NCBI GenBank assembly: GCA_020832305.1
Contig: JAFIEV010000050.1
Location: 1 to 64,000 of the forward strand
From: Cyclobacteriaceae bacterium
GTDB lineage: Bacteria; Bacteroidota; Bacteroidia; Cytophagales; Cyclobacteriaceae
DNA length: 64,000 nucleotides
Direction: 5' to 3'
In this document: positions 1 to 64,000 of the stretch, in pieces
Layout: each line of letters starts with the position of its first letter
How positions within the stretch are numbered: the first letter of the stretch is position 1
The notes under the pieces: generated by a model
What the model was told of the DNA's origin: nothing
The model's input: only the letters and a program-made list of their open reading frames with translations
The model's database searches: none
Program-made: the position numbers and the translations under genes

Positions 1-76
1 TCACGGATTACGGATTACGGCATCACGGATTACAGATTACGGATCTTTACCGTGAAAGCGGATTGTCAAAGGCCCA
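1..76. repeat. Direct repeat copy A (receptor tail plus heptad repeats)
   Basis: These 76 bases are identical to 419-494. They hold the last nine codons of a TonB-receptor gene on the minus strand, its stop, and about 46 non-coding bases made of degenerate copies of a seven-base unit (ggattac). Beyond base 76 the two copies still encode the same protein tail but differ at synonymous sites. Confidence 0.9.
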
Positions 77-172
77 GGAAACATAATACAGACCTCCGAT
101 CGAGGCACTTCCACCATCCCCATAAAAAAATGAATGGCGAAACAAAAATATTTCCCTCAATGGTTTTATATG
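47..172 (-). pseudogene. TonB-dependent receptor 3'-end fragment
   Basis: Read on the minus strand this stretch ends in SASIGGLYYVSWAFDNPLSR and a stop at 47-49, the same 20 residues that end the intact receptor gene at 465-3299. The similarity stops abruptly: the frame upstream runs only about 20 more unrelated residues before a stop at 173-175, and there is no start codon. It is therefore a detached gene tail, left by tandem duplication and deletion or by recombination in the tail. The nearest downstream neighbour on this side lies outside the window, so a link to another receptor gene there cannot be excluded. Confidence 0.75.
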
Positions 173-242
173 TCAGAAGGATCCTGCTTCCAGTAGAAAT
201 TGCGGGGAGATAAAATCAATAAAAGTCTTTATGCTTTTTGGT

Positions 243-332
243 GGAAAAACACCAAAAAGAGGAAGGGAAGAGAAGACGTGAGTTGATGAAAAAACACCAA
301 TATGATGAAGGGATAAGAAGGCGTGGGAATGA
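243..332. repeat. Two imperfect tandem units of about 45 bp
   Basis: Units at about 243-286 and 287-332 share the pattern aaaacaccaa...gaagggaagagaaggcgtg with roughly three quarters of positions alike. A 75-residue open frame on the minus strand (173-400) reads through both as a repeated 15-residue motif, but its composition resembles no known protein and I do not call it a gene. Bases 361-415 also resemble 114-150, so the whole stretch 1-418 is a mosaic of decayed duplicates. Confidence 0.5.
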
Positions 333-418
333 CCATCAAAACCCTCCCTGTTGGAGGAGTTTTCTCCGACAACCACCCCCATATAAAAATGCCTGTCCAT
401 ACAAAAACATTTAACGCA

Positions 419-494
419 TCACGGATTACGGATTACGGCATCACGGATTACAGATTACGGATCTTTACCGTGAAAGCGGATTGTCAAAGGCCCA
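419..494. repeat. Direct repeat copy B (receptor tail plus heptad repeats)
   Basis: Second exact copy of the 76-base repeat at 1-76. Here it forms the true 3' end and downstream flank of the intact TonB receptor gene at 465-3299. Confidence 0.9.
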
Positions 495-3299
495 TGAAAC
501 ATAGTACAATCCGCCTATGGAGGCGCTGCCAAAATTGGTGATATAGAAATTGTTAAAAAGGTTAGATCCGCCAAGTTTAAAATGAGAGTGCCACTTTTCA
601 TACCGGTACATAATGTGGCCGTCGAGCATACCAAAAGCAGGCATGTCAGCTACTCCAAAATTTGATTCCCACAAAAATGCATTCTGCCAACGGTAGCTCA
701 GGTTAAACCCAATATTTTTATATACGCCAGGATTTCCCAGGGAAACATTAAAACGGTAATCGGGTGTATTGAACCTTGATTCAAAGCCTGGAGGCCTGTC
801 GGCCAAAGATTGGAGGGCATTGTAGTTGACATTGGTACGCAGCAAGAACTTACCCGGTAAAAGCATATCAGCCCCAAAACTCCAGCCATAAGCCGTAAGC
901 GGATCATCGGTACTGATGGTGGTTTGAAACCGCATTTCATTGGGCTCTCCGGGAAATTGGACCAGGTTTTGCAGTGCCAGAAAACCATTATAGACATTTT
1001 GATAAATACTGGCATCTATCATCAGGGCATTATTTAAGAAAAGACCCCGATAGCCAATCTCTGTAGCTGTAACTTTTTCAGGCCCGAATTCAGGTATCTC
1101 AAATGGCCCGTTTTCTGTTACCGGCACATCTGTGATGGGGTTAGATCCTGATAATGGATACAAGGGCACTGTATCGAAGTTGTATTTTCGCTGCACTTGC
1201 GGAAGCCCCCCAACCACCTGAAACCTTCCGGTAAATATATCTAACCACTGGTCAGAAACGGCGGGAAAGCGAAAGGCTGTCTGGTAAGAAGCCCGAAGGA
1301 AATGATTCTGATTTTTATCCAATTGAAATACGCCGGAGAACCTGGGGGTAAATTTTCCCCTGAAGTATTCATTTTTATCATAACGGGCAGAACCGCTCAG
1401 TTTTAATCTTTCGCCCCAAAGGCCTTTGCTGATTTGGGCAAAGGCTCCTGACTGTTGAATGGTTATTGGATTCCCCGGTGTATCGGCAAAAATAGTTCCC
1501 TGGCTATCGATAATAAATACCCGGTGGCTTGCGCCGACCAATATTTCAGCCCAGGGTATCAATTGACTGAAATTGTACATGCCCTCTACATGCCACAATT
1601 TGCTTTGGTCTACCACCCGGGTGCCTCCCTGCGATATGGGTCGTGAAATCAATTCGTCTCGTAAAGTATTAAATTCAGGACTACCTGCCAGTGGTTGTGC
1701 AGGTAATAAAGGATTAAATATATTGCCATTTTCATCGCGGTTATCGGCAATAAGACGGGCAAAACCATGGGCATCCCTTTCATTTCCCCCGAGCAATCTT
1801 GACTGTGCAAAAGCGCCGAGGTAATCGGTATACCAGGCCAATGAAGGCTTCCATGTTTCATTAATCAACAGGGCTGTTAGGCCCAGATCGTGGGTATTAC
1901 CTGCATTTTCAGTAATTCCGTAGGCACGAATATAAAAATCAGGGCTTTTCAATTCCAGGCGGGCGCTGCCAATATAGAAGTCTTCGATGGCAAAACGGCT
2001 TTGGGCTGTATAAATGCTTTTACCCATGCCAAAGCTAAGCTGGCCAATGGCTTCAATTTCTGGTGTGACTTTGTAGTGCAGGGCAGTATTAAGCCGGAGG
2101 TTATCGGTATTGTAATTGGTCATATCCTGCTCCCTCCACCCAGTACGGGTCACAATTTGGTCAGGCATAAAGCCATCTATCCGCTGAAATAGCTCTTCAT
2201 ACTCCGCTGTTCCTGCTTCAATGCCTTCACTGGCGGCAACAGCGGCGGTCACTTCGGGTATAAAATCCCTGAGATTCACTGGAATTACCACCTCATCTCC
2301 ATAGGTGTTTACCCCATCATATCCAGGATTAGTTCTCCTGTTTAAACCTGCATTGTCGAGGTCGGTTCTGTCGCGATAGTCAAAAGCATGCCAGTCAGTG
2401 GCCCTTAGATAGCCCGCGGTAACTTTAAAAGCTACTTTATCCCTGAAGCTTTTGGCATATCGCATATTCAGGTCATACATAGGGCCTGGACTGTCGCGGT
2501 AGGGCGCTCCTACATGCATTAATCCGCTTTGCAGAGACAAGCTTAAGCCCTGATATTCAAAGGGATTTTTACTTTGAATTAACAGGGTGCCATTCATCCC
2601 ACCCGGGCCATATAAGGCAGAGGATGCACCAACAAGCATTTCCACTCCGGCCACGTCTATTTCGGGGATGCCAAAAATATTGCCCGCGGCAAAATTGAGC
2701 GCCGGTGGCATGTTATCAACGCCATCAATAAACTGATTGAAACGAAAATTATTGTTTCCATTAAATCCACGGGCATTTGGGAACCTGAAAATCAATCCAT
2801 GGGCGCTCATATCTACTCCCTTAAGAATGTATAAGCCATCGTAAAAATTGGCAGCAGACATATTTCTAATTTCTGCAGCACTGAGTTTTTCAAGGCTTAT
2901 AGGGGCCGTAAGCAGTCTCTCCTCTACCCTTGAAGCCGATACTACTACATCCTGACCCAGCAAAATTTCATCTTCACTGAGGCTTATCATAAGTACCTGA
3001 CCAGGTTCCTTTACCTCAACGATTTTTTTTACATAGCCAATGCTGGTAAATACAAGGCGAAAAGGCAAAGGTCTTTGTGTTTTAAGCTCAAAAGTGCCAT
3101 CAGCGGAAGTGACCGTTCCCTCTAAAGTATTTTCAATTAAAATGGTTACCCCCTGAAGAGATTGACTGCTCATTTCATCCCTAACCTGCCCGCGTATGCT
3201 TATTTGCTGACCAAAAGCCTGTAAATGGCAGAGACAATAAATAAGGATAAAAAAAGCGCGTTGAATCTTTCCGAAGCGTACATCCATGATCTGTATCAA
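465..3299 (-). CDS. TonB-dependent outer-membrane receptor
   Basis: This 944-residue protein should sit in the outer membrane and import a ligand with TonB energy. A signal peptide covers about residues 1-30 (cleavage near AFG/QQ). A carboxypeptidase-regulatory-like domain follows at about 33-115 (IRGQVRDEMSSQSLQGVTI), then a plug domain at about 120-245 with the typical VEMLVGASSALYGPGGMNGT stretch, then a long beta-barrel. The barrel ends in NPLSR instead of the usual final aromatic residue. A second Met at residue 5 is an equally good start. The gene stands alone with no SusD partner beside it, so the ligand cannot be read from context. Its 3' end is duplicated at 1-120. Confidence 0.88.
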   Translation of the reverse strand: MIQIMDVRFGKIQRAFFILIYCLCHLQAFGQQISIRGQVRDEMSSQSLQGVTILIENTLEGTVTSADGTFELKTQRPLPFRLVFTSIGYVKKIVEVKEPGQVLMISLSEDEILLGQDVVVSASRVEERLLTAPISLEKLSAAEIRNMSAANFYDGLYILKGVDMSAHGLIFRFPNARGFNGNNNFRFNQFIDGVDNMPPALNFAAGNIFGIPEIDVAGVEMLVGASSALYGPGGMNGTLLIQSKNPFEYQGLSLSLQSGLMHVGAPYRDSPGPMYDLNMRYAKSFRDKVAFKVTAGYLRATDWHAFDYRDRTDLDNAGLNRRTNPGYDGVNTYGDEVVIPVNLRDFIPEVTAAVAASEGIEAGTAEYEELFQRIDGFMPDQIVTRTGWREQDMTNYNTDNLRLNTALHYKVTPEIEAIGQLSFGMGKSIYTAQSRFAIEDFYIGSARLELKSPDFYIRAYGITENAGNTHDLGLTALLINETWKPSLAWYTDYLGAFAQSRLLGGNERDAHGFARLIADNRDENGNIFNPLLPAQPLAGSPEFNTLRDELISRPISQGGTRVVDQSKLWHVEGMYNFSQLIPWAEILVGASHRVFIIDSQGTIFADTPGNPITIQQSGAFAQISKGLWGERLKLSGSARYDKNEYFRGKFTPRFSGVFQLDKNQNHFLRASYQTAFRFPAVSDQWLDIFTGRFQVVGGLPQVQRKYNFDTVPLYPLSGSNPITDVPVTENGPFEIPEFGPEKVTATEIGYRGLFLNNALMIDASIYQNVYNGFLALQNLVQFPGEPNEMRFQTTISTDDPLTAYGWSFGADMLLPGKFLLRTNVNYNALQSLADRPPGFESRFNTPDYRFNVSLGNPGVYKNIGFNLSYRWQNAFLWESNFGVADMPAFGMLDGHIMYRYEKWHSHFKLGGSNLFNNFYITNFGSASIGGLYYVSWAFDNPLSR

Positions 3300-3506
3300 T
3301 TCTCTACCAAATTAATCCTGATTTTAGGAAAAAACAATGGACTCAGATTTTTATTCTCAAAAATTGCAGATAACATCATTTTATTGTATAACAAACACAT
3401 TTTTGATTACTTTGCGTTTAAACACAAGGGGATGTACGTAAATCCTTCCCTGCAAAGGGCTTAATTTACCGGTCTTAATTATGTAAACTTTAACCGTAAC
3501 ACTCAA

Positions 3507-4061
3507 ATGAAAAAGCATCTGAATTGGTTTTTATTGTTGTTTATAGTGACTGGAATGTATTTGCTTACACTTTCTTCCTGCGGGACAGATGAAGATGAAA
3601 TTGCCACTATTGAATTAATTCCCGGGAACTACACCTTCGAACAAGCCATTCTCCAGTCGGCACCAAAAACTGCAGTGGGTGTAACTATTCCTGTTCCCGG
3701 CTATACGCAAGGCGCTGATGTCACTTCTCAACTGAAAAGTGCCCTGCTGGGCAGCGCCCCTTGTGACAACCCGGAAGCAGCTTCATTTATCCTGAGAGAT
3801 ACCCGTGAAATCTTTTTTGGCTGTCTTGACGGAAGTGGCGAAGTGCGTGGCGGAACCTGGACATATAGTGATGATCTTAAAGAATTAGTGCTCAATCTTT
3901 CTGCACCTCCTTTAAATACGCCTATCACTCTTAAATTAGAAGGATTTGAAGTAGCAGAAAACCGAAGCATTTCAGGCACTATTGGCAATTTTCCGGTTCC
4001 CATCGGTGAAACTTTATTATTTATTGAAGTATTCATGAAATTCGACCGGGCAGCTGATTGA
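3507..4061 (+). CDS. Small secreted lipoprotein, unknown function
   Basis: The 184-residue product begins with a lipoprotein signal: a hydrophobic stretch at 6-22, then the lipobox LSSC with the lipidated Cys at 25, followed by acidic residues. The mature part holds a pattern of short beta strands (ILRDTREIFFGCLDGSGEV, GGTWTYSDDLKELVL) that resembles the lipocalin-like fold common in Bacteroidota lipoproteins, with a likely disulfide between two Cys at about 90 and 109. It is divergent from the receptor gene on its left and is followed by an outer-membrane protein gene. No enzyme motif is visible. Confidence 0.75.
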   Translation: MKKHLNWFLLLFIVTGMYLLTLSSCGTDEDEIATIELIPGNYTFEQAILQSAPKTAVGVTIPVPGYTQGADVTSQLKSALLGSAPCDNPEAASFILRDTREIFFGCLDGSGEVRGGTWTYSDDLKELVLNLSAPPLNTPITLKLEGFEVAENRSISGTIGNFPVPIGETLLFIEVFMKFDRAAD

Positions 4062-4112
4062 ACGCTTTGATTTAGTGTAACTTCAGGTCATCAGTCGGGT
4101 ATTATCGGGATT

Positions 4113-4135
4113 CAATGCAGGCGACCTTTGCATTG
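4113..4135 (+). terminator. Possible hairpin after the lipoprotein gene
   Basis: Seven-base arms CAATGCA and TGCATTG enclose a nine-base loop 51 bases after the stop codon. The following bases are only moderately T-rich, so this is a weak terminator candidate. Confidence 0.3.
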
Positions 4136-4220
4136 GTTTAAACATTTTGCCCATTGGTTGAAAAAATTGCCCCAATTGACAAAAAATTCTGCAAATTTGT
4201 AATGGGAAATTGTAGAATTC

Positions 4221-6998
4221 ATGTTAAGGATCAAAAGTTTAATTTTAATAACCGGTATTTTAACCGGCCACTTTCTTTTTGCACAATCGCCAGCTTCGCA
4301 GGTCCTGGAAGGTAAAGTAGTAGATGAAAAAAATAAAGAAGCCCTTATCGGGGCACATATCCGCATTTTGAACATTAAAGATTCCACCCAAATTGCTGCC
4401 ACCATTGCCGATATTGAAGGGGTTTTCCGCATTCCCCTTGAAAGAGGTAAAAAGTACTTATTGGAAGTGGGTTTTATGGGATACCAAAGGTTATATCGCC
4501 CCATCATCACCCAGGAAACCGGATCAGTTCATAAGCTGGGAACCCTCCTTTTAAAAGAAGACAGCCGGTTTTTGAGTGAAGTCATCGTTGAAAGCACCGC
4601 CATTGTCGGAGAAAATTATGGCGATACAACAGCTTTTAATGCTTCTGCTTTTAAAACACGTCCTGATGCAGCTACTGAAGATCTAATTCGCAAAATGCCT
4701 GGCATCACCATGGAAAACGGGCAAATATCAGCACAGGGTGAGGTAGTACAACAGGTTCTCGTAGATGGAAAAATCTTTTTTGGAGATGACGCCGCAGCCG
4801 CCTTGAAGAATCTCCCTGCTGAAATTGTCGAAAAAATAGAAGTATTTGATCAATTGAGTGAGCAATCTCAATTTACCGGAATAGATGACGGACAAACCCG
4901 CAAAACCATAAACATTGTAACCCGCGAAGATGCCAGAAAAGGTCAGTTTGGCAAAATGTATGCAGGGGGTGGAAAAGATGAACGCTATGTTGGTGGTGGC
5001 AATGTGAATTTCTTTAATAATGACCGCCGCTTCTCAGTGATTGGACTCAGCAATAACATCAATCAGCAGAATTTCTCAAGCGATGACCTTTTGGGAGTCC
5101 GTGGTGAAGATAACCAGCCCCGCAGAGGAGATGATGATTTTCAGGTGGGACAACAACCCGGTATAACGCAGACACATGCATTGGGATTAAATTTTTCTGA
5201 CAGTTGGAAAAAACTCGATGTGAGTGGCAGCTACTTTTTTAACCGTGCCGGTAATGAAAACTGGAGAGAAAGAACCCGTGAATTCTTCCTGCCAGGACAA
5301 AGTCAGCTGCAGGATGACCGCTCTGAATTTTCTTCATTGAACCACAATCACAGGTTGAATATTCGCTTTGAATATAAATTCAACGAAAAAACCTCGCTCA
5401 TTTACCGACCGAGATGGAGTTTCCAGAACAACGAATCCGACAGAATGTCAAATACAGTAAATGCACTGGAAAATGGCGAGATGTTAAGTGATTCAAGAAA
5501 CATCAGAACCTATGCCGGCGAAGGATATAACATCGGCAATTTTATGTTGCTCAGACATCGCTTTGAGAAAAAAGGAAGAACTTTTTCTGTGCGTTTCAGG
5601 ACCACTCACGGAGCAAACGACCGGGTTTCAGGCCTCAGGGCACTGGACAGAACCTTTGGCGAATCCATGATGTCTGACTCAGTACAGCAAATACGATATA
5701 ACACCGGCAATAATTTCCTCTATAATACCCGTTTTTCATTTACTGAAGGTATAGGTGAAAAATCAATGATTGAGGCAACTTACTCTTTCGGAAATAACAA
5801 GAGCGAGTCGATGCAGGAAACTTTTAATCATAATTTTGAGAATCAGGAATATGATATACTCGATACATTACTCAGCAACAGCTTTAATAACCTGTTTAAT
5901 ACCCAAACCGCAGGCTTAAACTACAGTTTTAATGATAAAAGCTGGAACATTAATTTAGGAGCAGATTACCAAAATAACCGGCTCGACAATCAACAGGTAT
6001 TTCCTATGGATTTAATGGTGGTCAGGCGATTTGAAAACATACTGCCTAATACGAGAATCCAATATAAATTAAGCAAACAAACCAATTTGCGGTTTATCTA
6101 CCGTACCAGCACCCGTGAACCTTCAATTTGGGAATTGCAGGATGTGGTAAGTGTCTTCAGCTCAGTAAGTCTGTATCAGGGAAATTCCAATCTCAATCAA
6201 CAATTTCAACACTTTAGTTCACTGCGGTTTTCAACCATGAACCCTGAAAAAAGAAAATCATTTACTTTATATACAAGTGGAAGTGTAATAGATAACTATA
6301 TATCGAATGCTTCCCTGATTGCGCGCCAGGACACCCTTATCAATGAAGAAAGATTGCTGGTACAAGGCGGGCAATTCCGCTATCCGGTAAACCTTGATGG
6401 ATTTTATAACCTGCGCGCCTATATGGCCTGGGGATCATATCTAAAGCCCTTGAAAACCAATCTAAACCTCAACACTACTGTGAATTTCCGGAGGATGCCG
6501 GGCATGATAAATCAGGTGCAGAACCTTACCTATAATACAACCCTGGGGCAGGGTTTTGTACTGAGCAGTAACATAAGTGAAAACCTGGATTTTAATTTCA
6601 CTTCCCGGGCCGACTACAATATGGTCAGCAATATGCTCAGACCCAATCTCAACAACAACTTCCTGGTACAAACCCACCGCGTTGATTTTTTCTGGAGGTT
6701 CTGGAAAGACATGTTTTTTGACAACAATTTTGCCTGGTTGAATTACGCCGGACTGGCCGATAATATAAATCCGAATATTGCGCTTTGGAATTTAGGCCTG
6801 GGTAAAAAGATGATGCAAGATCACAGCGAATTAAAAATTACCATTTTTGACTTATTGAATCAAAACAACAGCATAGCCCGTGACGTTACAGATGTATATG
6901 TACAAGACACACAACAACTTGTACTCAGGCAATATTATATGCTTACCTTTACATACAACTTGAGAAGGTATAACACAAAACCGCCTGGCTCAATTTAA
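4221..6998 (+). CDS. Outer-membrane beta-barrel protein, TonB-receptor-like
   Basis: The 925-residue protein has a signal peptide (residues 1-21, ending FLFAQ), a carboxypeptidase-regulatory-like domain at about 28-115 (LEGKVVDEKNKEALIGAHI), a plug-like region at about 130-235 (RKMPGITMENGQ, VLVDGKIFFGDDAAAALKNLP), and a long Asn- and aromatic-rich barrel ending in FTYNLRRYNTKPPGSI. This order matches the Bacteroidota outer-membrane beta-barrel family that is related to, but distinct from, SusC receptors. A role in import or in outer-membrane assembly is plausible; the substrate is unknown. The aldo/keto reductase gene follows after 33 bases and may be cotranscribed. Confidence 0.82.
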   Translation: MLRIKSLILITGILTGHFLFAQSPASQVLEGKVVDEKNKEALIGAHIRILNIKDSTQIAATIADIEGVFRIPLERGKKYLLEVGFMGYQRLYRPIITQETGSVHKLGTLLLKEDSRFLSEVIVESTAIVGENYGDTTAFNASAFKTRPDAATEDLIRKMPGITMENGQISAQGEVVQQVLVDGKIFFGDDAAAALKNLPAEIVEKIEVFDQLSEQSQFTGIDDGQTRKTINIVTREDARKGQFGKMYAGGGKDERYVGGGNVNFFNNDRRFSVIGLSNNINQQNFSSDDLLGVRGEDNQPRRGDDDFQVGQQPGITQTHALGLNFSDSWKKLDVSGSYFFNRAGNENWRERTREFFLPGQSQLQDDRSEFSSLNHNHRLNIRFEYKFNEKTSLIYRPRWSFQNNESDRMSNTVNALENGEMLSDSRNIRTYAGEGYNIGNFMLLRHRFEKKGRTFSVRFRTTHGANDRVSGLRALDRTFGESMMSDSVQQIRYNTGNNFLYNTRFSFTEGIGEKSMIEATYSFGNNKSESMQETFNHNFENQEYDILDTLLSNSFNNLFNTQTAGLNYSFNDKSWNINLGADYQNNRLDNQQVFPMDLMVVRRFENILPNTRIQYKLSKQTNLRFIYRTSTREPSIWELQDVVSVFSSVSLYQGNSNLNQQFQHFSSLRFSTMNPEKRKSFTLYTSGSVIDNYISNASLIARQDTLINEERLLVQGGQFRYPVNLDGFYNLRAYMAWGSYLKPLKTNLNLNTTVNFRRMPGMINQVQNLTYNTTLGQGFVLSSNISENLDFNFTSRADYNMVSNMLRPNLNNNFLVQTHRVDFFWRFWKDMFFDNNFAWLNYAGLADNINPNIALWNLGLGKKMMQDHSELKITIFDLLNQNNSIARDVTDVYVQDTQQLVLRQYYMLTFTYNLRRYNTKPPGSI

Positions 6999-7031
6999 TT
7001 TTCACTATCTGTTATAATTAAAAACACCTAA

Positions 7032-8039
7032 ATGAAAAAGGAAATTTCACGCCGGGATTTTATCCATACCCTGATGGCCAGCCTGGCAATTGCTCCTGCT
7101 ATGGCATCAGTCCAAAAAGATCTGCCGGGCGGCATTCCCTTGCGACAATTTGGAAATACAAATGAATGGATATCAATAATTGGTTATGGAGGGTGGGATA
7201 GTGTGGTTAATAAAACAGATGATGAAAGTATAAAACTTATGCATGAGGCCCTCGATAATGGCATAACCTTTTACGACAATGCATGGGAATACAACAATGG
7301 CCGCTCAGAAGAAGTCATGGGAAAAGCTTTTGCAGAAAGCAGTAAAAGGGATAAGATATTTTTAATGACAAAAGTTTGTGCGCGCGATTATAAGGGAGCC
7401 GTTTCCCAACTAAATGATAGCCTCAGGAGATTACAGACAGACAGGGTAGATTTGCTTCAGTTTCATTCCATACAATACAATGAAGATGCAAAGCGCATTT
7501 TTGATCCTGAAAACGGCGCATTGAAGGCCGTTATGGAATTTAAAAAACAAGGAAAAATAAGATACGTTGGATTTTCGGGACACATGTACATCGACAGTCA
7601 TCTTGAGATGCTAAACATGGATTTTGATTGGAATTCAGTAATGATGCCACTTAATCTTCTCGACCCGCATTACAAGAGTTTTGAAAAAAACATTCTGCCT
7701 GTATTAATTCAGCGAAACATCGCCCCCATTGGCATGAAATCATTGGCTTCTAACAACGGCAGAATACCAAGAGAATTGAAAATCCCTGCTGAGTTGTGTC
7801 GGGCATATGTTTTGTCTTTGCCGGTTAGTACACTTGTATGTGGAATTCAAACCCGTAAAGAATTGCTCACAGATTTATCGGTAGCTCGTGATTTTAAGCC
7901 GCTCACCTCTGAAAAAATAAATGAATTACTTGAAAAAACGCAACCTGCAGGAATTACCGGAAACCTGGAAGCTTATAAGGATCCAAAAGGTTATTTTGGA
8001 TGCTCACACCATGCCAGGGCGCTTCGTGAAGAAGGTTAA
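7032..8039 (+). CDS. Tat-exported aldo/keto reductase
   Basis: The N-terminus SRRDFIHTLMASLAIAPA is a twin-arginine signal, so this 335-residue protein should fold in the cytoplasm and be exported. The rest is an aldo/keto reductase barrel with the full catalytic set: Asp82 and Tyr87 (YDNAWEY), Lys114 (LMTKV) and His145 (LLQFHS). Such enzymes reduce aldehydes or ketones with NAD(P)H; an exported member would need its cofactor carried with it. The family's C-terminal part is divergent here (GCSHHARALREEG). The start is set by the signal. Substrate is unknown. Confidence 0.85.
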   Translation: MKKEISRRDFIHTLMASLAIAPAMASVQKDLPGGIPLRQFGNTNEWISIIGYGGWDSVVNKTDDESIKLMHEALDNGITFYDNAWEYNNGRSEEVMGKAFAESSKRDKIFLMTKVCARDYKGAVSQLNDSLRRLQTDRVDLLQFHSIQYNEDAKRIFDPENGALKAVMEFKKQGKIRYVGFSGHMYIDSHLEMLNMDFDWNSVMMPLNLLDPHYKSFEKNILPVLIQRNIAPIGMKSLASNNGRIPRELKIPAELCRAYVLSLPVSTLVCGIQTRKELLTDLSVARDFKPLTSEKINELLEKTQPAGITGNLEAYKDPKGYFGCSHHARALREEG

Positions 8040-8050
8040 TTAACAAATTA

Positions 8051-8083
8051 TTTGATTTATGGCCGACAAAGTGCCTATATTTA
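8051..8083 (+). promoter_or_regulatory. Promoter abutting the acyltransferase start
   Basis: TTTG at 8051-8054 and TATATTTA at 8076-8083 fit the Bacteroidota -33/-7 pattern with a 21-base spacer. Transcription would begin almost on the ATG at 8091, giving a leaderless or nearly leaderless message. Confidence 0.4.
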
Positions 8084-8090
8084 CGGTCAT

Positions 8091-9251
8091 ATGATAGAAG
8101 AAATTCAATATAACAGCCTCAGGCCTTTTAGAAATCACGAGGTACCTGAGGTTATAAACCGACTTTTAGAGGTACCATATTTAGACCTTTTATTATCTTT
8201 TATTTTTGGCAAGGATGCCACAGAAAAGGTAAAAGAGCAACTGAAAACTTATAAATCAATAGAAGATTTTCAGGCCGGGCTAATATACAGCGTTTTGCAG
8301 GTGATCCTTAAAAAATCTGTTGATTCCTTCACCTACGCAGGACTCGATCAGGTGGATGCTAATGATGCATTTTTATTTATTAGCAATCACAGAGATATAG
8401 TACTAGATCCGGCTCTCACCAATTTGGCACTTCATGAAAAAGGCTTTCGAACTGCTGAGGTAGCCATAGGAGATAATCTGCTAACTGAAAAATGGATTGA
8501 AGACATAGTAAAGTTAAATAAAAGCTTTATCGTTCGACGAAATTTACAAGGCCGGGAACTGGTAGAAGCATCAAGACTGTTGTCTTCTTATATCAAATAT
8601 AGTCTTCAACAGAACAGGCATTCAGTCTGGATTGCCCAACGCGAAGGCCGGGCTAAAGATGGCAACGATAAAACACAGCAAGGCTTGATCAATATGCTTG
8701 GCATGTCTGCTGAAGGCAAATCCCTGAAAGAACATTATGCATCATTAAATATCATTCCTATTGCCATATCGTATGAAAAGGATCCCTGTGATCTTGAAAA
8801 AATTAAAGCCGTTTATGCTAAGAGAAAGGGGCTGTCATATATAAAGCCACCTGGTGAGGATAATGAATCAATGAAAAAAGGCATACTTGGCTCCAAAGGA
8901 AAACTGCATATTCAATTTTGCAAACCAGTCAGAAAAGAAATTGAAAGCCTGCCCGACAGTCTGAAAAGAAACGAGTTATGTGAAAATATTTGTGAGATAA
9001 TCGATCGTCAAATCATTTCGGCATATCGTTTAAATACTCACAATTTTATGGCTTATGATCTGTTAATGGAACGCATGCCTGATTTCACCCGCTATAATGA
9101 GGAAAATTTAAGACAATACAAGCATGAAGTTGATCAAAAAGCTGCTTTGATAGAAGGAAACCAGGAAGAACTACGAAAACTAATTTATGAAATTTCTGCG
9201 AATCCATTAATTAATAAGGAAAAATTAAAAACCCATTCTACCTCTTTATAG
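8091..9251 (+). CDS. 1-acylglycerol-3-phosphate acyltransferase-like protein
   Basis: This 386-residue protein carries the acyltransferase signature SNHRDIVLDP at about residues 98-107, with His100 and Asp106, and a downstream EGR box (IAQREGRAKDGND) of the PlsC/GPAT family. It should transfer an acyl group to a lysophospholipid or glycerol phosphate at the inner membrane face. The family normally has HX4D; here the spacing is HX5D, which I recall in other Bacteroidota members. A TTG upstream at 8052 would add 13 residues, but it lies inside the apparent promoter, so the ATG at 8091 is preferred. A long C-terminal extension of unknown role follows the catalytic part. Confidence 0.8.
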   Translation: MIEEIQYNSLRPFRNHEVPEVINRLLEVPYLDLLLSFIFGKDATEKVKEQLKTYKSIEDFQAGLIYSVLQVILKKSVDSFTYAGLDQVDANDAFLFISNHRDIVLDPALTNLALHEKGFRTAEVAIGDNLLTEKWIEDIVKLNKSFIVRRNLQGRELVEASRLLSSYIKYSLQQNRHSVWIAQREGRAKDGNDKTQQGLINMLGMSAEGKSLKEHYASLNIIPIAISYEKDPCDLEKIKAVYAKRKGLSYIKPPGEDNESMKKGILGSKGKLHIQFCKPVRKEIESLPDSLKRNELCENICEIIDRQIISAYRLNTHNFMAYDLLMERMPDFTRYNEENLRQYKHEVDQKAALIEGNQEELRKLIYEISANPLINKEKLKTHSTSL

Positions 9252-9266
9252 GACATAATAAAGAGG
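9241..9266 (+). terminator. Hairpin over the acyltransferase stop codon
   Basis: Arms CCTCTTTA (9241-9248) and TAAAGAGG (9259-9266) can pair across the stop codon of the acyltransferase gene. There is no T-run after it on this strand, so termination is only possible. Confidence 0.35.
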
Positions 9267-9268
9267 CA

Positions 9269-9303
9269 TAAAAAAAGGCTTTTGTATTAAAATACAAAAG
9301 CCT
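9269..9303 (-). terminator. Strong terminator for the histone-like gene
   Basis: A perfect inverted repeat with 13-base arms (AGGCTTTTGTATT at 9276-9288, complement at 9291-9303) is followed, reading the minus strand, by a run of seven T. It lies 23 bases after the stop of the histone-like gene and should end its transcript; it may act on both strands. Confidence 0.8.
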
Positions 9304-9326
9304 CCTAACATCTTAAAAGAGTTTAG

Positions 9327-9503
9327 TTAACCCTCATTTTTCTTGTTTTGGACTTCAACTCTAATGTCTTGAGCGAGGTTTTTCAGATCCTGCATGCCCT
9401 TGCGAACGCGCGTTCCGGCTGCCTGATTGTCCTTTTCATAGAATTTTTGAAAATCGCCTTCCAAAGACATTACTAGATCTCTTAGTTCATCAAATCTTTT
9501 CAT
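9327..9503 (-). CDS. Hc1-type histone H1-like DNA-binding protein
   Basis: A 58-residue frame runs from an ATG at 9501-9503 to a stop at 9327-9329. The protein (MKRFDELRDLVMSLEGDF..., then KDNQAAGTRVRKGMQDLKNL) matches the small histone H1-like family widespread in Bacteroidota, whose mark is the AAGTRVRKGMQ-L stretch at residues 28-40. It is predicted to be almost wholly helical, basic and lysine-rich, and to bind and compact DNA without sequence preference. It has its own strong terminator. The gene is too short for many gene finders and is easily missed. Confidence 0.85.
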   Translation of the reverse strand: MKRFDELRDLVMSLEGDFQKFYEKDNQAAGTRVRKGMQDLKNLAQDIRVEVQNKKNEG

Positions 9504-9606
9504 AATAATTTTGTTAAGGTTAGGTAAAAAAAGCTTCAGGATTTAAAGGCTCCAATATAGTTAAAATGTTTAAAAAACAATACTCAGTTTGCTTTTTTTA
9601 ATGAAA

Positions 9607-10854
9607 TTAAACCGTTTCTATTAATTGTTCTTTACTATAGAGTCCATTCTTCAGCTTATGACTAACAGCTTCGAAAGCTGCAATGGTTTCATTGACATCA
9701 TCCAAGGTATGCACCGCAGTTGGTATCAATCTAAGCATGATAACATCTTTGGGTACGACAGGATATATTACGCCCGAACAGAAAATATTGAAATTCTCTC
9801 TTAAATCAAGCATAAGATTGGCAGCTACATAGCCTGAACCATACAATAAGACAGGCGTTACAGGGGATTTGGTTACTCCTATGTTAAATCCTTTTTCTCG
9901 CAGGCTGGACTGTAGTGCATCAACTATTCTCCAGAGATTCTCTCTCAATTTGGGCTGTGTACGCAAAAGCTCAAGCCTTTTCAATGCACCAATTACCAGA
10001 GGCATGGGCAGAGATTTGGCAAAAATCTGAGAACGCACATTATATTTAAGGTATTCTACAATGCCGGCATCACCGGCAACAAATGCACCAATAGAAGCCA
10101 TCGACTTAGCAAAGGTAGAAAAATAGAGATCAACTTCATCAGTTACACCATAGTACTCTGCGGCCCCTGCACCTGTTTCACCCATCGTGCCAAATCCATG
10201 GGCGTCATCGACCAGTAAACGAAACTGATATTTTTCTTTCAGCGAAGCAATTAAATCAAGCCTTCCAAGATCTCCTGACATTCCAAAAACCCCTTCAGTG
10301 ATAACTAATATTCCCCCACCTGTTTCGGCCGTAATTTTTTCAGCTCTTTGCAACTGCTTTTCGAGATTTGCAATATCATTATGCGGAAAAACAAATCTTT
10401 TCCCCAAATGCATTCTTACTCCATCTACGATACAAGCATGTGACTCAGCATCGTAAATGATCACATCTTTTCTGTCGACCAGGGTGTCAATTATCGACAT
10501 AATACCCTGGTAACCATAATTTAGCAACAGACCCGACTCTTTACCTACAAAGGTGGCCAGTTCTTGTTCAAGCTGTATATGATATTCAGAGTTTCCAGAC
10601 ATTATCCGGGCACCCATTGGATAACCCAGACCAAATTCAGCGGCACTTTCTGCGTCTGCTTTACGCACTTCAGGATGGTTCGCCAGTCCCAGATAATTAT
10701 TAAGACTCCATGTGAGTACTTCACGTCCCTTAAACCTCATTCTGGGCTGTATAGGCCCCTCCAACTGAGGGAACATAAAATACCCCTCTTCTTTGATGTG
10801 AGCAAAATGCCCTAAGGGTGATTTGCTCGTAACTAGTTTATCAAAAATATCCAC
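9607..10854 (-). CDS. Alpha-oxoamine synthase (serine palmitoyltransferase-like)
   Basis: This 415-residue PLP enzyme belongs to the alpha-oxoamine synthase family, which condenses an amino acid with an acyl-CoA or acyl-ACP. Seen are SNNYLGLANHP-like start of the fold at about 50-60, His139 (ESHACI) that stacks on PLP, the DDAHG motif at 216-220 and the PLP lysine Lys250 (FAKSMASIGAF). In Bacteroidota close relatives start sphingolipid synthesis (serine plus palmitoyl-CoA) or sulfonolipid synthesis (cysteate plus acyl-ACP); glycine C-acetyltransferase and KAPA synthase are other members. The Phe-Pro-rich N-terminus and absence of biotin or threonine genes nearby favour the lipid roles. The gene is monocistronic. 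Confidence 0.82.
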   Translation of the reverse strand: MDIFDKLVTSKSPLGHFAHIKEEGYFMFPQLEGPIQPRMRFKGREVLTWSLNNYLGLANHPEVRKADAESAAEFGLGYPMGARIMSGNSEYHIQLEQELATFVGKESGLLLNYGYQGIMSIIDTLVDRKDVIIYDAESHACIVDGVRMHLGKRFVFPHNDIANLEKQLQRAEKITAETGGGILVITEGVFGMSGDLGRLDLIASLKEKYQFRLLVDDAHGFGTMGETGAGAAEYYGVTDEVDLYFSTFAKSMASIGAFVAGDAGIVEYLKYNVRSQIFAKSLPMPLVIGALKRLELLRTQPKLRENLWRIVDALQSSLREKGFNIGVTKSPVTPVLLYGSGYVAANLMLDLRENFNIFCSGVIYPVVPKDVIMLRLIPTAVHTLDDVNETIAAFEAVSHKLKNGLYSKEQLIETV

Positions 10855-11083
10855 GCTAACAATGGTTTTAAAATTGCCTTCTTATTGCTAAATCGCGCAA
10901 ATTTAACATATTAAATCGCAGACCGCAAAAAATGTAAGATAATATCATTTGATGCAAACATAATAAATGCCTCAATCAAATTATATATATTTGAAGCAAT
11001 TAAGGCCTTTTGCAATGAATTATTTGGCGATTTTCTATAAAAGGCTGTGTAAAGGGGCCAAAATATGCGAATTATAAAATTTG

Positions 11084-12583
11084 ATGAGCTCGAATAAAAC
11101 AGAAAAAAGAATTTTAATTGCGAATCGGGGTGAAATTGCCCTGCGCATTATGCGATCCATTCGCGATATGGGGCATTGCGTTATTGCGATTTACAGTGAT
11201 GTTGACAGAATGGCGCCTCATGTACTCTTTGCCGATGAAGCCTACTGTATAGGTGATCCTCTATCCTATCTCGATATTGACCGTTTAGTCGATATTTGCA
11301 AAACCTATAAAATCGATATGGTGCATCCGGGGTATGGGTTTTTGAGTGAAAATGCAGTTTTTGCATCAACAATAGCCCGTGAAGGCATTATTTTTATCGG
11401 CCCCAGTGCAGAAAGTATATCAATGATGGGTGATAAACTTGCTGCCAAAAGTCTTGCCCGCCGACATGATATTCCGGTAGTCCCTGGTTCAGATGGACAA
11501 ATCCTGCCTGATGAAGACCTTAAAAGTATCGTTAAAGAAATTGGCTTTCCGGTTTTGATCAAGGCAAGTGCAGGTGGCGGTGGCAAAGGCATGCGTATCG
11601 TAAAAAATGAAGATGAACTCGAGGAAGCTATACAAAGGGCTGCAAGTGAGGCCAAAGAGGCCTTTGGGGATGGCGCCGTTTTTATAGAAAAATACATTGA
11701 ATCACCAAGGCATATTGAAGTACAGGTTATTGCTGATCAATTTGGCAATGTCGCAGATCTGTTTGAAAGAGATTGTTCCATACAAAGGCGACATCAAAAG
11801 GTAATTGAAGAAGCACCATCCCCAAAAATAGATGATATCCTCCGTGTGCAACTCGGGCAGGCAGCTGTTAAAATATGTAAAGCATGCAATTATTATGGAG
11901 CAGGTACCGTTGAATTTCTCATGGATGCCAACAACCATTTCTACTTTTTGGAAATGAATACCCGGCTACAGGTTGAGCATCCCGTTACTGAATTCATAAC
12001 CGGCCTCGACCTGGTAAAAGAACAAATCCGGATCGCAATGGGAGAAAAATTATCTTTTGACCGCGCTCAAATGCACCCCAGGGGGCATTCAATAGAATTA
12101 AGAGTATGTGCTGAAAATCCAATGGAAAATTTTCTGCCCGACACAGGCCGGCTTCATATATTCAGACTGCCCGCCGGCCCGGGTGTAAGGGTTGATGAAG
12201 GTTATTCAGAAGGTATGGATGTGCCTGTGTACTATGACCCCTTGCTCGCAAAGTTGATCGTTTATGCTGAAAACAGGAAGGAAGCTATTGCCAGAATGAA
12301 AAGAGCCATCAGTGAATTCCGGATAGAAGGCGTTTCAAATACGCTGAGCTTCGGCAACTTTGTAATGAACCATCATGAATTCATTGATGGCAACTACGAT
12401 ACTTTGTTTATTGGTAAGTATTGGAACCAACAGGCTGATTCAAATACATCTATATCTGTTGAAGAAAGCCTTATTGCTGCCGCAGTTGCCGCTCAATGGC
12501 AGGCGTTTAAGACCTCGAGCAATACAGTTGAACCCCGGCCTAGAGAATTATCGCTCTGGAAAAAAAGGGCCGCCAACCGATAA
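11084..12583 (+). CDS. accC: Biotin carboxylase (acyl-CoA carboxylase subunit)
   Basis: The 499-residue protein is a complete biotin carboxylase: N-terminal domain KRILIANRGEIALRI, ATP-grasp glycine loop GGGGKGMRIV at about 165-174, the RDCSIQRRHQKVIEEAPSP stretch, and the catalytic EMNTRLQVEHPVTE near residue 295. It carboxylates the biotin carried by a partner protein, feeding malonyl-CoA or methylmalonyl-CoA synthesis. It is about 50 residues longer than E. coli AccC, with a C-terminal tail. No biotin carrier or carboxyltransferase gene is adjacent, so it may serve either acetyl-CoA or propionyl-CoA carboxylase. TTG at 11081 precedes the ATG used here. The next gene follows after 17 bases. 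Confidence 0.87.
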   Translation: MSSNKTEKRILIANRGEIALRIMRSIRDMGHCVIAIYSDVDRMAPHVLFADEAYCIGDPLSYLDIDRLVDICKTYKIDMVHPGYGFLSENAVFASTIAREGIIFIGPSAESISMMGDKLAAKSLARRHDIPVVPGSDGQILPDEDLKSIVKEIGFPVLIKASAGGGGKGMRIVKNEDELEEAIQRAASEAKEAFGDGAVFIEKYIESPRHIEVQVIADQFGNVADLFERDCSIQRRHQKVIEEAPSPKIDDILRVQLGQAAVKICKACNYYGAGTVEFLMDANNHFYFLEMNTRLQVEHPVTEFITGLDLVKEQIRIAMGEKLSFDRAQMHPRGHSIELRVCAENPMENFLPDTGRLHIFRLPAGPGVRVDEGYSEGMDVPVYYDPLLAKLIVYAENRKEAIARMKRAISEFRIEGVSNTLSFGNFVMNHHEFIDGNYDTLFIGKYWNQQADSNTSISVEESLIAAAVAAQWQAFKTSSNTVEPRPRELSLWKKRAANR

Positions 12584-12600
12584 AAACAATCTATAGAGCC

Positions 12601-13323
12601 ATGAAGAAAAAATTTATATTCCCGGTTGTCTTTCTTTTACTACTCAGTGCAGGTAATATTTGCCCTGTAAAATCCACCGCCAAATCTCCTCCGCGAAACC
12701 TTTATCCTATACTTCACAGTTATGCACGTGAACTATACACACAATATGATGAAATCGAACCTGCTCGCAAGGCAGAACTAACAGCACTTGCTTTACAATT
12801 AAAAAGCATGCAGGAGCGAAATTTACCCATCAGGATGGTGTTTTACGATTATAATCAAAATGTACTATCGCAAATGGCCCAAGCCCTGACCAGAGCTGCC
12901 GCCTGGTATTACCATGTTGATCAGATACAGGTTTTTAGCGCAGGTGTGGAACCTTTAGAAATACCTATAGAAACGATTCATGCCCTGGAAAACATCGGCT
13001 TCATCGTTTACAAGTCAGAAATTGACAACCATAATGTATACCAAATAAAATACTCATACAACCTGCCTCCGGTATTGCTTTTTGCAAAAAAACATGATTA
13101 CAGGGATTTACCCGGAAACCAGTTTATACCAATTTTATTAGAAGAACAGGCGAAAAGCATTTTTGCCGAGAGAGGCTTGCCTTCAGTTGCAAAAATTATT
13201 CCTTATACTAATCCCGGAGGTTATGCAGGCATGGAAAATGCAAAACAAACTTTTGATGCTACGATAAAGAATATGGCTACAGAAATTTTCTATATTTTCT
13301 GGCATCTTAAGAAAACTCCCTAG
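12601..13323 (+). CDS. Secreted LMW-phosphatase/ArsC-like protein lacking catalytic Cys
   Basis: A signal peptide (residues 1-25) precedes a 215-residue domain. The stretch at 79-93 and SAGVEPLEIPIETIHALENIGF at 113-134 align by eye with low-molecular-weight tyrosine phosphatases and ArsC (their VCTGNSCRSQMAEA and SAGTEP motifs). In this protein the catalytic Cys position is Asp83 and the Arg position is Leu89, while SQMAQAL beside them is kept. The C-terminal part (AKQTFDATIKNMATEIFYIF) matches the end helix of the same Bacteroidota family. It should be periplasmic and catalytically dead, perhaps a binding protein. It lies 17 bases after accC and ends convergently with the HNH gene, overlapping by four bases. 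Confidence 0.65.
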   Translation: MKKKFIFPVVFLLLLSAGNICPVKSTAKSPPRNLYPILHSYARELYTQYDEIEPARKAELTALALQLKSMQERNLPIRMVFYDYNQNVLSQMAQALTRAAAWYYHVDQIQVFSAGVEPLEIPIETIHALENIGFIVYKSEIDNHNVYQIKYSYNLPPVLLFAKKHDYRDLPGNQFIPILLEEQAKSIFAERGLPSVAKIIPYTNPGGYAGMENAKQTFDATIKNMATEIFYIFWHLKKTP

Positions 13324-13850
13324 CCTGCCCTGAGTCCGGTATAATCTGCCCCATTGAGAAAAGGCATCCAATCGTGATAATCATATCCTGCAAAACTCTT
13401 AAGAAACATAATATAAGAAGGTTTAAACGGCGCATACGGCAGGCTAAGACCCGCTTCTTCAGGCGTGTAATCGCCTTTTGACGCATTACATCTTTTACAG
13501 GCTGTTACCAGGTTAGTCCATGATGTCTTACCTCCCCGGGCTTTGGGCACCACATGGTCAAGGGTGAGATCTTTTTTTGATCCGCAGTATACACATGTAT
13601 AGAGATCACGTTTAAAAATATTATCACGGGTAAGCATTACCCCTTTGTAGGGAATAGACACATAACTTTTTAACTTGATCACCGAAGGCATGGGATATGA
13701 ATGATTAACTGTGCGCAGTCGGGTTTTTTGGTTCTCTCGTATTATTTCTGCTTTTTCAAGATACACCAATAAAAAAGCCCTTTGTACAGAACAAACCGTG
13801 ATTGGATTATAATCCAGATTTAATACCAGCACTTTACTGCTCAATCTCAT
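13320..13850 (-). CDS. HNH endonuclease family protein
   Basis: This 176-residue protein has an HNH nuclease domain at about 80-127: a zinc-binding pair Cys86 and Cys89, Asp98-His99 (LDHVVPKARGG), Asn113 and a second pair Cys118 and Cys121 followed by NASKGD. The N-terminal part (KVLVLNLDYNPITVCSVQRA) is typical of the stand-alone chromosomal HNH proteins found across Bacteroidota and other bacteria. Their cellular role is not known; a mobile-intron or restriction role is not indicated here. The start overlaps the stop of the NlpC/P60 gene as ATGA, suggesting joint translation. Confidence 0.82.
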   Translation of the reverse strand: MRLSSKVLVLNLDYNPITVCSVQRAFLLVYLEKAEIIRENQKTRLRTVNHSYPMPSVIKLKSYVSIPYKGVMLTRDNIFKRDLYTCVYCGSKKDLTLDHVVPKARGGKTSWTNLVTACKRCNASKGDYTPEEAGLSLPYAPFKPSYIMFLKSFAGYDYHDWMPFLNGADYTGLRAG

Positions 13851-14635
13851 AGAAACCTCCGTATGCCTCTCAATGTATGCGTATATTTTTGTAACTCATT
13901 ATTAAAAATGCCTTTTTCATCCAAATGATCTTCCCTTACACTACCTGATGCATGAATAATCTTTGCGCCTTCAGTAATGATACCAACATGGGTTATTTTA
14001 CCATCCTCGCCACCAAAAAAAGCCAGATCTCCTTGTTTACTGCTTTCGGTATTTTCAACAGCTGTTCCTTGCAGAAATTGTTCCTTAGCATCTCTTTTCA
14101 ATTTATAACCACAAATTTTAAAGACCTGTTGGGTAAAACCAGAACAATCTATTCCAAATGGACTTTTTCCACCCCATAAATAGGGAGCATTATGGTATTT
14201 ACGGGCAATGGCGTGTAAAAATTCATAATCGCCTTTCAAAGCTGTGCTCCTGGACTCGCCATTAAATGCCAATTGCTCAGAAATATCAAACATTTCCATA
14301 CTTGAAACTGGCAATATACTACCAATGACAATATTTATCAGTTTTTTTTTATATAAAATACTGGAAACAAGGTCCATACAAACTTTAAAATCCACTGTAT
14401 TCAGGTGTTGAAAATGATCCTGATTTATTTCAGTATGTTGACGTACATCCAGCCAACCGCAATAATTATCATATTCAATTTCAATCAAAACCCAATTTCC
14501 ATCTCCGGTATGGTCAAGTACTTTATAATGGTCACCAAAAAGAAGTTGCGTTACCTGTGCCGAGACATGTTTAGCCTCTGCCCTAATCGGTACTACCGAC
14601 TGCCTGCATATTCCATATTCAAATTTATGCAACAT
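13847..14635 (-). CDS. NlpC/P60 peptidoglycan hydrolase with SH3 domains
   Basis: The 262-residue protein has SH3-like modules at about 1-125 (VVPIRAEAKHVSAQVTQLLFG, WVLIEIEYDNYCGWLD) and a C-terminal NlpC/P60 cysteine peptidase domain from about 140. The catalytic Cys164 sits in GIDCSGFTQQVF, His216 in GKITHVGI and the third polar residue at about His228. It should cut between D-gamma-glutamyl and meso-diaminopimelate residues of stem peptides. No signal peptide is evident, which suggests a role in muropeptide recycling in the cytoplasm, as for known YkfC-like enzymes. It lies between the smpB and HNH genes on the same strand. Confidence 0.83.
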   Translation of the reverse strand: MLHKFEYGICRQSVVPIRAEAKHVSAQVTQLLFGDHYKVLDHTGDGNWVLIEIEYDNYCGWLDVRQHTEINQDHFQHLNTVDFKVCMDLVSSILYKKKLINIVIGSILPVSSMEMFDISEQLAFNGESRSTALKGDYEFLHAIARKYHNAPYLWGGKSPFGIDCSGFTQQVFKICGYKLKRDAKEQFLQGTAVENTESSKQGDLAFFGGEDGKITHVGIITEGAKIIHASGSVREDHLDEKGIFNNELQKYTHTLRGIRRFL

Positions 14636-14648
14636 TTTAAAACAGGAT

Positions 14649-15104
14649 TTAGATTTTTATACGTGCCATTTCCCTTTTAATATCCTTTTGCTTGATGTCT
14701 TCACGTTTGTCATATAATTTTTTACCCTTTGCCAATGCAATCTCTATTTTGATCAATCCTCTGTCATTGATAAAGAGTCTAACCGGAATTATAGTTAAAC
14801 CTTTTTCCTGGCTTTTTGCCATGAGCTTTTTTAGTTCCTGACGATTGAGTAAGAGCTTTCTCTCCCGGGTAGCCTCATGGTTGTAGTGAGCCGCCAGCTT
14901 ATACGGAGATATATGCATTTCACGAATATACAACTCATCCTTTTTAAAAGTGCAATAGGCATGTTGAAGGTTTACTTTGGATTCACGCACAGATTTAACC
15001 TCGGTACCTGTAAGCACAATACCTGCTGTAAATTTGTCAATAAACTGATATTCAAAACTGGCTTTACGGTTTTTTATATTAACTGTCTTTTGAAACTCGC
15101 TCAT
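14649..15104 (-). CDS. smpB: SsrA-binding protein SmpB
   Basis: SmpB binds tmRNA and brings it to stalled ribosomes for trans-translation. The protein shows the family's markers: IKNRKASFEYQFIDKFTAGIVLTGTEVKS near the start, HISPYK in the middle, and the basic tail KGKKLYDKREDIKQKDIKREMARI that enters the mRNA channel. I use the Met at 15104 (MSEFQK), giving 151 residues; an upstream Met at 15134 would add ten residues not expected in the family. The NlpC/P60 gene follows after 13 bases. No tmRNA gene was seen in this window. Confidence 0.93.
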   Translation of the reverse strand: MSEFQKTVNIKNRKASFEYQFIDKFTAGIVLTGTEVKSVRESKVNLQHAYCTFKKDELYIREMHISPYKLAAHYNHEATRERKLLLNRQELKKLMAKSQEKGLTIIPVRLFINDRGLIKIEIALAKGKKLYDKREDIKQKDIKREMARIKI

Positions 15105-15197
15105 AGAAGTTTTCTTATATTGGATTTTTGTCACAAAATAAACAAAAATAAAGCCAGAAGGTAAAATGCCGAACAGAAAAAGAATCTTGTCTTAATA

Positions 15198-15578
15198 TCA
15201 GGTATTATTTTTCTTTTTGGTATAAGGACAATGCCGACAGCCACTACCACAACAATATCCCCGCTTGAGATGATACCATGAAGTAAATACAAAAAACCTG
15301 CCTTCCTGATAATAGTCAATACCTTCTACAAGCTGACCAGTATTGGATGCAAAATCATTGGCATGATTTTTAATTTTTCCTTCAAAATATTTAAATTCAT
15401 ACTCAGTAATGGCATATTTCACTTTATCATGAAGGCATAACTGGCAATAGCTTTGTATATTTTGCTGTTTTAGTAAGGGCAATAGTTTCAGCCAGTAATC
15501 AGACAGACCTTGACGGACCTCAACCTTTACCGGTTTTTCTTTACACACCTCACATGATACATCTTCTTTCTCCCCCAT
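15198..15578 (-). CDS. DUF5522 cysteine-rich protein
   Basis: The 126-residue protein ends in the DUF5522 signature: an FVFTSWYHLKRGYCCGSGCR run followed by HCPY, with four Cys likely to bind metal. The N-terminal half has two further pairs, CEVC at about 9-12 and CQLC near 45-48, which may form a separate zinc site. It is probably a small cytoplasmic metal-binding protein; no function is established for the family. The gene lies upstream of smpB on the same strand with a 63-base gap to its preferred neighbour end. Confidence 0.72.
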   Translation of the reverse strand: MGEKEDVSCEVCKEKPVKVEVRQGLSDYWLKLLPLLKQQNIQSYCQLCLHDKVKYAITEYEFKYFEGKIKNHANDFASNTGQLVEGIDYYQEGRFFVFTSWYHLKRGYCCGSGCRHCPYTKKKNNT

Positions 15579-15651
15579 AATTAATGCTAAATTACTGATG
15601 GAATTTACTGCTGAAGAAGTAGTTGTAAAATTTCATTAAATTTAAAAACAC

Positions 15652-15677
15652 TTGTCAGCAGAAAAATTTTACTTTTG
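15652..15677 (+). promoter_or_regulatory. Promoter of the glycan aminotransferase gene
   Basis: TTG at 15652-15654 and a full TAnnTTTG match (TACTTTTG) at 15670-15677, with a short 15-base spacer. The likely start of transcription leaves a leader of about 60 bases before the ATG at 15746. Confidence 0.45.
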
Positions 15678-15745
15678 CTTTGTAATCAAAAGTTGCATCA
15701 TATTGTTTTGAAGATTAAGACAATTAATCTGATCGCATTACAAAC

Positions 15746-16906
15746 ATGAGAGGAAAACCGGAGGAGGATAATTTTTCAGAACCCATAGCCACCCCAGATA
15801 AAATAGCACTAACCCTGCCTTTTTTATCAGGAGTTGAGCAGGAATACATTTATAAAGCCTTGTTATCAGGCAAATTGGCTACCAGTGGTGACTTTATTGA
15901 GCATTTTGACCAAAAACTAGCCGAAGTGACTCAAACTAAATTTGGATTGGCGGTCAATTCAGGTACAGCAGCTATACATCTTGCCTTACTTGCTTCGGGA
16001 GTAAAACCAGGTGAAGTGGTCTTTTGCCAAACCCTTACCTATTGTGCCACAGCCTACCCCATTCGATATGTAGGCGCAGAACCCTTTTTTATTGACAGTG
16101 AATTCCAAACCTGGAATATGGATCCTGATTTACTCGAAGAGGCAATAGTAAATATGTCGAAAAAAGGCAGAAAGATGGGCGCCATTTTATATGTACATAT
16201 TTATGGAATGCCGGCTCAATATCATCGCATTGCTGAAATTGCCAAAAAATATGAACTTCCGCTTATTGAAGATGCTGCAGAAGCCTTTGGCTCAAGCTAT
16301 ATGAATAAACCCGCAGGTTCACTCGGAGACTTTGGGGTTTTCTCTTTTAACGGCAACAAAATCATCACCACAGGAGGTGGAGGCGCTTTATTTTGCAACA
16401 AAATCATTTATTATGAAAGGGCAAAAATGCTATCGCTTCAGGGTAAAGATTCAAAACAACATTTCAATTTTGAAGAAATAGCTTTTAATTACCGAATGAA
16501 TAACATTGCTGCAGCGTTGGGATTAGCCCAGCTTATTAACATATCAGAAAGGCTTGAACATTATCAAAATCTTTTTGAATCTTATAAAATTTCTCTTGGT
16601 CATCACAGTGAAATCGCTTTTCACGAAGCGCCATCGGGACATAATTCCAATCGTTGGCTGAATGCCATATTACTGCCAGATGAAATAGTAAAGAAACAAT
16701 TAATCAGGCACTTATATAAAAAAAATATAGAAGTTAGAGAACTGATGCGTCCGTTACACACAATGCCAGTATTCAGGGATTACAATGTACTTAATCATGG
16801 CGTTTCAGAGGATCTTTATCTAAGAGGTATTTGTTTACCGGGGGGGATGCATATACGCCAGGATGAAATTACTTCGATTTCGACAGCATTTAAAGAATTT
16901 TTTTAA
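15746..16906 (+). CDS. DegT/DnrJ/EryC1/StrS sugar aminotransferase
   Basis: This 386-residue PLP aminotransferase belongs to the sugar aminotransferase family that converts a nucleotide keto-sugar to an amino-sugar. The PLP-binding Lys205 is in FSFNGNKIITTGGGG, and the Asp at 176 (LIEDAAEAFG) contacts the cofactor; NSGTAAIHLAL at 71-81 binds phosphate. It resembles PglE-type enzymes that act on UDP-4-keto-6-deoxy-GlcNAc. That fits the next gene, a membrane 4,6-dehydratase that would make this substrate. An acetyltransferase (PglD-like) that would complete bacillosamine synthesis is not found here. Confidence 0.85.
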   Translation: MRGKPEEDNFSEPIATPDKIALTLPFLSGVEQEYIYKALLSGKLATSGDFIEHFDQKLAEVTQTKFGLAVNSGTAAIHLALLASGVKPGEVVFCQTLTYCATAYPIRYVGAEPFFIDSEFQTWNMDPDLLEEAIVNMSKKGRKMGAILYVHIYGMPAQYHRIAEIAKKYELPLIEDAAEAFGSSYMNKPAGSLGDFGVFSFNGNKIITTGGGGALFCNKIIYYERAKMLSLQGKDSKQHFNFEEIAFNYRMNNIAAALGLAQLINISERLEHYQNLFESYKISLGHHSEIAFHEAPSGHNSNRWLNAILLPDEIVKKQLIRHLYKKNIEVRELMRPLHTMPVFRDYNVLNHGVSEDLYLRGICLPGGMHIRQDEITSISTAFKEFF

Positions 16907-16999
16907 CTTTTCAATATTTAAGACCTTCAACTTTTAGAATTTCAATCAGTTCATGAAGCACAGCCAAGATTTATAACAATTAAAGAAAAAAATTACACT

Positions 17000-17026
17000 A
17001 ATTAAATTTCTGTCAGAAATTTAATT
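17000..17026. promoter_or_regulatory. Perfect 27-bp palindrome upstream of the dehydratase gene
   Basis: Thirteen-base arms AATTAAATTTCTG (17000-17012) and its exact complement (17014-17026) flank a single central T. The site ends three bases before a TAnnTTTG-type -7 box and covers the -33 region of that promoter, which suits a dimeric repressor site. As RNA it could also form a hairpin and weakly terminate the upstream gene. Confidence 0.6.
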
Positions 17027-17029
17027 TCA

Positions 17030-17037
17030 TATTTTTG
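17030..17037 (+). promoter_or_regulatory. -7 element of the dehydratase gene
   Basis: TATTTTTG at 17030-17037 fully matches TAnnTTTG. It stands 19 bases before the ATG at 17057 and directly downstream of the 27-base palindrome. Confidence 0.5.
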
Positions 17038-17056
17038 TTTGTCCAAATAACTGTTC

Positions 17057-18967
17057 ATGGAAAAGACCACCCTGAAAATCCGAATCTTACCCAGATGGAT
17101 CATCGTTCTGATAGACCTGGTTTTCGTTTTTTTTTCAGCGCTTTTAGCATTTATCCTACGTTTCAATTTTGACTACAGCAAACTGGATGACTTCAATATT
17201 AATCACGGAATTTTTACTTTTGTAGGCTTTAGTTTTATTTCCAGTCTGATTACACGCAGTTATGCCGGCATAGTAAGATATACTGGGTTGCAGGATGCCG
17301 GACGAATATTAGTGACCGTTACTCTGTCCACCTTACTTTCCCTGGCTGCCAGCTCACTAAATTATTATTATAACGATGTAATTATCATCCCTGTATCTGT
17401 AGCGATAATTGCTTTTTTTACTTCTGTTATTTTCCTTTTTTCCTATCGCCTTGCTGTTAAACAGTTGTTTGCCTATTTTTTCAGGCCAGACAGAAAGAAA
17501 AAAGGCATTGTTGTTTATGGCACCGGCCGGTCGGGTTTAATAACCAGGCAAATCCTGGAAAATGATCAGAGAAATGGGAATAAAGTCGTTGCTTTTTTTG
17601 ATGATAATCGTCAAAAATCCGGAAAAATAATCGATGGTGTCAAAATTTTTGATTTCAACAGAGATTTTCAAAAAGTAGTCACCACCTATGATGTAAAAGA
17701 ACTGGTAATTGCCGATCGAAATTTGTCGATAGAACGTAAGAATTCAGTAGTTGACTCCTGTTTACGGGCTGAAATAAGAGTTAGGGTGGTGCCTCCGGTT
17801 GATCACTGGATCAGAGGGGAATTAAGCTATAATCAAATACGGGAATTAAATATTGAGGAGCTTCTTGGACGCGAATCCATTAAACTCGACAATAGAAAAA
17901 TAAAATCTGAACTTCGTGGAAAACGGGTTATGGTTACCGGAGCGGCAGGATCTATCGGCTCTGAAATAGTAAGGCAGATACTTTTTTATTTACCGGAATG
18001 CGTTATCATGTTAGACCAGGCAGAATCTCCTCTGTTTGAATTAAATGAAGAAGTCCTTTCCCGAAAAGGCACATCTAAAATATACCCGGTAATAGGAGAT
18101 GTCACCAATGATGAAAGAATGGATGCTATTTTTTCTGAGTATTTACCTGATATTGTTTTTCATGCTGCTGCATATAAACATGTTCCGCTGATGGAGAGAA
18201 ACCCTTTTGAAGCAGTTTTATGTAATGTAAAGGGGACAAAAATTATGGCCGATTTATCTGTAAAATACGATGTCAGAAAATTCGTAATGATATCTACCGA
18301 TAAAGCGGTAAATCCGACCAATGTTATGGGTGCATCAAAGCGGATAGCTGAAATTTATGTGCAATCGCTGAATAATTTTATTAAAAACTCAAATCCGGAA
18401 GCCACCCGCTTTATTACTACCCGATTTGGAAATGTGTTAGGCTCCAATGGCTCGGTAATTCCTCTGTTTAAAAAACAAATACTTAAAGGAGGTCCGGTAA
18501 CTGTTACACATCCTGAAATTACCCGTTATTTTATGACCATTCCTGAAGCCTGTCAATTGGTACTTGAAGCCGGTGCTATGGGTGAAGGTGGTGAAATTTT
18601 TGTTTTTGACATGGGTAAGTCTGTTAAAATTGTTGATCTTGCCCGTAAAATGATAAATCTTTCAGGATACCAACCTGGAAAAGATATCGAAATTGTATAT
18701 ACCGGTTTGCGTAGCGGAGAAAAACTTTACGAAGAAGTACTGAGTAGTAAAGAAAACTCTATGCCTACCTACCATCATAAAATTCTGATATCCAAAACCC
18801 GGGAATTTGATTTTGGCATTGTAAAAAACGATATTTATAACTTAATTGAAGCTGCTTTTGATCAGGATGATCTAAAACTTGTGGGAATTATGAAATATGT
18901 TGTTCCCGAATTTAAGAGTAACCAGTCAAAATTTGAAATTTTGGATGATAATCGTTCAGTGAGTTAA
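17057..18967 (+). CDS. Membrane nucleotide-sugar 4,6-dehydratase (PglF/CapD type)
   Basis: This 636-residue inner-membrane enzyme has four transmembrane helices in residues 15-140, a CoA-binding-like Rossmann domain from about 150 (VVYGTGRSG) and a catalytic dehydratase domain from about 290 (VMVTGAAGSIGSE). The catalytic site has STDKAVNPTNVMGASKR in place of the usual SDR Tyr, as in PglF, FlaA1 and CapD. It should convert UDP-GlcNAc to the 4-keto-6-deoxy sugar. With the aminotransferase before it and the WecA-like transferase after it, it forms the start of a surface-glycan or protein-glycan pathway. It has its own promoter and palindrome. Confidence 0.9.
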   Translation: MEKTTLKIRILPRWIIVLIDLVFVFFSALLAFILRFNFDYSKLDDFNINHGIFTFVGFSFISSLITRSYAGIVRYTGLQDAGRILVTVTLSTLLSLAASSLNYYYNDVIIIPVSVAIIAFFTSVIFLFSYRLAVKQLFAYFFRPDRKKKGIVVYGTGRSGLITRQILENDQRNGNKVVAFFDDNRQKSGKIIDGVKIFDFNRDFQKVVTTYDVKELVIADRNLSIERKNSVVDSCLRAEIRVRVVPPVDHWIRGELSYNQIRELNIEELLGRESIKLDNRKIKSELRGKRVMVTGAAGSIGSEIVRQILFYLPECVIMLDQAESPLFELNEEVLSRKGTSKIYPVIGDVTNDERMDAIFSEYLPDIVFHAAAYKHVPLMERNPFEAVLCNVKGTKIMADLSVKYDVRKFVMISTDKAVNPTNVMGASKRIAEIYVQSLNNFIKNSNPEATRFITTRFGNVLGSNGSVIPLFKKQILKGGPVTVTHPEITRYFMTIPEACQLVLEAGAMGEGGEIFVFDMGKSVKIVDLARKMINLSGYQPGKDIEIVYTGLRSGEKLYEEVLSSKENSMPTYHHKILISKTREFDFGIVKNDIYNLIEAAFDQDDLKLVGIMKYVVPEFKSNQSKFEILDDNRSVS

Positions 18968-19001
18968 CTTATTAAGAATGACAAAACGATACTAACCAAA
19001 A

Positions 19002-20027
19002 GTGCTTACTATTTACATCATAATCGCTGCAGGGTTTCTCTCCTTTCTTCTCAGTAATGGAATAACACCGGGTCTATATGGAATGGCACACCGTAAAGGT
19101 ATTATGGCCATTCCTAACCACAGAAGTTCACATGCTGATAAAATCCCTAATATTGGCGGAGTTTCTATGTTTGTTGCTATTATGGCCTTGTACCTGATGT
19201 ACGCATTTTCAGAAATGCATATTACCTATGTCATCGGAATCAGTTATTTAAGTATCTTATTTATAGCAGGTCTTGCAGATGATATCAAACCACTTCCTTT
19301 TTGGGTAAAACTTCTGGCACAATTTGCAGGTGCAGCATGGTTACTGTACGGCCTCAGGCATCAAATACCTGCTATTCCTTTTTTACCTGATTTTATTACT
19401 TTTCCGCCTGTGGTATTATATACCTTCTGGATAATCTTTATAGTGGCCATAATAAACGCTTATAACTTTATTGATGGTATAGATGGTTTGGCCGCAGGCC
19501 TTGGGATTTTTGCAGCTGTTGTATTCAGTATAGTTTTTTTTAATAATGGAAAATTATTCCTCTCTGCTTTATCTGCTGTATTTGCCGGATCACTGGGAGG
19601 TTTGCTACCTTATAATTTAAGACCGGGTAATAAAATTTTTCTGGGAGACTCCGGATCTCTTGTCATTGGAGGGCTCATTGCATGGCTGAGCCTTGAGCTT
19701 TTTATAGCCGGTAGTGTATTGGGATTTTCTATCAGCACTGAAATGATTGTACTGGGTATAATATTTATTCCTTTTGCAGATTTGTTTAGGGTAAGTTTTT
19801 ACCGGATCCTTATGGGAAATTCTCCTTTTAAAGCCGATAGAAGACATATCCACCATATATTTCTGGATAAATACCGACTCAATCATGTGCAGACCAGCTC
19901 ATTGCTTGTAATTAGCCAATGCATGCTGCTTGCTGTTTTTTTGATCTTTGAAAACCAGTTTAAAATCGGATATTCCTACGTATCGTTTGCAGCCTTGCTC
20001 GGATATATTGGCTTTATCGATAGGTAA
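19002..20027 (+). CDS. WecA/MraY-like undecaprenyl-phosphate sugar-1-P transferase
   Basis: The 341-residue protein has about ten membrane helices. It carries the family's cytoplasmic motifs: ADDIKPLPFWVKL (metal Asp pair), NAYNFIDGIDGLAAG, FLGDSGSLVIG and RRHIHHIFLDK. It should attach a HexNAc-1-phosphate to undecaprenyl phosphate, the first lipid-linked step of a surface polysaccharide. The HIHH motif places it nearer WecA/TagO than MraY. The start is a GTG, since no in-frame ATG precedes the first helix. It follows the dehydratase after 34 bases. No flippase, polymerase or further glycosyltransferase is adjacent, so the rest of the pathway is elsewhere. Confidence 0.86.
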   Translation: MLTIYIIIAAGFLSFLLSNGITPGLYGMAHRKGIMAIPNHRSSHADKIPNIGGVSMFVAIMALYLMYAFSEMHITYVIGISYLSILFIAGLADDIKPLPFWVKLLAQFAGAAWLLYGLRHQIPAIPFLPDFITFPPVVLYTFWIIFIVAIINAYNFIDGIDGLAAGLGIFAAVVFSIVFFNNGKLFLSALSAVFAGSLGGLLPYNLRPGNKIFLGDSGSLVIGGLIAWLSLELFIAGSVLGFSISTEMIVLGIIFIPFADLFRVSFYRILMGNSPFKADRRHIHHIFLDKYRLNHVQTSSLLVISQCMLLAVFLIFENQFKIGYSYVSFAALLGYIGFIDR

Positions 20028-20047
20028 AAAATTTTATCAAAACATTG

Positions 20048-21178
20048 CTATTGTAAAAATTCGGAGCCGGATAAAAGCCATGCCATGTTAAACCTAAGCA
20101 CATAACCTTTACTTACATTGTTTTCTGTGCCTTCATACATAAGATAAATTATACCTTCACTGGCAGTTCCTTTTCGTCCTGAAGTCATTGAAGAGTATGC
20201 AAAAGCACCACTTTCGATCAATCGCTTGTGAGGCCAGGATTTAGCGCAATCAAAGCTCACCCATACCGTACCTCCTTTTCTTCCCTCATTAGAATCAATA
20301 TTACTGAAAAGCAATATGTCATGCGTCTCCAGAGGCAGACGCACCATGCCTGCCATAAGTCCGTAATCTCTGCTTTGATCTCCATCCGGCAACGGATTGC
20401 AGAGCTCCATATCTTTCCAGGTAAGCCCGCCATCATCACTCCATGCGGTGTAACGAACGCGGGGATTCAGGCCATCTGTTGAATGATGCCTTCTTGAATT
20501 GTAGTAGAGCCTGCCATCCCGCATCTCTTCAATAGCCGCTTCACCTGTCCCCAATACCGGAAAAGGATCGCTCGTAAACCATGTTTTACCCCCATCATCA
20601 CTGTAAATGGCATTGGTATAATGCTGATCCCAATACATTCGATCGTTTCCTTCTCCATAATACCTGGAAGCACGGATCAATCGTCCACGATGCTTGCCAT
20701 ATTTTAAGGTTATACCCCTTTCATTCATATGCATTGAGGGGACATTGCCATATTTATCGGGCTGAATTATAAAAGGTTCCTTTGCCCAACTCTCTCCATG
20801 GTCCTTGCTTCTATACATAAATACCGTGGAAATGGGGTGATGCTCCTCTACAAAAGCCAATATGTCACCTGAATTTTCATCTACTATCATACCTCCACCA
20901 TGAAAGCCCGGACAAACTACCTCGATTAACGGTCCCCAGTTCTTGCCGCCATCTGTGCTTCTGCGAACTTTAAAACATTGATTGCCCCAACTTGCAACCA
21001 GGCTGCCATCCATTGCTGTTACGATATTGGGAAAACGCTCTCCAGAAAAAACCTCATGGGTATCAAAAATCGGAGTGTCTTCACCAAAATAATAAATTGA
21101 CCTGTTTTGCTGGCACCCCAGGGCCATAAAAAATAAAATCAATAAATGAGCCACGAAAAATCTTAGATAAAATGACAT
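20048..21178 (-). CDS. Sialidase-like (GH33) lipoprotein
   Basis: The 376-residue protein has a lipoprotein signal with Cys22 (ALGC) and a six-bladed sialidase-type propeller. Four Asp boxes are visible: STDGGKNW, SKDHGESW, SDDGGKTW and SDDGGLTW. An arginine follows the start of the propeller (ERFPNIV, the family's RIP-like motif), a Glu lies in EAAIEEMRDGRLYYNSRR and a likely Tyr in GAFAYSSM, so the catalytic set looks kept. It should release terminal sialic acid or a similar sugar at the cell surface. No sialic acid catabolic genes (NanA, NanE) are nearby, so another related sugar is possible. Confidence 0.78.
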   Translation of the reverse strand: MSFYLRFFVAHLLILFFMALGCQQNRSIYYFGEDTPIFDTHEVFSGERFPNIVTAMDGSLVASWGNQCFKVRRSTDGGKNWGPLIEVVCPGFHGGGMIVDENSGDILAFVEEHHPISTVFMYRSKDHGESWAKEPFIIQPDKYGNVPSMHMNERGITLKYGKHRGRLIRASRYYGEGNDRMYWDQHYTNAIYSDDGGKTWFTSDPFPVLGTGEAAIEEMRDGRLYYNSRRHHSTDGLNPRVRYTAWSDDGGLTWKDMELCNPLPDGDQSRDYGLMAGMVRLPLETHDILLFSNIDSNEGRKGGTVWVSFDCAKSWPHKRLIESGAFAYSSMTSGRKGTASEGIIYLMYEGTENNVSKGYVLRFNMAWLLSGSEFLQ

Positions 21179-21232
21179 TTAAATGTTGTTTAAGCTTTAA
21201 AAGCATCAAGTTTTGTGAAAAAACACTAAAGA

Positions 21233-23122
21233 TCAAAGCAATTTCATTTTTTTGTCAAGTTCTTTTATTTCGTAGGTTTTAAGAGTAATTTCCTTAATCA
21301 CATTGTCCATTTCAAGGGCCGCTTTGTTTAATTCCTGCATAAAATCTATGTTTTTCTCGCAGGGGTCAATCTGATCCTGAAGCTTTATACCCTTGAGTTC
21401 CATTAGCTTGAGCAAAGCCATAAGCCGGGCCAGTGGTGCCCTGAGTACATGAGATTGAATCCAGGCGATTTCTTTGAGGTTGTTGTTTTGCAATTCAAAA
21501 GTATTCAAGAGTTCAACCCGATCAGAAATATCAATGTCAATACAATACATTTCGAGCTCTCCATAAATATTTCTCAGCATGATATGACTTGAAAAAACAT
21601 GTACCGGCGAGCCATCCTTTCTTTGCAAAATCAACTCAGACGCCTTAATAGGCTCATTATGATCTAACCATCTTTGAATGTTATCCACAACTACCCTATG
21701 CATTTCCCGGGGTATGATCAGGTCTTCAATTTTATTACCAAAGGCTTCTTCTTTGCGATAGCCGTACAGGGTTTCAGATGCTTCATTCCAAAAAATCACT
21801 TCCCGATTACAATTATAACCCTGTACAGAAATAGCAGGCGTATGTTCAAAAATTTGCCTGAAGCGATCCTCACTTTCCCTGAGCAATTCATTGAATTTTT
21901 TCTGCTCAGTAATATCCTGAATTATACCCGACAATTTCTTACATGTACCATTTACCATTTTTGGCTGGGCGATACTCCGAATCCATTTATTAAATCCTGA
22001 AGGCGTGACCAACTCAACCTCTACATCGTAGGGAATACCCTGATGAATGGCTCTAGATACAACATCTTCAACTTTCTTTCTGCTCTCTCCTTCTTTATAA
22101 AAAGCAAGACCCTTTTCAACATCCGGAATATACTGCATATCAACTTCCAAAATCTCCCGCAATACCGGAGACCAGTAAAGTAAATTATCTTCGAGATTCC
22201 ATTCAAAAGCGCCTATTTGAGCCAACCGACTTGTATGGTCAAGGATCTCTTTTGTCTTAATTAGTTCTTTTTGCGCATGCATTACAGCACTTACATCAGA
22301 AATTATTCCAAGAGATTTTAGAGGCGCTCCCTTATCATCATAGATGGTCTGGCACCTTTCCCTTACATACTTGATAAGATTACCGGAGACAATAATTCGA
22401 TGAATGATATCATAGCCGGCTTTGTGGCTAAGGTGTTCCTGGTATGCAGCATCTACCTTCAGCCGATCCTCAGGATGAACAAGATCGAGAAAACCGGAAT
22501 AAGACAAATCAAAAGTTTCTGGTTCAATCTCAAAAATCTTGTAAATTTCATCAGACCAGTAAAGATGATTTTTATGTAAATCGTATGTCCAGAAACCCGT
22601 TTGCGCAATTATCTGAAACTCTCTCATGAGTTTTTCATCTTCCATTACCTTAGCCCTGGCCTTTAACAGTTCCAAAGGGTCATCGATTTGTTGAATGACT
22701 ATTGCCACCCCCCCGGAAGAGACACATTGAAAATTATATCTGTACCATTTTTCATCAAGTGGGGAATAATCTTCAAAAGATGCTTCTGATCCCAGACTAA
22801 GCACCTCACAACAATATTGAATACATTGCAGGTCAGCAGGTTCCTTTAAGACGTCAATTATATTTTTATCTATAACATCTTTAGGATTACAACGAAATAA
22901 TGAAGAAGCCATAGGGCTAATAAATACAAAATTCAGGTTTCCATCTAAATGAACAATACCCTGCTTCAGACAATTGAGCATACTTTCTAATGACCTGAGT
23001 CTGTGAGCTTCTGCTTCTCGATCTGACTGGGAAAAAAATTCTTCCATAAGGTTTGGTGCATTTCTCAAAAAATATGAAAACCTCATATCATGATACCCTA
23101 CTGTATCCTGAAGAGGGACCAT
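21233..23122 (-). CDS. Multi-PAS sensor with histidine region but no ATPase domain
   Basis: This 629-residue cytoplasmic protein holds four PAS/PAC modules at about 45-150, 165-285, 290-405 and 415-535 (for example GFWTYDLHKNHLYWSDEIYK and IFEHTPAISVQGYNCNREVI). It ends with a dimerisation-type helix pair containing SHVLRAPLARLMALL, which resembles an H-box, then stops after a coiled helix with no N, G1 or G2 boxes. It therefore cannot bind ATP by itself. It may sense through PAS ligands and signal through a partner kinase. The same design occurs in other Bacteroidota as far as I recall. No response regulator is beside it. Confidence 0.8.
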   Translation of the reverse strand: MVPLQDTVGYHDMRFSYFLRNAPNLMEEFFSQSDREAEAHRLRSLESMLNCLKQGIVHLDGNLNFVFISPMASSLFRCNPKDVIDKNIIDVLKEPADLQCIQYCCEVLSLGSEASFEDYSPLDEKWYRYNFQCVSSGGVAIVIQQIDDPLELLKARAKVMEDEKLMREFQIIAQTGFWTYDLHKNHLYWSDEIYKIFEIEPETFDLSYSGFLDLVHPEDRLKVDAAYQEHLSHKAGYDIIHRIIVSGNLIKYVRERCQTIYDDKGAPLKSLGIISDVSAVMHAQKELIKTKEILDHTSRLAQIGAFEWNLEDNLLYWSPVLREILEVDMQYIPDVEKGLAFYKEGESRKKVEDVVSRAIHQGIPYDVEVELVTPSGFNKWIRSIAQPKMVNGTCKKLSGIIQDITEQKKFNELLRESEDRFRQIFEHTPAISVQGYNCNREVIFWNEASETLYGYRKEEAFGNKIEDLIIPREMHRVVVDNIQRWLDHNEPIKASELILQRKDGSPVHVFSSHIMLRNIYGELEMYCIDIDISDRVELLNTFELQNNNLKEIAWIQSHVLRAPLARLMALLKLMELKGIKLQDQIDPCEKNIDFMQELNKAALEMDNVIKEITLKTYEIKELDKKMKLL

Positions 23123-23517
23123 AATGCAAACTATCTGTCTGCTAATGTATTGGTTACAATTCTAAAACAAAGTACGACAAAAAAATCAAATATTAATTGC
23201 AATTAATACCGCCAACATTACATTAACACCAATAATAATGTAACAGTTCTTTAAGACTATAAAAAAGATCCCATGAGCCAAAAATGCCTTAAAAAAAATA
23301 TAATAAGACTGATAAGTCAAATATCACAATTTCAATAAAATCATATTATCAGATAAATATTTTAATTTATCTTAATAATAAAATATATTACATTTTATTT
23401 GAAATAAAGAATTTTATTTAGATCATTGCCCTACCTCTGGATATAATTTGTGTTGATAAATAAGCAATTACTTTGAAAATTTAGTGATATCATCTCTTTC
23501 ATAATGTTTTTATTTCC
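23123..23517. other. AT-rich intergenic region
   Basis: About 395 bases with very high A+T between two divergently read genes. It must hold promoters for both, and a TACTTTG -7-like sequence lies near 23470, but no RNA gene, repeat or clear operator is visible. Confidence 0.6.
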
Positions 23518-23934
23518 ATGAGATCTAATATTGTACTTTTTGTAATAATTCAGTGCTTTGCCTGGTCCTATTTTTTTCAGGATTTATCAAAAGAATTTAT
23601 AAAGAAAGGAATGAATGTAGTACGAATGATAAAATGGAACAGCGCAACAGAGGAAAATCAGATCATTTTTGAAAAAACCCCCGAAATAGAAGTCGTTATT
23701 TTAAGGGAAGATGGAACGTTTACCTGGTTTTTTGTAAATGGGCAAACTACAGAAGGTTTATGGAATTATGCCGGCAGCTCATCAATAGTACATTTAAACC
23801 ATCCTGATTTTCAGCAAAGCTATTCAATTGAATCAACGATTGATAATAATTTACTGTTATTGGGTGAATCCAATTCACATGCTTATTACGAGTTGGCTGA
23901 AAATAAGCAACACTGTGCTTATTTAAACCACTAA
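23518..23934 (+). CDS. Hypothetical small secreted protein
   Basis: The 138-residue frame begins with a hydrophobic stretch (NIVLFVIIQCFAWSYFF) that can act as a signal or anchor. The rest alternates short beta strands (EVVILREDGTFTWFFV, TEGLWNYAGSSSIVHL) in a manner like small lipocalin-type domains. I do not recognise a family. It stands alone between a PAS protein gene and a sugar operon read the other way, and is AT-rich like its surroundings. The start ATG at 23518 is the only good one. Confidence 0.5.
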   Translation: MRSNIVLFVIIQCFAWSYFFQDLSKEFIKKGMNVVRMIKWNSATEENQIIFEKTPEIEVVILREDGTFTWFFVNGQTTEGLWNYAGSSSIVHLNHPDFQQSYSIESTIDNNLLLLGESNSHAYYELAENKQHCAYLNH

Positions 23935-24091
23935 ATTAAACCCGGGTTTTATCGTTTAATATATTTTTCTTTTTTGATAGGCTTTTCATAAACACCCTTG
24001 AAATAAAAATCTGTCAGTTTCAGTTGTAAAGATTAGTCAGAGCAGATTGATATTCCACCAGGAGTTTAGTCTATTTACTTAAGAAGCTAAA

Positions 24092-25018
24092 TCAGCTTTC
24101 CAATACTAAATATTGGGATAAATAATTTCTGCTGGTCAGCAAGGCTGTCTTTTTGTCTGCTGTTGAGTTTTCATAAGCTTTGTCTTCCACTTCTATACAA
24201 ACCGGTCCTTTATAACCGACAGTGGTTAATGCCGAGAAAAAATCACCCCATCGCACATCACCTAAGCCCGGTATTTTCGGTGAATGATATTCAAGTGGTG
24301 TTGCCAGTATTCCATTTCGGCTGAGCTTATCCTTGTAGATTTTTACATCTTTGAGGTGTATATGAAACAACTTATCTTTATAATCATATAGCGGTTGAAT
24401 GTGATCCATGTGCATCCAAACCAGATGTGAGGGATCATAATTCAAGCCAAGGTTTGCTGATGGTATATATGAAAATATTTCATCCCAGATGGCTGGCGAA
24501 TAGGCCAGATTTTTACCCCCAGGCCATTCATCTCTGGTAAATAACATAGGACAGTTTTCAATCCCAATACGTATGCCCAGATTCTCGGCATAATTAACTA
24601 TGGGAGGCCATTTCTGCTTAAAAACCTTAAGATTATCAGAAAAATTTTTTGCCGGATCTGCGCCGATAAAAGTATTCACTGTTTTTACGCCAAGTCTGGC
24701 AGCTGCTGAAATCACTTTTTTAAGATGGGAAATATAAAATGCGCTCTTTTCCTCATCTGGATCCAAAGGGTTAGGATAATATCCCAGGCCTGAAATCTGT
24801 ACTTTCCTTTTTTCACAATAATTTTTGATGTGCGCAATGGACTTATCCTGCAAGGCATCAACTTCAATATGTGTAATACCTGCATATCTTCTTTCAGCTT
24901 TTCCCTTTGGCCAGCACATCAGTTCAACACAGGCAAATTTATTCTCTGATGCAAAATCTATGACTTCCTCAAAAGATTTCTCTGCCATAATTGCACTTAC
25001 AAAACCGAGTTGTAACAT
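24092..25018 (-). CDS. Sugar phosphate isomerase/epimerase (xylose isomerase-like TIM barrel)
   Basis: From the Met at 25018 this is a 308-residue TIM barrel. Metal ligands expected for the family are visible: Glu in GIRIGIENCPML, Asp and His in LGLNYDPSHLVW, His in LFHIHLKDVK and Glu in PVCIEVED near the end. Such enzymes isomerise or epimerise sugars, keto-sugars or inosose. It follows the Gfo/Idh dehydrogenase gene directly, and the pair is the usual partner set for oxidising and rearranging a sugar. An upstream frame extension to 25102 would overlap that gene and lacks family character. It is last in the five-gene GntR operon. Confidence 0.82.
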   Translation of the reverse strand: MLQLGFVSAIMAEKSFEEVIDFASENKFACVELMCWPKGKAERRYAGITHIEVDALQDKSIAHIKNYCEKRKVQISGLGYYPNPLDPDEEKSAFYISHLKKVISAAARLGVKTVNTFIGADPAKNFSDNLKVFKQKWPPIVNYAENLGIRIGIENCPMLFTRDEWPGGKNLAYSPAIWDEIFSYIPSANLGLNYDPSHLVWMHMDHIQPLYDYKDKLFHIHLKDVKIYKDKLSRNGILATPLEYHSPKIPGLGDVRWGDFFSALTTVGYKGPVCIEVEDKAYENSTADKKTALLTSRNYLSQYLVLES

Positions 25019-25022
25019 AATT

Positions 25023-26183
25023 TTAATTTGTAATATGAATCCACGATTGTTTTTTGTTGCTTTCAATAATACTCTCACAGAGCATCTGCTCTCTGAATCC
25101 ATCTTTAAAAGTAGGAAAAAGCGGCTGCTCAGCTGTTTTTCCGTCTGCTATGGCTGCATACACCTCTTTAAACAATTGCTTTGATGTATCTCCGAAACCT
25201 TCTGCATGTCCGCCGGGATATGAAATTAAAGAGGCAGATCCGGGATAAAATAAAGAAGGGTCTCGCATTAGTTCCTGGTTGGGGGCGTCCCTATGACCAA
25301 TCCATAGCGATTCTGGTTTTTCAGAACACCAGGAAAAAGACTTTTTAGAACCGGAAATTTCGAGATTAATTCTGTTTTTCCGTCCTGCTGCCACCTGACT
25401 TACGGTAATTACCCCACTGTGTCCATTGTCAAACTTAAGTAACACGGTAGCAAAATCTTCTGTATTTACAGGTACTTCCTGAAAATCTTCTGGTTTTAAT
25501 ATTTTACCTGAGTAGGTTTCTATAGGTTTCAGGGGTTTTTTACGTGTTTTATGGACGGTATTAAAATCGGCCATAACAGATATTATTTGAAGGCCGGTTA
25601 TGTACTCGAGCAAATCCATCAAATGCGAACCTATGTCAGCTATTGCCCTCGAATCTCCGGAAACTTCAGGTTCCAATCTCCAATTGTAATCTGTCTGATA
25701 AAACAGCCAGTCCTGAAGGTAGGTTCCTATTACCGAAAAAACATCACCCAACTCTCCTTTTTCCCGCATGATTCTCATTTGTCGCACCAAAGGATAATAT
25801 CGCACATTAAAATGAATGGCATTAACTTTACCCACCTTTGCAGCTAATTCTGTCAATGCTTTTGCCTCCTCTAATGTATTGGCTAGGGGTTTTTCACATA
25901 CAACATGTTTCCCAGCCAGTAGCGCTGCTTTCGCCATTGTGTAATGAAGGTGATTTGGGGTACATATATGAACGCAATCTATATCATCGTCCAGCAGTAG
26001 TGTTTCAAAATCATCGTAAAAACGCTCAATACCCAATTGTCTGGTTTTGGCCACACCTCCTTGCGGGTCTATGTGGGTAGCGGCAATTACTTCAATATTT
26101 GGCAATCTTCGTAATGACTCTACGTGTACCGGACCGATAAAACCCAGCCCTGCTACAGCAACTTTTATTTTTTGCATCTTCAA
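25023..26183 (-). CDS. Gfo/Idh/MocA family oxidoreductase
   Basis: The 386-residue protein has an N-terminal Rossmann fold (KVAVAGLGFIGPVHVESL), the substrate-site lysine motif CEKPLANT at about residue 98, and the family's DIGSHLMDLLEYITG helix. It should oxidise or reduce a sugar or inositol-type substrate with NAD(P). Unlike the Gfo/Idh protein at 35711 it has no export signal, so it acts in the cytoplasm. Its stop lies four bases before the start of the isomerase gene, which argues for translational coupling. Confidence 0.88.
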   Translation of the reverse strand: MKMQKIKVAVAGLGFIGPVHVESLRRLPNIEVIAATHIDPQGGVAKTRQLGIERFYDDFETLLLDDDIDCVHICTPNHLHYTMAKAALLAGKHVVCEKPLANTLEEAKALTELAAKVGKVNAIHFNVRYYPLVRQMRIMREKGELGDVFSVIGTYLQDWLFYQTDYNWRLEPEVSGDSRAIADIGSHLMDLLEYITGLQIISVMADFNTVHKTRKKPLKPIETYSGKILKPEDFQEVPVNTEDFATVLLKFDNGHSGVITVSQVAAGRKNRINLEISGSKKSFSWCSEKPESLWIGHRDAPNQELMRDPSLFYPGSASLISYPGGHAEGFGDTSKQLFKEVYAAIADGKTAEQPLFPTFKDGFREQMLCESIIESNKKQSWIHITN

Positions 26184-26268
26184 GCGTATTTTAGATTAAG
26201 ATAATTCATCTGACTTTAATTTTTTTCAATGCGCATAACTTGTTATCGGGTTTAAACCTCCACAATCA

Positions 26269-27429
26269 TCATTCTCCAGTCGAATCGGCGGTCATAGATA
26301 TTTCCTTTAACCATTTCTGACAGTAAAGCCTGAGTTCACTCAGATCGACACTACGCCCTTGCTCAATGTAGGCACCTGAAGCTGCCATACCCAAAGCAAG
26401 GCAATATTGCGGATCAAAATCAAAAAGCCAGGCGAGGCAAAAACCTGCATTAAAATTATCTCCTCCGCCGGTGAGGACTTTGGGATTTGCAACTTTTCTG
26501 CCTGGGAGACTTATTGCTGAATCTCTGCTAACCGACAAACTTCTGTCAACCGGATGTATTACGATTTGCCGGAGTTCTGTCCGCGCCATGATCTCCAATG
26601 AAATGCTTTCCGCACTAATACCACGACTCCAGTGTCCACCCAAAGCTTTATAAATAATACCAGCCTCATTTTCATTCAAACCGAGGTAAACATGACCATG
26701 GTTTTGAAATTCCGAAATAAGCCCGAGGACCTCCAGAATTTCATCGCCTGTTTTTCTGGAAGGATCGGCGAGGTCGAAAAAAAATTTTTTCGCGGGAAGG
26801 GCCCCATCAACAATTACATCATTGAGCAGTCCTCTCCATATATTTGTGGCGTGGGGAAGGTTTACCCAGTCGACCAGCGCAATCAAACTGCTCCCGGCAA
26901 CGATAGTACGGATCTGGTCTAATCCGATGCTGCTTTTCAAAAAAGACCAGTCAAGCTGTTGAAATGTACTGCATTCAGAAAAAATCAATTTTCCATCATC
27001 GAATTCAAAAGCTTCCGAATGTGCGGGGTGGGCAACAGAGATGCAATGTACAAAAGGATGAAGCGAACCGAATACCGGGTGTACATCGGGCCAGCCAAGG
27101 GTACCCATGCAGGTAGTTTGCAGCCCGGCAGAAGCCAGGGCATCTGCCATTAAAGGCGCATTTCCTCCAATTTTTTCCTTTTGCATTTCCAGCTCAACCT
27201 GACCACTTTTTCCGGCCAGTTGTGCAAGATGAGTTGAAAAAGTTCCTATATCCTTAAAATACCCAAGACCAGCGCTGGTCTTCTTTTCAACCAGCCTGTG
27301 GATGCGATCTATATAACCATCAAATCCAGTAAATGCTTTTATCTGGCTTATGTGCTGCCCAATGGCCTCGATACATTCAGGTAATGCCTGCAAAACTTCC
27401 CGTGGATTTTCATATTTAAAAGTATCCAT
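26269..27429 (-). CDS. PfkB-family carbohydrate kinase
   Basis: This 386-residue protein is a ribokinase-family sugar kinase. The C-terminal signature GGGDNFNAGFCLA near residue 335 supplies the catalytic Asp and the anion hole. The central IGGNAPLMADALASAGLQT stretch matches the substrate-binding region. The N-terminus is longer than in most members and has FTGFDGYIDRIHRLVEKK in place of the usual short start. The gene lies between deoC and the Gfo/Idh gene, so it probably phosphorylates the operon's sugar before aldol cleavage. The specific sugar is not shown by the sequence. Confidence 0.82.
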   Translation of the reverse strand: MDTFKYENPREVLQALPECIEAIGQHISQIKAFTGFDGYIDRIHRLVEKKTSAGLGYFKDIGTFSTHLAQLAGKSGQVELEMQKEKIGGNAPLMADALASAGLQTTCMGTLGWPDVHPVFGSLHPFVHCISVAHPAHSEAFEFDDGKLIFSECSTFQQLDWSFLKSSIGLDQIRTIVAGSSLIALVDWVNLPHATNIWRGLLNDVIVDGALPAKKFFFDLADPSRKTGDEILEVLGLISEFQNHGHVYLGLNENEAGIIYKALGGHWSRGISAESISLEIMARTELRQIVIHPVDRSLSVSRDSAISLPGRKVANPKVLTGGGDNFNAGFCLAWLFDFDPQYCLALGMAASGAYIEQGRSVDLSELRLYCQKWLKEISMTADSTGE

Positions 27430-27446
27430 GCTGTGGACAATTAAAT

Positions 27447-28205
27447 TTAATATCCTTTTGCCTGGCCGAATGAAGGGGTGGACTTTCCGTCATCGATCCC
27501 GAAGCGCTTTTTTGCCTCTTCGAGAATTGCTGCTGTTGCTGTCGCGCCTATTCTCGTAATGCCCCAGGCCTTTACTTTTAGCAGATCGTCGAGACTTCTC
27601 ACCCCTCCTGCAGCTTTTACCGCTACCTTGGGTCCAGAGTACTTTCGCATGAGTTTTAAATCGTGTTCTGTTGCGCCCTGATAGCTGTATTTGCCATCGC
27701 TGCCTTTCACAAATCCATATCCCGTAGAAGTTTTCACAAATTCAACCCCAATAGTAGTGCAAATTTCACATAGCTTAATTTTCAGGGCATCATCTTCCAG
27801 ATAGTCATTTTCAAAAATCACTTTAAGCGCTGCATTATGCTTTAGGGTTGTGTCGTGAATGCTTTTAATTTCATTGTAAACATATTCCCAATCCAATTGC
27901 AGGACTTTTCCAATATTAACTACCATGTCAATTTCTACAGCACCCGCTTTGCAAGCCATATCAGTCTCATAAACTTTAACGTCTATAGAGCTGTTGCCGT
28001 GGGGGAAACCTATAACTGTACAGACCATTACATCGCTACCTTTTAGCCATTCCACCGCCATAGCTACTGCATACGGTTTTATACATACCGATGCCACATT
28101 ATAATAACGGCCCAGTTCACAGCCTTCCTTTAATTCGCCGTCGGTCATTGTAGGATGCAAAATGCTGTGATCAATCATTTTTGCCAATTCTGATATCTGA
28201 TTCAT
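27447..28205 (-). CDS. deoC: Deoxyribose-phosphate aldolase
   Basis: The 252-residue TIM-barrel aldolase keeps the full active site: Schiff-base Lys158 (EFVKTSTGYG), the second lysine Lys197 (VAVKAAGGVR) and Asp93 (VEIDMVVNIG). DeoC cleaves 2-deoxyribose 5-phosphate to acetaldehyde and glyceraldehyde 3-phosphate. There are no nucleoside phosphorylase or phosphopentomutase genes beside it. It sits instead with a PfkB kinase, a dehydrogenase and an isomerase, so it may act on a phosphorylated sugar made by those enzymes. It is the second gene of the operon, 23 bases after the GntR gene. Confidence 0.9.
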   Translation of the reverse strand: MNQISELAKMIDHSILHPTMTDGELKEGCELGRYYNVASVCIKPYAVAMAVEWLKGSDVMVCTVIGFPHGNSSIDVKVYETDMACKAGAVEIDMVVNIGKVLQLDWEYVYNEIKSIHDTTLKHNAALKVIFENDYLEDDALKIKLCEICTTIGVEFVKTSTGYGFVKGSDGKYSYQGATEHDLKLMRKYSGPKVAVKAAGGVRSLDDLLKVKAWGITRIGATATAAILEEAKKRFGIDDGKSTPSFGQAKGY

Positions 28206-28228
28206 ATTCTGTTTTTGATTATGGTGAT

Positions 28229-28942
28229 TTATTTAAAATAACTTCCTATTGCGTAGTTTTCAGTGTTGAAATAGAGGGAACTGTAAATGAAATACCCGGG
28301 CCGGCTGGTGCCATATTTTCGATAAATGTGAAGAACCGGATCATTTTCATTAAGGCTCAGGGTTTTAGCCAAATGAGCATTTGCCTTTATGGCCCGCACA
28401 TCCTGATCCATAGAATTAACCTCAATTTGATACTGCAAAATCAGGGTTGAAAAAAGAGATCCCTTTATGAGTTTTTTGCCGATAAGTCCTTCCAGGTTTT
28501 GATTTGGGAGATAGGTCTCTTCCAACATAACAGGATCAGTATTTACACTTCGAATCCGTTTCAGATAAATACATCTAGCTGATTTTTCCAGTGCATTCAG
28601 GTCATAAAAAAAATCTTTTGGCCAGTTTTGCAAAAGTGGACCTGAAAGTACTGTGTTGCTGACTTTTTGATCACTGTGCCCAATCACTTCTGAAAAGCCT
28701 TTGAAAGAAAGTAAACCAAGTCGCTTACGACGAATATTTACAATACTTCCCTTTCCTTTCTGCTTTACAATATATCCCTCCTTTTGCAGCTCAGACAGCG
28801 CCTGACGCACTGTGGTGCGTGTAAGTTTATGAAATTGTGACAATTCATTTTCACTGGGTAATAAATCACCATCTTCATAAACCCCATGCAGAATCTGGGA
28901 CTTTAAAAACTGATGCAGCGATTGATAACGGTAGTCTTGCAT
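28229..28942 (-). CDS. GntR/HutC-family transcriptional regulator
   Basis: The 237-residue protein has a winged helix at about 5-75 (LLPSENELSQFHKLTRTTVRQALSEL is the recognition part, followed by EGYIVKQKGKGSIV) and a UTRA ligand-binding domain at about 80-237. Regulators of this type bind a sugar phosphate or similar metabolite and release a palindromic operator. Such an operator lies just upstream at 28961-28980, inside the gene's own promoter, so it should repress its own operon. The -7 box ends four bases before the ATG, so the message is probably leaderless. Confidence 0.88.
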   Translation of the reverse strand: MQDYRYQSLHQFLKSQILHGVYEDGDLLPSENELSQFHKLTRTTVRQALSELQKEGYIVKQKGKGSIVNIRRKRLGLLSFKGFSEVIGHSDQKVSNTVLSGPLLQNWPKDFFYDLNALEKSARCIYLKRIRSVNTDPVMLEETYLPNQNLEGLIGKKLIKGSLFSTLILQYQIEVNSMDQDVRAIKANAHLAKTLSLNENDPVLHIYRKYGTSRPGYFIYSSLYFNTENYAIGSYFK

Positions 28943-28946
28943 ACAT

Positions 28947-28976
28947 CAAATATAGATATTTAACCTGTATGTACAA
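28947..28976 (-). promoter_or_regulatory. Promoter of the GntR sugar operon
   Basis: On the minus strand, TTG (complement of 28974-28976), an exact 19-base spacer, and TATATTTG (complement of 28947-28954) give a full match to the Bacteroidota promoter. The start codon lies four bases beyond the -7 box. Confidence 0.7.
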
Positions 28977-28980
28977 GTTA
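28961..28980. promoter_or_regulatory. Operator of the GntR regulator
   Basis: A 20-base inverted repeat of the form TAACnTGTAnnTACAnGTTA overlaps the -33 element and spacer of the operon promoter. Sixteen of 20 positions are symmetric, matching how GntR/HutC dimers bind. A weaker half-site-like ACCTGATACAT lies near 29002-29012. Confidence 0.65.
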
Positions 28981-29254
28981 TCACTAAATATTTATTTTTA
29001 GACCTGATACATCTAATTAAAGATAAACTATATATATGTATATACAGGATTATTACGCTGGTGCTGAAATCGAGAAAACCATATAAGAATTAAATAAAAG
29101 CTTAACATAGGGGTTGTAAAAATTGAAAAAAAAGTGAATTTTGTACATGTATTATAAATAAACGAAGAAGCATACAGAAACGACTTCATATACCTCAAAA
29201 AGCTTTTTATATTGTAGAATCGTTTTAAATACCGCAATTAGTACATCAACCAAC

Positions 29255-29677
29255 ATGAACGAACCACGATATTACCATCAGATCATTCTTATTGATGACG
29301 ATGAATTTTGTCACCAGATCGCCAAAAAATTTTTAGGGAAAATTGGCATTCACGAAAACATTCTGACCTTTTTTAATGGAAGGCAGGCGCTCGATCATAT
29401 TAAATTATTGAATTTGCCGGAATCCGGCAATGATCCTGAGGGGAGCAAAACTTTAATCCTTCTGGATATCAATATGCCTATATTGAATGGATTTGAATTT
29501 CTGGAAGAGCTTCTTGCCACCTTGCCCGATATGAGAAAACATTTTGATATACATATTCTCACCTCATCTTCTAATCAACGGGATATAGAGAATGCTGAGC
29601 GATACAATCTTGAAGGATATATAGTTAAACCTCTGAGCATTGATAAGCTTAAGACCCTCACTAAGCCCAGAGCATAA
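29255..29677 (+). CDS. Single-domain response regulator
   Basis: This 140-residue protein is a stand-alone receiver domain: acidic residues 14-16 (ILIDDDEF), phospho-acceptor Asp71 (LILLDINMPILNGF), Thr/Ser at 103-104 (ILTSSS) and Lys125 (GYIVKPL). It has no output domain and would relay phosphate or act by protein contact, as CheY-like regulators do in Bacteroidota. The TPR histidine kinase gene at 29689 ends convergently 12 bases away and could be its partner, though the two are not cotranscribed. Confidence 0.88.
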   Translation: MNEPRYYHQIILIDDDEFCHQIAKKFLGKIGIHENILTFFNGRQALDHIKLLNLPESGNDPEGSKTLILLDINMPILNGFEFLEELLATLPDMRKHFDIHILTSSSNQRDIENAERYNLEGYIVKPLSIDKLKTLTKPRA

Positions 29678-29688
29678 ACTTATTATAA

Positions 29689-32073
29689 TCAAGCAGTTTT
29701 TTCATGTATATCCATTGCTTTAGGTAAGGTAATATAAAATTTTGTTCCTTTTTGAGGTTGACTTTCAACCCATATATCACCTTTGTTTTCTTCAGCATAG
29801 TGCTTGCAGAGCTTAAGCCCCAGACCGGTACCTTTTTCTCCCCTGGTACCCGCTTTGCTGTGGCTTATATTCTTTTTAAACAATTGGGCCAACTCATCAT
29901 CCGACATCCCCATCCCTGTATCACGGACCATAATTTTTATATGGCTGCCTTCATCGCTGGCTGCAATTTCTATTTCCCCTCCTGCATATGAATATTTAAT
30001 TGCATTATTCAACAGATTGCGCAAAATCACCGAAATATGGTTTACATCTGCAAATATTAAAATGTCATGCGGGATTGAAATGATAAATTTGATTTTCTTT
30101 TGCTCAAACAGTGTAGAAAAGAAATCTGAAAGCTCAGCAACAGCAGTTTTCAAGTGGATGGTTCCGGGTTTGGCTTCAAGCATTTCCATCTCCACCATAG
30201 ACCATTTAAGTAAATTATCAAGTGAAATCATTATGCTTCCCACATTTTTGTATAATTGTGGTACTACTTTTTCAAATTCATTCTGATTTAGTAAACCTTT
30301 CTGATAGAGCTCAAGCAATTTGTAAAGACCGGCAATAGGCCCCTTCAGGTCATGTCCTATAATACTGAATAGTTTAGATTTTACCGCATTGGCTTCCTCC
30401 AGCTCCTTACTGCGCAGATGCAATAATTGTTTTGCTTTTTTCTGTTTTGAAAAACTCCGGTAAATAATACCGGCGATCAGCAGTAAAGCCAAAGACGAAA
30501 GAATGAGTAGGTTTCGCTGAAAACGATGTTCCTGAAGTAGTTTTTCAGCTTCCAGTTCTGCTGCTTTTTGCTCAGATTTTAAAATTGCCAGCTGCTTCTC
30601 GTTTTCATAGTTTGCCTGCAACCAGGCCGTTTTCTTCTCTACTTCACTATTAAATATGCTATCGCCATAGGCTTTGTGTTGTTTGTGGTGAAACAAGGCC
30701 TTTTCAAATTCGGCATTTCTTTCATAAATCTTTGATAAATAGTTGTGGCACTCATAAATTTCTTTTTTCGCGCCCAATGTAAGACCTAGTTCAAGTGCTT
30801 GCATGGCATAGTTTTTGGCCATGTCATATTGATCTAGTTTTATAAACAAGCCGGCCAATCCAGTGGAGCTCTGTACAATTCCTCTTTTATTCTGTATATT
30901 TTCATCTATTTCTAAAGATTGCAAAAAATAATCCAGGGCAACCCTGTAGTTACCTTGCTTTTCAAACACTTTTGCGATATTATTTAAACCTGCCGAAATC
31001 CCTTCCTTCTCGCCAAGGTCTTCAGATATTTTCAATGACTTGTTAAGATACTCAATAGATTCATCAAAGCGGTTCAACTTCAGAAATATCATTCCAAGGT
31101 TATTCAGGGTGACTGCCACACTTTGCCTGTCGTTCAAGCTTTCTTTTATTTCAAGTGCCTTAAAATAATGACTTGCTGCAACTTCCAATTTTTCAAGCCT
31201 TTCATAAATGAGGGCCATATTGTTATATACATAGGCCAGACCTACCGAATCATTTAAATCTTCTGAAATTCGTAAGGCCTTTAAATTGTAATCAAGGGCC
31301 TGAATGTATTGATCCTGAAAATACTCTATGGCGGCAAGATTTTTTAAAGAGGAAGCAATGCCTTTTTTGTCACCTACCCTTTCCTTAACATCAATAGATC
31401 TTTCATAATAATATACTGCGCTGTCATACACCCCCAAACGATTGTAAATATTTGCTATATTGTTGAGACTAGCGGCTATTGCTTTGTAATCACCAATGTA
31501 GCGTCTGATTTTTAAAGCCTTAAAATAATGTGATTTGGCCTGTTGGTAATTTCCAAGAAAGTAGTCAATATTGCCAAGACTGTGTAAGGCCTGAGATAAT
31601 TCACTGGTGTTTTCGTAGGTATTGGATAGCTTTAATACTTCAGAAAAATGTTCTTTGGCAAGCGAAAACTCTTTTAACTGATAATATTCATTGCCCAACT
31701 CAAGATGTATCTGCAGTTCCAGATCAATGTTTTGATTAGAAGGGATATGAGTTAGTGCATTATGATAATACTTGATGGCCAATCGACCGACCTGTTTTGA
31801 TTGATACGCCTCTGCCAAAAGACAATGTATTTTTACAAGCAGGTCACTATCACTTTGTACTTCTTCATCCTCTAACAATTCCAGGGCTAATTCAATGCCA
31901 TCATCAGGATTTTCATCAAATACTTCGGTCAGTTTTTTAAGCAACACATGGTTACTTTCCTTTTGTTGCTGATTAAAAATGGCAGCATTTAATGACGCTG
32001 AAATAATTAAAGCATTACCAAAGAAAGTATTTAGTACAAAAAAGAAAACAATAGGAAACAATGTATTTATCAT
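29689..32073 (-). CDS. TPR-containing sensor histidine kinase
   Basis: The 794-residue protein starts with a signal sequence (FFVLNTFFGNALIISASLNA), then about ten tetratricopeptide repeats at roughly 75-480 (repeated pattern LG-NIYNRLGVYDSAVYYYERS), a coiled coil, one transmembrane helix near 520 (LLILSSLALLLIAGIIYRSF), and a kinase core. The H-box is FSIIGHDLKGPIAG, the N-box LLNNAIKYS, and the G boxes DTGMGMS and GTGLGLKLCK. The sensor repeats face the periplasm. Substrate regulator is unknown; the receiver gene at 29255 is the neighbour. Confidence 0.88.
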   Translation of the reverse strand: MINTLFPIVFFFVLNTFFGNALIISASLNAAIFNQQQKESNHVLLKKLTEVFDENPDDGIELALELLEDEEVQSDSDLLVKIHCLLAEAYQSKQVGRLAIKYYHNALTHIPSNQNIDLELQIHLELGNEYYQLKEFSLAKEHFSEVLKLSNTYENTSELSQALHSLGNIDYFLGNYQQAKSHYFKALKIRRYIGDYKAIAASLNNIANIYNRLGVYDSAVYYYERSIDVKERVGDKKGIASSLKNLAAIEYFQDQYIQALDYNLKALRISEDLNDSVGLAYVYNNMALIYERLEKLEVAASHYFKALEIKESLNDRQSVAVTLNNLGMIFLKLNRFDESIEYLNKSLKISEDLGEKEGISAGLNNIAKVFEKQGNYRVALDYFLQSLEIDENIQNKRGIVQSSTGLAGLFIKLDQYDMAKNYAMQALELGLTLGAKKEIYECHNYLSKIYERNAEFEKALFHHKQHKAYGDSIFNSEVEKKTAWLQANYENEKQLAILKSEQKAAELEAEKLLQEHRFQRNLLILSSLALLLIAGIIYRSFSKQKKAKQLLHLRSKELEEANAVKSKLFSIIGHDLKGPIAGLYKLLELYQKGLLNQNEFEKVVPQLYKNVGSIMISLDNLLKWSMVEMEMLEAKPGTIHLKTAVAELSDFFSTLFEQKKIKFIISIPHDILIFADVNHISVILRNLLNNAIKYSYAGGEIEIAASDEGSHIKIMVRDTGMGMSDDELAQLFKKNISHSKAGTRGEKGTGLGLKLCKHYAEENKGDIWVESQPQKGTKFYITLPKAMDIHEKTA

Positions 32074-32334
32074 GTGTTTAAACCCTGCAGTCGATAAAAC
32101 GCAAATTTAATCCTCTTGTATTTTCACCATTAAAATCAGCCACGAAATTTCTGTGCAAGAAAAGGAAAATGCCTGACAACATTTACTTAAAATTGATTGA
32201 AATAATTATATAACCTTACATTCGATTCTTTTCTATGTCTGTTACAAAGCAAATTTACGAATGCATAAGGCAGTCAAACAATGTAGTCTGAGGTGGGTTA
32301 TCACTTTACTTTTTATACTTATAAACTTATTGCT

Positions 32335-33105
32335 ATGCATACATCCGGAAATACATTTAATGAAAATGGGCATATTGTGGTTATGAGTTTTTTTAAATAT
32401 CCCAATAAGCAACGCATCTGGGGCATGAAGCAAATGGCTTTAATGCACCCAAGAGTTAAAAGACGAGAGGGGCTGATTTTTTACAAGTTACTTGGCACGG
32501 GTGGTGGATTCGGCTACAGTCATAAGCCAGATTTTAACACATATGCGCTTTTAACGGTATGGAAAAGTTATATACAGGCAAGAGAGTTTGAATCGGATTC
32601 TGATGTTATGGCAGATTACAGAAATCATGCTGATGAAGTTTACAGTATTATCATGCAACCAGTAAAGTCAAAAGGCACCTGGTCTGGCAAAAATCCTTTT
32701 GAACCTCAAATAGATATACAAAAAGAAGATCCTGTGGTTGTACTCACACGTGCTACCCTTAAACTAAGGTTTGTACCCTATTTTTGGAGAAGGGTTTCCG
32801 GGGTAAGCAAAGCTCATGAGGGTCTGAATGAACTTTTGTTCAGTAAAGGTGTAGGAGAAAGACCTTGGGTAGAACAAGCTACCTTTTCTATTTGGAAGTC
32901 TGTTACACAGATGGAGCAATTTGCGCATGGTGAAGGTGGAAAACACGCTGAAGCTGTTTATACTACCCGCAAATACAGTGGGTTTAAGGAGGATTTATAT
33001 GCAAGGTTTAAGCCGATCGAAACTACCGGCACATGGAAACAAGCTGATCCACTGGGTGAATATCTCAAAAATTATAATGCAACCAACAAATCGGTTATAA
33101 ATTAA
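32335..33105 (+). CDS. CrtA (spheroidene monooxygenase)-like protein
   Basis: From the ATG at 32335 this is a 256-residue protein. The second half carries the CrtA-like features VVVLTRATLKLRF, FSKGVGERPWVEQATFSIW and MEQFAHGEGGKHAEAV, which match the family's TRATI...IGE.P...QATFS.W...FAY...H pattern. CrtA is a heme monooxygenase that adds a keto group to carotenoids. No other carotenoid gene is close, so the substrate may differ. An upstream GTG at 32293 would add 14 residues that do not look like protein of this family. Confidence 0.68.
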   Translation: MHTSGNTFNENGHIVVMSFFKYPNKQRIWGMKQMALMHPRVKRREGLIFYKLLGTGGGFGYSHKPDFNTYALLTVWKSYIQAREFESDSDVMADYRNHADEVYSIIMQPVKSKGTWSGKNPFEPQIDIQKEDPVVVLTRATLKLRFVPYFWRRVSGVSKAHEGLNELLFSKGVGERPWVEQATFSIWKSVTQMEQFAHGEGGKHAEAVYTTRKYSGFKEDLYARFKPIETTGTWKQADPLGEYLKNYNATNKSVIN

Positions 33106-33111
33106 ACAACA

Positions 33112-35217
33112 TCAACCTTCAATAATCTTTCTTTTTAAATCAATAATGGCCTGATCGTCTTTGCGTTTTCTGGATATTTTTCTTTTCCAGGAAGGAATTA
33201 AAATTTTGAAACGCGTGTATTTATTGGATTCACTTTCTACCTGAATCTGCCCGTTGAGTTTGCTCACTGCTTTACCTGTTATGTAAAGACCCAGTCCGTT
33301 TCCTTTGGAAGTTTCATTTCCTACAAAAAACATATTAAATATTTTGGAAAGATATTCTTTAGGAATACCCATTCCATTGTCTTCGATGGTAACAAAAAGA
33401 TTTCCACCATTCAGCATTACTTCCACATGTATGTACCTATCTACATCTCTGCGGGTTGAGCAGAACCTAATGGAATTTTCTATAATATTTTCAAAAATCA
33501 TTTCAATGATAGCTTGATTTGATTTAAAGACAATATTGCTTTCTGTACTTACATGGAGATCAATATGATTTTCAAGGAGATCGTTCTGGTAATTTTTACG
33601 AATATTTTGAAAAACCAATTCAAAATCTATGACTTCAGGGTCTACGCTTCGGTTAATGTTTGATACCATCATCAGTTTACGAAGCATTTTATCCATGTAA
33701 TCAGCTGTAAGTGCTACTTTTTTAAATAAATCAAGCGATTCCGGGTCAGAGACAGTGTAATTGGCAATATTATTGAGCCCTATGATGGTCAACAGCGGTC
33801 TTCTTAAATCATGAGATGATCTGTAGAAAAATAAATCAAGTTCTTCGTTAAGCTCACGCAACTGACCTGTCCTTTGCGTTACAATTTCTTCAAGGGAGTT
33901 GTTAATTCTGGAAATCTTTTCATTGGCAAGACTGAGCTCCATTTTCTGTTTCCTGAATTTCTTTGTCAGGTAAAAGAACAACAAAGCAACGACCAGCAAT
34001 GCCAGGGATATAAGAATGAACAGTAAAAATTGTCTCTGGAATTGTTTGGTTGCAAATTCTCTTTCTCTTTCAATTACAGCAATGCGATCCTCTTTTTCGA
34101 GAATTTTCAGACGCAAACCACTAATAATGCTCAGCAATTCCTTTTTTTGCTTTCTATAATCTTCTTCACTTTCATGCAACATTTTCTCAAAGCGATTGAG
34201 TGTCGCATACAATTTATCTCTTTCATCTTCAGACAGGAAATCAGTATTTTTCAGCTTAGCTTCAACCAGCTTGAGATCGGTTCTGAGCATTTCATTTCTC
34301 TGGTTTATGATTTCCTGGTTATTGCGGAAATTTTGAAAAAGCTGATCCATGTCGTCTCCGAGATCAGAATTTACAGATATTTTAGATTCGCGTAAAGCAA
34401 GTACAGTAGAGGAACCTGGCTGAGCCTCATTCAAAGAATCCATTCTTTGCCTGTATATCTGTGCAGGCAGTCGGTGTTCCTGAATATCTCTGTCAATCTT
34501 TTTCGATTCAGTTGCAGACTCCTGCTCCTGCTCCCCCAGGTTTTTACCCGCACTTGCAAATGTCCCGGTCTTATCGCGTATCTTTCTATCTTGCTTCAAA
34601 ACCTGTACATTCAGATTAATTGTGGTATCGGAAAGAAAAATTTGAGCCTTCTGCACATCGTAACCCTTTAAGTTCGATACCTTAAGATCTTCAGCTTGTA
34701 TTTGTATCGGTATGGACAACCTGAGCACGCCACCTTCGTCTGTTACACCAGAATAAACAGAATCGGTTTTTTTATCAATCAATTGCAATACAGCGCCTGG
34801 CAAGGGCTGCCCGTTATTGTCTTTTATTTGCGCCAATAAAAACTGATGCGTTTTGGGTTTCATCTTGATCATGAGAAGATTGTCTTTCATATCCCATGAC
34901 AAAATTTCCATAGATCGGTTCCAGGCTTTTACCTTTTGGGGCTTTTCAAAATACTTCCATTGAGACAAAAGAATTTGGCCATTTTCAAAAGTCTTGAAGT
35001 AGATCACATCATCAATAACCACATGCACCAGATCTACCGGTTGACCATCGGCAGTTTGAGTTTTAATCAATACCACATTGTCACTTTGTGCAACAATTGA
35101 TGAAGGAAGCATCATCAATAAAATAGCATATAAGGTAAACCACAGTGCTTTTTTGTAATTACCTATATAGCTTGGAATGTATACTGTTTTATTTAATACT
35201 TTCAACTTCAGGAGCAT
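33112..35217 (-). CDS. Sensor histidine kinase with periplasmic carboxypeptidase-like domain
   Basis: This 701-residue kinase has an N-terminal signal helix near 25-43, a periplasmic region with a carboxypeptidase-regulatory-like module at about 128-200 (AQIKDNNGQPLPGAVLQLID), a long coiled coil at about 280-395, a membrane helix near 400-420 (FLLFILISLALLVVALLFFY) and a kinase core. The H-box is FYRSSHDLRRPLL, the N-box ENIIENSIRF, and G boxes DNGMGIP and GNGLGLYI. The kinase at 62931 shares this core design. No regulator gene is adjacent. It ends convergently with the CrtA-like gene, six bases apart. Confidence 0.87.
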   Translation of the reverse strand: MLLKLKVLNKTVYIPSYIGNYKKALWFTLYAILLMMLPSSIVAQSDNVVLIKTQTADGQPVDLVHVVIDDVIYFKTFENGQILLSQWKYFEKPQKVKAWNRSMEILSWDMKDNLLMIKMKPKTHQFLLAQIKDNNGQPLPGAVLQLIDKKTDSVYSGVTDEGGVLRLSIPIQIQAEDLKVSNLKGYDVQKAQIFLSDTTINLNVQVLKQDRKIRDKTGTFASAGKNLGEQEQESATESKKIDRDIQEHRLPAQIYRQRMDSLNEAQPGSSTVLALRESKISVNSDLGDDMDQLFQNFRNNQEIINQRNEMLRTDLKLVEAKLKNTDFLSEDERDKLYATLNRFEKMLHESEEDYRKQKKELLSIISGLRLKILEKEDRIAVIEREREFATKQFQRQFLLFILISLALLVVALLFFYLTKKFRKQKMELSLANEKISRINNSLEEIVTQRTGQLRELNEELDLFFYRSSHDLRRPLLTIIGLNNIANYTVSDPESLDLFKKVALTADYMDKMLRKLMMVSNINRSVDPEVIDFELVFQNIRKNYQNDLLENHIDLHVSTESNIVFKSNQAIIEMIFENIIENSIRFCSTRRDVDRYIHVEVMLNGGNLFVTIEDNGMGIPKEYLSKIFNMFFVGNETSKGNGLGLYITGKAVSKLNGQIQVESESNKYTRFKILIPSWKRKISRKRKDDQAIIDLKRKIIEG

Positions 35218-35710
35218 AAATATTTCAACATATTACTATTTAATCACTCATACATTCCTTGTTGCTGTATGATGGCAAATCAACTCCTTCACTTTTAAAT
35301 TTGGAATATGTGAAGCAACCATTAATTGAACACTTTAATATTGCTAAAGTGCAAACAATTATCATTCTATTGTGCAAAAAGTAAGTTTTTATTGGAAATT
35401 CAATATTTTCAACCCTCTATATCATTATCCATTTTCAGAAATAGCGCGATTCAGCTATTAATTTACAATTAAAACGTTTGTTTACAGCAAATGATCCTGT
35501 ACTTTTTTAATTAAAAAATCAATTTTTGATAAAATCGGCCCAAAAACCCCATTAAGCGAATGAAAATTTAAAATCAAGGTACTTAAACTGGCTTTTTTTC
35601 TCCTTATGACAAGGTTACAAATGTCAAACGAGATGAATTTACACATTATAATAAATTGCTTTTACAGCTACTTATTTATATTTTGTAATCATAACTGAAA
35701 TTTACGCATT
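35218..35710. other. AT-rich intergenic region with a promoter
   Basis: About 490 bases, very AT-rich, between divergent genes. The only clear element is the promoter at 35656-35686; no RNA gene or repeat is seen. Confidence 0.6.
35656..35686 (+). promoter_or_regulatory. Promoter of the Tat-exported sugar operon
   Basis: TTG at 35656-35658, a 19-base spacer, and TATATTTTG at 35678-35686, close to the TTG-N19-TAnnTTTG pattern. The leader to the ATG at 35711 would be about 20 bases. Confidence 0.5.
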
Positions 35711-37108
35711 ATGAATTGGGAAAAAAGTAGCAGAAGGGAATTTATTTCCAGAACTACACTAGCAGCCACAGGATTGTCTTTGGGTTTTAATAGCCTGAGC
35801 GCCAAAGCGTATCGACGCATACCCGGAGCCAATAACCGGATTGGAGTGGGATTCATCGGGCTTGGTAACAGAGGGTCTGAATTGATGCACTTATTTATGA
35901 GTAATCCCGACTGCGAAGTAGCTGCTCTATGCGATGTTTATGAACCCTATGTTTCGCGCAAGCCTGAAGAAATAGATCCACGTTATATTGAAATGGGGAA
36001 AGTGCCAAAAATGGGTGAGCAGTTTCAAAACAATCCGGGAAGGTATTCAGATTACAGGAAATTACTCGATGATAAAAATGTGGATGCGGTTTGTATTTCC
36101 ACTCCTGACCATTGGCATGCACTTCAAACGATAGACTCAATAAAGGCAGGTAAAGATGTATATGTAGAAAAGCCACTTACCATAACCTTGCGGGAAGGTC
36201 GAAGAATGGTTGAAGCCGAAAATTCGGGAAACAGTATAGTAGCAGTAGGCCTAAACCGAAGAGGCTCAAAGGTATATCAAAAGCTGGCCACTGAGGTACA
36301 AAATGGGAAAATCGGAAAAGTAACCGTTGCCAGAGCCGCCCATACCAGCAATATGTTTCCCAATGGCATCGGCAAACTCACATCAGAAAAAGCGCCTGAA
36401 AACTTCGACTGGAATATGTGGCTGGGTCCAAGAGCTTACCGTGATTATCAGTATAATATTGCCCCATACATGTTCAGATGGTGGAGCGATTACTCCAGCC
36501 AAATGGGCAATTGGGGTGTGCATTACATGGATGTAATCCGCTGGCTTTTAGGTGAAAAAGCGCCAGTGGCCATTTCGGCACATGGTGGTAAATATGTAAT
36601 TGATGATGACCGTTCCATTCCCGACACCATGCAGGTGATTTTTGAAATGCCTTCAGGCGCCATCATCAATTTCAGCATTTATGAAGCCAGTAGTGGTGGA
36701 TTGGTGCCGCATGGAGAAATAGAATTGCGCGGCACAGATGCCACCCTGTATGCAGGTGAAAAGGGATTTAAATTGATGCCAACAAGGCCCGGTCAATTTC
36801 AGACATGGAAAGAACTGACGACGGCTGAAGATTTCGATGCCAATACCGAAATGCTGGGAGATGGCAGCAATCGCAATAGTACAGCTACCCTGATCCGAAA
36901 CTTTCTCGATTGTGTGAAAAGTCGGGAAAAACCATTTTGCACCCTGGAGGAAGGCCATAGATCTACTTCCTTTGCGCATTTGGCCAATATTGCACTGGCT
37001 ACCCAAACAAGATTGCTGTGGGATGCAGAAAAAGAACTTTTTATCAACCACGAAAAAGCCAATGCACTGTTGCACTATGAATACAGACAACCCTGGAAAC
37101 TGAGCTGA
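35711..37108 (+). CDS. Tat-exported Gfo/Idh/MocA family oxidoreductase
   Basis: The 465-residue protein begins with a twin-arginine signal (SRREFISRTTLAATGLSLGF). The Rossmann fold follows (NRIGVGFIGLGNRGSEL), with the catalytic-lysine motif YVEKPLTITLREGRR near 155-169. The family's large C-terminal sheet has the NWGVHYMDVIRWLLGEKAP region. Exported members of this group carry tightly bound NAD(P) and act on sugars in the periplasm. It is first of a three-gene operon in which every product has a Tat signal. Its stop overlaps the next start (TGATG). Confidence 0.88.
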   Translation: MNWEKSSRREFISRTTLAATGLSLGFNSLSAKAYRRIPGANNRIGVGFIGLGNRGSELMHLFMSNPDCEVAALCDVYEPYVSRKPEEIDPRYIEMGKVPKMGEQFQNNPGRYSDYRKLLDDKNVDAVCISTPDHWHALQTIDSIKAGKDVYVEKPLTITLREGRRMVEAENSGNSIVAVGLNRRGSKVYQKLATEVQNGKIGKVTVARAAHTSNMFPNGIGKLTSEKAPENFDWNMWLGPRAYRDYQYNIAPYMFRWWSDYSSQMGNWGVHYMDVIRWLLGEKAPVAISAHGGKYVIDDDRSIPDTMQVIFEMPSGAIINFSIYEASSGGLVPHGEIELRGTDATLYAGEKGFKLMPTRPGQFQTWKELTTAEDFDANTEMLGDGSNRNSTATLIRNFLDCVKSREKPFCTLEEGHRSTSFAHLANIALATQTRLLWDAEKELFINHEKANALLHYEYRQPWKLS

Positions 37109-38064
37109 TGATGATGCCAGACAGAAGAACATTTTTAAAAACGCTAGCTATATCCGGGGGTCTCGCAGCGGCACTTGATAAAGCAAAAGGCTCCTCTGTG
37201 AAAACTGAAAATGATATACACGTTTCAGTTTTTTCAAAGCACCTGCAATGGCTCGACTTTGAAAATACGGCAGAGGTCTTAAAAAATGCCGGTTTTAATG
37301 GCATTGATTATACCGTGCGTAAAGGGGGGCATATAAGTCCGGAAAATGTAAAAAAAGATTTACCCCGGGCCATAAAAGCGGCAAGGCGCAAAGGCATGGA
37401 GGTAAAAATGATTACTACCGGCATAAGCTCGCTGGATGATGAAAAAGCCAGAGAAATTCTGGAAGTAGCAGCTTCTGAAGGGGTAGCATTTTACCGCATG
37501 GGTTATTACCATTATCAAAAAGAATTACATCCTTTAAAAAGTATTGAGAAAGCAAGGGCAGCGCTCAGCAGATTGTCTGATTTTAATGAAAAAGTAAACA
37601 TTACAGGCTCATATCAAAATCATGCCGGGAGGTATATTGGCGCTCCGGTGTGGGACCTGCACCATTTATTTGAAGGAATAAATCCAGCAGCTACAGGTAT
37701 TCAATATGACATCCGGCATGCCGTGGTGGAAGGAGGCATTTCCTGGCAAAATGGACTGGAACTTATAGCGCCATGGATCAACACACTTGCCATTAAGGAT
37801 TTTGTCTGGGAAAACAAAGGCGATCGTTGGCAGGCTGTCAGCATACCGCTGGGCCAGTCTGGCATGGTTGACTATCCGGCATTTTTAAACATCATTCAGC
37901 AAAAAGCATTGCAGCTGCCTATGAGTATTCACTATGAATACCCCGTGCTCAGCCATACCGATATGCAGTTGCCTGAAATGGAAAAAATGAAAATCTCAAC
38001 AGAGGTAATGCAAAAGGATTTAATGCATCTAAAACAGTATGTCAATAAAACAAAACAAGAATAA
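37108..38064 (+). CDS. Tat-exported sugar phosphate isomerase/epimerase-like protein
   Basis: This 318-residue protein has a Tat signal (DRRTFLKTLAISGGLAAAL) and then a TIM-barrel of the isomerase/epimerase family (FSKHLQWLDFENTAEVLKNA, GFNGIDYTVRKGGH). The usual metal ligands are only partly evident: an Asp and His in GIQYDIRHAV, Lys-Asp in LAIKDFVWE and Glu in SIHYEYPV. It may therefore bind metal in a modified way. It is translationally coupled to the Gfo/Idh gene. Three consecutive Met codons stand at the start; the first is used here. Confidence 0.78.
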   Translation: MMMPDRRTFLKTLAISGGLAAALDKAKGSSVKTENDIHVSVFSKHLQWLDFENTAEVLKNAGFNGIDYTVRKGGHISPENVKKDLPRAIKAARRKGMEVKMITTGISSLDDEKAREILEVAASEGVAFYRMGYYHYQKELHPLKSIEKARAALSRLSDFNEKVNITGSYQNHAGRYIGAPVWDLHHLFEGINPAATGIQYDIRHAVVEGGISWQNGLELIAPWINTLAIKDFVWENKGDRWQAVSIPLGQSGMVDYPAFLNIIQQKALQLPMSIHYEYPVLSHTDMQLPEMEKMKISTEVMQKDLMHLKQYVNKTKQE

Positions 38065-38071
38065 TCTGGAT

Positions 38072-39475
38072 ATGGAATCGAAATACAACAGAAGATCATT
38101 TGTTAAAAATCTTGGCTTGATCACAGGATTAGGCTTAACGGCAGGTTCATCCTTCGCCAAAAATGGCCGGCCCTCAGGGCAGAAAATCAACAAAATACGC
38201 ATACAAAAAGTAAGCTCAAACTTCGAAAGAGAGCCTTTGGTGAGGCCTTTTGGTTTTAAGGGAGGTTTTATGACAGAAATATGGCAGACGGCCTCTTTTA
38301 TGGAAAGCTCTGAGGGCACCCGCAAAATCGGCCTTTGCACCCAAAATGTATTGTGGTCTGATGCGCAGGTATTTACTGACCACTCAGAAAGTGGCGGCAA
38401 TGCCCTGATGTATGCCATGACAGAAAGGGCCATGCAAATGGTGAAAGGCGAAAGCTTTGAAAACCCTGTCGAACTTCTGGACAACATGCTGGATGAATTA
38501 TACAGCTATGGTAAAAAGATCTGCCGGAATGATCAGCTAAGGATGACCTTTGCCCTAAATGCTTTGGTGGGTCTGGACAATGCTGCCTGGCTGATTTATG
38601 CCCAGGAAAACAATTTGACTTCCTTTGATGCTATGATTCCCGAGGCCTACAAACCTGCCCTTTCTACCAAACATGATTATGTGGCCAGTATCCCCCTGAT
38701 GGCTTATAATATCCCCATTCAGGAAATTAAAGATGCCGTGGACCAGGGGTATTTTTTTATGAAGATAAAAATTGGTCAGCCAGGTACACAAAAGGAGATG
38801 CTGGAAAAAGATATGGAGCGCATCAGCGCAATTCATAAAGCCATTGGAGCTTCAAAAACCCGCTTTTCCGAAAATGGAAAACTGCCTTATTACTTCGATG
38901 CCAATGGTCGCTATGAAAGCAAAGATGCACTTATGCGGCTCATCGATCATATCCGTAAAATCGGAGCTTTTGATCAAATTGCGATCATAGAAGAACCATT
39001 TCCAGAAGAAATGCACATAGATGTACGTGATATACCGGTGCGACTCGCCGCTGATGAAAGTGCACATACAGATAAAGATGCCAAAGAACGCATTGAAATG
39101 GGATATGCCTCCATCGCTTTGAAAGCCATAGCCAAAACCCTGAGCATGACCATGAAAATTGCCCAGGTAGCGCATGAGGCCAATGTGCCCTGTTTCTGTG
39201 CCGACCTTACAGTAAATCCCCAATTGATAGAATGGAATAAAAATGTAGCAGCCAGACTCGCGCCCTTCCCTGGCCTGGGGCTGGGACTGCTGGAAACCAA
39301 TGGACATCAGAATTATAAAAACTGGAACCAAATGAAAGGTTATCACAATTTTACAGATGCGCCATGGGCCCAAACCAAAAACGGGGTATTTCAGCTTGAT
39401 AAAGATTATTATCAGCGAAGCGGTGGCATCTTTGAAGAATCAGAACACTATAATAATATGTTTAGCAAAGTATAG
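38072..39475 (+). CDS. Tat-exported enolase-superfamily (mandelate racemase-like) protein
   Basis: From the ATG at 38072 this is a 467-residue protein with a twin-arginine signal (NRRSFVKNLGLITGLGL). The barrel has the superfamily's general base lysine region (FMKIKIGQPG) and metal ligands in YYFDANGRYE, IIEEPFPEE and LAADESAH, followed by a further lysine (IALKAIAKTL). It should abstract an alpha proton from a carboxylate, as sugar-acid dehydratases and epimerases do. With the exported dehydrogenase and isomerase before it, it suggests periplasmic processing of a sugar or sugar acid. A start at 38039 would overlap the upstream gene and spoil the signal. Confidence 0.8.
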   Translation: MESKYNRRSFVKNLGLITGLGLTAGSSFAKNGRPSGQKINKIRIQKVSSNFEREPLVRPFGFKGGFMTEIWQTASFMESSEGTRKIGLCTQNVLWSDAQVFTDHSESGGNALMYAMTERAMQMVKGESFENPVELLDNMLDELYSYGKKICRNDQLRMTFALNALVGLDNAAWLIYAQENNLTSFDAMIPEAYKPALSTKHDYVASIPLMAYNIPIQEIKDAVDQGYFFMKIKIGQPGTQKEMLEKDMERISAIHKAIGASKTRFSENGKLPYYFDANGRYESKDALMRLIDHIRKIGAFDQIAIIEEPFPEEMHIDVRDIPVRLAADESAHTDKDAKERIEMGYASIALKAIAKTLSMTMKIAQVAHEANVPCFCADLTVNPQLIEWNKNVAARLAPFPGLGLGLLETNGHQNYKNWNQMKGYHNFTDAPWAQTKNGVFQLDKDYYQRSGGIFEESEHYNNMFSKV

Positions 39476-39914
39476 TGCGAAGCTGATTGATTTGAATTGA
39501 TTTTGAACTCTCAATCCTCCTCCGGCATTATGAAAGACCTCAATAGCAATGACTTTAAGACTTTTTATAAATTCCTGCCAATAAAAACGTATTGTACGCA
39601 ATTACCTTAAAGGCAAAATATTGCCAAAAGTGATTTGGCAAAAAATTCTGGTTTAGAGCGCAAATCATGGAATTGCTACAATAGACATAAAGCTTCCTTG
39701 ATGACAATAGACTGCCATCAGGCTCAAGAAGCAGCCGGAATATAACCATCCTTTTTAAGGCAGAAATCTCTGGATATGGCCGGCTTGTAAACAGTACTTA
39801 AAACTAGCGGCCTCATTGGCAAATGATAGAAATGTGGCTTCGATATTATTTTAGATAATTTAACTTTAATATACCGCGTCCTCCAATCAGGCTCAAACAG
39901 ATGGACTTGTTTTT
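39476..39914. other. Intergenic region without clear features
   Basis: About 440 bases between two genes that converge. Short frames exist on the minus strand but show no start, composition or motif of a gene. No hairpin with a T-run was found. Confidence 0.5.
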
Positions 39915-41165
39915 TTAAACCAGACCACCATTCCTTTTTTCTACAGGCTTTGTTCTTGTCAATTTGTATTGTTGCCAATCAAATTTTTCAAGAAATTCCA
40001 TCGCCTTATAAGCCCCCAGGCTGAATAATTTCACCTGTTCCGCTACAGGCATTTCAAAGTCCAGCCAATTAAATTCCTGATCTGCATCAATACGGCAAAT
40101 GAGCTGTTTATAATCAGGGTTTCTAAGTAAAAAGTCATAATCGTAAATCTGCCGCATTGTGTCTAAAATAGAGCCTGTTAATGACCTGATATCATCTGTT
40201 TTAGAAAAATTTTGGCGGAAGGCACTTAGCCTTACTCCAAAAGTTGGCAAGCGAGGCGCCTTACCGTCTGTTCTGTGGAAAACGTTGATTGGAAAATTAC
40301 TCAATAGTCCTCCATCGACAAATCTGACTTTATCCGGCACCGGCCCCTGATATTTACAATAATTCAACCATTGAGGATCATTATGTTTTCCTTTATTAGG
40401 CAAATCAAGAACCTCATAAGGTTCGAAGAAAAAAGGAATTGACATTGAAGCCCTTACAAATTCTGACGGATGTACAGCCATAGGATCCTGCCAGTACAAA
40501 GAAGCCATTTTCGGAAACTCTGCTTTGCTTTTGGTAGTGATATCTGAAGCAACAATGGCCAATTTGGGTTTGAGTCCTTCTATATTACCATCTTTAATAT
40601 TTATAAAACCCTCAGGCAACTGTTCTCGCAATCTCGCCATGTCTTCATACCTTTCAATTCCATGTTTTCTAAGTTCCTCGCTCAGCCATTTCTGAAATTC
40701 ATTGCCCGGATTGATACCTAACCTGGACCTGAGCGTTCGGTAAATTTTCAATGCCTGCCAGGTGAGCGCCCAACCGATACCCCCCTCCCCTTTTACTGCT
40801 CTTTGTATCAATTTTTTAATGCCCTTGTCACCATCCAGCAAGTCAAAGAGATTTTTTTCTGTTAATAATGCAAGAATTTTCTCTGATTTGGCTTCCTGAA
40901 TAGGTCCAAGTCCTGCCAGCATAAGTGCATTAATGGCCCCTGCCGAAGTTCCTGCCAGCGAAAAGAAACGGATTCCTGCCTGCTCGAGGATGTAGGTATA
41001 TCCTACCAAAGCAATACCAAGCACACCACCTCCTTCCTGTACCAGGTCTACATACTGATGGCCTTCTTCATCCTGAATATCGGAAAATCTCTTTCCCGAC
41101 AGCTTTAGTGCCTCTGCCTTTTGCACCAGGCTCAGGACACCTGGATCTGTGGTAAATGCGTTCAT
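39915..41165 (-). CDS. Patatin-like phospholipase
   Basis: The 416-residue protein has a patatin domain from about residue 35: the oxyanion loop QEGGGVLGIALVG, the nucleophile motif GTSAGAIN with its Ser, and the catalytic Asp in VDGGLLSNFPINVF. The nucleophile Ser and Asp are both present. It should hydrolyse ester bonds of lipids. There is no signal peptide, so it works in the cytoplasm or is released by another route. An imperfect 12-base tandem repeat lies just upstream of the start. The Sua5-like gene is 48 bases away on the same strand. Confidence 0.85.
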   Translation of the reverse strand: MNAFTTDPGVLSLVQKAEALKLSGKRFSDIQDEEGHQYVDLVQEGGGVLGIALVGYTYILEQAGIRFFSLAGTSAGAINALMLAGLGPIQEAKSEKILALLTEKNLFDLLDGDKGIKKLIQRAVKGEGGIGWALTWQALKIYRTLRSRLGINPGNEFQKWLSEELRKHGIERYEDMARLREQLPEGFINIKDGNIEGLKPKLAIVASDITTKSKAEFPKMASLYWQDPMAVHPSEFVRASMSIPFFFEPYEVLDLPNKGKHNDPQWLNYCKYQGPVPDKVRFVDGGLLSNFPINVFHRTDGKAPRLPTFGVRLSAFRQNFSKTDDIRSLTGSILDTMRQIYDYDFLLRNPDYKQLICRIDADQEFNWLDFEMPVAEQVKLFSLGAYKAMEFLEKFDWQQYKLTRTKPVEKRNGGLV

Positions 41166-41166
41166 A

Positions 41167-41202
41167 ATGTGTGGTTTAATGTGTGGTTTAATGTATGGTT
41201 TT
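41167..41202. repeat. Three 12-bp tandem repeats upstream of patatin
   Basis: Two copies of aatgtgtggttt and one copy with a single change (aatgtatggttt) lie head to tail directly before the patatin start codon. Such a short array can vary in copy number and could alter expression. Confidence 0.75.
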
Positions 41203-41213
41203 ACAGAAATAAT

Positions 41214-41858
41214 TCAATCAAAAAGATGACTCGTTTTTCCAAGTCCTTCACGCAAAACGGTAAATTCGTCCTCGCTGCAATCTATTACTGTCGAAGCTAC
41301 CAACCTGCCTGGTCCGCCATCAATTACCAAATCGACTTGTGATTTAAACTTATCGTATATTAAACCCGGGTCGGTTGAATATTCCTTTACCTCATCCTCG
41401 TCTTTAATAGAAGTTGTAATGATAGGATTTCCCAATTCCTTGACAATGGCACGGGCTATATTATTATCCGGCACCCTGATACCTACTGTTTTCCGGGGGG
41501 AATTCAGCTCTTTGGGAACCCTGTTGTTAGATTGCAAAATAAAGGTATAAGGGCCGGGAAGGGCTTTTTTCATGATCTTAAAAACAGGTGTACTCACATT
41601 GCGCGTGAAATCTGAAATATGACTCAAATCATAGCAGATAAATGACAAATATGCCTTGTTTGACTTAAGGTTTTTTAAACGGTAAATCTTCTCCACCGCC
41701 CTGGAATTATAAATATCGCAGCCAAGACCGTACACAGTATCTGTAGGATAAATAATAATGCCCCCGTTTCTGAGAACATCGACTACCTGCTCAATTTTGC
41801 GCATCTCGGGGTTATCTTCATAAATTTTAAGCAATAATGCCTGACTTGATTTCTTCAT
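41214..41858 (-). CDS. Sua5/YciO/YrdC threonylcarbamoyl-AMP synthase
   Basis: The 214-residue protein has the YrdC fold used to make threonylcarbamoyl-AMP for tRNA t6A modification. Visible are GGIIIYPTDTVYGLGCDIYN at the nucleotide site, the KxxR-type stretch IYRLKNLKSNKAYLSF, PGPYTFIL, RVPDN and the STVIDCSEDEFTVLREG end. The KNLKSNKA loop differs from the usual KxR-(x2)-KPL motif, so the YciO branch (function less sure) is possible. Without a Sua5 C-terminal domain, TsaC is the closer name. It lies upstream of patatin on the same strand. Confidence 0.82.
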   Translation of the reverse strand: MKKSSQALLLKIYEDNPEMRKIEQVVDVLRNGGIIIYPTDTVYGLGCDIYNSRAVEKIYRLKNLKSNKAYLSFICYDLSHISDFTRNVSTPVFKIMKKALPGPYTFILQSNNRVPKELNSPRKTVGIRVPDNNIARAIVKELGNPIITTSIKDEDEVKEYSTDPGLIYDKFKSQVDLVIDGGPGRLVASTVIDCSEDEFTVLREGLGKTSHLFD

Positions 41859-42040
41859 GGTTCAGGTAATTTAGAAAATGTTAAAAAATTGTAATTCAGG
41901 TAAAAGTAAATTTTCATGTTGCTTTTTCAGAATCAATCGGTACTTACCATTCAATTTATTAATTTTGCATGGATAAAAAAAATAAATGTTTTACATTAAA
42001 TACCTTAACACATTTTTGATACACGGCGGGTTGAAAAGGA

Positions 42041-43075
42041 ATGAATAAGCTTAAAATATTTGCGACAGCGCTGGTGGTGTTTACCATCTTTCTGAGTTCT
42101 TTTTCATTTTATATCTATCAGCTGATTTATGCGCCTAATTTTCTGATCGATAAAGAGCCACATTTTGTTTATGTGTACTCCGATGATAGTTTTGAGGAAT
42201 TCAGGGATCGTTTATACCACGAAAAAATAGTAAATAATTCTATGGCTTTCAGTTTGATGGCCAAATGGTTGAAGTATGACAAAAACATTAAACCCGGTAA
42301 ATATCTCATTGAAAGCAATGAAAATAATCTTGCGGTAATCAGGAGATTACGTTCAGGAGATCAGGTGCCGGTGCGTATCACTTTCAATAATGTTAGGTTG
42401 TTAGATGAGCTGTCTGAAAAAATCTGCAGAGGACTTGAAATACAGGCAGAGGCATTTGACAGTATACTGCTTGATCCAGCTACACCTTTAAGGTTTGGGT
42501 TTACCCGGGAAACCTTTAAAGCCATGTTTATACCCAATACATATGAAGTGTTTTGGAATATCAGCGCAGAGCAGCTACTCAATAGAATGCATAAAGAATA
42601 CCTCGGTTTTTGGACAGATGAAAGAAAAAAGAAAGCTGAAATGCTCAGCCTCAGTCCTGAAGAAGTAGTTACCCTGGCTTCGATTGTAGAGTCTGAAACC
42701 CGTTATTTTGAAGAAAGCCCCGTTATCGCCGGACTATACCTCAACCGGCTTAAAAAAGGCATGCCCTTGCAGGCTGACCCAACTGTAGTGTATGCTGTGG
42801 GTGATTTCAATATCAAAAGGGTTCTTAATAAAGACAAGGAAATTGATTCTCCCTACAACACGTACAAATATGCAGGTCTTCCCCCGGGCCCTATCCGAAT
42901 GGCCGATATACGGGCTATAGACGCTGTATTAAACTATGATAAAAACGATTATTTATATATGTGTGCCAAAGAAGATTTTTCCGGATACCACAATTTTGCA
43001 GTGAGTTATGCTGAACATCAGCGCAATGCAATACGGTATCAAAGGGCACTCAACGCTGCTAAACTTTATCGCTGA
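42041..43075 (+). CDS. mltG: Endolytic murein transglycosylase MltG
   Basis: The 344-residue protein has one membrane helix at about 8-30 and a YceG/MltG periplasmic domain. The catalytic glutamate is in LASIVESETRY, and the family's GLYLNRLKKGMPLQADPTVVYA and PYNTYKYAGLPPGPI stretches follow. MltG cuts nascent glycan strands and ends their elongation. An AAAAGGA stretch lies just before the ATG. The thioesterase and YihY genes follow closely on the same strand as one likely operon. Confidence 0.93.
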   Translation: MNKLKIFATALVVFTIFLSSFSFYIYQLIYAPNFLIDKEPHFVYVYSDDSFEEFRDRLYHEKIVNNSMAFSLMAKWLKYDKNIKPGKYLIESNENNLAVIRRLRSGDQVPVRITFNNVRLLDELSEKICRGLEIQAEAFDSILLDPATPLRFGFTRETFKAMFIPNTYEVFWNISAEQLLNRMHKEYLGFWTDERKKKAEMLSLSPEEVVTLASIVESETRYFEESPVIAGLYLNRLKKGMPLQADPTVVYAVGDFNIKRVLNKDKEIDSPYNTYKYAGLPPGPIRMADIRAIDAVLNYDKNDYLYMCAKEDFSGYHNFAVSYAEHQRNAIRYQRALNAAKLYR

Positions 43076-43077
43076 TT

Positions 43078-43482
43078 ATGTATACTTTTGAAACGCACCT
43101 TCGCGTGCGATATGCTGAAACCGACCAGATGGGCTTTGTTTATTACGGAAATTATTCAATGTATTACGAAGTAGCCCGCGTTGAAGCCTTGCGAAACCTG
43201 GGCTTCAGGTATAAAGACCTGGAAGAAACTGGTATTGTAATGCCTGTGCTGGAAAATAAATCAAAATATATAAAACCTGCCAGATATGATGACCTGCTTA
43301 GAATAGTATTGCGGATTGAAAAACTACCTGCAATGCGTATGACCTTTCACTACGATATTTACAATGAACAAAATGAATTATTGCACATTGGCGAAACTAC
43401 CCTGGTATTTTTAAATACAAAAACAGGAAAAACCGTGCCTACACCACAAGAAGTTTGTAGTTTGCTGGAAAAATATTTCTGA
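43078..43482 (+). CDS. YbgC-like acyl-CoA thioesterase
   Basis: This 134-residue hotdog-fold protein has the 4-hydroxybenzoyl-CoA thioesterase signature RVRYAETDQMGFVYYGNYS near the N-terminus, with the catalytic Asp at residue 16. It should hydrolyse acyl-CoA thioesters in the cytoplasm. It starts two bases after the mltG stop and ends one base before the next gene. Confidence 0.87.
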   Translation: MYTFETHLRVRYAETDQMGFVYYGNYSMYYEVARVEALRNLGFRYKDLEETGIVMPVLENKSKYIKPARYDDLLRIVLRIEKLPAMRMTFHYDIYNEQNELLHIGETTLVFLNTKTGKTVPTPQEVCSLLEKYF

Positions 43483-43483
43483 T

Positions 43484-44413
43484 ATGCCTTTTATGACTAC
43501 CGTTCGAAACCTTCTGAATCCTGCCACCTATAAAGTGATTATCGGCAGGCTCGACAGGATATATATAGGGCGGTACGAGGTATCGTTGTATCTTTTCTTA
43601 AGAACCTTTTTGAGGAATTTCAATCGACATGAAATACTTACCAGGGCCGGAGATGTAGCTTTTAACCTCACATTATCTGTTTTTCCTGCGCTAATATTTT
43701 TGCTCGCATTGATACCATATATACCCATTCCCGATTTATATGATTATATACTTTCATTAATCGGCGAACTGGCTATGTTTGAGCAGGTAACTTCTACCAT
43801 TGAAGACCTGGTAAACAGGCCCAGGGGTGATGTTTTGTCTTTTGGGGTACTATTCGCACTGTTTTTGGCTACCAATGGTATGATTACGATCATGAAAGCA
43901 TTTAATAAGATATATCAAACCCATGAAAGCCGTTCTACCGTAAGGATGTATCTCATAGCATTTGGACTTACCATTTTGCTGGCATTTGCTTTGTTCATAT
44001 CTATAGCCTTACTGATTGTAGGGCAAATTTTGCTATCTATGCTGGCTGAAAGTGATATATTTCGATCAAGCTGGCAAGTCTACGGTATCATAACTATGCG
44101 TTTTGTGATCATTTTTGCATTATTCATTTTTACCATAGCCACCATTTATTACCTGGCTCCGGCCTTAAATAAAAGATGGAGGTTTTTCTCTCCAGGTGTT
44201 TTTATAGCGAGTGGTCTTATTATAGCCATCTCGTATGGTTTTTCATTTTATGTCTCCAACTTTGGCACTTATAACAAATTGTATGGCTCTGTTGGAACCA
44301 TGATTGCCTTTATGATATGGCTTAATGTGGTGGGTGTTGTATTATTGGCGGGTTTTGAAGTAAATGCCTCTCTTGATCAGGTAATTAAACGAACTGAAGG
44401 CGCGCAACAATAA
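43484..44413 (+). CDS. YihY/BrkB-family inner membrane protein
   Basis: The 309-residue protein has six membrane helices and the family's N-terminal GDVAFNLTLSVFPALIFLLA region, LFLATNGMITIMKAFN-K in the middle and GTYNKLYGSVGTMIAFMIWL near the end. The family is widespread; no transport or enzyme role is firmly established, and older RNase BN naming was withdrawn. It ends the mltG operon, 66 bases before the tRNA. Confidence 0.87.
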   Translation: MPFMTTVRNLLNPATYKVIIGRLDRIYIGRYEVSLYLFLRTFLRNFNRHEILTRAGDVAFNLTLSVFPALIFLLALIPYIPIPDLYDYILSLIGELAMFEQVTSTIEDLVNRPRGDVLSFGVLFALFLATNGMITIMKAFNKIYQTHESRSTVRMYLIAFGLTILLAFALFISIALLIVGQILLSMLAESDIFRSSWQVYGIITMRFVIIFALFIFTIATIYYLAPALNKRWRFFSPGVFIASGLIIAISYGFSFYVSNFGTYNKLYGSVGTMIAFMIWLNVVGVVLLAGFEVNASLDQVIKRTEGAQQ

Positions 44414-44453
44414 TTTTTTTACAATTTTTTTGCGGTAAGTGCAAAATACTTTC

Positions 44454-44461
44454 TACATTTG
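44454..44461 (+). promoter_or_regulatory. -7 element of the tRNA-Ser gene
   Basis: TACATTTG is a full TAnnTTTG match 18 bases before the tRNA. A T-rich stretch ending TTG lies about 22 bases upstream. Confidence 0.6.
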
Positions 44462-44479
44462 CGCTCCCAAACGGGAAAT

Positions 44480-44564
44480 AGAGGAGTGGCAGAGTGGTCG
44501 ATTGCGGCGGTCTTGAAAACCGTTGTACCGAAAGGTACCGGGGGTTCGAATCCCTCCTCCTCTG
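44480..44564 (+). tRNA. tRNA-Ser (anticodon UGA)
   Basis: The 85-base sequence folds as a class II tRNA. The acceptor arms AGAGGAG (44480-44486) and CTCCTCT (44557-44563) pair fully, with discriminator G. The anticodon loop CTTGAAA displays UGA, the long variable arm has GTACC and GGTAC around GAAA, and the T arm holds TTCGAAT. CCA is not encoded. Confidence 0.95.
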
Positions 44565-44568
44565 CTGA
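44549..44568. repeat. tRNA 3'-end direct repeat, first copy
   Basis: These 20 bases, from the T loop through the acceptor end and four bases beyond, recur exactly at 44670-44689. Identity at a tRNA 3' end is the usual form of an integration site. Confidence 0.85.
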
Positions 44569-44572
44569 AGAT

Positions 44573-44603
44573 AAGTCTTAGATTAAAATCTAAGACTTTT
44601 TTT
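44573..44603 (+). terminator. Terminator of the tRNA-Ser gene
   Basis: Twelve-base arms AAGTCTTAGATT (44573-44584) and complement (44587-44598) are followed by a T-run through 44603. Confidence 0.85.
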
Positions 44604-44669
44604 ATGTATTACAAATTATTGATAGAAAGTAGGGATGAGAAGTTTATTCCGACGACGTAGGAGACGGAA

Positions 44670-44689
44670 AATCCCTCCTCCTCTGCTGA
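44670..44689. repeat. tRNA 3'-end direct repeat, second copy
   Basis: Exact second copy of the tRNA tail at 44549-44568, 121 bases away, without the rest of the tRNA. The 5' part is replaced by unrelated sequence. Confidence 0.85.
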
Positions 44690-44692
44690 CGA

Positions 44693-44725
44693 AAGGTCTT
44701 GGATGAAAATCTAAGACCTTTTTTT
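44693..44725 (+). terminator. Duplicated terminator after the tRNA tail copy
   Basis: Arms AAGGTCTTGGAT and ATCTAAGACCTT form a stem followed by seven T. It matches the tRNA terminator, with an A-to-G change in one arm paired by T-to-C in the other, so the stem has been kept during divergence. Confidence 0.75.
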
Positions 44726-44878
44726 AACTTACTTGCTTTATACAACAGCATTACCCATATAATCCTCCCGAAATTGTACATGCAATCAAAAACTAATAAA
44801 GACAATCCAGAAATGTATTGAAAGAATGTTAAAAAAAATTCAGGTCACAATAAAATATTTTACAGAGACTTTTTCCAT

Positions 44879-45058
44879 TTACAATGTCAATGTGTTAAAT
44901 ATCCAACCATTTTGATTATGTAAGTCCATTGTAAACATACTTGTCACGCCTAAGCTGTCTATGGGAATAAATGCAATTTCTGATCCATAATATTTTGAAT
45001 TTAAGAGAATAATCAATATTTTGAAAATAAATAAAAAATAGATGTACAATTTAATCAT
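44879..45058 (-). CDS. Possible small secreted peptide or gene remnant
   Basis: A 59-residue frame starts with a hydrophobic signal-like stretch (LYIYFLFIFKILIILLNS) and continues YYGSEIAFIPIDSLGVTSMF. It begins eight bases from the start of the collagen-like gene on the other strand, leaving no room for separate promoters. It may be a truncated secreted protein gene. I do not recognise it. Confidence 0.25.
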   Translation of the reverse strand: MIKLYIYFLFIFKILIILLNSKYYGSEIAFIPIDSLGVTSMFTMDLHNQNGWIFNTLTL

Positions 45059-45066
45059 TATAATCA

Positions 45067-45759
45067 ATGGGTAATTATTTATCAAAAATCGACTTCGCAC
45101 ATACTAAATTAATATGTTACAAAAATTTCAGATATCTATTTCTTCTGTTTTTTCTCTTTAATGCCTGTAGTATGTTCGAAGGGCCGGAAGGACCTGAGGG
45201 ACCTGAGGGACAACAAGGCCCGCAGGGTGAACAAGGCCAAACAGGAGAACAAGGCCCTCAAGGTGAAAAGGGCAATGCAAATGTACTGGTCAAAACCATC
45301 ACCATCACCAACCAAAACTATATTGATGGCAATTTATCTGCCAAACATACCAATAACTCACTGTTTTATTTTCCGGCAAAAATTGCCAATATTCAAGACA
45401 CTGATATAACAAGCGATATAGTTAATAATGGGATGGTCCTGGCCTATCTCAGGGTTCCTGTCGGACTTAGTTTTGAACCCTCCCAATGGACACCTATACC
45501 CTATTCTTACAGGCACCTCAACCAAATTTATACTGTCAATTATGCCATGGCCTACAGCCTGAATACTTTCACCTTACAATACTTTTTTACAAGAAATATG
45601 GAGGGGACTATGCCAGATATCAGGAACTGGGTGGCTCCAACCAATAGTATTAAATATGTCATAATTAGTGGCCAAAGTGCCGGACGGCTGGCCAACTCAA
45701 GGATAGACCTGAGTGATCTGGAAGCCGTGGAGGAGTTTTTCGGGATAGATGCCCAGTAA
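45067..45759 (+). CDS. Collagen-like (Gly-X-Y) lipoprotein
   Basis: The 230-residue protein has a lipoprotein signal with Cys34 (LFNAC), then about eleven Gly-X-Y triplets at 38-71 (EGPEGPEGQQGPQGEQG), then a C-terminal beta-rich domain (FYFPAKIANIQDTDI, TPIPYSYRHLNQIYTVNYAM). This layout, short collagen stalk plus globular head, is common among Bacteroidota surface lipoproteins, which likely trimerise. The start is the only in-frame ATG and gives an unusually long basic n-region. It lies in the accessory patch downstream of the tRNA. Role unknown. Confidence 0.75.
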   Translation: MGNYLSKIDFAHTKLICYKNFRYLFLLFFLFNACSMFEGPEGPEGPEGQQGPQGEQGQTGEQGPQGEKGNANVLVKTITITNQNYIDGNLSAKHTNNSLFYFPAKIANIQDTDITSDIVNNGMVLAYLRVPVGLSFEPSQWTPIPYSYRHLNQIYTVNYAMAYSLNTFTLQYFFTRNMEGTMPDIRNWVAPTNSIKYVIISGQSAGRLANSRIDLSDLEAVEEFFGIDAQ

Positions 45760-45900
45760 GCTTTGAAGAAGATAAGTACGTGTGGCCCTGCATTTCCTAA
45801 AAACCTGGTTTTTTTTGAGATAAGACTTATTTAAGACTTTAAGACTCTTTTTATGGGTTAAGGTTTATTGGCAAAATGAAACCCCGGGAATAAACTCTGG

Positions 45901-46236
45901 TTATGCGGTCGCATTAACTCTTGATAACAATTTCCTATGTAACTCAATAATAGATTCTTTATGATGGGTCAAATTTTCACCTTTAATACTCGCCCTATTT
46001 ACCGACCAAATCTTTGGCATTGCAAAACTCCCTTGCGCTAAGGAATACATCCATACCAAGTGATTGAAATTTGTAAATAGGTTTATTCTATAAAAAAATG
46101 ATGGGTATTTGATATCAAATCCCATTTTTTGAATGGTCCTTTTGTTGAAAAAATACGATGTCCCTTCAATATTTTCTGTTTCAGGTATTTCTTTATTCTT
46201 TTTGTCTTGGTTTATGCGCTCTAAAAACGAAAACAA
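45901..46236 (-). pseudogene. C-terminal remnant of an unrecognised protein
   Basis: The 111-residue frame begins only with a TTG, has no good ribosome site, and starts in the middle of what reads like a folded protein (EGTSYFFNKRTIQKMGFDIKY...). The following WSVNRASIKGENLTHHKESI stretch is reminiscent of the tail of some glycosyltransferases, but this is a weak resemblance. It is best regarded as a truncated gene or a short hypothetical gene. It ends about 100 bases from the XRE regulator gene on the same strand. Confidence 0.4.
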
Positions 46237-46334
46237 TATATAAAAATTCTAATTAAAACCCTGAAGGACTTCCTATTGCGAATAGATAGATTCACTACAA
46301 AAAGGTTAAAAAAAGAATTAACCCTCCCTGTGGT

Positions 46335-47177
46335 TCAGGGAGTCGGTTTGGCATGATGAATACTATTTAACACTACCTCGCGCTTTGAAATTCTTTCAAT
46401 GGTTTTTGATTTAAATTCCTCATAAAGCAGAACAACCAACATGATTTCAAACAGAGTAAGCATGATCAAACCAGGAATGAAAAAAATCAATGACAAAAAG
46501 CTAAGGCCTGACAGAATCCCCAAAACGCCCGTAATCAGATACAAGTTTCCCCTTTTTTTTGAGAGCTGTAACAGACAGACTGCAAATAAGACATACAGTA
46601 CCCCAATTACTAAAGACCTTAAAACCAATTCCAACATCAATTCTTTACCCATCCAATATGCAACTACATCTTCCACAATAAATACACTTGTGGCTATCAT
46701 CAGTAAAATAACCACTGTTTTCAAAAGCAAATTAGAAAACATGTCTCCCAACTTATAAAACCCAAAGGTGAACAAAATGAAAAGTATCAACACTAAGCTC
46801 TTCAAAAAGGTATAGGCATAACCCCATACCAATGATAGGGAAGATTTTCCTGACAAGAGGTAAATATCGAAGAGTGTTTCGGCTATAACAAAAATCAAAT
46901 AAACTATGCCTGCAATAAATGAAAACCTGAGCCATGAAGAAATGCTTCCCTTGTTAGGTTCTTCCACTTCAAATCCATCATTTGGAATCTCCTCAGGATT
47001 TACTTCCAATACTTCTAAAATAGCCTTTACTGTGTAGGATCTGGGTGTCACCTCACCTGCTTCAATCCTTTGAATGGTGCGTACATTGATATTGCAGCGC
47101 TCCACCAATTCCTCCTGGGTCAGTCCCCTGGCTCTCCTCCATTCCTGGATTTTTTGGCCTAATAGCGGTTGTTTCAT
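46335..47177 (-). CDS. XRE-family regulator fused to membrane helices
   Basis: From the Met at 47177 this is a 280-residue protein. An XRE helix-turn-helix lies at about 1-60 (IQEWRRARGLTQEELVERCN, VRTIQRIEAGEVTPRSYT), then a linker, then six or seven membrane helices (for example LVLILFILFTFGFYKL and LYLITGVLGILSGLSFLSLI). Membrane-tethered regulators of this kind are frequent in Bacteroidota, and their signals are not known. Upstream Met codons at 47201 and 47261 would add residues without helix-turn-helix character. It lies in the accessory patch. Confidence 0.78.
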   Translation of the reverse strand: MKQPLLGQKIQEWRRARGLTQEELVERCNINVRTIQRIEAGEVTPRSYTVKAILEVLEVNPEEIPNDGFEVEEPNKGSISSWLRFSFIAGIVYLIFVIAETLFDIYLLSGKSSLSLVWGYAYTFLKSLVLILFILFTFGFYKLGDMFSNLLLKTVVILLMIATSVFIVEDVVAYWMGKELMLELVLRSLVIGVLYVLFAVCLLQLSKKRGNLYLITGVLGILSGLSFLSLIFFIPGLIMLTLFEIMLVVLLYEEFKSKTIERISKREVVLNSIHHAKPTP

Positions 47178-47398
47178 CTGTATAAACTTTTGTTTGACCA
47201 TGGCAAGTTGGATGGATTTATGCAAATATAACCCGAAAAATGGGAGGATTTTACCCGACATTTGTACGGCATTTCATTGAAAGGGAAGATTTTCCAGGTC
47301 CGGTTCGGTCTACAACAATTTTTTCTTGTCCTTTAGTAACTCTAACGATTAATATGTTAATGTCTTTTTGATATTGCCAATGCATGTTTTACGGTCTT

Positions 47399-48400
47399 TT
47401 ATCTTACATAGTACCTTCTCTCAGTTATCCTCCCTGATACTAGTTCCATTTTTCTCCAACTACTTTCATCATTCATTGGAACCCATCTCCTTTCTTCAAT
47501 CCTGTAATGCCAATCCTTATCTTTTTGATAGAATAACTTTAATCCTTTTCCTTCAACAATTTTCAAAATTTCATTGTCATGATAATTTACCTCATCATAA
47601 TCTGTATAGGCTAATTGCGCCATTTCTGAATATAAACCATTAAGGTCCAGTAATAACTTGTTTAAATTGTCATTCAATTCTTCAGCGCTCAGCCCAATCT
47701 TTTTCGCTTCAATTATCGTTATTGGGTAGGAATGAGATGGATATTCAGAATTCAAAACATTACTTATACTCTCCGCTTTATTGATATCAGTCATGTGATT
47801 GGAAAGTATATCAGTTGTTAATTTTATTGATAGTGAAGTTGCTCTATCAATGGACCCGATAACTAAAGGATGAATGTATTTATATATTTCTGTAAAAGGG
47901 TTTATATCTTTAATGTATTTATATGAATCCCATAAATTTCAAACTCTGCTCAACTCATTTTGACTTACACTAACTCTATCATTATCTTTATCAATAGGTG
48001 ATAAATCATGAGTAATAGAGCTGTCGATTGAACTCAGGTAAGCCAATGGGCCCATTTGTATTTGGTCCGCACCCAGCGCTAGCATTGTGGCAGCAGATGC
48101 ACAATCAAGAGGGATTAATGCAACTATATTTTTATAATATTTTCTCAATAAGTTTACAATTCTAAGTGATGCCTCTCCTGAACCACCATCACTTTTAATG
48201 AACAGATACAATTTGTTCTTTTTCCTGTTATTTTTTAAAATTTCATAAAAAGCGATGATATCATCTCCTACAATTCTGCTATTTCCTGAAATCCAGTAGC
48301 TCACAAAATCGCCATCGAGTGTTTGATTTAATTCATTAACTATAGTCTGCGTCTCTTCAAAAAGTTTTGGTGGTATTTTTACCTCAGTTTTATCTTCCAT
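47399..48400 (-). pseudogene. SDH-type serine protease gene with one in-frame TGA
   Basis: A single reading frame of 334 codons, from the ATG at 48398-48400 to the stop at 47399, is broken only by a TGA at 47939-47941 (complement). Before it the protein shows a ClpP/crotonase fold: LYLFIKSDGGSGEASLRIVN and the nucleophile region LDCASAATMLALGADQI. After it the frame continues NLWDSYKYIKDINPFTEIYK and HPLVIGSIDRATSLSIKL, which is the expected rest of the serine-dehydrogenase-like protease (SDH_sah) family. It is either a fresh nonsense mutation, an error in the sequence, or a recoded codon. The two halves would otherwise be annotated as separate genes of 153 and 131 residues. Confidence 0.75.
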
Positions 48401-49096
48401 TGTTATCTCAATTTTTGTTTAAATACCATATTAATCTTATTTAACTAATTTATTGTATTTGAATGGGTATAATCCTTCATCATTCTAGCAACCTCATCTT
48501 AGTTTTCATAAAAATGACTTCAAATTTCTTGTAAACTTGCATTGGTTAGAGGGCTGTATCCGCCATTTCATAGTATAACGCTTTGACCCAAAATCACCTG
48601 AACAGACCGCGAATCCATTCCAACATCCAGCAATAGATTCGTTTAAAATGTAGCAACAAAAGTAAATCCGGCTGACTCTATAATTCCGGCTTTTCCATTT
48701 AATCTAACTTATATTAAAATATTGATATACAGATATCTAAATAGCTTGTTTTATCCCAAATGACTTACTCTTTAAAGCTCCACCACATCAGTCCCAATAT
48801 TTGGCGTTAGGATGACGATTTGTCTTTAATATAATGAATGCGCTCTATATTTAAATCAGTATAGATAAATAGTAACAATAACATTTAATGCTTTTTTAAA
48901 GACTTATAAAAAGCATCATCCTTCCTTAAGGTATAATGTGTTGAGGGTAAATTTAATGCCGCAGACCTGGATCAAACAAAAAGAAAATGTAAAGCTTGCG
49001 ATATTACCTATTTAAGAATTTGAAATCAATCAAAAGACCAAAAGTTTTTCAGCAAGAAACAAACTTAAACTTTGTATTACAACAGTACTTGAAAAT
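48401..49096. other. AT-rich intergenic region without recognised genes
   Basis: About 700 bases between two minus-strand genes, AT-rich and without a convincing frame, repeat or hairpin. It may hold decayed sequence belonging to the accessory patch. Confidence 0.5.
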
Positions 49097-49930
49097 CTAA
49101 CCAGCCTGCGCCTTAATCCGCTCACGCCGCAGCCATAAACCAATGGCCAGGTACATAAGATTGGGAATAAGGCCACTTATGGGCGAAATTACCCACTCCA
49201 TTCCTGCGCTGATTTGGATATATCCATCTATCACCAGGTGATTGATCAGGGCATCCTCCACGGCATGGAGTAATATCAAAGGCCAGATCGAACCGGTCAG
49301 CCTGTATAACTCGGTAAACATTACCGTCCAGATTACCATGCTCACTACCGCCACCAGGGCAAAGGTAATCCGATCTACAGGCAATACCGTATACATGGAT
49401 TCCTCCGGTAAAAAAACCAGATAATAGGGCGCATGCCAAAACCCCCAGATCAACCCCGCTATGAGATAAATTGATATATCCTGAAGTCCGAGCTTTACCA
49501 GCTTAACAGTCAAATAGCCCCTCCATACCGACTCTTCAAAAATGTTTTTAACAATATTTACAAAAAATAAACTTACAAATACTCCGGCATAAGAGCTGAT
49601 ATCAAAACCCGTGAAATCTATCCATCGTGTCACATAACCCAGTGCCAGGGTAAGACCGGTAACCAAAGGGAAAATGATAAAAGCCCACAGGTACCATTTT
49701 GAATTTCCCCTAAACCTGGGATGAAGGCCGGCATCTTTCCAGCCATCACCGGCAAAAGTCCTCAATACAATAACCACCAGCAAAGGCAGCACCAGCCAAA
49801 CTGCCATACCAAGGGTTTCTTCTTCTTCCTGCGCTGGCAAACGACCATCGAGCCAAACACCAAGCCATCCTACCCCTAAGGCTGCAATTGAAAAAATAAT
49901 AACATTTCGCGCCGTTTTCGAAATTTCCAT
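49097..49930 (-). CDS. CPBP-family intramembrane metalloprotease-like protein
   Basis: The 277-residue protein has about eight membrane helices and the CAAX-protease (CPBP) motifs: EESVWRGYL (paired glutamates with Arg), WGFWHAPYYLVFL with a His, and HAVEDALINH near the end with a second His. The Glu and His residues form the active site inside the membrane. Bacterial members are linked to bacteriocin immunity or protein processing; nothing nearby suggests which. It is transcribed away from the heme operon. Confidence 0.82.
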   Translation of the reverse strand: MEISKTARNVIIFSIAALGVGWLGVWLDGRLPAQEEEETLGMAVWLVLPLLVVIVLRTFAGDGWKDAGLHPRFRGNSKWYLWAFIIFPLVTGLTLALGYVTRWIDFTGFDISSYAGVFVSLFFVNIVKNIFEESVWRGYLTVKLVKLGLQDISIYLIAGLIWGFWHAPYYLVFLPEESMYTVLPVDRITFALVAVVSMVIWTVMFTELYRLTGSIWPLILLHAVEDALINHLVIDGYIQISAGMEWVISPISGLIPNLMYLAIGLWLRRERIKAQAG

Positions 49931-50114
49931 GTCAAAAATCTTATTTATGAGTCAAGAATAGGTTCAAATGCTCCAAAAATAATTAAAAAAGCATTAAAAC
50001 CTACCATAAAATCAAGTTTTGGCAGACTTAACCCCCAGTCAGAAACTTATTTTTTTTATGCTAACCGTTCCATGCCGCACTGCGTGCAAAACAATTAAAA
50101 TTAATTTATTTTTA

Positions 50115-50126
50115 ATTAGTCTAAAT
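50115..50126. promoter_or_regulatory. Upstream operator of the heme operon
   Basis: ATTAGTCTAAAT contains the palindromic core TTAG-T-CTAA and covers the -33 region of the heme operon promoter. The core repeats at 50156-50170. Confidence 0.55.
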
Positions 50127-50138
50127 AATAATGATGCG

Positions 50139-50146
50139 TATATTTG
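50139..50146 (+). promoter_or_regulatory. -7 element of the heme operon
   Basis: TATATTTG is a full TAnnTTTG match between the two operators. Transcription would start near 50152, so the lipoprotein gene must begin at 50179 and not at the earlier ATG at 50131. Confidence 0.6.
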
Positions 50147-50155
50147 CGCTATGCT

Positions 50156-50170
50156 TAATTAGACTAATTA
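50156..50170. promoter_or_regulatory. Downstream operator of the heme operon
   Basis: A perfect 15-base palindrome, TAATTAG-A-CTAATTA, lies across the expected transcription start. Its centre is 43 bases from that of the upstream operator, about four helical turns. The TTAGNCTAA core resembles iron-responsive DtxR/IdeR-type boxes more than the classic Fur box. Confidence 0.6.
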
Positions 50171-50178
50171 TAAATTAT

Positions 50179-51039
50179 ATGGATAGACTCAGATCAATCA
50201 TAGGGATATTTTTGTTAGCTGTCATTATCTCCTGCCAACCGGTTAAGGACAACCGACAGGAAGAAACAGAAGATTTGCGGATCATCAGCATAGGTGGCGC
50301 CATTTCAGAAACCATATCTGCCCTGGGCCTGGAGCACAACATTATCGCTATTGACCAAACCAGCACCTACCCTCCTGCCCTCTCAGAAAAGGTTCAGCTT
50401 GGATTCAGAAACAGCATATCGGCAGAATCGATACTGGCGCTGAATGCTGATATCATCATTGCAGGCAAGGAAAATATTGAAAGCACTTTGGTGGAATCGC
50501 TCAGGCAAATGGGACAGGAAGTTTATGTGATTGAACAAAACTTCTCTCTCACAGGCAGCCATGCTTTGATAGCTGAACTCGGCAAATTGCTGGGAAGACA
50601 GGAGAAAGCTTATGCATTGCGTGAAGCGCTACAGGAATCTATGGATGCCATTAGCCCTATCGAAAACAAACCCAGAGCGCTGTTTATCTATGCAAGGGGG
50701 AAAGGTGCCATGCAGGTATCGGGCCATGGCACATCAGCCCATGCCTTTATGGAAATCAGCGGCTTTGAAAATGCCATGCAAAGCATCAGCCAGTTTAAGC
50801 CACTCACGCCCGAAGCCCTGATAGCCGCAGATCCAGATGTGCTTATATTTTTTGAAAGTGGGTGGCAAAGCCTTGGCGGTGCAGACGGCATTATGGAAAT
50901 TCCGGGCATCGCGCAGACCAAAGCAGGCAAAACCAGAAATTTTGTGACCATGGATGGTTTAAAGATGCTGAGTTTTAGCAGCCGTTTGCCCGAAGCAATC
51001 CTGGAGCTAAGAAATAAATACAATAATAACCTGCAGTAA
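50179..51039 (+). CDS. hmuT: Hemin ABC transporter substrate-binding lipoprotein
   Basis: From the ATG at 50179 this is a 286-residue lipoprotein with Cys19 (AVIISC). The rest is a class III binding protein with two lobes (LRIISIGGAISETISALGLE, ALNADIIIAGKEN, ALIAADPDVLIFF). HmuT holds heme in the periplasm and hands it to the permease. The next genes are a permease, an ATPase and a heme-handling protein, which fixes the identification. An upstream ATG at 50131 lies inside the promoter, as shown by the -7 element. The operon probably responds to iron through the two operators. Confidence 0.88.
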   Translation: MDRLRSIIGIFLLAVIISCQPVKDNRQEETEDLRIISIGGAISETISALGLEHNIIAIDQTSTYPPALSEKVQLGFRNSISAESILALNADIIIAGKENIESTLVESLRQMGQEVYVIEQNFSLTGSHALIAELGKLLGRQEKAYALREALQESMDAISPIENKPRALFIYARGKGAMQVSGHGTSAHAFMEISGFENAMQSISQFKPLTPEALIAADPDVLIFFESGWQSLGGADGIMEIPGIAQTKAGKTRNFVTMDGLKMLSFSSRLPEAILELRNKYNNNLQ

Positions 51040-51043
51040 ATAA

Positions 51044-52093
51044 ATGCAAACCGGCTCAGGATTTTTGCGGCAATCGCCCTTGGTATGGTATGGGTTTTTT
51101 ATCATCATTACCCTCCTGGCAATGGTGTATTCTTTACTTACAGGGGTGATCAAAATCCAAACAGGCCATCTGTTTGAGTTGATTGCTTCGATCTGGAATA
51201 CAGATGCCGCTACCGGTAAAGAAGCCCTGATTCTATGGAACCTCCGTATGCCCAGGGCTGTGCTCAGTCTGAGTGTAGGGGCAGCGCTGGCAGTTTCCGG
51301 CGCTTCGATGCAGGGCATATTCAGGAATCCATTGGTTGAACCCGGTCTCGTTGGAATCAGTGCAGGATCTGCGCTGGCAGCTGCCTGTGTTTTGGTATTT
51401 GTGTTTCCTGTCATGGGTGATGTATCACCTGCAACCAGTTCACTAATACTACCCCTATCCGCATTTGCCGGCGGACTTACCAGCACCTTGATCATCTATT
51501 ACATAGGAAGAAATGAAAGTATAGCCATTCTCATCCTTGCGGGAGTTGCCATTAATGCTTTATGCGGTGCACTTATCGGATGGGTCATTTACTATGCCGA
51601 CGACAGCGCCCTAAGGAGTTTTACCTTCTGGAGTCTGGGAGATCTGAGCGGCGCCAACTGGAAATCCTTCCTCATCGCATCGCCCTTTATCTGGCTTCCG
51701 GTCTTGTATTTATGTCGGCAACACCGCGATCTCGATATGCTTAGCCTGGGCGACAGGCAGGCATTTCACGCGGGTATACAGGTAGAATCTGTCAAGAAGA
51801 GAAATATCATGGCGGTAGCTATGGCCGTCGGTGCCTCCGTTTCCCTGAGTGGTGCCATTGGATTTATCGGGTTGGTGGTGCCACACATGATCAGAATGAT
51901 GTTTGGGCCCTCTCATAAAAATCTGATGATACTATCTGTATTTGTCGGCGGCAGCCTTATGATGCTGGCAGATACCTTTAGCAGAACCTGGGTGCAACCG
52001 GCTGAATTACCGGTGGGAATCGTAACGGCTATGATTGGCTCACCATTTTTTATATATCTCATTTTCAATACTAAAAACAAAAAGCTGTTATAA
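51044..52093 (+). CDS. hmuU: Heme ABC transporter permease (FecCD type)
   Basis: The 349-residue protein has about ten membrane helices. It carries FecCD motifs: RMPRAVLSLSVGAALAVSGA, GIFRNPLVEPGLVGISAGSA, and SLSGAIGFIGLVVPHMIRMM with the coupling helix for the ATPase. It should carry heme or iron chelate across the inner membrane. It starts four bases after hmuT and ends two bases before hmuV. Confidence 0.92.
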   Translation: MQTGSGFLRQSPLVWYGFFIIITLLAMVYSLLTGVIKIQTGHLFELIASIWNTDAATGKEALILWNLRMPRAVLSLSVGAALAVSGASMQGIFRNPLVEPGLVGISAGSALAAACVLVFVFPVMGDVSPATSSLILPLSAFAGGLTSTLIIYYIGRNESIAILILAGVAINALCGALIGWVIYYADDSALRSFTFWSLGDLSGANWKSFLIASPFIWLPVLYLCRQHRDLDMLSLGDRQAFHAGIQVESVKKRNIMAVAMAVGASVSLSGAIGFIGLVVPHMIRMMFGPSHKNLMILSVFVGGSLMMLADTFSRTWVQPAELPVGIVTAMIGSPFFIYLIFNTKNKKLL

Positions 52094-52095
52094 AA

Positions 52096-52968
52096 ATGGT
52101 ACTGTCAGCCCATGAGATATGCGTAACTGCAGGTAAAAAAACGCTACTGCAAAAAATCAACCTGGAGGTAAAGCAGGGTGAGTTCTGGATGATTGCCGGA
52201 TGCAATGGCGCCGGAAAAAGTACCTTCCTGAAAACGCTGGCTGGTGAAATTACACCCTCAAGTGGTACTGTCCTCCTTAAAGGTTCAGATCTGAAAAGAA
52301 TGGATGCCAATACGATGGCCAGACACCGATCGGTATTATCACAGCAAAATTATATGCAGTTTCCCTTCACTGCGCGGCAGATTATGGCTATGGGAACGGG
52401 GCCCTCAGACCCTGGTCCTAAAAAAACAGAAACCCTCATCGATCAGTTTGCTCATGAACTCGAAATCACAGCCCTGCTTGACAGACCTTACCCTGTATTA
52501 TCGGGCGGTGAGCAGCAAAGGGTTCAATTAGGCAGGGTGTTCATTCAATCTTCAATTTGTGAAGATGCGCCACTTATACTGCTTGACGAACCTACATCAG
52601 CGCTTGATATTGCACAACAACACCTGGTTATGAATATCCTGCTCGAAAAATTGTCAAAGGGCTATACCCTTATTGCCGTGGTACATGATCTCAACCTGGC
52701 TGCCCGTTATGCTTCTCATATTTTGTTTTTGAAAAACGGCGAGTGTGTAGCCAAAGGCCCGGTTGAAAAAATGATATGTAGCGCCATTATTGAAAAAACA
52801 TATCAGCAACCGGTTTCGGTCTGGAAACACCCTACCCTGGGTTGTCCCATGATTGTAGCCGAGGCCTGCGACCGATTTAATCCATTATGCAAAAACCATA
52901 AAATAATTAATAATCAACAATTAAAATCTGTATACCATGATACATCCAACCCTGGACAATCTCAGTAA
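52096..52968 (+). CDS. hmuV: Heme ABC transporter ATPase
   Basis: The 290-residue ATPase has Walker A GCNGAGKST, Q-loop SQQNYMQFPF, signature LSGGEQQRVQLGR, Walker B LILLDEPTSALD and the switch His in VVHDLN. It powers the HmuU permease. The C-terminal 40 residues extend past the family's normal end and overlap the start of the next gene by 32 bases. That tail may be a by-product of the overlap rather than functional. Confidence 0.92.
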   Translation: MVLSAHEICVTAGKKTLLQKINLEVKQGEFWMIAGCNGAGKSTFLKTLAGEITPSSGTVLLKGSDLKRMDANTMARHRSVLSQQNYMQFPFTARQIMAMGTGPSDPGPKKTETLIDQFAHELEITALLDRPYPVLSGGEQQRVQLGRVFIQSSICEDAPLILLDEPTSALDIAQQHLVMNILLEKLSKGYTLIAVVHDLNLAARYASHILFLKNGECVAKGPVEKMICSAIIEKTYQQPVSVWKHPTLGCPMIVAEACDRFNPLCKNHKIINNQQLKSVYHDTSNPGQSQ

Positions 52969-53992
52969 AGATCAACTTACCTCATCCTGGGAAAATCTTC
53001 GTCGTGAAAACCCAAAACTCAGGATACGAGATGCCGCTACCCGGCTTGGCGTAAGCGAAGCTATCCTTTTAAGTACCCGAGCAGGCCAGGGAGTCACCCG
53101 CCTGGATGCCAATCCTATTGAACTGTTTCAGGACATTAAAGCCATGGGACGCATCATGTCGCTGACCCGTAATGATGCCTGCGTACTGGAGCATCACGGC
53201 ACCTTACAGAAAATTGATATTATCGGTAGTATGCCCAATGCCATGGCAACGGTAATTGGTCCCATAGAGTTAAGGGTATTTTTCAAAAGCTGGCAATTCT
53301 TCTTCGCCGTTGAAGACCCAAAACCTACCGGTGGTTTTCTGCGCTCCATCCAGGTATTTGACCGGGCCGGTGATGCCATTATCAAAATGTACCTCCAGGA
53401 CGACGAAAAATTGCCTGTTTTCCAAGACATCCTTGAAAAATACAAGCATCCAGATCAACAACAGAGTATAGAAACCGAAGTCTATCCTCAAGAAGTATAC
53501 AGTAATGTAATTGATGAGACAGCTTTTCAACAGGCGTGGTTACAAATGAAAGACACCCATGATTTCTTTGGAATGCTCAAAGATTTCGGAATTTCCAGGA
53601 AGCATGCGCTTGAAATCGCCCCCGAAGGCGCTGCCCGGAAAATTGATCCCGCTTCAATAAAATCCATGCTTGAGACCGCTGCCAATACTAAACTGCCCAT
53701 AATGATCTTTGCCGGCAACCGGGGCAATATCCAAATCCATCAGGGTAAGGTGCGTACCATCAGAGAACTTGGATCATGGCTGAATGTGCTTGACCCCGAC
53801 TTTAACATGCATCTCAATATGGCAGAAATAACAGAAGCCTGGATCGTAAAAAAGTCAACTTCTGACGGCCTCGTAAGCAGCATTGAGCTTTTTAATGCTA
53901 AACATGAGCTGATGGCGCAGTTCTTTGGCCTTAGAAAACCGGGAATTCCGGAAAAAGAAGCCTGGAGAGAAATTCTGGAAACGCTTAACTAA
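52937..53992 (+). CDS. hmuS: Hemin-degrading/heme-trafficking protein HmuS
   Basis: The 351-residue protein matches the HemS/ChuS family in length and has its two repeated domains, at about 30-165 and 205-340. The second repeat shows MIFAGNRGNIQIHQGKVRTI and WLNVLDPDFNMHLNMAEI, and the first DACVLEHHGTLQKIDI. Such proteins take heme from the importer and either store it or open its ring to free iron. It starts inside the end of hmuV. A regulator gene follows after four bases. Confidence 0.9.
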   Translation: MIHPTLDNLSKDQLTSSWENLRRENPKLRIRDAATRLGVSEAILLSTRAGQGVTRLDANPIELFQDIKAMGRIMSLTRNDACVLEHHGTLQKIDIIGSMPNAMATVIGPIELRVFFKSWQFFFAVEDPKPTGGFLRSIQVFDRAGDAIIKMYLQDDEKLPVFQDILEKYKHPDQQQSIETEVYPQEVYSNVIDETAFQQAWLQMKDTHDFFGMLKDFGISRKHALEIAPEGAARKIDPASIKSMLETAANTKLPIMIFAGNRGNIQIHQGKVRTIRELGSWLNVLDPDFNMHLNMAEITEAWIVKKSTSDGLVSSIELFNAKHELMAQFFGLRKPGIPEKEAWREILETLN

Positions 53993-53996
53993 TACC

Positions 53997-54623
53997 ATGA
54001 AACCAGAAAGGGTACTTCAGGCAGATACAGAAACGCTGGCCCTCGAAGGCTTGCGCTACCTCATTCGTACTACATCTGATGTGCCCTTTTTGCCTCCCAT
54101 TAAAAATTTTGAAGATTTGATAAATGAAATAAGAGATCATCCAAATACCCTGGTAATGGCTGATCCATTTAACCTGGGTATGGATAAAAAGCAAATAGTA
54201 GACCTGATCAAATGTGCAAAGAACTGTCATTGTCAACTGGCTTTTATCACCAAGCACACGCGTTTATGTTGCAATGCCGAAATTATTGATATGGGATTAG
54301 ATGCCTGCATCGATAAGGGACAAGATGAAGAAAGCATAAAAGAAGCTATTCGACGTGTACTGGAAGGCAATACATATTATTCACATACACAAAGGGGCAA
54401 ATCGGCATCTGCCAATCAGGATGAAGATGATCTTACAGATAGAGAGCACGAAATCCTGATCCTTATTGCAAGGGGTTATTCGAGTTTAGAAATAGCAGAT
54501 AATTTATGCCTGAGTAATCATACAGTTAACTCCTATCGAAAAAGCCTGGTACGCAAACTGAAAGCCCGTACCCAGGCAGAATTGATCATCCAGGCCATTC
54601 GCATGGGATGGATACACCTATAG
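53997..54623 (+). CDS. LuxR-family regulator with cysteine-rich receiver-like domain
   Basis: From the ATG at 53997 this is a 208-residue regulator. The C-terminal LuxR helix-turn-helix is clear (LTDREHEILILIARGYSSLE, SNHTVNSYRKSLVRKLKART). The N-terminal domain is receiver-like: an Asp in LVMADPFNL, Thr in FITKHT and Lys in CIDKGQ sit near the expected places, but the fold is shorter. It has six cysteines within residues 73-104 (KCAKNCHCQ, RLCCN, DAC). That cluster and its place at the end of a heme operon suggest it may sense heme, iron or redox state; this is inference. An upstream start at 53925 would overlap hmuS. Confidence 0.8.
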   Translation: MKPERVLQADTETLALEGLRYLIRTTSDVPFLPPIKNFEDLINEIRDHPNTLVMADPFNLGMDKKQIVDLIKCAKNCHCQLAFITKHTRLCCNAEIIDMGLDACIDKGQDEESIKEAIRRVLEGNTYYSHTQRGKSASANQDEDDLTDREHEILILIARGYSSLEIADNLCLSNHTVNSYRKSLVRKLKARTQAELIIQAIRMGWIHL

Positions 54624-54671
54624 CAAAAATTAATTAATTCCACCCACAGTCCCTTTTAAGTCATTCGTATC

Positions 54672-56369
54672 TTACTCAGTACTTTTCAATTTGAACAAGA
54701 TATAATTCTTATCATTTTTGGCCACATAAAAAGTGTGTAAGACATGCACATCATAAGAAGGCAGCAGCTGTTCATCGGCAAGGTAGTAGCAATCGGGTAA
54801 AATATCAGCCCTGTATGTCCATATCATACCTTTGGACCTGGCCAGATAATAGGATAACTCAAAATCGGGCCATTCTACTTCAACGTATTCGCGCTCAATC
54901 TTCCCATAAAAAGGAATGCCAAGGGTAGCCAATTTAGTTTCAGCATGGGCAAGTGTGTATACAGGCTCGTCACCTGTCAGTTCTTTTACGATTTCACTGT
55001 TTTCCTTAAACGGCTTTCGCTCCAGTGAGCGCATTTCACGGTAAGGAACAACCGTAAAATTAAACAGCCACCTAAACAATATCATAAACAGCATGATCAT
55101 GACCAGCCTTGTATACATGCCTGTGTTATTGACAAACCAAAGACAAACTATAACCATTCCCATGGCAATTATTGGCAGCACAAAAACGAGTGAAGGAAAA
55201 TCACTGTTTTGTGGTAAAAATGGCACAACCATAAGTCCTGCAATGCAGAGTACCATAATGATGGTAAAAAAAACGTGTAATCTTTTCAGGTAGCCCCTCC
55301 AGGCAACAGATTGATTTGCCATTCCGGCGGCTAAAACCGAAAGTAAGAAAGGATAAAACATATACAGATAGCGCTCTCGTGTTCCGGGAGATATCCAGTA
55401 AATGGCCACATTCGCTATAAAAAACACAAGAGAAAACATAAGCCAAGGATTGCCTTTTAACCACTGTCTGGTCTCTTTATGTAATATAACCGGCAGAAAA
55501 AGTGTCCAGGGCAAAGCAATCTTTAGTAGCATCAGGGGAAAAGTAAACAGATGAAATAAATTGTTGGGAAAGCCCTTACTGCTTAGGGTCCGGTCGGTAG
55601 ATTCGGTAAATAAACGCACGAGAAACGGGACAGGATCTTCATAGGAGGCATATGCTGTAAAATACAAAACCACCAAACCAAAACCTGTAAGCCCCCCTGC
55701 GATGTGTTGCCATGAAAACAGCCATTTGAACTTTCGCTGCCAAATTGCCACACCCAGCAATGTCAGGGCCTGAAAAGCGATGGAAGGCAAGCCTTTGGTG
55801 AGTACGCCCATGGCCATCAAGAAATAAGAAACCATAAAAAGCATCAGCCAGTTTCTCTGTTGGTGAAAATGAAAAATCGATAAGGCCTGAAGAAAAACCA
55901 AAAGGGAATAAAACATATCGATTTCACCATACAGTGAAAAATAATAGTAAATATCAGCGCTGCTCAACCACATAGCCGAAGCAAGGGCCGCCACCTCCCA
56001 GCCACAATATTTTCGACAATAGAGAAATAAGATTCCGGCAATCAACAGCAGCGATAAAACAGTGGGCAATCGCACCACCCACTCTGCCGTGGAACCTGTA
56101 AGGTAAAAGAGACCTGTCAGCAACCAATTGTATAAAGGCGGCTTATTAAAATACAATGTCTCATTTAAGGTAGGCACCACAAAATTCCCGGAATGCATCA
56201 TTTCAAGGCTAACTTCAGCTCTTCTTGGCTCTTCAAAACTCAGCGGAATTCTATTTAGATGAGAAAACAAACTCAATACATACAATATGACTATAAAACC
56301 AATTACGGCCTTCGGATTTTTAATTTTAGAGGGAAGATAGAGCAGCTTGTTCATCATAATTTGATGCAA
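54672..56369 (-). CDS. Glycosyltransferase family 39 (ArnT-like) membrane protein
   Basis: This 565-residue protein has about eleven membrane helices. The first external loop holds EEPRRAEVSLEMMHSGNFVV and NKPPLYNWLLTG, the GT39/PMT signature with paired acidic residues that bind the polyprenyl-phosphate sugar. It should transfer a sugar from such a donor to a lipid or protein in the periplasm. A C-terminal soluble region follows. It is divergent from the GT4 gene with only 58 bases between. Confidence 0.87.
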   Translation of the reverse strand: MHQIMMNKLLYLPSKIKNPKAVIGFIVILYVLSLFSHLNRIPLSFEEPRRAEVSLEMMHSGNFVVPTLNETLYFNKPPLYNWLLTGLFYLTGSTAEWVVRLPTVLSLLLIAGILFLYCRKYCGWEVAALASAMWLSSADIYYYFSLYGEIDMFYSLLVFLQALSIFHFHQQRNWLMLFMVSYFLMAMGVLTKGLPSIAFQALTLLGVAIWQRKFKWLFSWQHIAGGLTGFGLVVLYFTAYASYEDPVPFLVRLFTESTDRTLSSKGFPNNLFHLFTFPLMLLKIALPWTLFLPVILHKETRQWLKGNPWLMFSLVFFIANVAIYWISPGTRERYLYMFYPFLLSVLAAGMANQSVAWRGYLKRLHVFFTIIMVLCIAGLMVVPFLPQNSDFPSLVFVLPIIAMGMVIVCLWFVNNTGMYTRLVMIMLFMILFRWLFNFTVVPYREMRSLERKPFKENSEIVKELTGDEPVYTLAHAETKLATLGIPFYGKIEREYVEVEWPDFELSYYLARSKGMIWTYRADILPDCYYLADEQLLPSYDVHVLHTFYVAKNDKNYILFKLKSTE

Positions 56370-56427
56370 ATATCTTTAGATTTCGCGTAAATTTGCGACC
56401 ATTAGATACAAAACACCAAATTGTGGT

Positions 56428-57522
56428 ATGAATTTATTGTTTTTAACTTTTCAAGGAGGGATAGCCGGCTCTACCTATTCCATCACTTACCTCACCAGCG
56501 GTTTAGCCAAAAAAGGACATAATGTTTATTTGGGTTGCCACTCTGATGCTATGTACTGGGAATTGCTCAAAGACTCAGGTGTGCATTTGATTCCAATGCG
56601 CTTTAAGGGAAGATTTGATCTTGCCAACATCAGGCACATCCGCGATATTGTACAACAATACGACATTCAACTCATCAATGCCCAGTCGAGCTATGATCGT
56701 TATACTTCCGTATTTGCCCGTTGGATGTATAAATTACCCGTGGCTTTGGTCCACACCCGCCGGCAGGTTTCAGAGAGCTGGGGAGGATTTTTACAAAACA
56801 TTGTATATCACCGCGGCACCGATAAAGTGATAGCGGTAAGTGAAGGTGTAAAAAAAACCTTGATACATAAAGGCATACCATCTGAGCATATCAAGGTGAT
56901 ATACAATGGAACACCTCCTGAAAAATATGCCAATATAGACCCCGGAAAGACAGAAAAACTTCGTGAAAAGTTCAATATACAAAAATGGGATTTTGTAATC
57001 GGATGTGTCTCCAGGCTTAAAAATCAGCGGCAAATCCTTAAGGCCCTCCAACTGATTCCATTCCCTGTAAAAGTAATCTTTGTTGGTATTGAAGCGCCAG
57101 AGGATTTTAAAAGCGATTTGGAAAAGCTAAAAGGAAAACATGAAATCTTTTTTGAAGGCTCTGTAAAGCCATCAGAAACTCTGAACTATTACGGACTATT
57201 TTCTATAAAAATTCTGGCCTCAACCATGGAAGGACTTTCCCAGGCACTGCTGGAATCTATGGCACTGGGTATACCTGTAATCGCTACAGATTATGCTGGT
57301 AATCCTGAGCTTGTACAAGACGGCATTAATGGTTTTACTTTCAAAGATGGCGACCTTAACGAGCTGGCCGACAAGATCACAAAGCTAAAGTGTAATGATG
57401 ATATACGCCAACAATTTATTTTGAAAGGAAAAGAAACGGCATTGAAAAATTTTTCAATTGATAATACTGTAGAAAATCACGAAAACCTTTTTCGCCACCT
57501 TTTACTTAAAAATGAGAACTAA
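56428..57522 (+). CDS. Glycosyltransferase family 4-like protein
   Basis: The 364-residue protein has the GT-B fold: an N-terminal domain with GGIAGSTYSITYLTSGLAKKG, and the donor-binding domain from about 180 (FVIGCVSRLKNQRQILKALQ). The catalytic EX7E region lies in STMEGLSQALLESMALGIPVI near residue 275. It uses a nucleotide sugar in the cytoplasm to extend a glycan. With the GT39 gene beside it, it probably belongs to an envelope-glycan pathway, though the two are divergent. Confidence 0.87.
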   Translation: MNLLFLTFQGGIAGSTYSITYLTSGLAKKGHNVYLGCHSDAMYWELLKDSGVHLIPMRFKGRFDLANIRHIRDIVQQYDIQLINAQSSYDRYTSVFARWMYKLPVALVHTRRQVSESWGGFLQNIVYHRGTDKVIAVSEGVKKTLIHKGIPSEHIKVIYNGTPPEKYANIDPGKTEKLREKFNIQKWDFVIGCVSRLKNQRQILKALQLIPFPVKVIFVGIEAPEDFKSDLEKLKGKHEIFFEGSVKPSETLNYYGLFSIKILASTMEGLSQALLESMALGIPVIATDYAGNPELVQDGINGFTFKDGDLNELADKITKLKCNDDIRQQFILKGKETALKNFSIDNTVENHENLFRHLLLKNEN

Positions 57523-57695
57523 AGGCAATTTTTCAAAGTATTGGCCTGATTTGAACGGTCTGAATGTAAAACATTTCAAAAATTAATTAAATAAATACCG
57601 ACATTAAATAACGATTAGAAATTTATCAGCCTATTGTCTATTTCATAACAAAATCTTACATTTACCGTTGTTGTTATTAAAAAAAAGAGAGATAT

Positions 57696-57800
57696 ATGGA
57701 CTTATTGGCATTGACATTAGCTTTTGCAGGTGTTTTATCTGCAGCTTTGCTATGGATCCTAAGGCGAATGGTTAATCGCTGGAAACAGGAAAAAATTTGA
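57696..57800 (+). CDS. 34-residue single-helix membrane peptide
   Basis: An ATG at 57696, preceded by the purine-rich AAAAAAGAGAGATAT, opens a frame of 34 codons ending at 57800. The product MDLLALTLAFAGVLSAALLW followed by ILRRMVNRWKQEKI is one hydrophobic helix with a strongly basic tail, so it should sit in the inner membrane with its tail in the cytoplasm. A TACATTTA box about 40 bases upstream could be its promoter. It resembles small membrane proteins generally but no family I know. Confidence 0.45.
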   Translation: MDLLALTLAFAGVLSAALLWILRRMVNRWKQEKI

Positions 57801-57824
57801 TTATTGCTTTACAATGAACTTAAA

Positions 57825-60158
57825 TTAGAAGTTCACTCTGTATTGAATGGTATAATTCCTTGGGGGCTCCATTCTTGCAAAACGCAGACTGTACTCGCGG
57901 TTTAAAACATTGTTGGCAATAAAGGAAATTTGACCTGCTTTAGAGTGCTGCCATGACATCCTTAGGTTTAGCACGAATTCATTACCGGATCTGGCTTCCA
58001 GGTATTGAGGCAAGCCTGGAATATTCTGTACAATTAAATCATCCATTCTTTCTATCCGGCTATAGTACCTGTAATCGATACCAAAAAGCCAGGGTCCGGT
58101 TCCGGTTTCAATATCAGCTTTTATTAAGTGTCGGTTTCGATAAGGCAGCATCGGTCTTATCAACCTGCTTTCTCTTCTCACTGCACTTTCGAATACATTA
58201 CCCCAATATCTGAAGAAATTAAACAACTGTGTATCCCTGTTTAAATCGACAGGATAGGTGTATGTATATCCGGCTAAAACGCGAAGTGGGATTTTACCGA
58301 TTTGCCCTGCGCTTGAAAAGCTGAATTCCCATCCACCAATTCTGGCACGATTCACATTGCGTGCACTAAACCCGGCGTAGCGCGTTACCTGCTCTATGGT
58401 TGGGTTTTCTATACTGTCAGGCACATAATAACCAAAAACAAAATCGGTCATATCTGTATAGTCCATCATAAATAGCGAAAAATCGGCAAAGGATTTCCAT
58501 TGTTGAACAGTAAACTCTTTTTTCACCCCCCATTCAGCAGTCCAGCCATATTCTGGCCTCAAACCGGGATTGGGAAAAATCGGAATCACCTCATCTGGTT
58601 TGCTGATGAAAATTTCAGACATGCTCGGAAATCGATATCCCTGACCAAAAGAAGCACGCATATGCGTAGATGGGCCCATGCGGTAATTGGTGGCCAGGCG
58701 CAGTACCGGCGCTGTTCGCTCCTGCAGACCGGCAATATCAAAACGCTCAACTCTTAAACCCAGATCACTGTTAAATCTTCCTTGCCTCCAATTCCATTGA
58801 CCAAAAGCGGAATAAGTCACCCCTTGATGGATACCGATGCCCAGGGGATCATCGACATCAAAAGACTGATACTGCAGTCCGCTTTGCATAGAAACAGATG
58901 ACCCTAAAATGGTGTGCCACTGATATTCCATCGACCGCAGGTTGGTTTGCAGGTTTTGCGTAAAATTTAAAAATTCGAGTCTCTGGTGGCGCGCGCGCAG
59001 AATATGACGGCTGGCATTAGGACCGACATATTCAGCCACCGGGGCTATATACCACTGCCTTCTGTCGATTCTTACCAGACCATTGTCAGCCGAAGGGTTG
59101 TTGCCCCGCAAAGGGATGTATGCGCCTTCATCGGCATTGTCCCAAACGAGATAATCTGCTTCCTCACTGTCCATATATCCTGCATGCAGGCGAAGTTCCA
59201 AACCCGGTATTTTTTTGGGTTTCCATCGGCTTTTCCAGGTAAACCTCTTTTGCAACTGATCCCCGTTTTTGATAAAACTACTGGTTTTCATATAGTTAAC
59301 TCCTGCTACCAAATCAAAATCTCCAATTTTCTGTCCATGTGCAACCCCTATACCTGCTTCATAAGGTGCTGAATCCCACCAGGCCAATTCCGGCCGGCGC
59401 GGCTGACCTACATAATTATAAAAGCTTTGCAATCTGGTTTCACTTTTCTTTTGTGGCCAGAAGGTGCGTACGTGGATCATTCCGTTTAATGCCCCTGATC
59501 CATATTGCGCCGAACCTGCCGACTTAACCACCTCTACCTGGTCAATCATTTCAACTGGAATAAAATTCCATCGAATATCATTGCGATCGGGGGTTAGCAA
59601 TGGCTGGTCATCTACGATAAACATGGTTCGTGAACCTGCGCCATAGGCAAACCCGCTGCCATTGCGTATGTTCACCTGTCCGTCGGTAACGGTAATTCCC
59701 GGCACTTTATCAATGGCTTCAAACAGCCTTACAGCATTGACATTAAATATCAATTCAGAAGAAAGGATTTCTACCGGAGCGGTTTCTTCCCTTAGATTTC
59801 GTTCATATCTCGAAGCTGTCACGCTTATTTCCCTGAGTTCGGAAATTCCTGACTGCATTTTAACTACCAGGCTGTCATCAGATTCAACCCAAAGGCGAAG
59901 GCTGTTTTTAAGATAACCTACCGAAGTAAAATCGATTATGTGGGAGCCATATGATAATCGCAAAACAAAAGAACCATTTTCTTTGGAAATGGCCCGAACA
60001 TTCCCCGAAAGGACTACATTCACACCTTCCAGGGCATCGCCAGTGGTGACATCCAGTACCCGGCCCATCAGCGTATAAGTATCTTGCGCCTTCAGTCCCG
60101 GTGAGAAATAACCCGAAAACAATAAAAATACAGCTAGTAATAAAGTATATGTTTTCAT
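57825..60158 (-). CDS. TonB-dependent outer-membrane receptor
   Basis: The 777-residue protein has a signal peptide (residues 1-24, ending LKAQ), a carboxypeptidase-regulatory-like domain at about 28-108 (MGRVLDVTTGDALEGVNVVL), a plug at about 115-240 (EISVTASRYERNLREETAP, VEVVKSAGSAQYGSGALNGM) and a barrel ending NYTIQYRVNF with the expected final Phe. The plug style fits vitamin B12, siderophore or heme receptors more than SusC. It lies a few genes from the heme operon but on the other strand and without the TTAGNCTAA box, so a heme role is unproven. Confidence 0.88.
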   Translation of the reverse strand: MKTYTLLLAVFLLFSGYFSPGLKAQDTYTLMGRVLDVTTGDALEGVNVVLSGNVRAISKENGSFVLRLSYGSHIIDFTSVGYLKNSLRLWVESDDSLVVKMQSGISELREISVTASRYERNLREETAPVEILSSELIFNVNAVRLFEAIDKVPGITVTDGQVNIRNGSGFAYGAGSRTMFIVDDQPLLTPDRNDIRWNFIPVEMIDQVEVVKSAGSAQYGSGALNGMIHVRTFWPQKKSETRLQSFYNYVGQPRRPELAWWDSAPYEAGIGVAHGQKIGDFDLVAGVNYMKTSSFIKNGDQLQKRFTWKSRWKPKKIPGLELRLHAGYMDSEEADYLVWDNADEGAYIPLRGNNPSADNGLVRIDRRQWYIAPVAEYVGPNASRHILRARHQRLEFLNFTQNLQTNLRSMEYQWHTILGSSVSMQSGLQYQSFDVDDPLGIGIHQGVTYSAFGQWNWRQGRFNSDLGLRVERFDIAGLQERTAPVLRLATNYRMGPSTHMRASFGQGYRFPSMSEIFISKPDEVIPIFPNPGLRPEYGWTAEWGVKKEFTVQQWKSFADFSLFMMDYTDMTDFVFGYYVPDSIENPTIEQVTRYAGFSARNVNRARIGGWEFSFSSAGQIGKIPLRVLAGYTYTYPVDLNRDTQLFNFFRYWGNVFESAVRRESRLIRPMLPYRNRHLIKADIETGTGPWLFGIDYRYYSRIERMDDLIVQNIPGLPQYLEARSGNEFVLNLRMSWQHSKAGQISFIANNVLNREYSLRFARMEPPRNYTIQYRVNF

Positions 60159-60208
60159 CTCACAGAAGCGATGCTTATATTAATTTTACATGCAAATGAA
60201 AGGTTTCT

Positions 60209-61609
60209 ATGGCTAAACTGAAAATCAGAGGAAAGGATTTAAAAAAAGCAGGTGTTCCGCCCGGAAAATTAACTGCATTGGCCATCGCGCTATTAAAAAA
60301 ACATTATAAAAGGTCAAGCCCTGAAAAAGCCATAGATGATTTGAAGGCCGTACTTGCGCAACCTGAAGCATTTCTTAAACACGAAATCTTTGCTCCATTG
60401 GCTGATCTGTTGATGTTGCCTGATGAAAAATCATCCCCTGAAATCGGGCTGCGCACAGAAGCGGTACCCTGTAATGTTTTCGGAGCCACCTACATTGAGG
60501 AAGGAGCACTACATCAAATAGAAACCGCTGCCAGGCTTCCGGTAGCCGTAGCGGCAGCCTTAATGCCCGATGCTCATCAGGGATATGGATTGCCGATTGG
60601 GGGCGTACTGGCTGTAAAAAATGCCATCATCCCTTATGCCGTTGGGGTTGATATAGGTTGCAGAATGTGTCTGAGCATTTTTCCTGCCGGAGAAAATTTG
60701 CTGAAAAATAAAATTGCAAGGCTGGAAAAAATCCTGCTTGAAAATACCCTGTTTGGAGCGGGCAAGGAATTTTCCCAAAGCGCCGCACATCCTGTTTTAG
60801 AGCACAGAGGTTTTTCGGAGCTGCCCATTCCCGGAAAACTGCACCTGCGGGCGGCGCGGCAGTTGGGCAGTTCAGGCTCTGGCAACCATTTTGCCGAATT
60901 CGGTTTGGCTGAATTTGGCCAGGAAGATGGAGTACCCGGCCTTGCGCCAGGCAAATATTTCGCTTTCCTTACCCATTCGGGCTCCAGGGGCCTTGGATCA
61001 AACATCGCGGCTCATTACACCAATATCGCTATGGAAAAAACGCCGTTGCCCAGGATTGCCAGACACCTGGCCTGGCTGGACCTCGATTCTGAAGAAGGAC
61101 AGGAGTACTGGCAGTCTATGCAGCTTGCCGGAGAATATGCATCTGCTTGTCATCATCTAATACATGATAAAGTGGCCACAGCGCTGGGCATGGATGTAAT
61201 GGCCAGGATAGAAAACCATCACAATTTTGCATGGAAAGAGGTGATAGAAAATGAAGAACTGATCGTACACCGCAAGGGAGCTACTCCAGCGTCTAAGGGC
61301 GTATTGGGCATCATCCCTGGATCGATGGTACAGGCAGGTTATATAGTTAAAGGCAAAGGACTTGCGGCATCCCTGCAATCGGCTTCTCACGGCGCCGGCA
61401 GACAACTTTCACGCAGGGCAGCCATGCAACATATTCAACCGCGTCAGCTTAAGGAGATCCTGGAAAAAAACGGGGTGCATCTGATTGGGGGTGGGCTTGA
61501 CGAAGCACCGCAGGCTTATAAAAACATTGATGACATTATGCGGGCGCAAAAAAATATGGTAGAAATACTGGGTAAGTTTCAGCCTTTTTTTGTGCGTATG
61601 GATTCATAA
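60209..61609 (+). CDS. RtcB-family RNA ligase-like protein
   Basis: The 466-residue protein keeps the RtcB metal site and nucleotidyl site: MPDAHQGYGLPIGGVLA near 115-131, AVGVDIGCRM, a histidine pair in GSSGSGNHFAEFG, ENHHNFAW and the HRKGATPASKG stretch with GAGRQLSRRAA. RtcB joins RNA 2',3'-cyclic phosphate to 5'-OH ends using GTP and manganese. An extra N-terminal region of about 85 residues resembles the shorter RtcB2-like branch. No archease or RtcA gene is adjacent. Its end overlaps the methyltransferase gene by 31 bases on opposite strands. Confidence 0.85.
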   Translation: MAKLKIRGKDLKKAGVPPGKLTALAIALLKKHYKRSSPEKAIDDLKAVLAQPEAFLKHEIFAPLADLLMLPDEKSSPEIGLRTEAVPCNVFGATYIEEGALHQIETAARLPVAVAAALMPDAHQGYGLPIGGVLAVKNAIIPYAVGVDIGCRMCLSIFPAGENLLKNKIARLEKILLENTLFGAGKEFSQSAAHPVLEHRGFSELPIPGKLHLRAARQLGSSGSGNHFAEFGLAEFGQEDGVPGLAPGKYFAFLTHSGSRGLGSNIAAHYTNIAMEKTPLPRIARHLAWLDLDSEEGQEYWQSMQLAGEYASACHHLIHDKVATALGMDVMARIENHHNFAWKEVIENEELIVHRKGATPASKGVLGIIPGSMVQAGYIVKGKGLAASLQSASHGAGRQLSRRAAMQHIQPRQLKEILEKNGVHLIGGGLDEAPQAYKNIDDIMRAQKNMVEILGKFQPFFVRMDS

Positions 61610-62217
61610 AATTTCTGGCCGCCATACCTTATTACCGAACTCTTTCCCTGGTGATACAGTCCTTCTTTCAGCTCGGTTACATGCTCTTGCAGAAATACTG
61701 TCTCAAGGGCTGAAAAATCATTTTTTATGTCTTCAGTCGTGTATAACATATCCTCATCCTTAGGTCCGCCTGCCTTCTCATTGATCAACTGATATTGCCG
61801 GTGATTTTTACTAAAAGCCTCCAGAATAAAAAGACCATCTTTTTTGAGATATTTTAAAAGTCTTTGATGATAACTGCTGCGCTGCACCGAAGAAAAATGT
61901 GCATATATAAGCGCTATGACATCAAAGTACTCTTCAGGAAAAGAGACCTCCTGCATGTCTCCCACATGATATTCAATTTTTACATTATTTTTTTGTGCCA
62001 GGTGCATCGCTTTATTCCTACCTTCACGGCTCTGGTCAAATGCATGCACTTGCCAGCCCCTTGAAGCTGCATATACGGCATTCCTTCCTTCTCCTTCAGC
62101 AGGCAATAAAATTTTTCCTTCTTTTCTCTTATCTATTTGCTCCTTAAAAAAAATGTTGGGTTCTTCACCATATATAAAATGTGAGGCACGGTATCGTTCA
62201 TCCCAGAATTCTTTCAT
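61579..62217 (-). CDS. Class I SAM-dependent methyltransferase
   Basis: This 212-residue protein has a Rossmann methyltransferase fold: motif I in ILLPAEGEGRNAVYAASRGW near 36-55, an acidic residue in VHAFDQS, GDMQEVSFPEEYFDVIALIY and a DGLFILEAF strand. The start (FWDERYRASHFIYGEEPN) is typical of the TehB/tellurite-resistance-like and thiopurine-like group. Substrate unknown. It converges with the RtcB gene and overlaps it. Confidence 0.84.
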   Translation of the reverse strand: MKEFWDERYRASHFIYGEEPNIFFKEQIDKRKEGKILLPAEGEGRNAVYAASRGWQVHAFDQSREGRNKAMHLAQKNNVKIEYHVGDMQEVSFPEEYFDVIALIYAHFSSVQRSSYHQRLLKYLKKDGLFILEAFSKNHRQYQLINEKAGGPKDEDMLYTTEDIKNDFSALETVFLQEHVTELKEGLYHQGKSSVIRYGGQKFYESIRTKKG

Positions 62218-62272
62218 TTGATATTTATTTAGGGCGCGCTGAAAAACGCCTGACTTATTGATTTTTTAAATT

Positions 62273-62944
62273 TCATATACCCGCAAACAGTTTTATACTA
62301 TACGAAACCCATTGTGCCAAATGCATATTTCCAGCCTCCCTGAAAGTAATACCATCATTTTCGAGCAAATAAGGTCCGCCTGATTCCATTATCAGTTTAT
62401 AAACATCATTAAGACCAACACCCAGTCGACCCATGGTCATAAGGGCTGCTTCGTTATATGACAAAACATCTGCATTTCTGTATCTGAAAGCCTGCCCTTC
62501 GCGGTCACTACGTTCATCCAGCACAGGGGTAGTTGTGGCCCATACTATGCTGGCATTTGGTTGCAACTGATGGATCTTTTTGATTATAGCACCCAGATTT
62601 TTAATGTATTGAGTCAATGGCACCACATTCTGACCACTTATCTGGTCAATTTTCAAATCGTGCAAACCCGAGTTAATATGTATGACATCAAAGGATGTAT
62701 CACCCAGCCATATATCCAGCTTATCAGACATATCGTGGGTGTTGATTATGGTTTCTTCGGGCCAGGTAATATCTGCCTGAGCAAACAACTCCTTCTTTAC
62801 AAAATCCTGATAACCGGCCCGTATTTCATCCCCAATAAGAAATGCCCTGATTTTTCTTTGTTTTTTAAGTACATAAAAGGAGCTTAATGAGGGCAGAGAT
62901 ACACCCGCAAAGAAAAAACCTTTTACAAACTCACGTCTTCGCAT
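62273..62944 (-). CDS. Tat-exported SGNH-hydrolase-like protein lacking Ser and His
   Basis: From the Met at 62944 the 223-residue protein has a twin-arginine signal (MRRREFVKGFFFAGVSL). The rest follows the SGNH/GDSL fold: block I reads LIGDEIRAGY, with Glu40 where the catalytic Ser should be. Block III HINSGLHDLK keeps the Asn and Gly. The end block reads NDGITFREAG with Thr200 where the catalytic His belongs. So nucleophile and base are both missing and esterase activity is unlikely; a glycan- or lipid-binding role is possible. The start overlaps the end of the kinase gene by 14 bases. Earlier Met codons would remove the Tat motif from the N-terminus. Confidence 0.72.
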   Translation of the reverse strand: MRRREFVKGFFFAGVSLPSLSSFYVLKKQRKIRAFLIGDEIRAGYQDFVKKELFAQADITWPEETIINTHDMSDKLDIWLGDTSFDVIHINSGLHDLKIDQISGQNVVPLTQYIKNLGAIIKKIHQLQPNASIVWATTTPVLDERSDREGQAFRYRNADVLSYNEAALMTMGRLGVGLNDVYKLIMESGGPYLLENDGITFREAGNMHLAQWVSYSIKLFAGI

Positions 62945-64000
62945 ATTTTTGTGGTTTTTGTCTGTCACCTGCATATTCATTGCCATGTCTGAATGGCAAT
63001 AATAAATTAAATCGCGTAAAGGCCCCCTCTTCACTTTCAAGGCTGATGCTACCTTCGAGTTTTTCAATAGCTTTTTTTACGAGATAAAGACCCAATCCGT
63101 TGCCCTGGGAGAGCTCTGTGCCTTTATAGAACATATTGAAAATCTTATCCCGGTGTTCAGGTGCGATGCCTGTACCATTATCAGAAAAGCCAATCGAATA
63201 GAAAGCTCCCTTAAGTGAAAAATCCACATCTATCTGAAGCTTTTTATTTCCCTTGTAAAGGATGGCGTTTTCGAGAAGGTTTTCAAGGACCATAGACATT
63301 AGACCGATATCAGCCACCAGTGATTTTCTGGTGTGCAAGGTACATCTGACTACCACCTCCCTTGCTTCGGGTAATGTATTTTGAATGGAAAGCAACAAGG
63401 GCTCTATTTCAATAATTTCAGGTGAAAGCCGGCAATTGTTAATCTGATGAATTTGCATCAGGCGTGTAAGGGTCTTGTTCATCCGCCTGGCGCTTTCAGC
63501 CACCATGTTCAGGTAAATTGGGTATTTCTCAGTGTCTGGCTCCATTTTGCCAATCAGGGCCAGTCCTTCCAGCCTCGCGATCGGACCTTTAAGGTCGTGT
63601 GATGCCCTGTAAATAAATGTATCAAGCTCTTCATTGGCTTTAATCAGGGCTTCATTGCTCAATCGCAGACTAAGGGTACGCTCATCTACCAATTGCTCGA
63701 GTTTATTATTGACCAGTCGCAATTCGTGGAGTGCTTGTTTTATTTTATCCCGCGCTTCCACTACTTCTTTATTTTTTTGCACTACCAGATTGCGCTGGTT
63801 TTCGAGTTCCATTTTTTGAATCCGCACTTCAGCATTGGCTTTTTCTACCCGGTTTTTTTCTTCGAGTAATTGCCGGGTACGGGCGGCCACTTCATCATAC
63901 AATTGCTTTTTAGCCTGCTGAAGGTTTTTAACCCGCATGTTCATAAATAAATAACCCAGCGACATGATGCCAACAGCAACCAGTGAGTAAAACCACCAGG
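62931..64000 (-). CDS. Sensor histidine kinase, N-terminus beyond the window
   Basis: The visible part is a membrane helix (WWFYSLVAVGIMSLGYLFM), a coiled coil and a kinase core: H-box IYRASHDLKGPIARL, N-box ENLLENAIL, G boxes DNGTGIA and GNGLGLYL. The frame is still open at base 64000, so the gene is incomplete. The WWFYSL start of the helix is typical of the end of a Y_Y_Y or propeller sensor domain, so a large periplasmic sensor may lie outside. The SGNH-like gene starts within its last 14 bases. Confidence 0.87.
   Translation of the reverse strand, partial: WWFYSLVAVGIMSLGYLFMNMRVKNLQQAKKQLYDEVAARTRQLLEEKNRVEKANAEVRIQKMELENQRNLVVQKNKEVVEARDKIKQALHELRLVNNKLEQLVDERTLSLRLSNEALIKANEELDTFIYRASHDLKGPIARLEGLALIGKMEPDTEKYPIYLNMVAESARRMNKTLTRLMQIHQINNCRLSPEIIEIEPLLLSIQNTLPEAREVVVRCTLHTRKSLVADIGLMSMVLENLLENAILYKGNKKLQIDVDFSLKGAFYSIGFSDNGTGIAPEHRDKIFNMFYKGTELSQGNGLGLYLVKKAIEKLEGSISLESEEGAFTRFNLLLPFRHGNEYAGDRQKPQKYAKT

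Follow-up and report, generated by a model that had tools for sequence, protein, structure and literature searches.

The heme-uptake genes in the window (the whole 64,000-nt stretch of DNA that was analyzed) are followed by a gene for a NarL-type protein, whose model combines a receiver fold with a LuxR/GerE helix-turn-helix (HTH). We judge the chances to be evenly balanced that this protein, a pseudo-receiver, ends a probably iron-repressed hmuTUVS-luxR operon and acts as a non-canonical feedback regulator of heme/iron uptake. Following up six clustered cysteines of the protein led, at the level of sequence comparison, to regulators that are widespread, linked to iron, and marked by a different pair of invariant cysteines.

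The genes hmuT, hmuU, hmuV, and hemS follow one another in the same direction, either overlapping slightly or separated by short gaps (Table 1), and the ORF of the regulator (208 aa) opens with an ATG at 53997, 4 nt beyond the hemS stop codon (53990–53992). The original prediction of a cysteine-rich LuxR-type regulator directly after hmuS/hemS was confirmed by this 4-nt gap and by the GerE HTH described below. The gene following the regulator is PMT_2 glycosyltransferase-like, and no histidine kinase gene was found beside the regulator gene. HemS was present in 27 of 98 genomes, the window genome included. In the stretches covered around these 27 hmu loci, hemS was directly followed by a NarL-type gene in the window and at none of the other 26; such a gene was located at most 1.6 kb upstream of hmuT in two loci (L090 and L092) and approximately 5 kb upstream in another (L091). 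The listed start of hmuT (50131) is probably too early, the ATG at 50179 with a lipoprotein-like signal (MDRLRSIIGIFLLAVIISC, by eye) being likelier, and the second Fur-like box falls between these two positions.

Table 1. Features of the heme-uptake locus in the window, with the basis of each assignment.
Feature	Position	Strand	Basis
Fur-like box 1, TTTTTAATTAGTCTAAAT	50109..50126	+	Best matrix score in the 64-kb window
Fur-like box 2, AATTAGACTAATTATAAA on the + strand	50157..50174	-	Second-best matrix score in the 64-kb window
hmuT, substrate-binding lipoprotein	50131..51039	+	Pfam (Peripla_BP_2), sequence
hmuU, FecCD-type permease	51044..52093	+	Pfam
hmuV, heme ABC transporter ATPase	52096..52968	+	NCBIfam PRK13548 above its cutoff; Pfam ABC ATPase
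hemS/hmuS, HemS and ChuX_HutX domains	52937..53992	+	Pfam
NarL/LuxR-type regulator, putative pseudo-receiver and GerE HTH	53997..54623	+	ORF, Pfam, AlphaFold2, Cys statistics
Codons of the six-Cys stretch, residues 73–104	54213..54308	+	Sequence

The Pfam search of the window protein detected GerE (PF00196, 55.5 bits) at residues 145–198 and no Response_reg domain, and NCBIfam models of the NarL type matched it with scores far under their cut-offs. An AlphaFold2 model, for which the input was an alignment of the window protein and 34 Cys-pair relatives (A3), had a mean pLDDT of 91 and a pTM of 0.67, and showed the receiver order of strands and helices, followed by a low-confidence, disordered linker (residues 133–142) and the HTH. 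The top Foldseek matches of this model in the PDB were full-length NarL-family regulators, with TM scores of approximately 0.5 across both domains. Heme-responsive regulators of the NarL type are known, HrrA being one of them. ChrA (4yn8), which was ranked eighth by Foldseek, resembles the window protein in being NarL-type and heme-linked; it belongs to a heme-sensing two-component system by its entry title, whereas the window gene has no adjacent kinase gene.

In the active site of the window protein, D10, D56, T85, and K107 were present, and the second residue of the acidic pair (DD2) was Thr11, which leaves the NarL/FixJ five-residue set (DD, D, T/S, K) incomplete at a non-acidic DD2. Pseudo-receivers and aspartate-less receivers are proteins in which one of the five active-site residues is missing, according to the available text of a 2025 perspective (PMC12632262), and because Thr11 fails this five-residue criterion, we classified the window protein as a pseudo-receiver, DD2 being the residue concerned. 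Its sequence combines an intact HTH with a receiver fold that lacks the second metal-binding acid. As D56, T85, and K107 are kept, phosphorylation of the protein is possible. A plain phosphorylated regulator, the case that the original prediction had set against its own proposal, was thus weakened by Thr11 but retains these three residues in its favor.

Used as a query, the window protein retrieved regulators adjoining other hmu operons. The 13 regulators that were aligned (A2) had two invariant cysteines in common, the first two residues past the conserved Lys (K-x-C) and the second at the receiver–linker junction (F-x-C). When named genomes were scanned using A2, the best 80 loci of the matches listed were nearly all from Bacteroidota by title, and two MAGs among them carried proteobacterial names; the scan used two patterns, one of which contains the first cysteine, so that the first cysteine was partly selected and the second was not. 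A pattern-free profile search of 98 relatives gave 21 matches above 200 bits in 20 genomes (L213–L232 and L252), all of which have both cysteines. For the phylum sample, nine of 296 genomes passed E 1e-55, with five matches carrying the pair and four being ordinary regulators, and the two groups overlap in profile score (183 bits for the ordinary L286 and 175 bits for the Cys-pair L285).

The non-redundant set, limited to proteins for which 350 bp or more of upstream sequence was available, numbered 166, of which 109 had the Cys pair (77 from the best 80 loci of the matches listed in the pattern scan, 32 from other sources) and 57 did not. DD2 was absent in 108 of the 109 Cys-pair proteins, the exception (L257) looking like an alignment shift, and was Asp in 56 of the 57 no-pair proteins, the remaining one being the window protein. 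The phospho-Asp was kept in 107 of the 109, and a third cysteine was located in the linker in 51 of 77 Cys-pair proteins. No NCBIfam model reached its cut-off for the five members compared, and none of the PDB entries with a match at E 1e-10 was named as a protein of the Cys-pair type, VraR/LiaR being the closest. Among the literature matches listed, which held few subscription papers, no title or abstract opening concerned Cys-pair NarL regulators/Fur boxes.

The gene neighbors connect the Cys-pair regulators with iron. Iron genes (hmuT/U/hemS, FeoB, ferritin, HmuY, imelysin, and PepSY_TM; reference genes Pfam-checked) were located at most five genes away from 11 of the 21 profile-only Cys-pair regulators vs none of the 19 ordinary ones (Fisher p 0.0002), where the rows are related and formal p-values consequently too small, and the contrast with the controls carries the weight. 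This count was made by hand on contigs several of which were short, with TonB receptors and lone ABC ATPases excluded, and 19 of the 20 controls were used, as no regulator ORF was recovered for L265.

A second connection was found in the promoters. A palindrome close to TTTRGAATTARTCTAAAT upstream of 12 members scored 177 vs at most 132 in eight shuffled sets (width 18), a value inflated by kinship because three of the 12 promoters have identical sites; two promoters (L122 and L144) had no good site. The matrix from five sites identified a box before hmuT in 22 of the 27 hmu loci, with at most one of 100 shuffles as good, and in five of nine further regulator-adjacent hmu loci, two of them near-identical. 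Most of the box-bearing hmuT promoters had no adjacent Cys-pair-type regulator. No convincing box was seen before hmuT in L069, L071, L072, L082, and L091. A reverse matrix was made of ten hmuT sites, all at loci where no regulator is adjacent; these sites were found via the first matrix and are thus not fully independent. It identified the box in 84 of the 109 Cys-pair genes (0.7 expected from shuffles) vs one of the 57 no-pair genes, in a scan that began 400 bp upstream and ended 60 bp into the gene. For the profile-only set, the box was present within 400 bp upstream of 15 of the 21 Cys-pair genes vs one of the 19 ordinary genes.

The single no-pair carrier of the box (L267 6965–7630, also L237; G051) is a DD-type NarL regulator with Glu in place of D56. 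It is encoded beside a TonB receptor, approximately 5 kb from hmu, and was sister to the Cys-pair family in the careful tree described below (88/87, not starred). The Flavobacteriales-type Cys-pair members below 200 bits (L134–L212) had the box in 22 of 35 cases, and their neighbors mostly match none of the iron reference genes.

Both boxes of the window lie just before hmuT, at the head of the operon. They were singled out by matrix scores only; a plain pattern scan of the window (at most three mismatches) found 16 boxes vs 18.9 expected, with no excess. No box was found directly upstream of the regulator gene itself, where the best site scored 6.8 bits. Fur is the likely binder of the box, which resembles the R. 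anatipestifer Fur box ATTTATTTTTATTCTAAAT given in the accessible part of PMC5976166; this published box scores 16.5 bits on the matrix. DtxR-type and Fur-type proteins are both encoded in the window genome. A DtxR/IdeR site was considered and dropped because the published Riemerella box fits the matrix and because the IdeR consensus, as it appears in the accessible part of PMC8464063, differs from the box. It is also unlikely that the box is the regulators' own operator, since hmuT promoters without such a regulator adjacent have it too.

If Fur with iron represses the operon, the regulator would be made alongside the heme importer when iron is short. It would then bind DNA and feed back on genes for heme/iron uptake or storage. 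Its input would be a change at the receiver other than ordinary Asp phosphorylation, most plausibly thiol chemistry. Our favored guess for the Cys-pair family is Fur-controlled expression combined with a non-phospho thiol input, and we extend it to the window protein with less confidence. The proposal that the protein adjusts heme uptake, made in the original prediction, appears plausible given the two Fur-like boxes at the operon head and the presence of Cys-pair regulators in iron loci. A feedback role is favored by the 4-nt spacing, the two boxes, the loss of DD2, and the receiver and HTH fold, and by the counts of boxes and iron neighbors among the Cys-pair relatives. It is opposed by the missing Cys pair, the conflicting trees, the neutral log-odds, the canonical best BLAST relatives, and the position after hemS that the other 26 hmu loci do not have.

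The Cys-pair columns of the window protein hold Gln and Ser, both cysteines of the pair being absent. A quick tree of 118 rows placed the protein near the Cys-pair family, whereas in a careful tree of 66 rows it was sister to the canonical L009-type regulators (93/88, not starred). The AU test rejected neither placement (p 0.779 with the ordinary group and 0.608 with the Cys-pair family), and the branch of the window protein is very long (2.2 to 3.4 changes per column). The log-odds between the groups were neutral for the window protein (−0.8; receiver −10.6 and HTH +9.8), with values of at least 71 for Cys-pair members and below −53 for ordinary rows except L237 (+15). Its best BLAST relatives were the canonical L009-type regulators, which have the same short linker, and a HisKA_3/HATPase_c kinase gene adjoined all eight of the L009-type loci that were checked by Pfam (8 of 14). 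Membership in the Cys-pair family is suggested by the loss of DD2 and by the iron-operon niche, and the L009 type by the missing pair, the short linker, and C104. We did not accept the window protein as a plain Cys-pair member, as the pair is absent, the trees conflict, and C104 and the short linker are those of the kinase-paired type. It is not filed as a member of the family but may work like one.

The same evidence bears on whether the window protein is instead an ordinary NarL-type response regulator, which is phosphorylated, arose by divergence from the L009 type, and ends the heme operon by chance. We consider this unlikely. DD2 is Thr in the window protein vs Asp in the 56 other no-pair regulators, its gene neighbors are hemS and the PMT_2 gene and no histidine kinase, its receiver was not detected by Pfam, and its grouping with the Cys-pair family was not rejected either. 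These points have to be set against the sister position in the careful tree, the short linker, the cysteine at the C104 column (14 of 14 L009-type vs none of 102 other rows), the kinase genes at the L009-type loci, and the presence of D56, T85, and K107, all of which agree with an L009-type origin.

The six cysteines (C73, C77, C79, C91, C92, and C104) lie within 32 residues of the receiver-like domain, as had been predicted, and a seventh (C171) lies inside the HTH. This density is rare: at least six cysteines in any 32-residue stretch were found in four of 1816 distinct ORFs, including the window ORF (background, ORFs of at least 120 aa from loci of at least 7 kb, with the window locus included). 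The premise that receivers are usually cysteine-poor also held, as the 146 other NarL-like proteins had at most four cysteines in the first 125 aa. Neither a CxxC nor a Cys-Pro motif occurs in residues 73–104.

No orthologue of the window protein was found by protein searches of four overlapping genome sets, namely 59 relatives (cut-off of E 1e-25), 295 genomes of the family (1e-11), 390 of the order (1e-23), and 395 of the phylum (1e-23), and one GTDB pattern scan found no relative of it. The best other match in the orthologue search had an E of 1e-25 and 29% identity; the matches listed were up to 34% identical across most of the protein and up to 40% identical in its C-terminal half. The conservation of the cysteines was determined in an alignment of 116 relatives (77 Cys-pair and 39 other NarL-like proteins), from which some near-identical rows and all but eight of the low-scoring Flavobacteriales-type rows were dropped. 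None of the 116 had a cysteine at column 73, 77, 79, or 91, and the C73 column was a gap in every one of them. A cysteine was present at the C92 column in one relative and at the C104 column in 14, which are exactly the L009-type regulators. The set is thus not conserved in homologues, a finding that the original prediction had named as contrary to its proposal; it was rejected as a conserved metal site, and its suggested service as a heme or Fe-S site gained no support from ligand cysteines missing at four positions in all relatives. The six cysteines appear to be lineage-specific and may represent either a thiol input of the window protein or tolerated drift.

Neutral drift of the cysteines in a degenerating or freely evolving regulator is an explanation to which we give little credence: the extremely long branch, the lack of an orthologue in the samples searched, and the lost DD2 would fit it, but the frame is intact, the GerE match is strong (55.5 bits), the predicted fold is confident, and the operon linkage is tight. 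Least credible is a heme, iron-sulfur, or metal sensor with the six cysteines as ligands, for which the rare density and the heme operon context speak, but which is opposed by the column counts, by the absence of CxxC and Cys-Pro motifs, and by the element order of the model, which would put C73, C77, and C79 at one end of the domain and C91 and C92 near the other.

A non-canonical feedback regulator of iron uptake, which is the reading we prefer for the window protein, can be compared with RitR of Streptococcus pneumoniae. RitR is a response-regulator relic that represses iron transport via one linker cysteine, a mechanism considered possibly common by its authors in the available text (PMC5965902). 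From the same text, RitR is like the Cys-pair family in its degenerate receiver, its link to iron uptake, and a cysteine near the receiver–linker junction, but it is a CovR derivative in which Asn takes the place of the phospho-Asp and a single cysteine, Cys128, is used. The Cys-pair family, in contrast, is NarL-type with a GerE HTH, keeps the Asp in 107 of 109 members, has lost DD2, and has a second invariant cysteine. The window protein differs from RitR in having Ser at the linker-junction column and no linker-region redox cysteine there. Two Cys-substituted receivers beside iron/heme uptake operons are described in the accessible portion of PMC4395418; in these, Cys replaces the phospho-Asp, which the window protein keeps. 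MliR of Bizionia argentinensis is an additional non-Fur iron regulator in Bacteroidota and, unlike the window protein, is MerR-like and without cysteines, as stated in the portion of PMC9478572 available.

The switching of pseudo-receivers on and off was termed a mystery in the accessible text of the 2025 perspective (PMC12632262). Two invariant cysteines, the near-universal loss of one acid, and a Fur-like promoter signature would provide a concrete, testable input for such proteins. A broader proposal, which we put forward tentatively and with rather low confidence, is that iron control in Bacteroidota includes a second level, made up of Fur-repressed NarL-type pseudo-receivers that would sense thiol redox or Fe-S/iron status via the Cys pair in place of phosphorylation. 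The window protein would then either belong to them as a rewired member or have newly entered their niche, and would sense via its six cysteines. If true, the Cys-pair pseudo-receivers would be a convergent counterpart of RitR. Iron control in Bacteroidota, for which the literature, in the parts available, describes little beyond Fur and MliR, would gain a further regulatory layer from them.

Two gene blocks recurred around the Cys-pair regulators. In L117, L148, L149, and L183, the regulator was accompanied by FeoB, a small protein (with a weak DUF6686 match in L117), and ferritin, and opposite this block lay a gene of 467–468 aa, which is a fumarase by Pfam in L148. In L115, L125, and L144, the regulator was accompanied by imelysin and di-haem oxidoreductase genes, to which a TonB receptor and a PepSY_TM protein were added in L115 and L144.
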